A stretch of DNA of 64,000 nt from contig NC_089321.1 of NCBI RefSeq assembly GCF_036669915.1, positions 14,997,292 to 15,061,291 of the forward strand. Reading direction: 5' to 3'. The stretch comes from Pocillopora verrucosa. Its lineage: Eukaryota; Cnidaria; Anthozoa; Scleractinia; Pocilloporidae. The translations under genes were made by a program, and so were the position numbers. Each line of letters begins with the position of its first letter. The first letter of the stretch is position 1. This document shows positions 1-64,000 of this stretch, one piece after another. The notes beneath the pieces were generated by a model. That model was not told the DNA's origin and did not search any database. It worked only from the letters and a program-made list of their open reading frames with translations.

Positions 1-469
1 ATATGTGTGAAGAATAAATTCAGGTGACAAATACAAACGAAGTTCACAGGAAACGCGAACAGCAAAATGTCCTTACTTTTTGTGTAGGCTTTATGAGATC
101 CAATTAAGAAAGGAGAGGCGGGGAATAAATCTTTATTGCACCGCATGAGGAGGGGAAGGAGGGAGTATCAACACTTTTAGTAGCTTAATCCAGCGGAGAC
201 CCGAATAAGCTCAGGCGCAACAACAATAACCGAAAAACTACAACAAAAGACCACAACAAAAACAAAACAAACAACGGAACAAATTAACACGTTCTGAACT
301 GAAGCTGAGCTTGAGGTATGTAGCATGTTCTTAAACTTAAAATAAGTACACAAGATACGACTAAATCAAAGTTATGTGGCGCAAGACTATGGGTTCGTGA
401 CAAAGACTACAGACTATACATACAAACGATGATAAACGGATTACAGGGCAAACTGAGGTCGCATCTTAC

Positions 470-3400
470 CGAGAACTTCTACTAAATCTGGCACTCCATA
501 AAAGGGTATGCTAGTAGATATTCTATGTAACTCCACTTTGGTCTCTCCACTTTCAACATCTAGAAACAAACGTAACTGATCAATAGGTTCAATGAATATT
601 TCGTTAACAACGTTAAACAGCTTCATTCAGTTAAATTTCAATCAATGAATCGCTGTTGCAAACAGTAAAAAGGCTCAATCAGCATAAGAAAAATTATGCC
701 CTCTTGAGTACCAAAAGAGTCCTCGTGATTATACTTCTTAGGGATTATTCCTAAAGCCTTACCGTTTTTTAAACAGATATCGAATCCATTTGCTGTAAGT
801 CGTTCGTCATCGATCCATCTATCAAAGACAAAAATATTTTATCCTTGAGCTGGAAAAGAAAATTTCCTCTGTTTCCCAATATTCTTTCTTGCACTCGGCT
901 GACAAAAAAATTCTGGATCAATGTCAGTATCAACTTCGCACTAACCCTTTCCCTAAAGTTTAAAGTTTAATGTAAGGTTAGGGGAGGGGTAAGGGCGCTG
1001 TTGCTTAAAAACTGACATCGATCCCAAATCTTTATTTGGCTCTGATGATGACTTCCGATAGGGTTATCAAAATGTCATTCACCACCACCGACAAGAGTCC
1101 TTCTTGGGGCTACCTTCACTCGGTCGACCAGAATACCCGATCGATTGGCTATTCCTACGCTAAAACACTTTACTTTGAATACGAGTATATGAAAACAGGT
1201 GCATTTTCTTATTAAGGAGTTTAAGAAAACCACGACGACAACGACAACGGAAACGTCACTAAACAAAAGGTTTAATGAGCAAAACAATGGCTGTGCACGT
1301 GCGTTAAAAATATTTGTAAATTTCTTTGCTTCCTTTGAAAATCAACAACGTGGAATGACCAAACTTTACGTTGTCTGGAGAACGTGAACGACGACGGCTA
1401 ATTTTGTAAATTTCTATTTCTAATTTAACGCTGTGTTTCATGTTCAGTTTCTAAAGTGACTTTAGAGTATCGCGAGACTCGGAGGTAAAGTATAAGTTCA
1501 TTTTTAAACCGACTTCGTCGATGGTGTCGCCTTCGTTGTTTCTTAAACTCCCAAATGAGGCAATGATGCTTCAATTCGAAAAGGTTTCCTTTCATGTTGC
1601 GTTGTTTCCTTCTGCCTAACCTACGTAACGTGGTATGACACACACCTTTCTGTCAACACAGCGGTCAAACGTCTGCGCATATGCGAACGCTGTAATGAGT
1701 AATTACCGTGTTTTCTGGCTGTCAGAATCAAGATTTCTCATACGAGTTACAAACAATCACACAAGCCAGTAAGTCATGGTGTTTAAAGAGTTTAACAATT
1801 TTGGTAAAGATCAAAACAAAATTCTTTTTTCTTTCGCTTATTTTGTGACTGGTTTTTTTCTTATATTTTTCTTTGAAATTTTGTGAGGGAAACTGAGAAA
1901 TAGGCGCGCAGCCGATTAGCATTGATCCCCTCACGCAAGCCAAACGTTTGACCGCTGTGTTCTTCCCGTCATACCTTGTGGTGTCCGGTGGGTCACAATT
2001 GACACTCAAATTACACAACATTCTCCAACAATCTGGACCACCAACACTTCTGAAAGAAAAGAAAATGCGAAAAGAAATGTAATTTCTAATTAAATCTAAA
2101 CATCATTTCGCAAACTGCACCGTCAATTTGATTCACTGAAGCTCTGAAAGAAGTGAAGTGATTTCAAAACAGACTTCAAAAACATTTTGCCATAATTTCT
2201 AAGACAAAAAGGAAGCTGCAGCCTGTTATTTTATGATTAGATTTTCCGTGCTCATAAGGTGCACCCAAACAGGTTTCATTTGCAAGGCATCGGTGGATTC
2301 CTGCTCTCTACACGTATATACTTCATAAAAAGGTTGAATGTAATTAAGCTGGCGAGAAGTTCCTTTCTCTTTTTCTCCAGGATAAGTCTCTTCAGCACCA
2401 AGGGATCAATGAGAACTTATGTAAACAAACGTTACAAAACCTCAAGTTAAACTTCACTTGAGATAAGCTTTTGTTTTTTTATCGTATTGACTACGAGCAG
2501 TCCCTCTTTTTCGACGAAGCCCGTTGCGCAAGGAAAGAAAATCGTGCCGTGTAGAACTCAGAGGATCGTGTGAAAAATCGCGCGCCTCGCTCCCAGAGTT
2601 GCGCGTAGCGCACTAACATCAACCTAACTTTTTTTCGCTGACTTTTTCGATACGCGCGACGGAATTCTACAAAAAGGAGGGACTGCTCATAGTCTGATGA
2701 GAGGCTGGCACAGATTTTCCATAGCACTATGAGTACGATATTTCAAACCAAAATAGTCCAGGATACATAAACACTTTATTGAAAGTCGATCTATTCAGTG
2801 TCACAAAAAACGTGTATAAATGTGCATGTGTACCTCTCATTTAAAATGACGGGATGATCCAGCCTATCTTTTGGAAGAGAATGACAAGCTATCAGTCGTT
2901 GGAAGAGAAGCTGCTCTTGTACTCTGTAGCGAAAAGAAACAATTGATAAACCACAAAATTCTACCCAGCTTAGGAGCAGTGCCTTTTATTTTGCGAAATC
3001 TGTTATGCGAGTAAAAAAAAAAAAAAAAAGGAACGAAAAAAAAAATATATCGGCGTGCCGCGTGGCAATCTGAGACTGGAGAGCATAAAAGGTAGAGACC
3101 CTTTTGTATGTGCACCTCACTCCCACAGTTCCGCGCGCCGCGGTAACATCTTTTTCGCCTTTTCCTCCTGACTCGCGCGACTAACTTCGCTGAAAAGGAA
3201 GGACTGCTTGTTGTCTAAATTCTTTACTATCATTTTGAGTTTGACAAATTCCATGACAAACCAGGAGAATAACCATTTTTTTTTCTTTACCTGTACTGAT
3301 TGACACAAACAAGATCTTTTCCTTTCTGCATTAGCCAAACTCCCCAGGGATCCAGCCGACCAATAAAATGGTCTGTATTGGAATGATCCTCTAAAAAGCT

Positions 3401-6400
3401 ACGAAGAGACATAACACGAGAACAAAAATTGAAAGTGACCTGAAAACATGACCAAATAAACAGAAGTAAATAGAAAAAAAAAATTATAATTTCTGAAAGC
3501 TTCAGATTCAAAAGCCAACAAATCAAAGTCAACATTGAATTTAATTCTTACTTATGGAAATTCGATTCCCCCACCAAGTGTTCTGATAAGAAAATTCTAA
3601 TCATTGTAAATTACTAATTTATTAACCCTTTGACACCTAAGAGTGACTAGCATCTAATTTCCCCTTACAATATCATCCGTGAGTCAACACAAGTCACAAA
3701 ATAAAAGAATGTTTAACAAATTCTCCTTGTCAGCATCTTAGAAAATATTTTGAGAACAGTAAGGAGAATATGCATACTGATGTTAGGGTGTGGAGATTTA
3801 ACAATTACTATGTCATGAAGCCCAAAAGCTCTCCAACCTATAGTATTATCCTATTACCTGTCTAAGATGTGTTCATACCTTGCTACTTTAGCTCTCCTTT
3901 TTGCCAAGTTCTTTAAGTCACCCAGGCTAAACTGAAGTTCTTTTTTCTTGTAGAGAAGTTTTCTTTGAAGAGGATTTGGTGACATCACTTTGTTTATCAG
4001 GGGTTGATTAGTTATCTAGTAATGAGATGGTAAAAATTAATTGACAAATTATTACAAAATGAGGTATTGAGGTACATGCAAACTTTATGAAGGTACGTAT
4101 GGGCATTGATGTCATGCTATGGAGATCTTATGACACCTCATGCATTCCTTCCAAATATAGCGAAATCTAGAACAACACCTTCCCCTCCTGAGAGTCTGCT
4201 GCATATCCCAATGGTTCAGCTAGTGTGAGTGACAAATGTTACCAAAGTGACAGGAAACAAAATTAAAAAAAAACATTTACACTCAGAACAAAAACCAGAC
4301 CCAGGAAATGAACAGCAACTCAGAAAGATATGTAAATAACCTACTTTCAGGAGAATATTTTGAAAAATCACAATAATTGGTATGATTGTTAAGAGTAAAG
4401 AAGCACTTGGTTGATCATTAACTTAAAGCCAATACATGTACAGAAAAATTGACCATTGTAGGAAAATTATTTTCAATAGATGATGTTCTAGGTATTGGAC
4501 ATCCTTCAGTGCAAGTACTGGTAAATAAGTTAAGAGTCAGATGGCCAGTCAAAGAGCAACTTTATACAATGGTCATGTAAATTTGAAACTGCAAAACTCA
4601 CTTCTGGCATTTTCTTTATCTTCTTGCTGGATAATGACAGCCTTGACTTGTCCTACAACCAAAAGAGAGTAAAAAGGACAAAATTTTCATTAATGTGTTT
4701 CAAAAACTATCTTGGCTGTTCAAATTGATAACTCACAAACATCCTTGATTTTCCACAAACCTTTTTTGGCATTCTTCAAGATCTAAAACCTTGAAGACAC
4801 TTCAAAAATGATGTGAATAAAATCATGTATTGATGATTTTATTATCATTTTTGTTGTTGTTATTTTTAATTTTTCTTCACTTTCCTTAGCGCATACCTGG
4901 GAGCTTATTAAATATTTTAGCTAAAATGGGGGGTGCTTATTGGAAGGAAGATGTAGACAGGAGGCACATACTATATCCCTGTGCTAATTCCATTGCAGTT
5001 GAAGCTTAGAAAGTTATTTTTAAAAAGTGGCAATAGAGACAGGTTTTCCTTGCATACTTACTGTTTAAGAAGGTGAGGAAAGGGGGGGTTGTGCTTATTT
5101 GAGGACCGTTTATTTGACATTAGGGCCTAGGGGGTGGGCACTCCATTGGGTGGGGGGTAATTAGGGTAAGGTACTTTTAAGAGTATGAACACTTATTTGA
5201 GGAAACATGGTAACCAAATTCTATGACTTCCTTAGACATGGAAACTTCTAATTGTGGAATTCTATGATTTTCCAGTTGTTTCAGTCCTTGACTTAACTTC
5301 AGGTTGCTTTCAAGCTCTTGAAAGAACCATCAGTAGTCTTAAAATTAAATAAAGGTGTCTGAATGAACACTGTTGACGAGTGTACAGTAAAATTCACCTG
5401 TTCAGATGAGTGTTTCCTCTTTCCGAGATGAGGTAATGGAGTCCTTTTCAAAGACAGTGTTCTCAAAGGACCAGGGGTCACTAATGACACAGGCTGCAAC
5501 AATATGAAACCCTCACAGTTTAGATCAACAGACATCTTGTATGTAACTTTATTCTATGAATTAGGTATTACTTTGTTGGAATACTTATGTCAATGGACAA
5601 TCTTGATTTAAAAAAAATAATCTATGGAAATAATTCATCAACGAGTAATTGCCCTAAAAATATGATTTACAAGCACAATTTTCATTTGACCTGAGGATAA
5701 AAATCACTGAAACAATGATCCTCACAGCTAAACTTCAAGGAGCCTGGAAAAAAATTCAAGCTACTACAACTACATTTGCACCTGGCCTCCCAAATACAAG
5801 TTGTGCACTTCTACATTGGACCTGTCTTTTCTGGTAGAAAAGTTCACCTGTGTGATCATTGCGTTACCTGGGAAATGGCGTAACTGAATAGAGGTAGGGC
5901 GGGGAGGGTGGATTACTCCCTTAACGACACTAGAGACCGAAAAAAACATACAATCCTGTACATGTAAGTTTGCCCATGGAAAAAATGATCATGATGCATT
6001 CTGACCCTGATGGTTTGAAACTGGGAAAAGATTAAAACGTTTGGTCCAAAAATTGGGTAAAGGTTTGCATGTTCTTCAGAAGTGGGTCTGAGAACATGAA
6101 TGGTTTACTGTTCTCAGCTCGTAAAGAGAGTGTGGGGGATCACTCACTTTGATCATAATTGGGGTAATGGTTTTAAGAACCCCACCACCCCCCCCCCCTT
6201 TCATTTGCCTCTCCAGAAATTTGGGTAAATTTTTTTTGTGTAACAAAGAAATTACAGTATGTCAACTACATTTTTACGGGGATTGTTTTTCACTGCCTCT
6301 ATTTCTGCTACTATTTTCAACTCAAAGTTCAGATTGTAAGAATGACATTGCATACAAAGCATGATTTTTGTTTTGGAACTTAGCAATGCTTACTGAACCA

Positions 6401-9400
6401 CTGTGAATGAAGTTTTACAATAAGGAGTTTGACCAGATGAGAAATGCTTACAAAGCTTAAACTGGGTCAATTAGTATTCATAGCTTTAGAAAGTAACACT
6501 GTTTCCTTGGAAGGCAGACTGTATTTATATATATCTCTAATTCACACTAAAGGTGATTGATTTTTTTTTTGCTTTGTTCTTGCCAATGTGTGACTTTTGT
6601 TAAAAAAAAGATGGCATGACTGTATTGGGAACTTCGAAAATGCTAATGTTTTGTCTTTTAACTGGGTATTTAAGCAAAATTTTCAGTTTGTCAACTTGAA
6701 AGAAACAAGTCATAAAATTCCAAGTGTGTCTTGAGTGCACCTTATAGCCGAAAAAAATTATGGTATATTGCTTACTATTTTTACCTGCACAGGATTCCCT
6801 TGCTTGTCAACAATTCCACCTCCCATACTCCATTGCTTGTCAGTATATTGCACCTTGGTGCCTTCAAATGAATGTCCTTTAGAGATTTCCTCACCACATG
6901 TTGTGCTCTCTTTATTCAAAGTCAACGTCAAATTTTGTTGAGTAGACTTCTTGGCAGAGTAAACATCATTCAATGGACCAGTGGTATCTAAGTCAGAATC
7001 CTCAAACAAATCATCCAGACTAAGTGAAAACAAGTTTCTCTCTGAAGGACTGCTAGCAGCAGCAGATGTCAAACTTTTATTCCCAGACAATTCCTGTTGT
7101 TTTTCCAGTAATTTTTCCTTATTGGCTGCATCTGGGCCATTTTCAGAGGGAGTTGTTTTAGCAAATAGTACTGATTTGTTGCCATTAGCATTGTTCAAAA
7201 CTGAATTTCTTTCAGAAACTTCAATGCCACCATTTTCAGCAGTGTTTCCAGGAATCTCTTTGAAAGAATTAACCAATGTTTTGTCAATATTATTAACTGA
7301 TTCATTCATTTCAGCCAAGGTCTTGTCACTTAATGACTCACAGAGTGCTTTAGATGGCAAAATATTTGACTGGAATGAGTCTTTGTTATTCAAAATCCCT
7401 GAGTTTTTCTGTAACGGGGAAAATAAACATATTACAGGAACGTCATCTACTGATTCGCCATTTTCTGTTGATTGAGTAGAAGATTTTAGTGCATCTTTCC
7501 CTTGGTTGCTTTGACTTGTTGGTTCATGACAAGATGATTCCTCCAGCAGCAAATCTTTCTCCTTGCTTGAAGTACTTGTGGGGATTCTATTGCCAGTTGT
7601 ACCAAAAATGTTTGCTAGCTTACTATGGTTATTGTCAATATCTTGTTCCTTGTTTTGCATGTTATCATGTACAACGTTGCTGTCCAATTGAATATCCATT
7701 CCTTGTTGATTGTTTTTCACTCTGGCATCCCCAGATGTCTTGGTTCTTATCTCCCCATTCATACCACAAGTGTTAGTAATGTCACCAAGTTTATCAGTAG
7801 CAACTATTCTGTTCTCTAAAGCAACATCACAACTAGAGAGTGTGTTGTTCTCCTCTGAATAAAACTCATCCAACAGCTTTGTCAAAACTGTCATTAGTTC
7901 ATCTTGGTTTGTTAACATCACACTAGTTTTATTGGGTTCCAGATTGACGTCCAGGCCTTCAGGAGGTATCATGATGCTTAGGAAAGCAACAGGGTATCTG
8001 TTTGATGCAACAGGTGCTTTTCTGTTGTAGTATTGCTTGATCAACTGTGATTAAAAACATAAAATTTGTATAAAAACCTGCAGCTACAGTTTGTAAAGCT
8101 TGTCTTCAAACTCATTCCAAAGCATGAAGCTACAGCTGTACCAAGTGCATAGCTACCAGTAACATTTGCATGGGAATAATCCTTATACTCTTGTGCAAAA
8201 TTACACTATTTCCAAAAAATTAACACCATCCGAGATTCCCACCACATTTTTTCTCAAGCAACAGAAGTTTTCTTGTTGTTTCCACATGGTTATTTTTATG
8301 AACTGAGACAGTGCTTTTGTGATATATTCTTATCAAAATTCACTGCTCAGCATTTTGATAGACAGGCTTAGAGATAGTTATTTTTAAATTCTGATTTTAA
8401 CCCTTTGACCACTAAGAGTGACCAGCATATAATTTCCCCCCAACCTTATCACCCATGAATCATACATTTAGGTCACGAGAATAAAGAAATGATCACCAAC
8501 AAAATGCCCTTGATTGCTAAATAAATTCTCCTTGTCTGTACAGAGATCAGTATGGAGAAAATACATACTGATGTTAGAGTGTAAAAGGTTAACCCTCTAA
8601 CCCCTGCAAGTGATTAGCATCTAATTTCTCCTTACAATATCACCTCCAAAATCACACACAGAGGTTACAAGAAAAAAGGAAATGATCACCAATGATAGAA
8701 GCTCTAGATTGTTAAACAAATTCTCCCTATCAGCACCTTAGGGAATGTATTAAGAACAGTATGGAGAATATGTCTACTGATGTTAGGGTGTAAAGGGTTG
8801 ATACTGTATACACAACGAACTTTTCACCCAGATAGTTTACTAGTACAGGAGTTAATCGTACTCCTTAGCAGCGAAAAGTAGTTTAAAATTTAAATTTCTT
8901 TCGCGAGAACAGATCATAATGGCCCACAAAGAGCTTGAAGCTGAACTATCCAATAACCTGTTGGTCAATGATTCAAAATATTTTTTAAACTATATCTAGC
9001 AATAAAGATGCATTTTCTGTACCTGAGATATTTGTTTCATGTAAACAGGCCTTCCATTGAAAAATATAAAACATCGATCATTCACTGCACGTCCAGTAAC
9101 TTCCATATCAGATCCTGGCCTTGGAAGGTATCCAAGTATATGAATGCCACACTCTTCTTCATCATCATATTCTACTGAACCCATTTGTGCCAACAAAGAT
9201 GTTCCAAACACAGTCAATAATGCTGTTCGCTCATCTGCAACTTTACTCTTCTGCCAGACGACTGCCTTGTTATGACGCAAAATGATCCTCAGAGATGGAC
9301 GTATAATTGCATATGCCATCACCAAGTCCTCCACTTTTTTCAACTCTTCTTTACATTTTTTGGTGTTGCTTGAAAATTGTTTTCTCACAGGGAGGTTTTT

Positions 9401-10210
9401 AAATAAATTTGCTGCTGTAACTGTTGTCCCAGTTGTTGTAGGTTTTGGTTTGGTGGCTACAATCTTCCCATCACGTTCTAATGTGTACAACATGCCAACT
9501 TCTTCAAATTCTGTTTTTGTCAATATAGACAAATTGCTGACAGATGAGAGCGAGGCTAGAGCCTCACCGCGGAAACCGTATGTATGCAGGGATTTCAAGT
9601 CATCATCAGTTAAAATTTTTGACGTGTAATGGGGTTTGGCCAAGTAGGGAGCATCATCGGGTTTCACACCAGAACCATTATCTCGAACTTCAATTCTTTC
9701 CAATCCCCAGCCGTCCTGAAAATAGATAAAGTAAGAGCTACCAGTAAAAACTTTGCTTCAAAGGTAATCATCAAAACAGCTGTTAGACACTCAAACACCC
9801 TTGAGGGTAACAAGGAAAGATTGTCAACCAGTAGTTTTTCCTCTGGGGAGAAAATAGTTGCAATCCAAAACCAAACAAACTTATTCGCAAACTGAACCTT
9901 GGTCGAGAGCGATATATACTTTTAATAAGTTAACTTCCCGGAGAACAAATTGATCTCACTTACATGTAGCTTATTAATTTATTTGATGAACGAACATGTA
10001 CAACAAGGATTTCCCAGTAATGAGAAAAAAATATATTATAAATGCAATCAAAAATGAGCCAAAAAAAAGGAATCTTACCAGTTTGATTTCAATGCTTGAT
10101 GCTCCAGCATCAAGAGAATTCTCGATCAGTTCTTTCACTACTGAGCTAACGGAGGTTATCACTTGTGAACTAGCGATCAGCCGAATTGTAGATGAAGGTA
10201 AAAGATTCAT
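470..10210 (-). CDS. PMS1: PMS1 mismatch-repair protein (MutL homologue), 3' end off the left edge
   Basis: MutL-family DNA mismatch-repair ATPase, expected to act in the nucleus as a heterodimer with MLH1. Exons in transcript order: 10079-10210, 9023-9715, 6785-8044, 5398-5493, 4602-4652, 3879-4015, 3291-3398, 2834-2923, 1975-2049, 764-818, 470-559. Every junction has GT-AG ends and consistent phase, giving 929 residues so far. The start [15 protein letters not shown] is the standard MutL N-terminus. GHKL ATPase motifs are visible: [25 protein letters not shown] and GTTVT. A long low-complexity linker fills the 420-codon exon. The C-terminal dimerisation domain is recognisable from [25 protein letters not shown] and IPFYGVPDL. 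The rest of that domain and the stop codon lie beyond base 1. No HMG box was seen in the linker, unlike human PMS1. It is head-to-head with the SAXO gene. Confidence 0.93.
2490..2693. mobile_element. MITE with ACTAYGAGCAGTCCCTC terminal inverted repeats
   Basis: A 204-bp non-coding element inside a PMS1 intron. The left end reads ACTACGAGCAGTCCCTC followed by a T run; the right end is its inverse with one mismatch. The interior is GC-rich and CpG-rich with no open frame. A diverged partial copy of one side lies at about 3117-3220 in the neighbouring intron and ends in a similar AAGGAAGGACTGCTTG. No transposase is nearby, so it would depend on one supplied elsewhere. Confidence 0.7.
3117..3222. 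mobile_element. Diverged partial copy of the 2490 MITE
   Basis: This stretch shares the GC-rich core (CCCACAGTTCCGCGCGC against CCCAGAGTTGCGCG) and the right-hand terminus of the element at 2490-2693. The left terminus is missing or unrecognisable, so this is a remnant. Confidence 0.4.
3622..3802. repeat. TTAACCCTTT-type palindromic-end repeat, copy 1
   Basis: The repeat begins TTAACCCTTTGACACC and ends near GATGTTAGGGTG...TTTAAC, so its ends are imperfect inverted repeats. The interior (AGAGTGACTAGCATCTAATT, TTCTCCTTGTCAGCA, ACTGATGTTAGGGTG) recurs three more times in this window, always non-coding. It lies in a PMS1 intron. Confidence 0.75.
8397..8592. repeat. TTAACCCTTT-type repeat, copy 2
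   Basis: Same family as 3622-3802, in the PMS1 intron between the 693-bp and 1260-bp exons. It begins TTAACCCTTTGACCACTAAG and ends GTGTAAAAGGTTAA, giving clear terminal inverted repeats. It abuts copy 3 head-to-tail. Confidence 0.8.
8590..8799. repeat. TTAACCCTTT-type repeat, copy 3
   Basis: Directly adjoins copy 2. It begins TTAACCCTCTAACCCCTGC and ends TGTTAGGGTGTAAAGGGTT. The two adjacent members differ at many positions, which suggests an old tandem insertion or two independent insertions into the same site rather than a recent duplication. Confidence 0.8.
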
Positions 10211-10920
10211 TGCATTCTAGTTTGTACCATGAGTTCTGCGTAAGTGTCGTTTATTTTTTAGACCTTTAGATTCATTCACTTGCTGACAATCTCTTCGCAG
10301 GCAAGTCTGTGCTGCTTGCCGCCATATTTGATCTTAAGCGGGAAAACGTTCGAATCATGTGACTTATGCTCGGATAACCCTCGTCATTTCCTACGAACAT
10401 ATACGGACCTTTACGAACATTACCGGTAACTTATCGGACAGAGTCAAATGACAGAAATAATAGATACATTAATATTGACGGGAATTGTTGACTTCTATCA
10501 TATTCCATAATGACGCATTAACAATAAGCTAGGCTCAATATCCAATCAAAGAGAGTTTTTTCTGTCGTTTAATTTACACAAGGGAATAAGCCCCAGGGGA
10601 CGATTATTCACATCAAGTGAAGTGGTTGTCAATGGTGATAGCAGGGCAAAGCGGACTCACAACACTCGATCGCACTTCAAAAGATAGATTTCACCCATTT
10701 CCTCGAGTTGTTTTCTTATGAAAGCAATTTACCGCTGATTTGTTTCAAGGTACAACTACCTGTTTTGTTTAGAGTTATAACCGAAGGAAAACGATTGTTC
10801 TAAAGCGAACGATTGTGCGAAAAGTCACGAATTTCAGTTCAGTCGAAGGGGAGTCGTTCCATGGACCACGCTAATTTCTGCTGTGTTTTATTTAGATTTT
10901 GAGGAACAAGGAAAAGCAGT
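10211..10920. promoter_or_regulatory. Shared divergent promoter region between PMS1 and SAXO
   Basis: About 710 bases separate the two start codons, which point away from each other, so the interval must hold both promoters and 5' UTRs. GCGGGAAA at 10338-10345, roughly 130 bases upstream of the PMS1 start, matches the E2F consensus; that would suit a replication-linked repair gene. A GCCGCCATATT stretch near 10319 resembles a YY1 site. No TATA box stands out. Function is inferred from motif matches only. Confidence 0.45.
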
Positions 10921-13900
10921 ATGACTGCCCCAAGGATGTATACAGCCGAAACAGAAAAACTATTGAAAGAAAAAGGGCTGCGATGTGTCTGCGAGTTATG
11001 CGATTGTGGGTAAGTGAATTGCAGGTGAAACAAGCATCTCTAAATGTAATTAAGACTTTCGTCCGACTGAGATGAATTATTGATTCTGCAACAGCCCTAT
11101 AGAATGCAACCAGCTGTTTCATTGTAATTCACACAAAAGGAATGAAAATTTTCGCGATAAATGAATTTAATAGTGCTAAAGGACTTTAAATTTTGACTGT
11201 GAAGATGTTGAAGTTCAGCCGCAGGAATGCGAGTTGTCACGACTGGGTTTGCACGCGCATTGACGATGTAGGCACAAGAGATTTATTTGTTTATTCGTTT
11301 ATTCATATTTTCTGTTCGTCTTCTGAAACACTGTTTAGAGGTTTATTTATGTAGAAAGAGAAAATGTCATTCGTAAGGTTAAAACAAATTTATAGCGTAC
11401 ATTTATTTAAAGGTCGAAGGGGTTACACCATAATATTCTCAAAATGCTCATAAAATGTCCTCGATGTTGCTTCCAGTTAACGGTTTATTTGAGATACTAT
11501 CATGAATCAACTTGTAGTATAAACAGAGCGTTATTTTATATCATGAGTTTCATGATATCGGTTGTTATTATATGAAACTGATTGAATACTTCGAGAGTCT
11601 CGATTTACTCGTTGCTGTTGTCGGGCTTCTCACATATCACGAGTTTGTCTACGGATTGTTCCACAGAGGAAAATATTGAGATTTTAATTAACTTCGTTCA
11701 AAACCCCTGGAAGTCGCATTATTTGAATTTTTGAGATGAATTGCTCTCTGAAAATAGTAGCTGAGAAAATTTTGAATATCAACAATGAGGTTTCTTCGCA
11801 ATGAAGCGTAGATTATTTGTCACGAAAGGCTGATATGACGACGCGCGAAACACATTGTCGCGCGTGGAAGAGGAGAGGAAAGATGGCGTTTTTTTTTTCT
11901 TCTGAGATCCATGATAGACATGCAACGTATTTCTATTTTGAGAACACGCAATAGCTCCATTTTTTTTTCGGCTGGCAAAATATTGAGGGGTGGGAGTTTG
12001 AAATCCTCTCAACTGACCTGTGCTTTAAACTTCTGTTGAAAAAAAATCAAAAAATGAATGAATAAATAAATGCATTAATTAAGGAATTCTAAGGAAGGAA
12101 CGATGATTATAGACCAGAAAAAGGTGTCACATCCTGTCGACTAGCCGCGATATACTGCTTGCTAGGACATAGCTCAAGGTCCGTGAGGGATATAAAATTA
12201 TACTTATTTACAGTGTAACTATTTATTAGTTTTTCAATATCTTTTTTTTCTCATCTTTAGCGGATACCATCCTCACATCGGCTGCACAAAAGAGCCACAG
12301 AAAATGAAATCAGTATTTAAGCGACCGGGGCTGGCAGATGCAAAGACTAACTATCAAAACACTTACACTTCACATGATGGAGCGAAACCTCGCAATACAA
12401 GAAAGCCACTCCCGCGCCTTAGGAACCCGAACCCTCCCCCTATGGACTTCAGAACGGTTCAGAGAATGGAGTTTATCCCAAGGAAACCTGAACCACAAGG
12501 AAGCTGTAAGGTAATAAGGGGTTTTAAGCTTGGGTTTAATGATGACATAACATTGCTTATTTTACCATGTTCCTGTTGATTATATTAGGCTGAAGTCTTA
12601 GCTATGGTGTGAGTGTAAAAATGACGCGACCAAAAACGAGCGAGTGATTTTGAGCCAGTTACGCGAGTAATAGCTCAGATTTAATCGGGTTTGAATCAAA
12701 ATTCGCACGCGACTACCTATGTGCTTCGTGACACACATTCCACACGCAAAGTGTTATAAATCACCAAGTTTTTTGCGCTTTCTGGATCTTTCTCACACCT
12801 GTACGTTACCTCAACTTGAGACGCAAGTAGTAAAGGCTTCTCATTCAAATCTCCTTATTTCGCATAGATGATGGATAATTACAAGCCACCTGACGAGAAA
12901 CTGGACGGAAAGACAATCTATGCGCAAGAGTTTGTAAACCGAGGCCCTCCAGAGTTGGTGAAGATAACGCGACCAAAAACAGTCACGCAAAACCAGGGAC
13001 TGAAATTTCAGTCGGCCACCACTCACAACCAAACGTTCACACCCAAAGTGCCCAGCCCCCAAGCACCGTTTGGCGAACTCCCTTGTTACACGGGGGGAAT
13101 CCTCTATCCTGAGAAAAATGGCAGATATGACGTAACAACCTGGAATCAAGACGTCTACCGTGGTAAATTTGCGGCGCGCCCCGACGCCTTCAAGCCTAAA
13201 GAAGCGCAAGTGACCATTGGTATTGAAGGAGATCACCTCTTACAAACGGTTCATAGGGATGCTTTCAAGACACCAACGAAAGACGTCAGGCCGGAAATGA
13301 CTATTCGCCAGCCGACGCTCAAGACCCAGAAGCGCGCCAAGTTTCAGGGCGAAACTCAAGCTAAGAGCGACTTTCCAGGTTTCGGCGCGAAAATGCCGTT
13401 GCCACCTAAACCCGTTACACCACCACCCGCCACTCTCCGATTGGCTATGGACAACGGGCGTGATTTTGAAACAACCAATAATAGCTTTTACAAGATCACG
13501 TGGGATCCAAGGAAGATTGAACGCACAAAGGCCCTAAAGCCGGATAGCGACGAGTATGTGCCTCCAGAAACAAAATTTGCCACCACCACCATCACCAAAG
13601 AAGATTTCAAAGAAAAAGAACCCGTGAAAGTCACGAAAATAAGGCCACCTTCCAAAATCGAGCCAAACAAAGCGAAATTCTTCGACGAAACTGCCTACAA
13701 CGCTCAGTTCAAGCCATACAGCAAAGTTCCTTACATCCGCTACGGTGATTTCCACGAGACAAACTTTTACCGCAAGCCTCTTGTGAAATTCTACACAGAC
13801 GGATCAGTGACAACGCAAGACTTTAAGGGCGCTGAAGGTGGACGGCCGCGCACTTGTATTAAACCAGAGGAGAGGTTTGAAAAATCAACTGAAAAGATGG

Positions 13901-14010
13901 ATGGTGCAACAGTTTACAGTGAGGCGTATAATCGCAAGAAGCTCCCGGACTGTTCATATTTAGAATGGATGAGCAAACACTTGGCGAAAAAGGCTTTGGC
14001 TACCGTATGA
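10921..14010 (+). CDS. SAXO1: Stabiliser of axonemal microtubules (SAXO/FAM154 family)
   Basis: SAXO proteins bind and stabilise ciliary and flagellar microtubules. Exons 10921-11009, 12261-12510 and 12868-14010 join in phase to give 493 residues, close to human SAXO1. The start was chosen because it leads straight into the family's cysteine signature: CVCELCDCG at residues 21-29, completed across intron 1 by GYHPH. The rest is basic, proline-rich and built of irregular repeats typical of Mn modules (DNYKPPDEKLDG, KMDGATVYSEAYNRKKLP, PEMTIRQPTLKTQ). There is no signal peptide or membrane segment, so it is cytoplasmic or axonemal. The repeats favour SAXO, but the choice between SAXO1 and SAXO2 orthology is uncertain. 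AATAAA at 14471-14476 could be the poly(A) signal. Confidence 0.85.
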
Positions 14011-15117
14011 CAACTTACACACATGTACTACGAGTAGAAGGAAACAATTTCATTACGCAAATCTCAATTTTTTAACCGTTTGGTTAATTCTTAAATCTAT
14101 CAAAACATGATTATCTTATGTGTAAATATTTCAAATGAAATCTCGTAAACCAGGTGGTCGGTGTCAAGGATTTGATGTGTTGTCAAGACTGAAATACCAT
14201 AGACATTAATTGTCCTTTTTTTTACTGAAAGTTGTAAAAAACAGAAAGGTAAAACTATAACAAGATGTCAGCTTTAGAACAAATCAATCGTATTTTGAAT
14301 GTGGTTGCAGTTTGGCTTATTTTACTTCATCCTCACAGTAGTAGATCCTTCGCGCATGTTTACGCTACTCAGGGAGACTTCTTCGGTGTTCGTACGATCC
14401 AAGGCCCTCTCCGCTAGGACCTCATTTCCTAATAGGGTGCTTTAAGACTGAAAAAAAGGCCCATGGTCCAAATAAATATCTCAGTTTAAAAATTGCACTT
14501 CAAAGACTGTTGTGCCCAACATTTTGTACCATTCGTTTTGCTTGTTTTTTTCGCGTTACACATCTTTTTTTTTTACTAATGAAATCTCCGAGATTTGCAT
14601 GGTCTGATAACGGAAAAACTGAAGACAAAATTATTTAAGTTTCTATTTGGACCTCAATACGTTTTGCTGAAGTTGAGGTATGGTAACGCAAGAGATGGTA
14701 AACACAACCAGCCATTCGCGAAATTCTAACTAAATAGGTAAATTTATTTTTAATAATCTTTCTCGGCGTTGCCGTTCTGACGGCTGAAGGTCCCTGTTCC
14801 CTTGTTTAGCGCCCATCAGCCATCAACAAAACGTCCTTTATTACTAAACACCTCAACAGATGATTTTGCTTGACTGTCATAGGTATTCATGGGCGCTTAC
14901 CTTTGCGGTATGTATCAAAAAACCCAATAAACCTTTTAACCCCCGAATGACTAACATCTGTTCCCCCCTTTCTCCATGTCACTCTTGAGGCAAGTATAAT
15001 GGTCATGAGAATAGACGAAATGCTCGCCAATATAAGAAGCTTCTGGTCGTCAAAAACATCTCCCTGTCAGAACCATATAAAATGAAACGAGGACAGTGGG
15101 GAGAGTAAGAATATTGA
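14011..15117. other. SAXO 3' flank and repeat-bearing spacer
   Basis: No coding sequence is recognised. It contains the probable SAXO 3' UTR with AATAAA at 14471, then copy 4 of the TTAACCCTTT-type repeat. Confidence 0.5.
14931..15113. repeat. TTAACCCTTT-type repeat, copy 4 (diverged)
   Basis: It begins CTTTTAACCCCCGAATGACT and keeps AACATCTGTTCCCCCC and TCTCCCTGTCAGAACC in the family order. The right terminus has decayed. This is the most diverged of the four copies. Confidence 0.6.
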
Positions 15118-15261
15118 GTTATTATTTATTATTATTATTAGTTATTATTTATTATTATTATTAGTTATTATTTATTATTATTATTAGTTATTATTTATTA
15201 TTATTATTAGTTATTATTTATTATTATTATCATAAGTTATTATTTATTACTATTATTACTA

Positions 15262-15292
<31 letters not shown>

Positions 15293-15306
15293 GTTATTAT
15301 TTATTT
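15118..15306. repeat. 23-bp TTA-rich minisatellite
   Basis: Head-to-tail units of about 23 bp, TTATTATTTATTATTATTATT plus AG. The first several are perfect; later ones vary near the right end. It lies downstream of the PLA2-like gene at 15626 and has no coding role. Confidence 0.9.
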
Positions 15307-15625
15307 AGGGTGAAAAGAGCCAACGAAAAGTTGTCAAAATGTTCAATCAAAACACGTGAACACTTATCACATGGAGCAACAGAAAATTTAACGTTAACGG
15401 CGTCAGCGTGCAATAAAGAACCCTGGGAAATGATGTTAATGTGATCCTTCGTCTCCTAGCAAATGTCATCACGAAAAATTTAACAATATTTTGAAACATA
15501 GTTCAAAAGTCATGTATATTATCTCCAGGCAATGAAACAACAAGGTTAAATCGACCTTAGACGGAGAAATCTCCTATTTCCCACGCGTCAAAGGAAGTTC
15601 CCATTCGATTAGCAACAAAGGAGAT

Positions 15626-16464
15626 TCACCTATGCAGACAAGTTGGGTAGCCAGGATAACCATTTTCGCAATCAAACCCGTAAACAAACGGAAGAAGGCA
15701 ATATGTCGATAAATACTGAGGATTTGCATAACGGCAACATGCATCGTGTTGCAGACAACCCTTGTGCAAACAACAATCGCCGCACACCCAGTGCCAGCAC
15801 CAGCATTTCTTCCCGCACATTCCAAAACATTCTTGGTCTGATCCATTGCGCATGTCTTCGCAATCGTGCGATTTCTCGTTTTTACTGGCCCCAATGTTAC
15901 TATCGTACCCAGTCCCTCTTGGAGGTTTGTGAGATTTTCCTGATGGACAAACGCGATTAACAACATTGACTTCATAATCCATGTGATTCCTTGTAAATCG
16001 TTCCATAAAATGATCCTTTGGAGTGTTCTCCAGTGGTCCTCTGGAGCGGATGAGACCCAAAAAGAACAAGTTGCATCTTTCCATAACTTTTGACAGGTGA
16101 GAACTCGACAAGTATTTGGATAAAGTTGCTGAGATTTTCTCCAGCGTTACAACTTCGTTTTCAGTAAGAGATCTTCTTCCTCTCCTCTTAAAATATGCAC
16201 CATGTTTGGTTGATCGCAAAATTTCTTTGACGAACACTTGATGATCTCCTGGGGAATTGCTTTCATAGGACAGTTCTTTGAACTTGCGTTTGATGATTTT
16301 CCGTGCGAGAGATCTCGACATGAACATCGGTACTCTCCTTTCCACTGCCTTGTGTCTGAGGTAAGTCAAAACATAGAAATGTTTATCTTTCAATCGAGGT
16401 GTAAAACTATGAAATTTCATAAGGATTGGCAACCCCAGTTGATAATAACAAATTACCTCGTTAT

Positions 16465-16496
<32 letters not shown>

Positions 16497-17162
16497 AAGA
16501 AACTTACCCCTTTATTCCTTTACCAGATGTAAACTTTGACTCATAAAGATCAAAATGTAAAATTCTTCTGAAATGTGGTCATTACACCGAAGGACCAAGT
16601 ACACAGAAGGAAAAAGACATGGTTTTACTCCAGCTACTCGTACTAATTCATTATTATTAATTATTAATTAACTAATTAATTAATTATTATTAATTCATTA
16701 TTATTGTCAAATCATTTCTAGACTAACCTTGATATGAAAGCTGCGTGTAAACTTTTATTTACTAAGCGATGGAGCAATTGTTTGTTCATGAGAAAATTTC
16801 TCGGGCGTAAACAGCAAAGCAACGCAATAGTATTATAACACAGTGTAACATCTATTCGCTGCCTACCTCAACAATCCAGCGCCGAGAACTTGTAAGTATT
16901 GGATATCTTTCTCCTTATTAGTGTGATATATCGCCAAAGTACGCCCGTTCCGATTATACGTTATACGTATTAGCCTCTCAGACATGTAGAAGCAGATCGG
17001 TGAAACTGTCTCAGCTTGGCCCTGGCCTTTCCAGCAGCCTTTAATAATACTCCCAGCAGCCCTTGTAAATTCAAGGCTCTGTGTAATTTTGGCCTCCATG
17101 TCCAAGTTAAAAAATCGGAGGAAAAAAATAAGCAAACAGCGAGAAGACAAAGATTTCTCCAT
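15626..17162 (-). CDS. Secreted cysteine-rich PLA2-like protein, paralogue B
   Basis: Two exons, 16867-17162 and 15626-16406, join in phase to give 358 residues. Exon 1 starts with a hydrophobic stretch (CLLIFFLRFF), a plausible but weak signal peptide, followed by KGCW and a VLG end. Exon 2 has a basic middle segment with a likely processing site (KRRGRRS), then a C-terminal cysteine cluster: CFGMCGKKCWCWHWVCGDCC, then HKGCLQHDACC, ending in YGFDCENGYPGYPTC. The GCxxHDxCC unit resembles the PLA2 active-site helix (CCxxHDxC), with His and Asp both present, and GMCGxxCWCW could stand in for the calcium loop. Enzyme activity is not established. It is a tandem paralogue of 17831-19357 with the same exon layout. 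I do not recognise a named orthologue. Confidence 0.7.
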
Positions 17163-17830
17163 CGTCTTTGTATAAGCGCTGGTTTTCTTAAAGTGGTATG
17201 GATCTTAGACCTTCTACGATTGCTATCAGAAGGTGGTCTCTGGACTTAGTTCATGATTAGATCCCTGTTATGGAGACAAAACAAACTGTCGGTGTGACTA
17301 GGGCTAGTGTTTTTCACGTGCATGAGGTATCTTGGACTTTGTGTCGGGAAAATACACTGAAATGTAAACACCACAGTTTCTTTAGCAATTTATCCTCTTT
17401 ATTCATTTTCCCATAAATATCCTCATTAAGTGGAAATTTTAACAGGAGCTAACTTCATTCAATTACATCTTAAATATTAGTACAGCTTTCTCTCTAACAA
17501 GACTCAGAACTATATTTATTGAAAATGCTAACTATTTGTCACTGCTAGAACTTTTGGGAGGGTGGTCCCAGCAGAGGTTTATTTGAACACCCTCCCCTCC
17601 CCTCAACTTATGACATATGACAATGGAAATGACACAACATGATATGCCTTGAGATAACGGCAAGAATGTTTTTCCCTTGCTGTGATCCCATCAATTTTTC
17701 TTCTACTCTTTATGTGGAAAAAAACCCGCAAATTTACGCTATTGCAGAAACAACTGAGATGTAGATTACCAGCTTTCATGTCTTGTTTTTCTATTTTCAA
17801 AACACGAACAGACATGAACTGATAACATTT

Positions 17831-19357
17831 CTAAACGCAGCTGGGATATCCCCCGTAGCTATCACAATTGAAGCCATAAAGAAATGGAAACAGACAGTAT
17901 CCTGACAATCGTTTTTTCCTGCAACATAAATCGTGTTCGTAACATCCCTGATGATAACAACAGTCATTACAAACAAGATTCCAGCACCAGCAGCCTGCTC
18001 CACACATTCCTAGACATTTGTTTCCATCCGGATCTCCTCTAAGATCTCTACAAGAGCTCCGCTTTCTGTCAAAAAGTCCTAGGTATCTGTGGGCGGCGGT
18101 TTGTTGGTCACGCGCGTGCGCAGCGACACCAGGCGTTCCCAGCAAGCTCATGGACATCACATGGAAGGCTTTTGTTGCGGCATTTTCTCTTGCTTCGTCG
18201 TGTAGGGCGTGCGAAACATCCAACAGAAGTTGCATTTCCGGTTTCCTTCGAAGCCTCGTCATAGCTCTTTGGTACAGCTCAGAAGAACTTTGTTTCATAC
18301 CCTTTGGCAGATCTGTAACTCTCTCAGATATTGAGTCTTCGGTCCAAATATTGGATTCCTTACCGATAACAAACGGCTCGGAGCCAGGATGGGGCCTACC
18401 ATGCAAAATGAAAACCAAAATGTATCCACCTTCTCCAGGGACTCAATAGTGTCAACCGTTAGCCGTACGTAAAACGGCCAACAAAAATTAACCGTTAGGC
18501 GTAAAAATGGACAAATCTTAGTCGTCGGTCGTAAAAAATTTTAACCCTAAAAAAAACTTTCTGGCTACAACAATGGAAAGATATTATAAGCATTAGCCAT
18601 AAATTGGCTAAAAAATCGGGGGGGGGGGGGGGTTGAGGATGTTTCTTAGTGCCATGGATCATGGGTTTTATAACAAAGTCTTTATGAGTTTTGCTTTCTA
18701 TAGAGATTAATTTTGGCGAGAATCAAAGAGCTAGCGATTTTTTTCCTTGCAAAATTTTCACTCTCATTCGCAGTCCCTCTACCCTGCTGCGCCTCCAACC
18801 TTACCTTCTCTGCTTTCACAAGTAAGCTGTTAACCTTTGGAAGGCGGTAGTTGTCTGAAATTGTTTTAGTTTAGCTCAGTTTTGTTTTTGTTTGTTTGTT
18901 TTAACGCAACAGGTTAAAAGCATTGTGAAAACTTTACTGGTTGTACAAGCATCGTGCTAAATGATTAAAATTTCATTGGGCGAAAATCACTCGCTTGTTA
19001 GTACAACAATGAAGTAATGAATATATGACTGACACTTCAAGGGGTATTTCTAAACAAAAAAATTATTACTAAAACTTACCACAAGAAATTGTGCCCCAAT
19101 ACTTTTACGTGAGTTCTTTGACGATTTGGCTTACTAAATTGCACCAGTACATTGTTGTTTGTGTCTGTCAGTTGTACAAACCCGCGCTGAATCTCGAAGC
19201 ACAAAGAAAGTCTTTCGTTTTTACAATAGCAACCCTTGACGAAGCTATCTGAGCGATTCTCTAGCTTGAGAGGGGATTCACCAGGAGTACATCCTAAAGT
19301 TGCATCACAGAGGCAGACCAGGAATAAAATTTGAAGCAAAAAATGTTGTAAAGTCAT
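17831..19357 (-). CDS. Secreted cysteine-rich PLA2-like protein, paralogue A
   Basis: Two exons, 19080-19357 and 17831-18395, give 280 residues. The start at 19357 was chosen because it opens a clear signal peptide (MTLQHFLLQILFLVCLCDA) followed by a mature region with paired cysteines (KGCYCKNE). An upstream in-frame ATG at 19498 would bury it. Exon 1 ends at VLGHNFLW, the same place as in paralogue B. The C-terminal domain reads CLGMCGAGCWCWNLVCNDCC, then HQGCYEHDLCC, then LYGFNCDSYGGYPSC. The putative catalytic HD pair is intact. The intervening segment is helical and charged, unlike classical sPLA2, which starts near its calcium loop. It could be an enzyme, an inactive PLA2-fold protein or a matrix or venom component; the sequence alone does not decide. 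Confidence 0.72.
18468..18640. repeat. CCGTTAGCCGTA-type repeat with poly-G tract
   Basis: Short degenerate repeats of CCGTTAGCCGTACGTAAAA and AACCGTTAGGCGTAAAAATG lie just upstream of exon 2 of PLA2-like paralogue A, in its intron. They are followed by TTAACCCTAAAAA and a run of about 14 G. This looks like a dispersed non-coding repeat; I cannot name the family. Confidence 0.4.
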
Positions 19358-19499
19358 CCTGGAGGCGAATGTTTCTCCGTAGATCCTTGTCAACAACACC
19401 TTTGAAGAAGAATAGAAAATTGGCGTTTTTTTAATGTCATTTGTGCGAGTATTGCACCATGACCACGGCGCCAGTAGGAAGAACATGCATTGTGTCAAT

Positions 19500-22400
19500 A
19501 TAACCCATTTTTCCAGTTTCCCTTCCCCTTCTTTCTTGTGGCTGAATTTTCCAACGAGGAGTTTCGATTACTCAACGTAGAAACTAAATAATTAATATTT
19601 CAATCTTGTCTTAAGATTTTGAAGCTACGGAAAATGTTTGATCTCGATGACCTTCATGGCTGCAAAGCGGTATATTCTATATCTATATTGCTGCTAACAT
19701 CAACGGAATATCGTTTGTCTACAAACAACAGAAAATTTTATAAGTGTAAAGTAGATTCATTGGTAACTTGCCTAATGGCGCTCCTATTTGGGCCCGCTAA
19801 CCAGCAGGAATTCCTAGTCAGCGGTTCGAGTCTTACCCCGGATAACGACCTGAAATTTATTGACCATTTCTTAAGTTTTCATGTTCAAATTGTCAACTAA
19901 CGTTACTTTTACGAGTTGAGCTCCAAGGTGGATATAAATCAGCGGAACTCTTTTAAGAAATGATAATGATAAAAAAATGGTAGATAAAAAAAATAAAAAT
20001 AAAAATTCATTCATTTCGTCAGTCAAGATTCGCCGTGTTGACTGATTATGGCGGCCACTTCCTATCGCCGGTCACAATAATATATACCGCATATTGATGT
20101 CTGAAGTTCGCCCGGATTTTCAATTAATTAATGATCAATACACATTCCTCGTCATTATTATTTTTATCAACTGTTTTCAGGGTTTATTCGTCTGACACAA
20201 TGTTTACAGCTAGTATCTTCCAAATATACAGTTTTCAATCTGTGAATAATCATAAAAAGAAAGCTTGGCCCCTCACAATCAGAAAAAAAAATAAAACTAA
20301 AAGTAGAATTCTAATGGAGTAAAGGGTTGGCTTAATATACTTGAAATACCTATCATTTGACAAAAACTTAATTAACATGTAAACGAACCTTTTCAATAAA
20401 GACTTGCTTGGTAATTTTCCTTGCAGGAACCCTCCGTTGGTGACGAACTGAAAATGGATGGCCCAGAGTTTCTCCTTAGGACAGAGAGAAAGTTCAAAAC
20501 GTGGGCAAAAAATTGTCGAGATTCAACACAAAGTCAAGCTAATCAAACCTTTCCTTTCCGTTTTACTTTAGGCCTTGTTAGGTCACTGCTTTCCTTTCCA
20601 ATCCCCTGCCACTCTTGTTGTCATGCGATTTACCTTAAAAGCAGCCCACATCATTTTAGCTTTCTGAAACACGACATATCTATACAACAAGAATATTGGT
20701 TATTTTGTTTAAAGTGGTTCCCATTATAAAAATTTCAAAATATTACATAAATAGCTAGGTTCATAGTATTGTGCTTTATTAGTGTCTATACTCGAAGTGT
20801 GGTTGCTTGCCAAGATTTTTTACAGTCTGAATACTCCTCTTGATTCAATACACGCCAAATTATTCGACTATCATCGCAGGAAATGAGGTTGATCATATGG
20901 CAGCTCAAAATAAATTTTCATGCCAAGAAGATGAATTTTTCCTCTTCGCATAGCACCAAATTTAGTTCAGTTTTTAATTCTTCTTAGCATATACTCAACA
21001 AAATATCTTGCTCTTGATTAGATCTCATAAGTCAATGACGAAAGCCGAAACCGAGTTGAGCTATATACAATACGGGATTTTGACTTTCGTATTGAGGTAT
21101 TGTACTTGATATTTTAGCTTCTACGGTGAAAAAAAAATTAACTTTATTTGCCTATAGTCATTGTCGTAAATGATCAATAACATGGAAATTAAACATATGA
21201 GAATCGATCTTCAAAACTCTGAACAACTCTTTCGAGTAATCTACACCTGGCACGTGCAAAGTAGCGTTAAGAGATGATTTGATTAGGAGTAGTGACTAGA
21301 CATATTTAAAAAAAGCATGTTTGCCTGTGCAATTTAGGATTTATGGCCTATCGGCTCGTGAAACTTGTAACGCAATGATGACGTAAGTTTTTAAAGTATT
21401 GGAGAAATCTTTTATTTGATTTTCTCTGAAAACACAAAAGTAGAATTTGATTTGATTCGGGCCTTTTGTTATTCCCAAAGAGGTTTACATCATCGAGAAG
21501 TACGCAAGGACACAAGGACCCTTGATTGTCGGACGTCATCGTCTCGTCTGCGGAAACCAGAAGTGGTTGGTGAAGGAAATATGACGTAATACCACACAAA
21601 TTGGCTTTCAAGATAAATACCAACATATCTTAGTACGAGGCCTGCAAGTAAGCATGGATAGCATGGATGGAGGGTGGGGGCGGGGGGAGTGGATCCTGTG
21701 CCCCCTCCCTATCATTTTTTGGGTAGGAAGAAACTGACAATGCGCCAGCACCGATGTGGGTGGTTGTGATTAGTCAAAGTGACAAACCCGGTTAATATAC
21801 GCTACATTTTGTAAGTGTAATGACTATTTACCCACCATTTTGGCACTTTAACTTTACTTTAACTTTATTGAAATTTGTTACACGTACAGAATAGTATCGA
21901 AAACTGGAGAAGAAAACAGGACGATGTCCCAATTGATATTCAACCCCACTTATATAAACAGAAAATTTCAAGTCTCTCTCTCTGACACAAGGTGTCAGGC
22001 GTGAATCATAAGATTTTCGCGAAATGAACGTCACGCATATTTTAGGGTACAAATCACGCCTTACGCTGGTTCATAAATTCACGAATCACCCTCGCCTTTG
22101 TGAAAAGTTAACGCATCACATGTAAATTTTGGCCTTAATCCGTGGGGAAGGAGAGAATCCTTCCACCTTTATTGTACCAGGGTTTGCGTTTCAGTTAGCT
22201 TGTGCATGCGAGGTTTTAAGTTGGTTGGGGTTGGCTTATTGTTCCTAATAGTCCATTTTACGGTTGTGTGCTTGGTTGCCAAGCCTTTGAATAAAGAGTG
22301 AGGCTAAGGGTGACCTTGTTATGATACAAACCTTGCTGCTTTTCAAATGTAAATTACTTTGTAGATACTGGTCTCTATCACAACAAGGTCACTTTCAGCC

Positions 22401-25400
22401 TCACTCCAAATCAAAGGCATGGCGACTAAGTGCACAACTGTAAAATGAAGTGTGTGAAGTCCATTTTAAGAAGATTAAAGCCAAAGCCAAAGAAACTCAG
22501 AGAGCCCATTATTTAGAACAAAGGATAACAGCATAAAGAGCTTATCAGAAATCAAAGCCATCGTACTTAGCTGTTCTAAATTCCACCATATTACGACTTA
22601 GTTTAGCTTATGATTGGTTGAGAAGGTGGTGCGTGTTTTCTGGACCAATTAAAGGAAAGAGTTGAGCAAAATCAAAATAATCAAGGATTACTGTTGACAC
22701 TTCAGTTTTAAATTGGGTCGTTTCCTCTTTGAATAACAGACAGGGATTTTTTGGACAGTAATGTAAATATTCAAGGCATATTTCCCTGTAACAGTTTAAA
22801 AGAGATTTAGGAAAAAAATTAGCAACAGTGTCTCGACTGAAATCAGTGCAGTATTGCAACTGTCAAAGTAAACTACTCAATGAATGTGTGAAATTACGAA
22901 AGTGTAAAGATCTTATCAGTGACTGATACGACAAGAAATGTATGTTTCCTATCGTAAAATTACCGATAAGTGAAATCTGCTACAAAATTTTTGTGCAGTA
23001 TTGGTCATCCTTTTTCGTGAATTTTTTTCTCAGCGGATTCACAGGTATGTGTTCTCGAGACATAACGGAGAGGCGATTTTAGTTGCATTTAACTTAATCC
23101 TTTCCCTCAAGTACCGGGTTGGAATTTTAAGAGATTTTTGTCAAATTTGCGTCATGTAGATGTGGTTAGTGACGTAATTCCGAATGCGTAAATACCAATT
23201 TGATGTCGTCTTTTTTGGAAGGAAATCCATATAGTCCAAACTGAATTTCTTTGAGTCTTCTTTCAAATTTTCCTCTCCTACTTACTAAAGTGCAAAACGC
23301 AGGAGAACTTAGTCGCAGCTTTGTGAATCAAACTACAGCATTTAACCTAATGGAGAAAAATCCAATCTGTCTTAGATAAACAGATACACGATCACTATGT
23401 GCGTGCATAATCGTTCTTATCTCAACATGAACTGTGTTTATTATCAACTCTATTGAACAGGTTCAAAAGGTCAAGTCTTCCCTTAATGCATTTTGAAACA
23501 CTTGGCTTCGCACCAAGAACTCACACGAACATCTGTTACTGATATTTGCATACTGTGCGTTCTTCTGACGGGTCCGTGTTGTTAACGTTTGTCAACAAGG
23601 AAATAGGTGCCGTTTTCAGGCATTCAAATCTAAACCTTCAATTTTTATGATCGGGCATTTCAAAGTTTTTTATCGTGGCTCTTTAGCCCACACAGTGGGA
23701 GCTTATCCCATTTTCCGCCCTGCATGAGTTGGAGTACTACCTCTCCGGCTCGGCTGGGATTCTTTTCCATCACAGGAAATTGAAGTTATACACGAAAGTC
23801 GTTTTTACTCTGAAAATTTCTTTTAAACCAAACTTGGCGCCTTCGCCAGATATAGATCTCCCTGTAAATTCACGGTTTGTGGATATTCAAAAACGAGCCT
23901 AGGGAGCCACTTCGCATTCCGTTGTAAATCAAACTCCCAACGCGCATTTTTTTTTTTTTTTTACATCGGATTAATTCTTGGTGTGCAGAAGTACAACCCT
24001 ATCATTTTGGATCATTTCCAAAACTGTAGATTTTTGGTAGAGTACGAGATTATCTAAGATACGGTTTGCTGGGATCTAAAAGATTCCCTAAAGCTCGTGA
24101 AACTGATTGAAATCCGCATGGATTACAGAAAGTTTGATAGCGATTGCAATTGTCCGTTCGCTGCTAAGGTTTGTAGCCAAAGCACTTTGATAACAAGGAA
24201 ACATCACACGTAAGCCCACAATCGACTGACAGCATGAAGGGTAGACCTCAAAGTTCCGGTCAAAGCGAAAATAGTTGTGCAAGCCTCTAAATCACAGACC
24301 AGATGAGAACAGAATAGACTTCCCCTGGCGAGCCCTAAGAACAGGATGTTATTGAGAAATTGATTATAGGTTTGTGGGCGGAAGTTCTTACACAGATAAC
24401 CCCGCAAAAAGGCTTATACTCACTTCCGTAGACCCGTTGTCAATACTAGGCAAAAATGCGGGAGCGATCTTGAATAATTTTTCCATGCAATTGAAAATGG
24501 CAAGGAGTAATGTATAGAACTTTTTACTCGTTGAGTGGAGGTGTTCGTCATACACAATGCTGGCAACATTTGAGTCGAATTATTTACTTTTTGACATGGT
24601 TATCTTGCCCACAGTAAACGGAATTTGTCAATGTAATGTTGTATCGCATAAACAAATCTGAAGTGGTTTAACGCGGCAGGGTGGTAATACAAACATGGCA
24701 ATGAAAAACTTACGTAAGCCGTCTGGATAAACAACATTTAACATCCAAGTGGTGGAATTTAAAATTAGATTTAAGTCCATAGCGACCCATAACCTCTTTT
24801 AAATTCTGTCGATAAATGACCTGAAAAACCACCACACTTTACAACTCGCTGCCAAAGTTGTCCTCAACTTATCATTTGGTGAATAAGTCTGTACTTCGCT
24901 CGGCATTCTCGGATGCAGTGAATGATGTGCAGAAAGAACACCATTCTTGGGATTAAGAGAATTCAAGTGCAAAGGATTCTAGAACATACATGCTGACAAT
25001 CACGAGATAATGTTACACGTCATATTTTTTACTTTGTTCTTATTTTTCAGAGGAAGTCGATATCCTCGCTCCACGTTCTTTATCTCCGTTGGTAAAAGAT
25101 AAAATAGTGATTTCAGATAAGCGATAACATTTATTGCTTACGGTTATCCTAAAAAAAGTGTTACTCTCTCAATTGCCGACTGCTATTCACAAGCAAGAAA
25201 AAAAATTTAGGTTTTTCATTAAGATCAATGTCTGCTACGTACGTCAGCACTTGCTTGTTAAGCAATATATCATAGTTTTGACACACCACACACGTAAATG
25301 TTGCTTCTCGTTGTTTACAGGATATGCTAAAGAGAATTTCTTAGTAAAAGAGCCCTTTGGTTTGCATGAGTATGATACTTCTTTTTTTTTTTACGTTAAA

Positions 25401-25700
25401 ACACATTTCAAACGTTTATTTACAACTAGGCGGCTTAGGAAGGATTTATTCGATACGTTTGGTTAACAAGTACGTAAGTGGTTGACGAAACAAGATAAAT
25501 GCCTAGGGGAACATTATTTTCATTTAAAACATATGACCTGAAGCTTGTGAATTAAGCAATTCATTTTAAATGACAGAGTTCTTGTTAGCTGACTTCCTTT
25601 AATTAAGGTTCACCGTAAACCGCAACCAATTGATCAGCCTTCGTTCTCGGCAAGCGCGTTTTTGAAGAGCTGCCTTTGGGTGTTACATTAACCACACTTC
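19500..25700. other. 6-kb interval with no recognised gene
   Basis: Both strands were read. The open frames are short, lysine/phenylalanine-rich and without splice-supported neighbours. A strand of interest at 20430-20540 (frame beginning EPSVGDELKMDGPEF) has an acceptor-like TTTCCTTGCAG in front but no partner exon. Contents otherwise are a foldback element at 22253-22450 and AT-rich spacer that presumably includes the promoter of the peptidase gene at 25705. Confidence 0.5.
22253..22450. mobile_element. Foldback element with ~75-bp inverted arms
   Basis: The left arm (22253-22327; CCATTTTACGGTTGTG...GAGTGAGGCTAAGGGTGACC) is repeated in inverse orientation at 22376-22450 with roughly one mismatch in eight. 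The arms flank about 50 bp of unique sequence. There is no open frame. It resembles a non-autonomous DNA transposon; target duplications are not clear. Confidence 0.7.
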
Positions 25701-25704
25701 ACAA

Positions 25705-28700
25705 ATGGAATTGGCTAGCTCCAAACTTCACTTATCAGCGTCAGTCTCATCTGAAATTAGTTTTGGAGGATCTCGTCCTAAAAAGAAGCACATTGTTTTG
25801 ATCGTATTGTTCATTGGGATTATTTCAGCATCGGGCGGTTTTCTTCTTGGATACTTTTTGAAAGGTGATAAAGGGAGAGACAGCCCAAAGACTAAAGACA
25901 AAAGTGAGACAAACCCTCTCAACGGCGATGAAGCTTTCAGCCACTTTAAGAAGAATGTAAACACCACAGAGCTCGAGGAAACCTTGAGGTATACTTCTAA
26001 ACCATCAATGATGTTATATTAAGGCTTGAATTCGGGTCCCTGTTGTTTGACGCAAATGTAACAAAATTGCAATGGTTTTATTTTCTTCGATAATAGTTTG
26101 CTTGTTTTATTCGTTAACTAAATTTCACTTATCGGCCACAAACTATGGAGGATATGTTAATCCGTATGTGGAATGCTAAAAGTAATAATGCGCCTTTCTG
26201 CATTATTTTCCTTCTGTAGCTAACCTATAAGTATCGTATCCTCGCTGATTTATCACCCGCGGGTCAAAATATGATTAAATTTATATAATTGCGAACAGAC
26301 TCTTTAAGGGTATGAAGAATCCGCCAAAATTTGCTTCTCTCCCACTTTGTGGCTTCGTAGCACCGTAGGTATAAGCGCGCAACGTATTTTAGAGACGCAG
26401 ATTTTTCCTGGCTTTTCCATAGCTGTAGCTCACCTGCTAGATTAAAATCTTTACCTAATGTCTCAACCTTAGAATAGGAATAATGGAACAGATTCCCCGC
26501 AAGCTGATTCGACTGTGCTCATTCGTTCGTCGAACAGATATATTTTATTTTTGTCACTAGACAAAACAGGACTAAGAAGGCAACTAATTTCCCCTCTAAG
26601 AGGAACAAAACCCAAGACCTTCGGATTTCTAAATGCTCGCGTAGGTACAAAGGCATATGCAAGGTCCATATGTAATATGTGTCCTTCATACCGCCAGATT
26701 TAGTGATGTCGAGAGCGTAGTTTCTTTAAAATGATATGGCAAAGAATTCATGTAGATTGTAACTACTTTTCCCTACTGAAGTACCTACGTTTTTTATATC
26801 TCGCTCTCTCGCTTTTCATATATCTTAGTCTAAAGCGAAAAATAACCGAATTCGTAGTTATCTCCAAACCATAAAACTGATCGAAATAGTTTTGATATTG
26901 GAAGAGGGGGCAAGTTGAAACAGGGCTACGAATTATTCTGAGTTCTTTGACCATCTTTCATCAATTGTCAACATTTTCTCTCAGTTTTGAGGAAGTTTAT
27001 CAAGTGTATAGCTTTTCTTCATGGTGACATTGCTTGAAGCTTCCATCGTCAAAACTTTCAAAACTGATTCAATTATCAAATAGATTTATTTCACCATAAC
27101 TGATGACGTACTGATCGACAACCAAATTCCTTTGCTAGAATACAACGTAGACACAGGAAAGCGACTTTGACATCAATATGTCAGGAACTTCTTCCAAGTA
27201 TTAAGACTGATCTCAAACATTTCCACGGGCGTTTGACTTAAAGAAAAACCCATGTTCCCACAGAGAACTCGAGTTTAAGTTTGAGTTTGGATCCTTTATA
27301 AATTTCGGATCCGTCATAAACCTTCCAGAACGCGATGGTGAGGGTATTCAGTTTGAAGGGAAAAAGTTCTCCGCATGCCGCTTTCATCAGCAATGTCGCA
27401 AATATCTTCCTGTGTGGTAAAAGAATTAATCAAAAGGTTTGCCGGTTTGTCCCGGGTTTACCACACAAATGACTCACGAAGCAAACTTTTTAATTCCATT
27501 TTAGGAAAAGAGACGGAATAACGACCTAAGCATTCGAGTTATTTAAAAAAAACAAAATTGATGGTGGAATGAAAATTTGATTACCGACATTAGCGATCAT
27601 TACGTCCGTATCGATTCAAAAAATTCCTTATATATCAGATGTCAACATTGTGGATATTGATTTCATTCTTACTCTATTGACCTAATCCTTATGATATGAG
27701 GATTTAACCTTTTAGAAAGTGGAGTTTATTCGCATAACTTTACTTCGACTCTGAAATCGCAGCAATACTTGTGATTTACGGTTGGAAAATTCACTCTTAG
27801 AAGAAATATCTACTTTGATACTAATGGAAAGGACGGAGAAGCATTCGCTTTCAATTCCAAAGAAATTCCTCGATAATTATCCTTTTCCGGTGGTATAGGT
27901 TCAGTATCATCTTTAATTCTTCAAGTATTTTCTCAAAAAGTCTCCTTGTACAAAGAGTCTTTAAGGCTCATCTCCAATGTGTATCACCAAAATAAACTTG
28001 TCCAGGAAAACGTTTTCCAGGAAAAAAATATGATCTAATGTAAGTGTGGCATATCATTCATGAGTAATGGAATCCTCCTTCAATTTTATATTCTTAACAG
28101 GAGAGCTGCAAGAACTTTGGAAACCTTAATATTAGATAATTTTCTCGACACACAGTCGACGCGTTGTTTGGAGAATCTTATTGCCACCTTTGCTGAATCA
28201 AGCGTGAACTAGTCGGTGTACTAGACATGCACCGCTTGGTTTTCTAGAAGCACTTTGTATTTCTTTGTCGAAATAACATAGTTTGAAAGTGATTAACATC
28301 TCGCTTTCTTTGTATTGAGCCAAAATATTAGACTGACGTTCACCTTGACCTTCCCCTGGTCAAATAGAGAGCAGAGTTCTTGTTTGATCACGAAATTCTG
28401 ATCTTGTCCATGGTTATCAGTTGACTACCAAAATAAAAAGATGCTGAGATAATATTTCTATTTATATAAAACTTTACAAGATGAATCTTACCTTGGATTC
28501 TATTGGCCCACAGGTTCTATTCCCAGGTCCCTCATATGGCTGGCGGGGAGAGACAACAACAACTGGCATATAAATTGGCTGAAAAATGGCGAGAATATGG
28601 ATTTGACAAAGTCGAACTCCCGAAATACAAAGTGTTACTGTCTTATCCAGAGGATAACAACCCCAACACCATCTCAGTTGTGTCTGAAGACGGAACATTG

Positions 28701-31405
28701 GTCAAAACGTTTAAAGAGCAGTTAAAGGTTACATTTCTCTCTTTCCAAAATCTTTTGCTTCAAGTGTCTCTCTGCCACTTAAAAAAAGGCATTCTCTCGA
28801 ATGTTCGCCAGCATGACATTTCGTTTTCTGTGAAATAGGTCTCACCTGGCCCAGGGATCAAGGCCACAAGTTGGTTTACTCCATACACTGCATATTCCAA
28901 CAATGGGACTGCTGAAGGGAGACTGGTGTACGTCAATCAAGGAACTGCGAAGGATTTGCAGAAGTTGGAGAAACTTAATATATCTCTGAATGGCACCATT
29001 CTGTTGACACGAGACTTTTGGAGTTTTTTTACCTTGGTATGTGAAGTTTTCCTCTTTCTGACTACATATGCAATTGGTATATAATTCAGGATGACTCATG
29101 CGAGATGCCATTAGCGCTATTGTACAAAGACTGCACGTTGCTGTGACTTTCTATTCTGTGTTAGTCCTAGTCCTGGTTTTCGTAGTCCGACAGAATTTTT
29201 ATTCAATTAAATGTTGATTTTATTTCCAGATGCTTAGGTCAAAGGTTCCATGTTATTGTAAGATATTGCACTTGTTAAAATGTATTTCCTTCAAGTCTTC
29301 TACGTTTTAGCGTCTTGATTCTCTTTGAGCCAATTTCTAACTAGGCAAGATTGTCCCACTTTTTTTTTCCACTCGCCATAAGAAATAGAACTGTTTACTT
29401 ACCTATGTATTTTCTTGTTTTCTCATTAGTCTCAATTAGCCGTCAACAAAGGTGCTAAAGGGATCCTAATGTACCCAGACCCTAACATCTACGCCCCAAA
29501 AGGCATAGAAAAAAATTTCACTTACCCCAACGCACCATGGCTTTCCTCTGAAGCAGTTCCTTTGGGTGGAGTCTATGGTGAGCTTGGCGACCCCTTGTCA
29601 AAGGGAGTCCCTGCCAAAGAGGGCATCTTCCAGAAATCAAAGAAGGACTGGCACGTTGGATTGCCCATACTTTTACAACCAATATCGTATGGGACAGCAC
29701 GGTCTCTATTGGAGGAAGTTGGAGGTAAGGATGAACATGACATGATTGAATTGTCCCAGATCAATGGTGCACAGATATGAAAAGCGCGAACGATGGGTAG
29801 TATGTGCTACAGCTTTGTTGGACAATGGATGGGGAAAGGTGCTCTAACTTCGATAGAAACTTTCAGTAGCTTTGTTTTATACCGTTAAGTGAGTAATATA
29901 TTTAATAATCATGCATGAATGAAACGGTGAAAACCTCAGCAAGGTGTAATACTCGTAAGGTAGGCTTACGGGCTTGAAGTTACTGAGGTCAACTGCAGAA
30001 CGTAAGCATTTTTTTCTATGCTTTACATTAAATTTTTTAACTCCTTTAGTCTCTTATTGTAACCCGCGATAAACCAAATATTTATCTTTCTCTACCAGTG
30101 GATGATATACCCCCAGAATGGCTTAGAGAGCTCAACCTCACGTTACAACTTAACCCTCGAGGCTCTCGAGGAAGGAACAGAACCATAAAACTGACCATCA
30201 ATAATCAGCTGGTTCAAAAGACGATTTATAACGTGATCGGCACTATTAACGGCTGGCAGGAACCAGATCGGTACGTTTTCTTAGGAAACCACCGAGATGC
30301 ATGGGTATATGGCGCTGCGGATGCAACCACGGGGATGGCAGTTCTGAAGGAAACAAGCAGAGTATTGGGGAAACTTATGAAGGGCGGTTGGAGACCAAGG
30401 AGAACAATAAAACTGTGCAGCTTCGGTGGAGAGGAATTTGGCCTGATAGGTTCTGTTGAATGGATGGAGGAAAACTCTTTGATCTTTAAGGAGCGAGGTG
30501 TGGCTTACTTGAACACTGATGTTCCAGTGCAAGGAAATTATGTTCTTTTGGCTCAATCTAGCCCACTGCTAAGCGACATTATATACAAATGGACAAAAAT
30601 GGTTGAGGTGCCATTTGAAAAGGGTACTTATAAGTCCATATATGATGTAATGTTGGAGCGTGGACCAACGCCTTCAAACCCACATGAGCCAAAACTTTGG
30701 GCTTTCCAGTTTGCGAGCGATTACATACCGTTCTTCTTCATGGCGGGTATACCATCCGCAGATTTTAGTTATTTCTTTGGCTATGATGAGAATAAGGGTG
30801 GTTGGCAGCTTTATCCATCTTATCATACTCAGGAAGACAATTTTTACTGGGTGAAGAAATTTGCTGATCCTGAGTTTGAGATTCACCGCGCCATGACTCT
30901 ACTCATGGGTGGCATGTTGTTGGATTTATCAGACTCTCAGATCATCCCTTTCAATTTATCACGACTCACGAATACTCTTCATCGAGCGTTTAATAGCCTT
31001 ACGGCCTTACAATCGTCGTTTATGTGGGAAAAAGCGGTACGTGAGAGCATTTCAGCTGTAAACAGATCCATATCGAACTTCTCAAGATCATGCGATTCGT
31101 TTACGAACTTTGTCAGTGAAGTTAGTCGTGGAAAAAACGTGAATCCTCTCACAGTGCGATTGTTAAACAACCAGTTGAGCCAAGTTGGAAAACCCTTTAT
31201 AGATTCCAGACTTATTACCACAAACCCTCATATTTACCTGAATGTTCTTTTCAGGGACACTTTTATAGGCGTTTTTGGAGCGTTTCAGGAAGCCAATAAA
31301 ACTAATGATACCACAAAGATTCGGGAGCAACTTTCTATAGTTTCAGTAGCTATTTCCACAGCTGCTAAGATCTTAGAACCTATCAAACTTCCCGAGAAAA
31401 AATGA
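25705..31405 (+). CDS. FOLH1: Glutamate carboxypeptidase II-like M28B zinc peptidase (NAALADase)
   Basis: Type II membrane metallopeptidase of the FOLH1/NAALAD2 group; relatives remove C-terminal glutamate from peptides or folate polyglutamates at the cell surface. Exons 25705-25988, 28514-28727, 28839-29036, 29430-29724 and 30099-31405 join in phase to 765 residues (human FOLH1 has 750). A short cytoplasmic tail ends in RPKKK; the membrane anchor follows at about residues 29-50 (HIVLIVLFIGIISASGGFLL). A protease-associated region contains GRLVYVN and GAKGILMYPDP. All M28 di-zinc positions are present: GNHRDAWVYGAAD (His, Asp), FGGEEFGLIGS (Glu-Glu), YLNTDVPVQGNY (Asp) and PSYHTQED (His). The C-terminal dimerisation domain ends LEPIKLPEKK. 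The whole catalytic and C-terminal half sits in one 1.3-kb exon. A poly(A) signal is at 31728-31733. Assignment to one vertebrate paralogue is not possible here. Confidence 0.92.
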
Positions 31406-31727
31406 GAAAATGGGATCAAAAAACCGTCACCCCGGCTCCATTGACTTGCTTGACGTCCATTTGAAATGTCAGAAAGTTGCAATATGCTCCAACATAATTT
31501 GATAAAATTTTGCGAAAGCTGCTTGGTGATAATATAGAGTAAGGTCGCAGAGACCATTTTTCGAAAAAAGTAGATATAGCAATTTGTACAAATTAATAGC
31601 TAGTCGTATGTATTTAAGTTTAATTACTTCGCCATTAAAACTACATAACTTTTCCTTCATAAATAGGGATTCATTTGCCATTTTTGTGCGTTGGTTATCA
31701 TTTAGTAAACTTAGAGTAGGTAATTTA

Positions 31728-31733
31728 AATAAA
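31728..31733 (+). promoter_or_regulatory. Probable poly(A) signal of the M28B peptidase gene
   Basis: AATAAA about 320 bases after the stop codon, in an AT-rich 3' region with no earlier canonical hexamer on this strand after the stop. Confidence 0.45.
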
Positions 31734-32039
31734 CATGTAGGTAAACTGTACCTTTAAATCATCAGTCAGTTGTGAGAATTTTAAAAATCATTTGTGGTGG
31801 TTCAACATATCCCAAGGTTCTTTTCTATGGCTAAATCCAGACGTAGTTGTTTTGGATCAACTGCCTCCATAATAGGTTGAAAAAGATTAGATCAAAGTAT
31901 CATATTTCACTGGAGAATAAATTTTTTATAAACATCTTCACGTTGAGGGTACTTTCCTTATGCTATTTCTGTCTAAGGATGCTAAGATTTCGGATATACT
32001 TTAGTTTGCAAAGATGAAAGATAATGATATTTATCAGAG

Positions 32040-32342
32040 ACTAACAGTGACAGGGAGAGCAACAACGACAGTGATAGTTACAGACAGGAATAGTCACAGT
32101 GACAGGCAGTGATAGTGACAGGAAAGACAGTGACGGTTACAGTGACAGAGAGGGAAAGTGACAGATAGGGACAGTGACTGCGACATTGAAAGTGACAGGA
32201 CAGACAGTGATAGTAACAGTGACAGTGGCAGTGGCAGTGGCAGTGACAAAGACAATAATAATGACAGTGACAAAGACAGGGACAGACAATGACAGTGACA
32301 TTAACAGTAATAGAAAGTGACAGTTACAATGACATTTACAAT
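32040..32342 (+). repeat. Degenerate GACAGT-type tandem repeat
   Basis: Irregular repeats of (A/T)GTGACAG with interruptions grade on the right into the perfect GACGGT array. The gradient suggests the perfect hexamer grew from this older array. Confidence 0.85.
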
Positions 32343-32500
32343 GACGGTGACGGTGACGGTGACGGTGACGGTGACGGTGACGGTGACGGTGACGGTGACG
32401 GTGACGGTGACGGTGACGGTGACGGTGACGGTGACGGTGACGGTGACGGTGACGGTGACGGTGACGGTGACGGTGACGGTGACGGTGACGGTGACGGTGA
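32343..32500 (+). repeat. Perfect GACGGT hexanucleotide array
   Basis: About 26 uninterrupted copies of GACGGT. Two frames are open through it (Gly-Asp and Thr-Val dipeptides), but there is no flanking coding evidence, so this is a satellite and not a gene. Confidence 0.97.
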
Positions 32501-34539
32501 AATCAGCACCATCAACTAGATATCACAAGAAATACCTGCAAAAAATACAAAAACAAACACAAAAGTACAAAGATGGGAAACTATTAACTTGAGTCTGAAT
32601 ATGTGGTTACGTGTGCATTCATCCTAGACATCTTTATCCTGCGTGGCAGAAGAATAGACGACGAGAAATTTAAATGCTGGCGTGTTGCAAAAGTCGATCA
32701 CATGATAAGATAGGCAACCCACATATCGAGCCCCATATCAATTGCAACACTCAATGTAAATTGTGTCCGAATTGAAAAACAAATAACAACAACAATAGCA
32801 ACAACACCGCTTGAAGACGGGCTCATACGTGTTCTTGACGCGAGATGCGATACCATAGGACAAGTGACACTTAAACGGTGAAGTGTCTTTCGCAGGACTA
32901 GCAGACAGGATTACCTTTAAGAATTAACGAAGAGTTTACTTTATTCTTTCCAAAATCTACTTTGGCATTCCTCCCAGTCTTTGCTACAGTCGTCAACAGA
33001 TGTTTGTGTGCAGCTGTGTTTCTTTCTGTATTGACAAATAACAAAAACATTCACATGAATTCTTAAGAATGGTCCTTTTTATAGAAAATTTATTTTATCT
33101 CATAAAAGTGGAGGGAGATGATTAAAAACCTCAAATTTGCAAGTTTCTTTAGGTCAAAAATCGTTACTGTACGTACGAAGACCCCATGGACCAAATGGAG
33201 TGTCTTTAAAATCTTTGCCGTTGCAGTTTTGTAGTGTGAGTTATAACTTGATAATCTTATTGCTTCACGACGGATTTGAAGGTTTTGTTTTCCAAATATG
33301 CAAGTAATGCTCTCCTAAGAATTTCTCAATCGACAGGTTCGGAAATGCTTATTTGTTGTGTTGTTGGCGCGAGCGTTTTTGACCATTACACCTCTTATAC
33401 ATATAATGCACAAAGAACAAGTATTAAACACACAACATCGCCATGAAAGCAGTTACAAATTCTATTGTTTTCCTTCACCTTACTTATAGACCTGATTCGA
33501 TGACAAATGTCTCATTTCGGTTTTTCTAACCTAAAGGTCTTAAAATCTAGCTTATCTAGCTAGAGGCCCCATATATTTCTGAAGAATAGACCATTCGTTC
33601 TAGCTAAATTCCATGGGATTTTCAGCCCTTGTTTCGTTCCAATGTCGTCTTCAATGGGTTATTGCTTAGGTAGAAATTTTCGTTCCATAATTTACTTACA
33701 CTTCTGATCAAAATTATTAACGGTGCTTTATATGCTTTGCCGACTTTCCCATCAACAATTAGTTCTGCATTGCCACTACTATTGAACTGCGTTTAGAGAA
33801 AAAAACATATCATTACTTCTTTTGTTAACTCTAAACAATTGTCAGATACAGACTCGAAAGGAAAAACAAATTCACTTTAAACTGGCGTTACCTCACCAAA
33901 AATTTCAGAATCGTTTCCTTTTGGAAAATATAGCTTTTAAAGCGGTGGTAATTACTCTAAACGAAATTATTGTTTAACGCATAGGATCTTTATCTCACAG
34001 GCTTGAAAAGGATCATCTAATCTAGAGGAAAAAACAAAATTTGTTTCTTATTGCAGAATTAATTTGAATCGAATTGATTTTAATAAAAAGGAAATTGTAA
34101 CGACTGGCTTGTCTCGTTTGTGACGTATTCAGTGCACCTCGTTTATCTTAGTAAGAAGAATACCGTTTCAGTAGGGAAAGATGTTTTTTGAGTTATCAAA
34201 AAAGTTCCACATCAGTTGGGTTTCAAAACTCTCACTTCATTTCTAAATGCTTTTGATTGGAAGGGAAATTTCTTTCTTTTTTTCTATTTTTATTGAAGGA
34301 TTTTTTATTACTATTTCCTTTTTCAAGATACCTTTTTAAGAAAAAAAGCAAAATACCAAAAAACAAAGACAACAAAAATCCCCCCATCCTGACAAAATCC
34401 TTGACAGGGGGAACCTCACTAGAGACCGCGACTCTGCTTAGTGTTCAGTGTTCTAGAGAAGTCCACAACTGCGGAAACCATGCTTCATTTATGAAGTGAA
34501 TAATGCGAAAGGAACATGCTCAAGGACCTGATTTTACGA

Positions 34540-34740
34540 ATGGATCGGGACCTAACCAATCCTCGGTCGCTCCGAGATAAACTCCTTGGCTGCGCCGTGT
34601 AAATGGCTAACTGATCTGCCACAAGCCAATTGGGTTTTTCAAGCACTCAAGTTGATTTCAGTCATTGTAAAGTGCTATTGGATAGCCATAGAAATAGCGC
34701 TATATTAATAAAGTATTATTATAAGTATTACAGCACTGTC
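34540..34740 (+). repeat. SINE-like fragment
   Basis: It ends with TGTAAAGTGCTATTGGATAG and AATAGCGCTATATTAATAAA followed by an ATT-rich tail, the kind of 3' end seen on many invertebrate short interspersed elements. The 5' part (CCTAACCAATCCTCGGTCGC) has no convincing tRNA A and B boxes. Assignment rests on general appearance only. Confidence 0.35.
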
Positions 34741-35402
34741 ACCGTCACCGTCTGTGTCACTGTTATAGCCACTGCAACAAATTTTGATCCATATTGCTTC
34801 ATTGGGGCCATTGCCTTTCCCGAATAGCACAACCCTTTGATTCTATTTTCCAAAACATTATTGTTATAAGCTCAATTCGAACTGGTTATGGTAAAAACTA
34901 CTTACTAAAAAGCTATTTCAAGGATAAAGTTGTTTTCTTGTGGCTGCTTCCCTCCTGTTTCGACCTGATGAATAAAACCTCTACACGCAGTTATAAAATG
35001 TAGTGGATTTTCATGAACTCTACTTATAAATTGAGTTTGGTTTGTTGTGCGAACCAAATCATTTTATTTCGTAAGTGAAGACCCTTAGAATCGCCAGTTA
35101 GTCTTCTCAACTGGATAACAGATGCACTATCTAACTTTTTTCCACAGAGTTAAACTCGTGGCAGCTGGTTTCTATCAAGGGGCCTTTCCTGTCCGGGCTT
35201 TCCTCAGAGTACCAAATTGGGGGTCTTGCTTATGTTTACCGATTTAGCTCCTCATGATGCTTTCTTATGGAAATATATCCAAAATACAACGGTATCAGAG
35301 GTTCCGAAAGGAACTGAATTTAGAAGAAAAATTTCCAGCTTTGCCTTGACAAAGGTATATCTGTATGTATAACCAATAGCCTCTACTTGATTTGGCTATT
35401 CG

Positions 35403-35444
35403 GCAAACAATTTTCCTAGAGCTTCGCTCTCGAAAATTGTTTGC
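35403..35444. repeat. Hairpin with 13-bp perfect outer arms
   Basis: GCAAACAATTTTC and GAAAATTGTTTGC pair perfectly, and inside them AGAGC/GCTCT pair around a TTC loop. It lies in a non-coding stretch that later carries GATATCCGAG and GGGATATTCGG motifs near 35.69-35.72 kb. Likely part of a dispersed repeat. Confidence 0.6.
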
Positions 35445-36883
35445 ATCTTGGAACAGGTAATGTCCGCGGACAGCTCCCGATATCCGCACAAATTTTCCCT
35501 GCTTACTTCAGGATGTTTTACTTTTTTTTCTTTTGGGTGTTCTCAAGTACGACTTAATCAACAAAAAAAAGGTTTCCTTTCTTCTGTATCAACCACAAAC
35601 CCTCTCTCATCTAGAATTAATTTTGAAACGAAGACTTATCGCAGTGGACGTAAGCTTCGAAAATTGGGGAATATCGCTTGAGTGATATCCGAGAATGTCA
35701 CCCACTTTCAGCTAGGGGATATTCGGTCGCGTGTTGCGTTTGAGCCAATTGAGCGCCAGCAGAGATATTTGAAGGATCATTAATACAGATATATTTCACT
35801 AAGAACTATTAAACCACACCACGAGATTGGAGAATGCCATAAGCTGTGAGTCACCCTAAGTTACTCGGAGACAATACAACCAGCTTCCATTCTCGAATGG
35901 TGGTAAAGAAAGGTTCTACTCAACCGTATTTCTCCGGGTAAACAATATGCACCAATGTCTTAAGGCCTACCTAGTAAGGTTCAACACCAGCTGGATAAGG
36001 TAAACTAATGAATGTGCTGTTCCAGTTTTTCAAACCTTGTCACCTCAATAAGAAATAGATGACTTGGAATGCATACAAAAAAGGGGCTTTTTCCGTCGTT
36101 CTCGCCGCCTTGTCTTATAAGCAAACGTTTCTAGCAACGCCTGACCTATAGAGTTCTGCCCATCCCGGTTGCATGGTATCTTAGAGAAACAGCTCCCATT
36201 ATTTAGTACCCTCCTTTCACTGTTCTTCCCAACGTAACTTTAGCCATGCAATAACTCTTTTTGATGTCAAGGATTGGGAACCAGGAATAATTTTATTTCG
36301 CATTAATGCATCTGGGTAGTCTCCTTTTAAAAGCATATTATTCGAATCCTACATAATCCTCCTTTGCCTAATCCTAGTCTCTTTCTTTTTTTATTTTTTT
36401 TTTATTTTCCTGTCTATGGAAAACAGTATAACCTTTTCAAAGCTTATTGGAGTCTTGCACTGTATAATAATGTCTACAAGTTTATCCCAAAATGTACGTA
36501 ATCTAGCATCTCGCTGCGATTTATATATAATTAAAGTACCTAGCTTTCACATATTTAGCTAATTAAATGATGATGAATTGCCGAGTGGTTAATTGTTGTA
36601 TCGACTCAGACCTAATTCTCTAACTTACTTCAGCTTAAGATTGCGATAGGCCGGATCACTTAATTACTCTGATAAATAAACGTCACCAGCCTCTACCTCT
36701 CCATGAAAGACTTATTTTCTTTTTCTCTAATTTACAAAAACAATCCAACCAAGCAGGAGGACAATGGAAACCAATCAGTTGCGACTAAAGAATTATCGTG
36801 GCCTAAAAAAATCATAATACATAACAATTGGCTTTTACCCGTCGCCTATTGAATCCATTACTTAATGATATTCCTATTTTAAC

Positions 36884-39800
36884 TCATATTTGCTGGATGG
36901 GGTGCAATTTAATGGCCCACACTGCACCACCATCAGTTGGATTTATCTTTACATTCTTTGGTTGGGCGTTTCTGTCGTTCGGAGATGGGAAAACAGCGTT
37001 CGTTCGAGCTTTCATTCGAGCTTTAGTCTGACCAATCGTCTCTGTTTTAATTTTGCCCTCCAATCGCTCCCTAACCTGTTAATAAACATAAGGTTTACAT
37101 TAATCAGTTGCTGAGTTCTAAAATCCGCTTATCCAGGTGGGCCACAATCCGTAATGATTTGCTCAATGTTATGATATCTTTTTTTTAGTTTTGATCTTAC
37201 CTCGCTATTTCTCATACGTTTCCAGTGCAAGATGAAAATCAGGACACCCTACAATACAAATATAATTATGGATAATAAGTCATTTTTTTTAAAAAACACA
37301 ATATCATGACAAGTAAAGAGATCTTTGCGGAACAGAGCAGTTATTAACTCAGCAGAAAATAACTTGTAAGTTTATGAAGGGAGAAAAACAGATGGTTGAG
37401 GGATTGACTAGGGATTGATTGGCTAAACGGCAAAATGGCTATTAAAATGATAAAAAAAAATTAAAAAATTAAAAAACTGAAGGAATGACTGATAGATGGG
37501 TAGGCGGAAGGACTGACTAAAGATTGACGGTCTGATTGCTACATTGATTGACTGATAGATGGAATTATTTCGTTTGTTGAGAGTATTCAAGTCTCTAACT
37601 TTTATTAGCAAAGCTAAAGGAAATTTACAGCAAACCTGAGTAGAGTTGAGAATGGTAAAGATGTAGGCGAAAGCCTTGTGTAGAGGTGACAGGAGACCAA
37701 ACACAGTGCCGTAGCAGGGTTAAAATTATTGGGGGGGCCTAACCTTCATTTTTACTGTTCTACTCTTGTGTTCAATATATATTTTTTTGAGTTTGCCAAA
37801 TTATTGGGGGGGCCCGGGCCCCCCCGGCCCCTCCCCACGCTACGGCATTGAAACAACCAAGTGATGCCAAGAAAGGGAATCATCAGAACACATACTTTGA
37901 TGCCAAGTCTAAAAGAGGACAAATGATAGAAAATTCCAGCTTTCAGATGACTTTAGCTCTCATCGTTATAACCAAACAGAAAATCATGTAAATGAGCCCT
38001 CTCAACCCTCGGACGTACAGGCACAACCTTACCTCAACTTTGTTACGAGAAGGCGGGGGGGACCGTGAAGCCTTACTTTACGCTTTTTCGAAAAGTTTTT
38101 AACTTACATAGATAGCCTGTCAGGTCGTCTACAAGATGATGTTGAAATTATGGGATACATATGCAAGTGCCGCTGCCGGAGCGGGGAAAGGGTAGTGACC
38201 CCATTTAACATGGTGCATATTTCTCACTTTTCCACTTTAATTTTTGGCTTGCCCATCATTATCAAACTAGGCAAGAGAATAGAAAATAAGACTCGATCAG
38301 AAAATTAATAGGGAGTTTACTATACTCTCCTTCTTCAACTTTAATCCTGCTATAGCTAATATCAACCCTTAAACCACACCTCACTTGTCATTTAATATTT
38401 GACATATCTATATGCTAATTTTCATCAAGTTATCGGCAAATATGTCTGCAAGATAAGTCAACAGCTATTCAAGTGGAAAGTCGCCCAACTAAAATCCTTT
38501 CGAAACATTAAAAAAAAGAAATAATATAAAGCTCAATCTAACCGAACTCGCAGAATCTTGTTGGCTCTTGTTTGCGGCAGTGTGGTCAACTTCCTTGTGA
38601 TACGTGCGAGTATAAAACTGTTAAGCTAAAAAATCAACCCAAAACAAAAAAATAAATAGATCAATAAATAAATATAAAGAAAAGAAAAGGAAAACGACAA
38701 TGAAGGAACGTGCATGTCTTATATGTCAAGTATCTTATTATAAAGTTATAGCTTTGATATTAACTTGCAAAATCTGATCATAGCTTACAACTCCAGTTGC
38801 CGTCAGAAATGTAACAAATATCCAGATCAAGTCATACGTTGACGGCAACCAACAACTTAAAAGGAAGAAAATAGGAAAGAAAAAGCTAAGGGAACAAGAA
38901 ACTGGCAAAAAATCTCGAATCAAATCAAATGAAAATAAAACCAAAGCTCGTAATTGAGAACAACTAAAATGGCGACATAATAAAACAAAAGGGAAAGACA
39001 AACAAACATCAGGGAGGGATGAAGACAAATAGTGCGCTTTGCTGCCTTAAAATAAAAAAAAAAGAATGAAAGAGATGATGATATTTGAAGGCTGAAAAGG
39101 AGTGTAAGAGAAAGAACGAAAGAGGAAATGAACAAGTCAGCAAAAAACGCGAAATGGCAGATTTGAGCAAAACGACAAACAAATCTAAGGGTATTTCTTT
39201 TTAAAAAGGAAACCCAAAACAGAGATAAACCAATCCAATCATGGAGAGGAAGCAAAAGCGGAGGTAAAATTGACGTAAACTTTGTTTCTTACTATTTATC
39301 GCTGGTGTAGCTTTGAATCCCTCCTTTTCCAATCGCAATGCTGAGAGAAGTGCTGACCATAATGATGGGAAAACCTTCACACACAAAGAGAGGGGGTTGG
39401 TGAAATTTGGCGTCAAATTATATCAGCAATAAACCGATTCAAAATACGGTAGATCAGCGCTAACAATAATAAATCTCATTATAGATTAAAGGAGAATACC
39501 CCATGCCATGACGTGATACACTATCAACCTATTGCTGATGTTGTAAACTTTCACAATCAACAAGTAAAAGTATATTCCTTCCACTAGCATCCAGCAGAAA
39601 GCGGCCATCACGAAATACTGCGTAAGAACTGCTACTGTGATGCAAATGGCCTGCAAAAAAGGAAAAAAAAATTTTCTTGCTCTTCTCTTTTTTACTTTTA
39701 TCATAAATTTTAAAAATTTTATTATTAATTTCGTTAAATAAATATCAGATTCGAAATAGATACCAAAAAACTTTAAAAAATGCGTGATAATGTTTATGAT

Positions 39801-42800
39801 GAGATTAATTATTATGAATGTGAGTAGAAATTACTCACTGGGTTATCCAAGGCGTGCATTCCAGCGAGAAAACTTATTTGACCAGCTGCGATTGATGCGA
39901 CGAGACTCAGTCGTATTTGAGTGAGAGGTTCATGAACATCTCTAATTTAAGAAAAATATACCACGGTGATTTCTATATATTTGTTTTTTAGTATCAACCA
40001 ATCAAAGGCACAAGAAACTTAACATTGATTACTCACGTGAACAAGGAATACATGATTATGGTTGGAATCATTCCGATGATGGAAAGGCTTAATCCTATGT
40101 AGGTGATAATCTCCAGAGTATCTTCGTACTTCTGAGACAGCTGTGTAACAAATCAGAAACAGAGGGAATAACATCTTTATCTACTTAGCGAACATATGAG
40201 CAATGCTTAAAGCAATATTGAAAAACGTAATACCACACTGGCACCACTATAATCGACTAAGACAGCAAAATGAGTCAAATGATTGCAGCTGCAGACTGTT
40301 TCTTCTGTGTTGCTTAGGGATGTAACTACATGACATCCATCTTTCGAAAATCCGTCTTGACTAAAAAATAGAATGAGATAATTAAACCATTAAATACTTA
40401 AAGTAATAGGCAACTAATAAGATGAAATCCTATATAGTTTTTATTCTACTTACTGGAATTATTCACTTAAGCCGGTTGGATATCGAAGATTAGATTCAGA
40501 GCCGGTAAGCAGCATCAATTTGATTGCTCTTGAAATGGCTTATTTGTGTCTTTTCAACGTCTCGCTTGGCTTTTGGCTTTGATGGGTTTTGAGTTCACCA
40601 CCCAGAAACAAGGGTACTTTGGGGTGAAATCAAAGCACAGTCCCTTCATTGATACCTTGATTGTCAGTCAAGGTACAGTCCCTTCACTGATACCTTGTAA
40701 AAACTTATCGGTCAGACGTCTACTCTGGTTGAGGAGACGTTATTTATTATCAACAATTACAGTCTGTCGACTTCCTTTCAAGACCGCCCCTACCAGTTGG
40801 ACCGTTACACGAACGTGTGATCGTGTGATCAATGATATTAAATATTCCTTGCGATTCGAAATTCAACCAATTCAGAAAAAAGCAAGGATATTGTTTGTGA
40901 CGGTGATGTCGGTTGTTTTCCTATTTTACCTTTCGCTGAGGCCACTCCAGAATGTGCAATGCTTCTCTCTTGGATCATTCTGAAAGTTGATTCAAGTTTA
41001 ATCTCTTTTTTATTAAATGATTCATCAACTAAACCTAAACTCATTGAAATTGAAACTGATCTAAACTGAACCGACTGAATATAACTTTGCTTTCGTTAAT
41101 ACCTTCAGGTTCTTGAACGTCAAAGTTACATTTTCTTGTAGCTTTACAGGTTTGGGATCCATAGCTGCCATGATAATCCTAGTTTGCACGTGGCTAAATA
41201 ATCAAATTATTCTATATGAGACATCAATCAAAAGGTAAAAAACAACGGTCACTTTTCTATTCATTGCGTGGGCAATGACGAGCTAGTAGCATAAATGTCA
41301 GTTTCCGAATTAAGATTTCTAAAATATTCTAGACATATACAAATTCGGCGAAGCTCTAACAGGGATTCTGAAACTTCGCTAAAGTCATAACGCCTATAAT
41401 GGTTCTTTTTACCTCAAGTTTGACGTTCAAGTAATAAGCAGTAATACTAATCGTTTTCCTTACTTCGCTCACTCTTGCTTGTCCGTCTCAGCGGGACAGG
41501 AAACATGATCTGTAAGGCTAAATGTACTTTTTATGGTGGGGTCTACTTATCACTGCACGTTCCACTATTTCAATTTTTCATCGATGGGCTTTTTAATAAG
41601 ACGGACGGAGGGTATATTATTCAAGACTAAACGTCCTTTGATTGATCGGTTAGATAAAACTAGTCTCTGACTGGGTAAAAAAACCGAATGAATCCTTGAA
41701 TATTCTCAAATGCACCAGCAGCTATATAATGTTAGATATTTAAGCCGTTTACGTACCATATTTTGTCAGACTTTGCTTGGAGTAAATCATGTAGATCCTT
41801 GTACACACATCCTACTATCACTGATCCTAAAAGGGAGCAAAGCAAACACCATTTAGCTTAGATGTCAGTTAACTCAAATTTAAAATGATTGCGTTCTATC
41901 GAAGATGGTATAAAGTTGCCATGAGTTGTTTATCGTGTTTCAAGTTGCATTTCAATAAGATACTGACGAGTCAAAGAACCAAGGAGTATTAAATGTTGGA
42001 AGATAGCTGCGGTGTATACAAACCATTGTCTCGAAAATTTCTTGAGGAAATGTTGATAGAGGCTTGCCATTCTTGCTCCTCTAGATAGAAGTCACTTGCA
42101 TTTTGTCTGTAACCATTTTGAATAGCGAGGACTTACAAAAGAAAGGGAAATATTCAATGTAAATATAACATTGATATTCAGAATTATAAAAGCAACAAAC
42201 TAAATTAATTCAGTCAAGTTGCATTGTCCGTCAATAAATCAGTTAATCATTCAATCTCCCTGAAAGTCAGAATGAAGGTCAGTCTGTCTCAGCCATTCAG
42301 TTAGTGGACTGGTCCGTCATTCCGTTATTCAGTCCCTCTTTCTGGTCATACTCACACATATTTCGGAGATCGATCCTTACTGAACGTCGCGTTCCACTAA
42401 GATGGTACTTGCCATAGCTAAGAGCAAACTTCTCGAAGGCAACTGCCACCCTAAAGATAGATTCCGTTCTGAATTCGTCTACTCCAGGCTGGTCTTTTCC
42501 ATGGGTGATGTTCAGGTATTTAACGGTGAAGTTTCCAAACACATTAGCAGCCTCCTGTAAGTACATAAAATGCATTGTATTTATGTCTTTTTTCACTGAC
42601 CAAGGCACTCAAAGGCAATAATTACAGAAAAAGTTATACCATGTTTCAGGAATTTCCATCCCTGAAAAAAAAAAAAAAAAAAAAAAAAACCGAAAAAAAA
42701 ACATTGGTCCTCTCAGAGTAAAAAAAATCCCCAACCGGTCCGGCATACTTAAAACACCAATTACTCTGTAACCATAGGCAAAAGAGTTTCCGTCGCCGTG

Positions 42801-45800
42801 CGGATATTTATTCACCTACAACATATATATATTTTATAATACTTACAAATCGATTCGAAGCCGGCAGTTGCATTTCGTTAAACATCTAGAATAAATGGCT
42901 TTTATACTTTATTATTGAAATCACCTACCAGCAAGGAATTATTGCTGGTGACAATTAGGCCACTGAGTTTTGAAACAGAATCATTTGCCTGAGATAAAGA
43001 AAACGGTGGTTAGGTATATAAACCACAAATTTCATGAAAAATTAAAAATATTACGATATATAAATAAGAAAAAATATAATGTATATCACCAGCTTCTGAA
43101 TTTCTTTCAACTGTGATTTAGAAGAAGATGTCGATAATGGAGCTAAAGAAAATGTCAATGTTGGTGATGGTAATGGTACAGACTTTAGTACTGATGAGGG
43201 CGGTGTTGATGATCTCTCTACTGAGATGTTTGACGGTGGGGATCTTATTGAAAATAACGTTAATGATGGTACTATTAATGAAGACGGTTTCGTTGACAGA
43301 ATTTCTATTGGAAATATAATTGATGACGAAGATGTTGATGACGACCTTGCTGTTGCTGACACTGTTGAGTAAGGAGATGTTGGTAGTAATGTTGCTGCGG
43401 TTGATACTGATGATAACGATGGTTTTAACAACAACCTTGCTGTCGATAATACCATTGACGATTGAGTTGTTGGTAATATTCCTGGTAATGATAATACCGG
43501 TGATGAAGATGGGAACAACTTTCCTACTGTAATTATTATTGATGACGAAGATGTTGGTGATGACCTTGCTGTTGCTGACACTGTCAAGAAAGGAAATGTT
43601 GGTGGTAATGCTGCTGCGGTTGATACTGATGATAACGATGGTTTTAGCAAGAACAGTGCTGTCGATAATACCATTGATGACTGAGTTGTTGGTAATAATC
43701 CTGATAATGATAATACCGGTGATGAAGATGGTTTTGGGAACAACGTTTCTATTGTTAATATTATTGATGACGAAGATGTTGGTGATGACCTTGCTGTTGC
43801 TGACACTGTCAAGAAAGGAAATGTTGGTGGTAATGCTGCTGCGGTTGATACTGATGATAACGATGGTTTTACAAAGAACCGTGCTGTCGATAATACCATT
43901 GATGACTGAGTTGTCGGCAATAATCCTGGTAATGATAATTCCAGTGATGAAGATGGTTTTGGGAACAACGTTTCTACTGTAAATATTATTGATGACGAAG
44001 ATGTTGGTGATGACCTTGCTGTTGCTGACACTGTCAAGAAAGGAGATGTTGGTGGTAATGTTGCTGTGGTTGATACTGATGATAGCGATGGTGATTAGTC
44101 AATGATTGTCACTGATTATCAATAGCTCAAGTGATTATTACTTGAGCTATTGAGGATTTTCTCAGGGCTGGAAATCCGTGTAAAAAAGGACCGTTTTTAA
44201 CATAAAACCATTCTAAGGCACCTTAGCTCTAGTAACGAGAATAAATAAAAAATATTATAGAGGGGAAAAAATGTCAAATTCTGATTCAGGGTTATTTATG
44301 TCTTCCCCTGGGCCCAGGGAATAAAACTTAACTAAAAAAAAAAATAAAACAAAACACAAAAACCAAAAAGTAAAATAGAACTTTAGTGCCCTGCCTATCT
44401 TTTTTATAGGGAGCGTGACGATTTCCTTTAACGAACTTACACGAAACTCCATAGCAAATCACTTTATTCCTTATCATTATTATTCAAAACCCATTACCCT
44501 TTCATCATGGCTGTCTTTCTTTGGAAGCATCAAACCAGATATCACGGCTAGATTTTTCGGATACCTTCTCCGTGTTTATTTTCAGTTTTTCATTTATTTT
44601 TGTGAAAGCGTGTTTTTAGAGATTATCATACAAAATAAATGCTGCTGCGGTTGATACTGATGATAACGATGGCTTTAACAATAACCTTGCTGTCGATGAT
44701 ACCATTGACGACTGGGTTGCCGGTAATAATCCTGATAATGATAAAACCGGTAATGAAGATGGTTTTGGCACCAAGAACCAGTTGCAAATATAGAAATGAA
44801 AAACTAATAGTAAATCACACCAAAACATCAAAAAAAAAACAAACAAACAAACAAAGAGCCAAACAAGCAAAAACTTGTAGAGCGGAACTACCTGCAGCAA
44901 TCATGCGCATACGTTTTAGAAATTATTTGCTGAGCGTGCGTTGGATCGCACTAACACCTACGAGATGGCAAATAAGCAATTGCATATTCAAAGAGTGCCA
45001 TTGGAAAACTGTTCAATTAAAATCTTGCTGCGTGAGCATGTATAAATTTTTTTTTTGGATTAAGTCTCATAATTAAAAAAGTCTAGTTAGTCTCGTAAAA
45101 ACGAGAGGAGGTCGTTTCTACATTCAAGTGCCAAAACAGCAAAATGATTCGATGACATGTGCATCAAATTTTCACACAAAATAATGATGATAAAATAAAA
45201 ATGCAAAAAAACGATAGTCTCTTAGAGTGAACGGCTACAATACTTCCGATACTTGCACTCAAGCATGTTCAGGCTCCAACCTAATATAGTGTCATATTTC
45301 ACGATCAAATTTATATGATGGAGCCTTAAATACATTGATGATTTCGTCTTTTTCATTACGATGCTACTCAACTGTCAGCCCAATTTTCCCCTTTTTTTGC
45401 TACGTTTGAAACGATAAATCACTTTTTGTTCAAGATATCATACGTCAGCACCCTCCACGGCTAGTGTGTTGGTTACAATTTACTTGATACATGTAAACAA
45501 AGGAGATTTTAAATTATTAACTAATTGTGATGGTATGCACGTTCTGATTGGTCAACTGACTAGCTTAGATGAAAGTATGTAAACACAATTGTGACGTCAC
45601 GCTTTTAGTGTTTAACGTCGTAGTTTAAAAGTATTTGTAACTCAAAGCTTTTGCAGTACTTTCAGAATAATCTCGAGAACAAATGAAAAATATTATAAAG
45701 GGAAAAAAATGTCAAATTCTGATTCGGGGTTAGCTGTGTCTTCCCTTGGGCCCAAGGAATAAAAATTAACTAACAACAAAAAAAAAACAAAAACAAAAAA

Positions 45801-46496
45801 CAAAAAAAAAACAAAAAAAAAACAAAAAACCAGAACATCAGTGCTCTGCCTACCTCGTTTTTTGGGAGCGTGAACATTTCCTTCACCGGGCTTAGCCGGA
45901 TTAGCCGGATTAGCCGGATTAGGTATTGAACCATGGGCTCCTGAGTAAACATATTCCAAAGGAAATTTCGCATTTAAGTACTGCAATAAACTCCTCCAGG
46001 AGAAATCATTATGAATTTATTTTTTATGATTATTATTCAAAACCCACTACCCTTTTATCATGGATGTCTTTTTTTGGAAGCATCAAACCAGATACCACGG
46101 CTAGATTTTTCGGATACCTTTACTATGTTTATTTTCAGTTTTTCATTTATTTTTGTGAAAGCGTGTTTTTAGAGATTATCATACAAAATGAAGTGTAATT
46201 CTAGTTTTATTGTCAGGGCGCTGATCAATGGCCATCTGGATATATTTTCTTTTCTGTTTTATTTGGCTTCGGGTAACATGACACGACAGGACTAAAACTG
46301 AAAATAATACATGATAAAAATGAAAAAAATAAATAAAAAAAACCTGAAAAAGTAAAAAGTCAGACCGACAAGTTTCGTCTACCTTTCCCTTTTCATGGCA
46401 ACACTTAAAAGTTGAAAGAAGAAGATTATACTTACCGAGAATAAAATATAATAGCGAGGCAATATAAATTTTCCGAGATAAATACCCACTCTGCAT
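36884..46496 (-). CDS. Adhesion G-protein-coupled receptor (family B2) with mucin-like repeats; TM6 exon interrupted
   Basis: Exons: 46436-46496 (signal peptide, YIASLLYFIL), 45854-45940 (NPANPANPAKPGEG), 43090-44075 (Ser/Thr/Pro-rich, ~75-aa repeats), 42929-42988, 42765-42815, 42356-42554 (TESIFRVAVAFEKFALSYGK), 42024-42131, 41757-41826, 41103-41193, 40930-40979, 40234-40360 (GPS: CSCNHLTHFAVL), 40037-40140 (TM1), 39839-39941 (TM2), 39500-39650 (TM3-4), 39293-39374, 38789-38855 (TM5), 38543-38617, 37636-37908 (TM6-7), 37201-37248, 36884-37075 (tail and stop). Phases agree from the start through 38543-38617; that exon's donor or a small missing exon before TM6 is unresolved. GAIN/GPS receptors self-cleave at HL-T and signal through G proteins. 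The TM6-7 exon is split by a 147-bp element, so this allele may be non-functional. The ligand is unknown. Confidence 0.85.
37704..37850. mobile_element. 147-bp MITE inserted in the TM6 exon of the adhesion GPCR
   Basis: Terminal inverted repeats CAGTGCCGTAGC and GCTACGGCATTG (one mismatch) enclose G/C runs and an AT-rich centre. It is flanked on both sides by AAACA, a 5-bp target duplication. On the minus strand, removing the element and one AAACA restores the family-typical ITWLFGLLSPLHKAF. Read through, the element brings an in-frame stop. No transposase is encoded. Confidence 0.88.
43090..44075 (-). repeat. Coding minisatellite, ~220-225 bp units
   Basis: About four head-to-tail units inside the mucin-like exon of the adhesion GPCR, each encoding roughly 75 residues with TVSATARSSPTSSSS, LPTTQSSMVLSTA and KPSLSSVSTAA. 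Units differ by point changes and small indels that preserve frame. The opposite strand also shows open frames, but these are shadows of the repeat. Confidence 0.9.
44241..44640. repeat. Decayed duplicate of the adhesion-GPCR exon-2 region
   Basis: Matches 45686-46195 in order and orientation: the shared blocks include AAATGTCAAATTCTGATTC, GGGCCCAGGGAATAAAA, GGAAGCATCAAACCAGATA and TTAGAGATTATCATACAAAA. The exon inside is broken: the proline-rich codons are gone and the donor GT has become AT. It is followed at 44641-44770 by a stray unit of the mucin-like repeat. Confidence 0.85.
45686..46195. repeat. Intact partner of the exon-2 segmental duplication
   Basis: Contains working exon 2 of the adhesion GPCR (45854-45940) and is the counterpart of 44241-44640. 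It is longer mainly because of an expanded A/C-rich intronic tract and the AGCCGGATT triplicate that encodes NPANPANPA. Confidence 0.85.
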
Positions 46497-46800
46497 CCTA
46501 CCAAGTCTTAGTCAGGGATATGTTTTAGTTTCTGTAGCAGTCCTCGTTACGCAATTTGTAAATTATCGCTGACATACGCTTTTTCCCGATATCTTTTCCA
46601 ATTATTTTCAGAGGTACGAAAGAGTACATATCTCTGAGTCGACGATTGTTATTGTACGCACAATACTCATCATATGTTTATTTATAACGAGCCAAGAACA
46701 GATGCTCAGCAGACTTTTTGATTAATGAAAAATTCACGGCATCTATATTGTCAAAGTTGCAAATTTATACACATACATTCATACATACATACATACATAC

Positions 46801-46851
<51 letters not shown>

Positions 46852-48127
46852 GATCGTTAAATTTTATTTCTTATGGACGTTTTGGCAATTATTTCGTACC
46901 TTGCATCTTGCTTCATTTCCAATTGAAGTGACTTGGATTCCTGAAAATGTTCCAAACGACAACTCTGCCGAAGACCGTGTCTCGTATTGCTGGACTTAGG
47001 TCCAGTGTTCTTAGTTTTTTTCTATATTACACCTCTGAACTCCCACTTGTTTATTTGTAACAGACCAGTGGGAGCTAGGACTCTCAGCACTAGGTGTTAA
47101 GCATTGTTTTTACCGAAACAAAGGTAAATTTACTGGCAAGTTTTTCAAGTGTCAAAATGCAGAAAATATTCGTGCGCTTGTATACGTAAGATTATAACTT
47201 TGATCATAATGAACTAAATATTTAACAACTGTTTCTCTAAACGATAACTGCGTTATGCAAATGCTAGGATAATTAAAGTCTCCCATCTGTTCTTATCGGA
47301 AACTTCAGGTTAAACACTATTGGTTAACACAAACATCAAAAGCCTCCCACCTGGCTTAAAGTTTCGTTATCTTTCCCAGCTTTAGTTTTTGAAATGACTT
47401 CTAGCAAGTCAGCACTCGGCAAAAATATCGTCAAGTTTTGAAAATTCACCTACAAGCATCGCTAGACTACCATTTACTAGAGCATCCTTTTTTATTTTTT
47501 ATCTACATTTTTGGAATGCTACCCCATAAGAACTAATCCCTCTGCGCCTGGAACACAACACTTGAGGGAAAAAATGGCTGCTGAGACGTAATTTGGTGAA
47601 ATATACATCAGGACTTTTCCAACCGCATTAATAATCAAGGAAACAAACATGCAAACTACCAAAAACGAAGGAAATACATGAATCGCTATATAAAATGGCG
47701 TGGTGTCCTAAAAAAGTCTCAGTCATCATTTTGATCGAAGACCGTGTCTTGTAATGTTGAACGTGTGTCAGTATTCAATGCGTTTTAGTAATTTTACCTC
47801 TGAACTCCCACCATCATAGACGAAAGTTAGCAGGTGCGTGCCTCGACGATAAAATCAATCCTTGCTATTAACGTAGAAAACACCAAGAGTTTAATGGCCA
47901 AACATTTTCACTGGGTTTACCTATCCTTCGGTCCTCACCCCTCCCCTCTAATTCACGCTCTTCAGGACTATCGTTAGCAGTCCGGGCCATGGACAGTTTT
48001 GTCTATACATTACCTTTGATATGATTGGTCTTAACAAAACCAAAACAAACTGATGTGACCGAGAGAGGAGTGGGACAATAATTTTTCTTGTTAGCTTTCT
48101 CGTGGCGGCCTTGTTGATATGCAAATT
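46497..48127. other. Spacer with microsatellite and a diverged direct repeat
   Basis: No gene is recognised. It should include the adhesion GPCR promoter just right of 46496. A CATA/TA microsatellite lies at 46770-46848. Segments at 46966-47050 and 47733-47815 share GAAGACCGTGTCT and ACCTCTGAACTCCCAC in the same order. Confidence 0.5.
46770..46848. repeat. (CATA)n(TA)n microsatellite
   Basis: Several CATA units run into an uninterrupted TA tract. Non-coding. Confidence 0.95.
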
Positions 48128-49126
48128 CACGGCTGTTTCAAAACGCCCGCCAGTGGAAATTTAGTTCGCGCATGTCAGATTGACATTTTCAATTTGAAAC
48201 CGCTGAAAACGTACGTTTAACGGCTCAACAAGAAAGAGCCCAATGATAACTAGGTCGCAAAAAGTATATGCGCAAAGCCCAAGGAAATAGCTACCTTATG
48301 CGCAGACATTGTATTTTGCTTCCCTGGTTAATGTTCTCCTTGGGAAGATTGCGTGTGCGGGATAGTTTACTATGCGACGGCTTAATGGCATCTTGTTTTG
48401 ACGCGAGATGACTTATCGCCTTTCTGAGGTCTTCTTATTTTCAGGCAAGATTCTGATTGATTCGAATTTTTCTTTCAATAAAGGAACAACTCAGGCTTTA
48501 CGTCTCTCCTTTGCCATCAGTTTCTTTACCATGACGTTTTAATCCGAATTGTTTTGAGCGGTGTAATCTGCGATTACACATCACCACCGAAATACTAAAT
48601 ATGGCGTCCATCTCCCCTTTGACCTCGAACTAATGCCCCTAAACTACGCGAATTTATCCTCTGAATGATCTCATGCTTACCCATGGGCTAAACAAAGAAT
48701 ACACGATGTATGACAAACTGATAAAATGTCCACGGCCTTCTGTTACGTGCAAGAAAGTCGAACTACGTGCGTGTGATTTCCTTCCCGAAAAGTGTATGTC
48801 ATCGATCTGTCACGGGGAGCTACGTGAAATAGTGAAAGCACGGACAAGACGTTTCTTTCGGTCAACATTTCAATCATGATCACGGATAATAAACCTTACA
48901 ATTATATGTTACCATTTGTGCTTTGATCTGATAGTTAAATCGTTTTTCTTGGCCATGATTAACATGGTTTTTGGCGAATATTCCCTCCCCCTTCAAATGG
49001 AATGAACTACACGCAATAACACAAGAATGCAAATATTCCCGCACCCCTAAAGAGCCCATCGAGAGAGATAAATAGACACCCCTTCCTGAAACAAGGTACA
49101 AACCCTAAGGGTGTACCCTTCTGAAG

Positions 49127-49134
49127 CAATAAAA
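49127..49134 (+). promoter_or_regulatory. Possible TATA-like box for the RAG1-N-like gene
   Basis: AATAAAAGG lies about 105 bases before the start codon in the otherwise exon-free left part of the putative element. It could set a start site near 49155. A weak motif match only. Confidence 0.25.
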
Positions 49135-49233
49135 GGCCGGTAAAAGGAACTTCGGAACATATCTTGAGTCAACTTAGAACTGCGTTGCTTTATCCAAGTT
49201 TAGTTTACAACTCGGTTCGATTAGTGCATTCAG

Positions 49234-52200
49234 ATGGCTAACTTTGGTCTCTCTGAACATCAACAAATATTGGAAAAAATTTGCCGAATTTGTGGAGAGC
49301 GATTGAAGAAGGCAAAAGATAAGTATGAGAACAGTTTTCTTTGCGCTGATAAGACGGAGATTATTTTCACAGCCTTTGGTGTCAAAGTTCGTAAAGATGA
49401 CCTTGACATGTGCCCTCCTAAGTTCTGCCACAAGTGTTACAAGCTTGCTTTAAGAGGAGGCACACGCCTTGCAATCAATGTGTGGCCTCCACACAAACGC
49501 ACTGGAAACTGTAAGATCTGCAGTTTCTTTAAGGATCAACAGAAACCTGGTAGGAAGAAGAAGACTAAACCTGGAATAAAACCCAGAGAGGACTCAGCTG
49601 AACCCAAGCAACAAGTGGAAATGGTGGAAGGAATGTCTGGCACTTTAAGCTTCCAACCTGACCCAGCCTCACTCTCATTCTCTGAGGAGGTAAAGAATCT
49701 ACAAAGCTTTAGAGGATCAGAACCTCTTTACCCAGAACAGTTTGTTGAAAACATCAAGCATGAGTATATGTGCCCAATTTGCAAAGAGGTACTTGATCAA
49801 CCAGTCCAGACAAAATGTCAAACTCCACACATATTTTGTGCTAGTTGCTTATCATTTTCTTTCGAAATGTGTGGATCCCTTTGCCCAATGTGCCGAACTG
49901 TCATTGTAAATCCTAATGAGTTCATTGAGCCAGCCCCTTTTGTTCTTCGCACCATACTTTCAGAGTTAGATTTTCGATGTCCTACCTGTAAACACACAGT
50001 AAAACTTCATCAACTACCTCAGCATCAAGAATGTTGCATTCAAAGCCCTACAACAGCACCCACACACATCTTGACCCCTTCACAAAGATCAGTTCCAGTG
50101 ACACCATCCCTCCTTGTGCCAGTGAAACCCATACCTGCAGCAGAGGAAAAGGGACCAGCACCGGTAAATGTACCATCAGTACAAGCAGAACCTACAACCA
50201 CCACTGATACAAATACAACCTGCAGACAACAACTGACAGTTGATCAACTACTAACCAGCCCAAAGGAAGCTTATACATCCCTAAAGGAGGAAGTTGGATT
50301 GTTCATCATTAGACAGTTCCTTTCACAGTCTCAGGATGGGGCAACCATTCTCCTCAAAACAGGTGGCCAGGTAATAAAATATTTTTTTAAGTTAAAAATT
50401 AAGACATTCATTTTCAAAACAAAAGATAACAATTCATTTTCAGCCCTTAGAATTAGTGAAAAGGACCAGGGCAAGGAAAACAACTGATGAGGTAACAAGG
50501 AAAACTGCTAGAAATAGATCAAAGGTAGTAGCAGAGACCAGGACAGCTGTCAGTGGTGGTGCAGCTGGTACCCAATTGAAAGATGAACTGCGTGCAATGG
50601 GCAGACTGGAGAGGGAGGCACTGCTGAAGGAGGCCTTGGGAAAGGAATTTAAAATCACCATTCCAAGAGGTGACATCCTGGCAATGAAAGCAGACCTTGG
50701 TGAGACATGGTACAAAGTTAGAAAGCTTAGGAGGTAAGAGAAACATGAACAAAAAAAATCATTAAAAACCCCAAAGATTTTCCAAAGACATTAGATGTCA
50801 GTAACAGTAACTGTTTTGAGTTTGTATTCAAATTTGCCAACTGCCTGAATACCCTCAATCTGCTTACAAAATTATGATAACTATTATGTCTCTACAGATG
50901 GTTTGATCAATGGGGACTATCCTCAGAAAGTGAAAGAAGTCAACGAAAGCAAGTTCAGTCCATCACTGACCTGGCCAACTTGGTTTGTGAAATGGTCCCA
51001 TTTGAATTAAAAAAACCAGGATGCCATCCAGAGGTCAGGGAAGCAGAGTTTGGTTATGTTACAGACCTGAACCAATTCATACATCTTCATCTGAATGAAA
51101 ATGAAAAGTATGATATAAAGAAATAGTTAAAAAAGTAAATGCAATCACTAGATTAATGATTGAAATTAAACAAAGTTAGCTGTTGCCTATTGCTGTGAAT
51201 TATAGTCTAATTATAGTTGGTTATCATTTTAGGAATGGAAGGCTGACATGGAACAATGCAATCCCAGAAAATGAAGTCCACATAAAACTTGGAGGAGATG
51301 CTGGTGGTGGGTCATTTAAAATGGCCTTCCAGATTGCTAACCTGAGGCATCCAAATTCTAAAACCAACACAGTGGTCTTTGCCATGTTCCATGCAAAAGA
51401 TAGTTGGGCTAATTTAAAGACAGCCTTAATGAAATATAAAGAACAAGTAAACACCTTGAAAGAAGCAACCTGGGCGTAAGTGAAAACAAATTTACCACAC
51501 TTTTAGTTAGTCAGGAGAATAGAGACTTGAAATAGCATAATATTAATTAAATTTTTATTTTTGTTTTGCCCATTTCTAGAGGTAAAAAGAAAGTGGTTTT
51601 CCTGTTTGGTGACTATGAGTTCCTATGCAAGCTATTTGGAATAGCTGGTGCCTCAGGTACGATCCAGACAATAATTCACATATACAAATAATTATGATTT
51701 AGCAATTCAATAAAAGAATATAAATGTAGCCTCTACTCTACATAACTATTTCTGTGAAACAGGTTTCCACCATAAGAATTGTATTTGCAGGCAAATATCC
51801 ATGTCTTTGGTGCAAGATAAATAATGAAGTAATGCAAGTCTCTTGCCATAAACGTGGGCATGCTGAAAAACGAAGTCTTGAAAACATTCAAGAGGATTAT
51901 GATAAGTTTGTAGCAGATGGCTCTGTTACAAGTCGACAGAAGTTTTATCACAATGTGATTCACGAGAAACTGCTGGACATTGAATTGGACAAAGTAAGAT
52001 ACAAGAGTTTATTTTATTGCTTTGAAGAGGGACTTACAGGCCACCTAACTAAATGGTTGTCTATTTCAGGTTTGTGTTCCTGGACTTCACATTAGCTTGG
52101 GTGTGTTTAAGAAACTGTTTGACGAACTAGAGAACCAGTGCTTTGAGCTGGACAAAAAAATTCAAATGGTGCTAGCAGGAGACAGTGAAGAGAATGATGA

Positions 52201-53430
52201 GAAAATCCAGGCATTCAGAGCTGCCCAACTACATACCAGACAAGCACAACAATTTAATGAAAAAGCCAATTATTTACAGGAGTTGCTGAATTTACAAAGT
52301 CTGCATGCTAATGTTGATATCATGCCTGCCTACTTTACACTACTACAGGAGGAGATAGACAAACTCCTTGGAAATGCAAAGGAGGAGGTAAAAATAATAT
52401 ATTGGTGCTTTCCAGTATCATAGCTGTACAATCCTCCAAATCCATTTTACATGTTTCAAACCCATCTGAATTTTTTAGTTAAAGAAGTTATGATTTTATT
52501 TGTAATATTAAAATGGCTCAAATTATCAAATTATAGCAACTAAGCAGTAAGTCAAATAACCCAGATTTAAATAGTATTATCTCAATATTATAGGAAAAGC
52601 TTGCAGATGAACAAATGGAATTGGCTGCCTTTGAGAAAGCCAATGGACCACTATCGGTTCATTTGGATGAGGTTCTCAAGAAAATGAATGTTGAGAGACA
52701 AGCTTATCATGGAAAATCATTCATTGGTAACCATGTACACACTTGCTGCAAGGTAACACAAATTCTACCCTTAGAGTAGGAATTTGTTGAGTCACAAAAT
52801 TTCATTGAATTGTTGCATTTGTTTTTTTGGTAGGAAGACAACATCATCAAACTATGCAGTGCTGTGCTGACAAAAACAGAGGAGCTGTGTCCTTCCCTCC
52901 TTTCTCAAGCAAGAGAAATTAGCGTGAAATTTGAACAAGTTTTTAGGTTATTTGCTGCTTGCCACTTTGTCTATGACAGTGCAGACTATCTCAATGATGG
53001 CAAGATTGATAAGCTAGGTAACTGAAAGAAAAAACCTGACTTTCATGGAAAAACATGAATACAGTAATAAGATCATGTCTTAAGTCCACCTTGTTTTCTT
53101 GTTGCAGAGGAAGACATCACAGATTTTCTTCAGTTCCTTAGAGAAAAATTTCCAGACATGACAATCACACCAAAGCTGCATATGCTAGAAGAACATGTTT
53201 GCCCTTTTCTTCGACAATGGCACATGGGCCTTGGATTCTACGGTGAACAAGGGATTGAAGGAATACACTCTGAATTCAATACCCAGTCCCAGCATTTTGA
53301 CCATGTGAAGAAAAAGGACACGAGATTGCGTCAAATCCTTGTCAACCATCACATTGCCACGAGTCCGGAACTAGCAGGGAAAGCTCCCAAACCTAAAGAA
53401 AGAAATTTAAAACGAAAAGCGAACGAGTAA
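49234..53430 (+). CDS. RAG1 N-terminal-like zinc/RING protein fused to a transposase-like domain
   Basis: Ten exons, all in phase: 49234-50370, 50444-50733, 50898-51107, 51233-51475, 51580-51656, 51791-51993, 52070-52387, 52594-52752, 52834-53017, 53108-53430, giving 1047 residues. The N-terminus follows the RAG1 zinc-dimerisation plan: CRIC (17-20), FCHKC (64-68), CKIC (93-96), then a basic stretch. A canonical C3HC4 RING follows (Cys180, 183, 195, His199, Cys202, 205, 217, 220; CPICKEVLDQPV, CPMCR), then a C2HC finger (CPTCKHTVKL...HQECC). RAG1 uses this region as an E3 ligase. The body is not the RAG1 core as I know it. Its conserved-looking acids and zinc motif are LGGDAGGGSFK (~568), FGDYEFLCKLFG (~638), YPCLWC, PGLHISLGVF and GEQGIEGIHSEF (~990), suggesting an RNase H-like transposase. 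Catalysis is unproven. The poly(A) signal is at 53534. Confidence 0.8.
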
Positions 53431-53533
53431 AACTCTTTCCTTTTCAATAGCAATGTATCGGTTCGATGACTAACAACGAGTACTATGTGTGTAAATATAG
53501 TGTAATTTATTTGCTCAACTTCTAATTTAGACG

Positions 53534-53539
53534 AATAAA
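53534..53539 (+). promoter_or_regulatory. Probable poly(A) signal of the RAG1-N-like gene
   Basis: AATAAA 104 bases after the stop codon, followed by a GTGTT stretch, a good arrangement for cleavage and polyadenylation. Confidence 0.55.
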
Positions 53540-54445
53540 AGTGTTACTACAATCTTTGGAACCAAAACTAAACCTTTCCAGTCGTTTACAGACTGTTTCA
53601 CTTGAAATTCAGTACCTCCGAGATTCAAAATGGAGTCGCATAACGGCCGATCTTAACATATTAAAAGTGCCTCGAATGGAGTCTTAAACAATTCGGATTA
53701 AAACACTTACCTCTGTCGGTTGTTCAGTAAGGTTTCAAGTCTTCTCTTTTGACTCTTGCTTTGCTGGAAAAAATTCGAGCCTTTTCCAAATTGAAATCAA
53801 AGTTTTCAGTTGATTTAATAGGGTGTGCTTGTTAGACTCCACCATAGCAACGTGTTTTCGTCGAACACAGGCAAAATTTGACCGATTTTACTCAAATTTT
53901 CGACGGCAAATGCCTCTTTCATGTGTAAGCATCCGCCATGCTAAATTTCGACCGCATACATTAAATATGCAGCAAGATTTCATTGGCTAAACTATATGTT
54001 AGCCCAAGGGGTTGCCATGGACGCTAGATTTATGCAAATACATAATTTTGTATTAACCAGAGAAATAATAATTAACTCGATCTTTCCTGTAGACCGCATG
54101 CGCGAACTAAATTTCCACCGCGAAACAGCCGTGGCAAAGGAGACGGCGGAACAGAATTCAAATTTCAAGAGACCTCATTTGCTTATTTCTGTTATTCATA
54201 TTTGTATTACTGTACTACAAATCTCATTTTCGACAGACATGTCATCTCTATTCTGGTGAGATGTCTAAAAGACACCTCGTGGAAGATAGTGACCGATCAA
54301 ACAACATATTTACTGCAATCTCATCTGAAATTTCCACATGAATGTTAAAAGAAATGTTTCAATCAATCAATCAATCAATCTTTATTCGTCCTAAGACATA
54401 TCTTAAGTTACATCAGTTGTTAAGAGTCTAAGAATACATGACATA

Positions 54446-54448
<3 letters not shown>

Positions 54449-54488
<40 letters not shown>

Positions 54489-54490
54489 TA
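54449..54490. repeat. (TA)n microsatellite
   Basis: A TA tract next to the palindromic ribozyme element, preceded by an (AATC)n run at about 54360-54380 that resembles a retroelement tail. Confidence 0.9.
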
Positions 54491-54593
54491 TAGAGGAAGT
54501 CTGCAAGTCGATTTTCGCGTGGAACAGTGCTCAATACGTTGAAGCAGAGCAGAATAAATATTATGAGAGAAAAAAAACGACGCAACTACATTT

Positions 54594-54634
54594 CCCGACA
54601 AGCCTGTTTCGTGAATCGCTTCACTCTTCAGGGG
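54594..54634 (-). ncRNA. Hammerhead ribozyme motif, minus strand
   Basis: The inverse copy of the plus-strand motif, identical through the core: first core strand from the complement of 54631, same stem II and 3-bp stem III, cleavage-site C at the complement of 54597. Since both copies are intact, the arms are either recent or kept identical by gene conversion or selection. Confidence 0.75.
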
Positions 54635-54662
54635 TTTAATGGTTCAATTCAGGGGTTTTAAA

Positions 54663-54703
54663 CCCCTGAAGAGTGAAGCGATTCACGAAACAGGCTTGTC
54701 GGG
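54663..54703 (+). ncRNA. Hammerhead ribozyme motif, plus strand
   Basis: All core positions fit. CTGAAGA (54666-54672) is the first core strand; position 7 is free to vary. Stem II is GTGAA/TTCAC with a GCGA loop (54673-54686). GAAA (54687-54690) is the second core strand. Stem III is a 3-bp ACA/TGT with a GGCT loop, followed by the cleavage-site C at 54700. Stem I can pair CCC (54663-54665) with GGG (54701-54703). The tiny stem III is typical of mobile-element hammerheads, which often act as dimers. Confidence 0.78.
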
Positions 54704-55654
54704 AAATGTAGTTGCGTCGTTTTTTCCTCTCATAATATTTATAATATATATATAATATATATCATACTCACAAAATGCACGGATCAACAGGGAAACATAT
54801 TTAATAAAGCATAACAACCACAGACAGCAGCAGAAAATACCTCAGGCGTTCTGTATTGGGCGTCTGCAAACTAAGGAAGACTAGGAACCAAACTTCCCAG
54901 CTGGCCAGCGAGCTATACGCAGATTTTTTGCGCGAAAAAGAATATGTCATTCATTTCAACAGATCCTCTATGTTCAACGTGGCGGCAAAAGGTTTTTCCT
55001 CATATCAATAACTGCTCAACAAAAAACCTACGATACATATTGAAGCAGTGTTAAAATAGAAATAGCGTGATATTTTGGCTGAAAATAAAATATCTTTCTA
55101 TTTGAAGAGGCGGTTGTCACAAATAAACATATTTCTGAATCAATATACGCGGTGTATGCATATTCGCATTAAGAAAATAATTTCATTTGAAATTTACCCT
55201 TTTTCTCGTGCTCAATATTATGGTGAGGAAATAGAATGTTGCGTGGATAAGATTCGATGGGCAACAAAAATGAGCAGTGATGGTCATATCGTAGAGTCAA
55301 TAGCTTGAACATAGGAGACGCGGTTCATCGTGTTGTTTGATCGAACGTGAAATACGTCATCATTTACGTTATCATTTTACCCGTCAAAACAGAACATAAT
55401 CAACATAGATGGGGGACAAAGTAGATTTTATTTTGACAAAAAGCTTGATTAATAGGCCAAGGTCAATGAATTTTGGAGGAATTTGTTTCCGGCTTATTAT
55501 TAGGGATGGTACATTTAAGTGGATGGGCTAATGTTATTAAAGCCCAGAGCATTTGCACCGAAGCCGGAAAGAGAAGCTCATTCATCAGGATGTCAGTCCT
55601 CGTCCGCTCCTGACTAGCGTCAAAATTTGAATTTGAAGTCATGAAATCAGAAAT

Positions 55655-55845
55655 ACCCGGAAGGATATATGTGCCAAAACACAAAACAAATGTGGCCGTG
55701 AAAATGTAAGCCACTCTTTAAAAAGTGCAAACATAGCTACCGACTCCTTCATTCGATTGCTCCATGATAAAATTTATCGCCAGGATAAGCAATTATTTTA
55801 AGTTCACTGGAACATCGTGGTGGCCGAAATATTACCGGGCTTAAG
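55655..55845. repeat. Intergenic module, copy 1
   Basis: Landmarks in order: AATGTGGCCGTGAAAATG, AGCCACTCTTTAAAAAGTGC, CCATGATAAAATTTATCGCC, AAGTTCACTGGAACATCGTG, GGCCGAAATATTACC. Non-coding; shared with copies 2 and 3. Confidence 0.7.
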
Positions 55846-55944
55846 CAGCAGCAGTCCTATTAAGTGTATATATATAAGTTGCTAAAAAGAAAATTATAAA
55901 CACTTTAATAGTGATCGTGAACAGGCGAAAAATTTTGCTGTATT

Positions 55945-56150
55945 TGTTCAAAGTAATCCTCTATTTAACACTTTCGGAGGGAAAATGTGGCCTTGATATT
56001 GTCAGCCACTCTTTATAAATGCACTCATATCTGCAGACACCTTCATTTGATTTTTCCATGATTAAGTTTATCGCTTGACCGCAATTATTTAAGTTCACTG
56101 GATATCGTGGTTGCCGAAATATCCCCGAGCATTGCAGGTGTATCACGATC
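55945..56150. repeat. Intergenic module, copy 2
   Basis: Same order as copy 1: AATGTGGCCTTGATATTG, AGCCACTCTTTATAAATGC, CCATGATTAAGTTTATCGC, AAGTTCACTGGATATCGTGG, TTGCCGAAATATCCCC. It then continues into GGTGTATCACGATCT, which copy 3 also has. Confidence 0.7.
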
Positions 56151-56524
56151 TATAAAGAAAGTAAAAATCTCGTAGTCCTATTAAGTAGATGAATACAATT
56201 GCCAAGGCTTGTTTCAGACGTGCCGATCCCAATTCATTCAGGTTCGACTATGGAGCCTCATTGGGACGACAGCTAATTCAAAAGGCGTATCGTGTGTCGC
56301 ACCTAATATAAGAAACGCAGGAGACTGGGTCTGATAACAATTTTCGCGCAAAAATTCAACTTTTTAGTTGGTGAGTTTGAAATAAAGGATAGCTTTCATT
56401 AGAGCGCTTTCTCAGAGAAATCAGCGTAGGAGGATGTCTTCAGAAGGTGCTCTCAGGTATGTTGCATTACGAAGAAGGTGGATGAGTCTTTTGTTCTACT
56501 TGGTTGGGCTTATAATAATCTCAC

Positions 56525-56820
56525 GTAAGCAATCTATGGCTACCGATAGAGTTCATCCGTTCTCGTCGTTTCGCAGAATGATAAACGTTTCCCTGATTCC
56601 CACTGAATCTTTCACTTATGGTTCCGGTTACTTCCAATTGTCTCTTCATCTTTTCGTGAAAGCACGCCTTGCAATACGCCACTGAAGCCTCTGCTCTCCA
56701 ACCAGGGACATCTTCGTTATTTTCAAACACTGAACATGGCATCCGGAACTTGCATGTCAAACACGTTTGTGTTGCGTCTTCAAACCAAGACGAACACATG
56801 CCTTTTTCTCTCCCCGCCAT
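56525..56820 (-). CDS. Possible first exon of an unrecognised CxxC protein
   Basis: An open frame begins at an ATG in good context (AACAAGATGGCGG) and runs 98 codons to a splice donor (GCTTAC before GTGAGA). It encodes two cysteine pairs, CLTCKFRMPC and YCKACF, separated by an acidic stretch, then a basic tail (KRRERMN). The spacing suggests one zinc-binding site. I found no partner exon at lower coordinates and recognise no family. It could be a real 5' exon, an orphan exon or chance. Confidence 0.35.
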
Positions 56821-58640
56821 CTTGTTCGCGCATCATTCTTACTCCAAACTGGAGATTTGTGGATAGAACATGATTAATGTGATTTATGTGAAGCATATGC
56901 ATTTAGTTCAGTACATGAGAAGAGCGACGTCTGTGTATAAAATCCATTTAAGAAAAAGAGACTAGACTCCGAACTCCGTAGAAAATATGCATAAACTTGT
57001 TAAACAAACCACAAGATTTGGCTAAAATGAAAACTCCAAAACTTCTCAAAATTCCAATAAAAAAGAGACAAATTTATGCGAACAAAAGCTTACAAAAAAC
57101 AACTATATAAAACCCCGCGAAAAAAAAATAAAAGTACACGAAAAATGTCCACGTCAGTTTTTCCATTGTCAAGGTTAGAGTTCTTTGACGTGATTGGCTA
57201 ATTTGTGAAATCACGCGTACCGCGCGTGAATACAAAAAGAATGCAAAGGGGGGAGAGGAAGAGAAAAATTACTATTTGAAATTTAAAAACGAGAGAGATT
57301 TTCTACAGTTTGAATCAGCTGCCTCTCCATTGTCGAATAATCCGACAGACCTTGTCGAACTTGACGATATTTGCCGCACTTAATTAAAGCTATAGAACCG
57401 AATTAGAACTGACTCAGACGTCGCTCTTTTTCCGGACTTAATTCATCAATTAGTTTCGGCACATGAGTGGAAAGACGACTGAACTAAGCTTAAAAAAAAA
57501 AAAACAATGATAAACACTTAAATGGTGATAAGCAGGCGAAAACGTTTGCTGCAATTGTTCAAAGTCACCCTCTGTTTTGACTTTCGAGAAGAAAATGTAG
57601 CCCGGATATTGTTAGCCACTCTTAAAAAGTGCACTCTTATCTACAGACTCCTTCATTTGGTTGTTCCATGATAAAGTTTATCACCAGGATGTGATTACTA
57701 TAAGTTTACTGGAATATCGTGGTTACCGAAACATTCCCTACTATTGCAAGTGTATCAGGACCTGTAAAAAAATCCAGTCGTCCTATTCAGTGCATGAATA
57801 TAAATTGCTTAAAGAAATTAGAATCACTTAAACAGTGATAAAAAGGCAAAACAATTTTCTGCATTTGTTTAAAGTCAAACGCTATCTAACACTATCAGGG
57901 AGTGAATTGTCATAATAACACTGCAAATTTTAGGAAAAATATACTAATTCAACCCTTTCATCGTTCTTGCGCCATACGAGTTAAGAAATTTCGAACACTT
58001 CTCCTTTACGCCGAGATCAATGAATGACCAAGGCAATATATTTCCGCATCAAAATCAAGAGTACCAATTGCAAGAAGTGTTTTGAACGCCTAATAGAACA
58101 AAGACGAGACAGCAATTAATAAGATAAGAGGGTAATTAAAAAGATTAAAAAGATAAGAGAGTATTCTCTTTTCAGCTGCGTAAATCTATCAGTAAAATGA
58201 TCTCATACGAGCTTACATAAACGGAACCTAATAGGAGAAAAAACACTTCAGATACATACGTCATTGACTAAAGATCGTTTTCATCCTGGGGCCTTTGAAG
58301 TAGCTTGGCTTAGCTAGCTTTCTTAGCTAGAACATTGAACAAACATTGAATTAAAATGCCTATCTAGAAGTGTTATTCTCCTCTTTTTCTTTTCCCAATA
58401 AACTGATAAGTTTCAAGAGGCGAGTAAATTGTATAAATGATCATAGTGCAGCTGCAGAAATGTTTTGCGTTATATCGTCTTCTCAGCTGGTTTCATCAGG
58501 TTACAACAGTATCACGCAGGCTTACTTACCAAACTGAAATATTGATGAACAAGACTGATCGAGCCCTTTATCTGTTGATAAATAAGGCTTAGAACACGAC
58601 CATGCAATATGGAAATCACTCACTTGTATTTGCTATCAAA
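56821..58640. other. Spacer upstream of the small secreted protein gene
   Basis: No coding sequence is supported. It contains module copy 3 and AT-rich unique DNA. The right end leads into the TATA promoter at 58646. Confidence 0.5.
57560..57775. repeat. Intergenic module, copy 3
   Basis: Same landmarks as copies 1 and 2: AATGTAGCCCGGATATTG, AGCCACTCTTAAAAAGTGC, CCATGATAAAGTTTATCACC, AAGTTTACTGGAATATCGTG, GTTACCGAAACATTCCC, AAGTGTATCAGGACCT. Confidence 0.7.
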
Positions 58641-58645
58641 GGATA

Positions 58646-58653
58646 TAAAATGC
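58646..58653 (+). promoter_or_regulatory. TATA box of the small secreted protein gene
   Basis: AAAGGATATAAAATGC contains a strong TATAAAA about 50 bases upstream of the chosen start codon. This implies a short 5' UTR of about 20-25 bases. The surrounding 100 bases recur in decayed form at 62505-62640, where the box reads TATGAAA. Confidence 0.6.
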
Positions 58654-58697
58654 ACTACAAACCCGGCGAACGAGTCAGAGGCACTGAGGACTTCGCC

Positions 58698-59432
58698 ATG
58701 AACAGGTTTCTCCTTATCGCTGTTTTTGGATCGGTTCTTGTTATCTCCTTGGCATTGAGTAGGACTGATTATAGAAAAGAAGAGAAGACAGCGGTCTGGA
58801 GAGAATCGTTAAGGTACTAAGTTTAAAATTGTAGATATCGTATCCTTTATTGCCACGAATTAAGCACAGAGAAGAAAAACCATATAAACTCCACTATAAA
58901 ATTGTAAAGCCCCTTTGGCCCAGAAGAAGTTTGATTTTACTAGCATGAGAAAAATTACCCTTATGAACCTATTTATTTACTGTGGGGCACTCAATAATTG
59001 TCTCCAATCCATAAGGTTATTTTTGGTACTGTATTATATAAAATAACATACAATGGTGGCGTTTAGAACTGGGCGTCTCTCCATACCAGATGTCTCGACC
59101 ATGGAGTGAACTTTAAAATAATCAGGCTTTATATGATCCGGGGGTTTTTATTATTATGCAATTAAAACAAGTTCAGCAGCTAAAGATGTTGATTTAGAAA
59201 AGCTAACAATGTTCATCTCAATTAAAGTGACTTTGATCAGAATACTGAAGATGGTTACTTCGATAAAAACCGACCAGAAGGTTACACTGATGATGAAGAT
59301 GAGGAGAGATCATCAGACCCTAAATGGCGCAAAAATAGGGGACGTTCGAACAGAAGGCGGGCAAAGCAGACCGAGGCGAAGCGCACGAAATCCCGTCCTA
59401 GTGGGCTGAGACGCCGGCGGAGATGGGGATAA
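58698..59432 (+). CDS. Small secreted protein with acidic centre and arginine-rich tail
   Basis: Two exons, 58698-58813 and 59228-59432, join in phase to give 106 residues. The start at 58698 was chosen over the upstream in-frame ATG at 58602 because it lies just after the TATA box and opens a clean signal peptide (MNRFLLIAVFGSVLVISLAL). The mature chain has an acidic middle (TEDGYFDKNRPEGYTDDEDE) and a very basic end with many mono- and dibasic sites, closing in GLRRRRRWG. There are no cysteines. The layout would suit a peptide precursor, with the final Gly a possible amide donor, or a charged matrix protein; neither can be shown. I recognise no family. Confidence 0.6.
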
Positions 59433-59531
59433 CGTATTTCAAAAGTCGAGGTAAATTATAAAGGAAAGTCCTCAGCTGATAATATAAATTTGTTTGTTGT
59501 CTCACGACAAAGTCAGTAGATTTAGATCGAT

Positions 59532-59790
59532 GTGATTTTTATTGTTATTAATATTATCATTATGATTTTAATTGTTATTAATATTATCATTGTTATTTTT
59601 GTTATTAATATTATCATTATTATTTTTACTGTTATTAATATTATCATTATTATTTTTATTGTTATTAATATTTTCATTATTATTTTTATTGCTATTAATA
59701 TTTTCATTATTATTTTTATTGCTATTAATATTTTCATTATTATTTTTATTGTTATTAATATTAATATTGTTATTATTATTTCAACAGATT
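59532..59790. repeat. ~30-bp AT-rich minisatellite
   Basis: Units of about 30 bp built from TTATTAATATTATCATTATT plus ATTTTTATTG, eight or nine copies with small variation. Open frames in both directions are products of the repeat. Confidence 0.93.
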
Positions 59791-60624
59791 TATCAGCACA
59801 GTCCAAACTCGATGACCAATAGACACCTTCAATCAAAAATATCCATTTCTGCACGAATACAAAGCTATCATATAGTAAAACTTTTAGAGATCAGCTTATA
59901 TATATATATATATATATATATACCATAAAATAAAAATTAAAGTGATGTCTTTTGTTCTTATGCGAATTTTGTTTAAAAATAAAAGCCATTAACAAGAACT
60001 TTGCCTCGATCCCTTCTGTGCTCAAAGGTGGTAAGCTTTCCTTATCTTTCCAGACGTTTTGACCCCTTCCAATAAAAGATAAAAAAAAAAAAAAAAAAAA
60101 AAAAAAACAGTGCTTACCATAAAAGTTACTTTAAATGCAATAGTACTTGAGGCACTTATTACGTGTTTTATTTCATTTAACGCAATGTATCTTTTACCAC
60201 CAAGTGAAACAATGTATTTTCTCATTGTGAACATCGATAATAGAAAATATAAGACTTCCCACATTCCTCAAATGTTCTTGATATAAGCTCCTAGTAAGAA
60301 TGAAGCTCATCGAAATCTGAACAAAGAGCCTACGGGAACGATGGAAAATATCGTGAGGCGCTGCCTTCTGGATTTGTCATATTTTCAAACGCGGAATACG
60401 ATAAAAAGAAAGAGAGGAAAAAAAACAATATGTGAAATTGGAATAGTCTTGATGAGCAAAACTGGCGTTTAAGGTTCTTCGAGAATGAAGGGCTCTCCGT
60501 GGTTTGCTTATGCTTGGAAAATTTTAAGGGAGCATTGCATGATATCCCAAAGAACGTCTAAGACCACAAAAACCCCCGCGATTGAACCCCAGGAAAATTC
60601 ATCAAATCTGAAAAGTATCTTAAA

Positions 60625-60655
<31 letters not shown>

Positions 60656-62504
60656 AGTTTTTTCTCTGGAAAAAAGCTGCACAACGATACGATCTTTTTA
60701 ACCTTACCATTGAAAATTGCATATATCAGATACGAAAACAACACAATCTTAACGAGCGCAATCACCTCGTAGATAAACTGCTAAACAACCAAATTTAGAA
60801 GCACTCTAGATAATAAGGGAAAAAGGAAATTGCTACTTCAAAGCCAGCGCGCTATTTAGCACCCACTTTCGAGAACTAAATTGTCCACATTGCACTAGTG
60901 GTTTTAAATTGTAGTTGAAATATTCATGAACGCTAAGATGAACAAAATAGTAAAGCTTATTTATCTACCCTATTTGGCTAAGGGTTGCTAAACGTTTTTT
61001 GACTTACGGACTAAACGTCGAGGGCTACAAAGGGACGAGAGCGATTGTAAATAACACATATAAGGCTTTATAATGTAGGGTGAGTGCATAAGTAGAATTA
61101 GTTTACTGTTGTATATCAGTTTTTTTATAACATCATTCATTTTGGAAACATGTACACACAATGACATTTTTTTTTATCTGGTTACCATATCACCATAACA
61201 TTTTATTATCCAGCTTACATGAATTATTTATAGCAATAATAAAGCACGAGTTCAAATTTCCCGCGATATTGCACTGGTTATTTCCACAACCGATCATTTT
61301 GTACTGTAAAAAGTCAATCCGATATCCAAGCGTTACGCAGTATCTGTCACAAACTGCTTCTCTATTTATTTTTCATTCCCTGTATTATAATGTACCTAAA
61401 ATAAGTGGTCGGATAATGAACACCTTCGTAAAAGTTTTGATGTGAAGAACCGCTGAGTATTGTTACACGTTCCTTGGGCTCTTTAAAATACGTTGCAAAG
61501 GAAGAAAGGTATCGACGCTGATTTATTCCATCCTTATTTACTGATGTTTTAATTTAAGCAACTGTCCATAGCCCATGCCACCTCAGAAAAGACGACTAAA
61601 AAACTGCGGCGAGATTAGAACTCTATTGGTGAAATATTTGATAGTTGCACTTTTCACTTCCCCTCCTTCCCCTCATTACAGCAAAGCGTGTCAACACGGA
61701 ACACCAAGAGGCCATGCTTTCATTTTCTTTTGGCATAGGAACTCTTGCTTTCCTTCAACTAATTAATATTAAAAATCACAGTTTATTATCGAGTTCACGC
61801 CATCAACTCAATATTTTACCGGGGGAAAAAAAATGAACAGCCGCCTCGAAAGAAGTAAACTATACTCGTGTCAGTACCTAAAACTTTTTTCATTCTTTAA
61901 TATTTTCTTACAATTGCGCGTATACAAATCCAATACATCTTAAGATAATGTATTACACTTGCTTTCTCATTCAATTTGTCATTAAAAAGCTTTTCGGGAA
62001 TTATATATGGGATTTAAAGGCCAATAAACATGTGCAACGATGAGCATATTGGAAGGTATGTGGCCTGATCATACATTTGAGAGAAACAGTTCATTTTTGT
62101 GGTGTGATCGATCGTGAGAGTGTCACTGTTGTAGGGCGTGCCAACTGACGATTGGACAACTTAAGTAAAAGTGGGAAGTCATCATCAGAAAATGACCAAA
62201 AGCGATCGGAGACGAAAATAGATATTTTTTTAACTCTTGACAAAAAACTCCAATATTCAGGCCAAATGACTGAAAAGTTGAGGAGATTAATTTTCCACGA
62301 TACGGTTTAAGATTGATAACAAGTGTAATGGCTGTCAAAGGTTAATTTTTTCAGAACGTCGCCCTCTTCTCTTATTTATCAGTGCTGACCACTTTGAATT
62401 CTTGAAATCAGAGATCTCGGAAGTAGAGATCTGCTAAAACATGATGCAAACGTGAACGCGAGAAAGTGCGCTCAGGAATATCAGCGTCTCAAATAAATTC
62501 GTGA

Positions 62505-62640
62505 TCGAGCACTTTATCTGTTGATAAAGAGGGCTCTTAGAGCTCGAAATCAATATGAAAATCAATCACTTGTACCTACTATCGAAGGATATGAAATGCA
62601 CCGTGCACCACGACGCACGAGTCTCCGACGTGGGCTCATC
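62505..62640 (+). pseudogene. Decayed duplicate of the small-secreted-protein promoter/5' end
   Basis: Parallels 58555-58690: GATCGAGCACTTTATCTGTT, then TTGATAAAGAGGGCT, then AATATGAAAATCAATCACTT, then TATCGAAGGATATGAAATGC, then CACGAGTCTCCGAC. The TATA box is altered to TATGAAA and no signal-peptide frame follows, so the copy is probably dead. Confidence 0.6.
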
Positions 62641-64000
62641 AAAATTCAATACAAAGGAAAAAAGGGCATCGATGCTTAATTATCATTAACATTTATTGAT
62701 ATCCAGTTTTTAGAAAGAGAAAGCTGACAGAATAAATTGGAAACAGAAACGAACTTGGTTGGAGAAATCTTGGTTGGTCTCGCATGCATTTTTCTTTCCC
62801 TCTTCCTTCGTTTCTTTGCAGAATAGCATGTCTTCATTTTCTCTTGGAGGTCGTCAGAGTTACTAAGTATCCTTATATTACCGGCGCCAAATATATATCT
62901 TTTTCCTCTCACTCTTGACGTAAAGTTTCGTTTTCAAGCCGAGGTGATCGTGACTGAGTAGTCGAGGAAACATTTTTCTAACCATATGCTTAAGGCTACC
63001 AAGAAGTGGAAAGACTGACGGACTGAACGCCAAGAACATTCGTGCCTTGGCTGGGAGAATTAGTTTATTTTTAAGAATGTCGTCCTCTTCTGTAATAAGT
63101 TTGATTTAGAGATACTCGAATGCAGAAATCTGCCTAAGCACGACGCAAATGTGGACGTGACATTGTTTACCACTGTAAAATAGTGCACTCATATCTGGTG
63201 ACTCCTTAAATAATATTATGTTCGTGTTTTGCTGTTACACACTCTACTAAAAAAAAATATAATAATAAACGCGGGAAAATATATAGCTCAAAGCTTCAAA
63301 GCCAGCCTCTTTTTAGCTCTTTAAGAAAATGAATTGTCATTTTAACTATAAAATGTTTGGGAAACAAACAAACAATATAAACGCTTGCTTCGTTCTTGCG
63401 CCTTGCAAGTTAAGTAATGTTCACAATATGGACAGTCAGAGAACGGGCCTTTATAAGGACTTCCTTCTCCATGCTGGGGTAATGACCGGTCTAGAACTGA
63501 CGTATAGAAGTCTTTCTGAAACTGGTTGAATGTGTTAAATGAATTTGTACTTTACATCATTTCAGTCGATAACATGACATCACCCAGTTTCTTGGAATGA
63601 AGTGATATATTATCCTAGTATATACCACACGAGTGGATAGTGCTTTTCACGCGCGTTGATCGGCTGAAGTGACCGGAAGTGATTTACAAGTACTATTCGC
63701 CTCCAAGCAGCCAAAGAGACAACATCGCGCATCAACAATTCAATCACCAATCACCAACCATATATCTATCGGCCTCCTGGGCCTCATCTCATATATATAT
63801 TTATATATACCACTATTCACCTTCATTATTGTGAATAATTTAACATTGGAGCGTTTTCAAGCTTTAAATGAACTTAAAGTATTGCTTGAATGGCCGAGAA
63901 CATTCCATATCTAGGGGTAAATAAACAGTTATCGTTTTCATCACCTAAAAGCCACATAATTGAAGGCGGTAAAAGGCAACGGATGACTCGGTTATTCATC

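Follow-up and report, generated by a model that had tools for sequence, protein, structure and literature searches.

The locus lies in a 64,000-nucleotide stretch of the coral Pocillopora verrucosa genome (contig NC_089321.1; hereafter the window) and carries a gene at 49234-53430 on the forward strand. Splice modelling of the DNA predicts ten exons and nine introns, every intron GT-AG, giving a frame of 1047 codons that runs without an internal stop to a TAA, in keeping with the first-pass annotation of this gene as intact. The best splice model is ahead by 1.9 score units; among the four listed after it, the differences amount to 2 to 7 residues and fall either at junction 1 or at the final acceptor. 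A candidate polyadenylation signal (AATAAA, forward strand) follows at 53534-53539.

All motifs named in that annotation occur in the order given there, distributed over exons that all lie on the forward strand. Exon 1 (49234-50370) encodes the Chapa/RAG1_imp_bd zinc module (residues 8-112), the RING and zinc finger (residues 166-268) and, at its end, the GGQ of a GGQP motif; the N-terminal motifs are CRIC (17-20), FCHKC (64-68), CKIC (93-96), CPIC (180-183), CPMC (217-220) and CPTC (249-252). Exon 2 (50444-50733) comes from the splice model, and was compared by a sub-profile against RAG1 windows with the register taken from structural alignment. The body is encoded from exon 3 (50898-51107), where the DUF1280 match begins, and continues through exon 4 (51233-51475), with LGGDAGGG (565-572) and D568 as the predicted first catalytic aspartate; exon 5 (51580-51656), with FGDYEFL (636-642) and D638 as the predicted second; exon 6 (51791-51993), with the PCLWC of YPCLWC (655-660) and hence C657 and C660; and exon 7 (52070-52387), with PGLHISLG (724-731) and H727. 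Exon 8 (52594-52752) covers the GNHVH region, exon 9 (52834-53017) is placed by the splice model, and exon 10 (53108-53430) encodes LHMLEEH with H965 and H970, then GEQGIEGIHSEF (986-997) with E991, and the stop codon TAA.

RAG1-like zinc module and RING

The N-terminus matches the Pfam model PF12560 (RAG1_imp_bd) over residues 8-112 with E = 1.4e-7 and 31.8 bits, above the curated cut-off of 23.3, and this match is taken here as the Chapa/RAG1-N module. The match supports a relationship of the N-terminus to RAG1 that goes beyond the RING alone. Mouse RAG1 (PDB) aligns to residues 41-264 of the coral protein (E = 1.2e-9), and a pairwise alignment with RAG1 residues 151-372 contains 61 identical positions. 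The residues identical to RAG1 in the two-sequence alignment include C65, H66, C68, H87, C93, C96, the eight RING ligands, C249, C252 and H264.

The C3HC4 RING ligands at 180-220 are complete by eye, and the listed Pfam RING models all fall under their own cut-offs. Taken alone, the RING part scores 41.2 bits with RAG1 versus 41.9 bits with TRAF6; as TRAF6 equals RAG1 over this region, the RING by itself proves nothing and it is the zinc module that provides the RAG1-specific evidence. In shuffle controls (n = 1000), the RING-part score was never reached, including when Cys and His were held fixed, and the zinc-part score with Cys and His fixed was also unreached, narrowly (68 versus a maximum of 67). 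A generic RING protein is excluded by the PF12560 match above cut-off together with the mouse RAG1 alignment. In a profile search of the 353-Mb genome, RAG1_imp_bd was found in at least two places, namely in the window and in the copy most closely related to it; the true number may be higher, since further copies retain the region and yet fell below the threshold.

Predicted fold and catalytic residues of the transposase body

Residues 529-623 match Pfam PF06918 (DUF1280; E = 5.3e-17, 62.6 bits versus a cut-off of 25), a domain that has been assigned to Chapaev transposases and grouped with RAG1 (PMC3985635). Both this match and the fold of a homologue agree with the earlier description of the body as a transposase; the further proposal that it belongs to a different transposase class from RAG1 is not supported. 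The homologue, P0002, is 29% identical to the coral protein over 95%, and in searches with its predicted structure Foldseek ranks 1-46 and VIA ranks 1-35 were all RAG1, BbRAGL or HzTransib. Core identity to RAG1 in the P0002 structural alignments is 16-18%, and HzTransib was aligned with P0002 over 411 residues, versus 456 and 459. The fold check suggested by the first-pass annotation thus came out RAG1/Transib-like, with the D/D/E positions corresponding, and through this model of P0002, as opposed to one of the coral protein itself, the coral body is predicted to adopt the same fold.

The predicted catalytic positions are conserved in a 42-sequence set that includes the window, counted where the residue is present (D568, 38/40; D638, 41/42; E991, 37/37), as are those of the C(2)C, LH and H(4)H motifs (C657, 41/42; C660, 41/42; L726, 41/41; H727, 41/41; H965, 37/38; H970, 38/38). 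When the family profile is aligned with RAG1, D638 and E991 fall opposite D708 and E962; likewise, C657 and C660 align with RAG1 C727 and C730, H727 with H795, and H965 and H970 correspond to H937 and H942. The family is therefore matched to RAG1 at its catalytic and zinc residues, and D568-D638-E991 would form an RNase H-like DDE site, in which D568 is placed solely by motif and model topology and catalysis is predicted.

At the level of sequence the relationship of the body to RAG1 is distant. Profile comparison bears out the N-terminus through PF12560, and for the family gives a modest match to RAG1 (hhalign P = 0.0024, probability 12%, versus P = 0.65 for reversed RAG1). A phmmer search of the body against the PDB returned nothing below E = 0.83 and no RAG1 chain to E = 10, and no RAG1 core model (PF12940) is listed by Pfam for the coral protein to E = 10; the PF12940 profile also gave 0 matches in the whole genome, a zero that carries no weight because control genomes were likewise without a match. 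A profile built from 41 homologues found the RAG1 chain 21wb with E = 2e-6, over profile positions 7-69 only, and the other 37 of the 38 sequences listed to E = 1 bear other names (E ≥ 0.08). The relation of the body to RAG1 was resolved only by the structural model.

The absence of a listed Pfam RAG1 core model behind RAG1_imp_bd and RING, and of any RAG1 chain from the plain sequence search of the body, would suit an independent fusion in which the RAG1 N-terminal module was joined to a transposase of an unrelated class. The fold of the homologue body and its corresponding catalytic and zinc residues point the other way, and the same pairing of modules is common to proteins of the lancelet, from another phylum, and has been published for Chapaev; we consider such a fusion extremely improbable. 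Protein searches, each of which scored only about 8000 candidates, returned homologues from Branchiostoma, Hydra, the sponges Ephydatia and Halichondria, Pocillopora, Stylophora, Porites and many unnamed ENA contigs. DUF1280 is matched by 37 and RAG1_imp_bd by 12 of the 41 homologues that were aligned (E 0.001), and the two domains occur together in the lancelet proteins P0022, P0027 and P0031 and in ENA contigs. Two Hydra proteins (P0011 and P0013) have a RING (PF00097, above cut-off) ahead of the alignable body, and the cysteines of their zinc module are recognised through alignment only. When an alignment with a RAG1 fragment was used as the protein query, no row named RAG1 was present among the best 120 of 127. 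The available text of Kapitonov and Koonin (2015; PMC4411706) describes two Chapaev subgroups in which, as in RAG1, a RING comes after the Chapa domain, reports Chapaevs from lancelet and starlet sea anemone, and takes the Chapa, RING and core architecture to imply an ancestral fusion. Since this combination is published and the lancelet homologues are paired alike, the pairing in the coral is not the independent event that the first-pass annotation had envisaged.

Element ends, genomic copies and decay

The gene is surrounded by an element of 6006 bp (48128-54133, forward strand) in which one gene was found, so that terminal repeats and genomic copies are added to the features first noticed at this locus. 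The outermost blastn borders against 15 other places in the genome converge on 48127/48128 and 54133/54134, and several of the copies are truncated internally. The left terminal inverted repeat (48128-48174, forward strand) reads 5'-CACGGCTGTTTC ... GTGGAAATTTAGTTCGCGCATG, with an outer terminus that is the same in other copies, and the right one (54097-54133, reverse strand) reads, as its reverse complement, 5'-CACGGCTGTTTCGCG GTGGAAATTTAGTTCGCGCATG. Both sides of the element read CACGGCTGTTTC...GTGGAAATTTAGTTCGCGCATG, and the termini are 5'-CAC..GTG-3', with CACGGCTGTTTC running inward from 48128 and its reverse complement closing the element at 54133, as in other copies. The terminal repeats were located from the copy borders; they are not among the best (longest) 25 of 133 pairs from an inverted-repeat search around the gene, nearly all of which are AT-repeat. 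A genome scan with the inner 22-mer of the terminal repeat (≤2 mismatches) gave 18 matches versus 0 for the reversed control, including four opposite-facing pairs (the window, C10:15.86 Mb, C12:6.37 Mb and C4:4.69 Mb).

A second, sub-terminal pair of 19-bp inverted repeats (GTTTTAATCCGAATTGTTT, 48536-48554, forward strand; partner at 53686-53704, reverse strand) is exact in the window and may provide a second transposase-binding site. Shuffled sequences gave a mean of 0.05 matches, with 1/100 showing two or more, for a pattern that was picked after being seen, and sub-terminal inverted pairs are also present in five other copies (L034, L035, L039, L040 and L047).

A six-frame genome search gave 86 matches, which group into at least 16 places including the window. 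Only the window copy is fully open among the 16 places found. All 15 others carry a stop or a frameshifting indel, and among them are fragments, the shortest of 96 codons. The sequences outside the ends are unlike between most copies (the exceptions being L039 and L040, which have common flanks, and the three left ends on C14, which do too), and the nearest copy is 97.3-98.5% identical to the window element with different flanks, indicating a recent insertion. Pieces of the P. verrucosa protein P0061 are 77-100% identical to the window and 88-100% identical to L034, so that it is an exact match to neither.

Pairwise dN/dS values between the window and other copies are 0.25-0.68, as expected for a once-constrained transposase and decaying copies. 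Over 710 codons, the window branch (versus L034, polarised by other copies) has 3 changes that are synonymous and 6 that are nonsynonymous, compared with 5 and 15 on the L034 branch; the window-branch changes are too few to show purifying selection. These data bear on whether a Chapaev transposase has here been domesticated as a host gene and retained for a cellular function. A single fully open gene among 16 places, the other 15 being broken, could be so explained, as could the presence of close relatives in other pocilloporid corals. However, both terminal repeats are present, the gene is not single copy, its flanks are unlike those of its nearest copy, and the 3 to 6 ratio, small as the numbers are, gives no sign of constraint, so that domestication appears very unlikely. 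The element ends and the 15 broken copies or fragments instead point to a Chapaev transposon of low copy number, of which the window holds an intact copy, with no sign of domestication seen. Of the two options originally offered, a domesticated gene or a low-copy element, the second is upheld and the first is unsupported.

The window therefore very probably contains an intact copy of an autonomous DNA transposon of the Chapaev type, of the Chapa plus RING kind, within the Chapaev-Mirage-CACTA group. Chapaev hallmarks, according to the accessible part of PMC4079192, are the C(2)C, LH and H(4)H motifs, CAC..GTG termini and a target-site duplication of 3-4 bp, and the portion of PMC12730594 that is available unites Chapaev and Transib in the CMCT group by their common C(2)C and H(3-4)H motifs. 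The coral element shares with Chapaev these motifs, the DDE residues and the CAC..GTG termini, and with its Chapa plus RING subgroups (Kapitonov and Jurka 2007, as cited in the available text of PMC4411706) the RAG1-N-type zinc domain, RING and DUF1280 transposase; it differs in its predicted ten-exon gene, the comparison being with published descriptions. As this architecture was already known, the coral copy is a new member of it.

Both outermost ends are retained in only two copies, the window and C12, and neither shows a convincing target-site duplication of 3-4 bp or 5 bp. The element in the window has the left flank AAATT and the right flank GCAAA (1/5 positions match; the word GCAAA occurs two bases off on the left), and C12 has GGTCT and GATCT (4/5 match), two flanks that resemble each other in the manner of a diverged tandem repeat. 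If read as a 5-bp duplication, the C12 flanks, like the RAG1-type fold and module order, would fit a genuine RAGL (RAG-like) or Transib transposon in place of a Chapaev. We regard this as highly unlikely, as the body is DUF1280 with only distant sequence similarity to RAG1, and the element outside the exons of the gene contains no stop-to-stop frame longer than 116 aa. RAGL/ProtoRAG (BbRAGL) and Transib (HzTransib) also differ from it in sequence family and termini.

Proposed mechanism and possible collinearity with RAG1

For the Chapaev element, cut-and-paste DDE transposition is inferred from family, fold and ends. By homology, a transposase dimer would bind the terminal repeats via DNA-binding segments ahead of and inside the body, and the RNase H-like D568-D638-E991 site, beside the C657/C660-H965/H970 zinc site, would cut at the CAC/GTG ends; the excised element would then be pasted elsewhere, and the window copy may still be mobile. 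The zinc module and RING would be accessory, and by analogy with RAG1 may serve in nuclear entry, dimerisation and ubiquitin ligation, with import into the nucleus assigned to the zinc module and a putative E3 ligase activity to the RING.

The coral protein resembles vertebrate RAG1 in module order, with the RING followed by a zinc finger, in its core fold (from the homologue model), in its catalytic and zinc residues, and in the GGxP start of a segment at the position of the nonamer-binding domain; it differs in its low core identity and in being encoded by a mobile element with terminal repeats. The RAG1 nonamer domain has an AT-hook-like GGRPR start followed by three helices (available part of PMC6941560), and Transibs are reported to have an equivalent domain with GRP (PMC9435367, likewise in part). 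In the 42-sequence set, 29 sequences extend over the segment, and 21 of these contain GG-x(0-2)-P. The segment sub-profile scored best, out of 12 RAG1 windows, with residues 389-488 (P = 0.027), and its score of 16.0 was unreached in 200 shuffles, by a hair (maximum 15.9). In the P0002 structural alignment, 8 of 30 RAG1 rows reach model residues 281-290, opposite the start of the RAG1 nonamer domain, at the price of an rmsd that rises to 5.8-9.2 Å, and the other 22 start at model residues 346-350; exon 2 folded alone gave a pLDDT of 62 and a pTM of 0.22. The open full-text literature yielded no paper joining Chapaev with the nonamer, subscription papers and Repbase Reports lying outside this scope. 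The GGxP-headed segment is mildly new and suggestive, and the evidence for it is not firm.

With odds that we place a little below even, Chapaev and RAG1 may be collinear over their full length, from the zinc module through the RING and zinc finger, the GGxP nonamer-binding-like segment and the dimerisation/DNA-binding region to the RNase H core and the zinc site that belongs to it. In that case, all RAG1 modules were joined before the split between Chapaev and Transib-RAG, and RAG1 was not built by the late fusion of a foreign N-terminus. Whether or not this is so, what had looked like an independent fusion of RAG1-N is removed from consideration, and the coral adds an intact Chapaev transposase of full architecture and model-based support for the RAG1 fold of the Chapaev core. 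The ancestral-fusion model of RAG1 (Kapitonov and Koonin 2015) is now testable on an intact non-vertebrate protein, including the RING and a possible equivalent of the nonamer domain.

The Aplysia element N-RAG-TP (Panchin and Moroz 2008) is likewise mobile and has a RAG1 N-terminal-like sequence. It is set apart from the coral element by its description, as the available text of PMC8355894 reports the RAG1-N-like part alone, and it may represent part of a Chapaev.

Copies of the element probably duplicated with host DNA

Further fragments and copies of the Chapaev-type element lie outside the window in the searched genome (G000). On contig C14 (12.16-12.21 Mb), three left-end fragments (L050, L051) align over 919 positions and have one flank in common; because this flank is common to all three, the fragments were probably copied together with host DNA and not by transposition. 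The two element copies L039 and L040, which lie ~1 Mb apart on contig C6, have both lesions and flank in common, and the pair is likely a segmental duplication.

DNA close to the element

A short way to the right of the window copy (48128-54133) lies a perfect inverted repeat (54572-54725), with two arms of 68 nt and an 18-nt spacer.

Other features of the window

Exons of a MutL/PMS-type DNA mismatch repair gene occupy 6758-9757 on the minus strand (PF01119, E = 1.5e-11); the ATPase match of this gene fell under its own cut-off. Minus-strand frames at 15574-16519 and 17831-18442 have a common cysteine-rich motif, C..GCWCW..VC..CC...GC..HD.CC, and are, as judged by eye, presumably phospholipase A2-like; a Pfam scan that covered two frames returned no match. 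The plus-strand open frame at 30050-31405, with Peptidase_M28 and TFR_dimer domains, we take to be glutamate-carboxypeptidase-like. Long, tandem-like repetitive frames, Ser/Thr- or Ile/Asn-rich in two reading frames, lie at 43051-44098 (minus strand).
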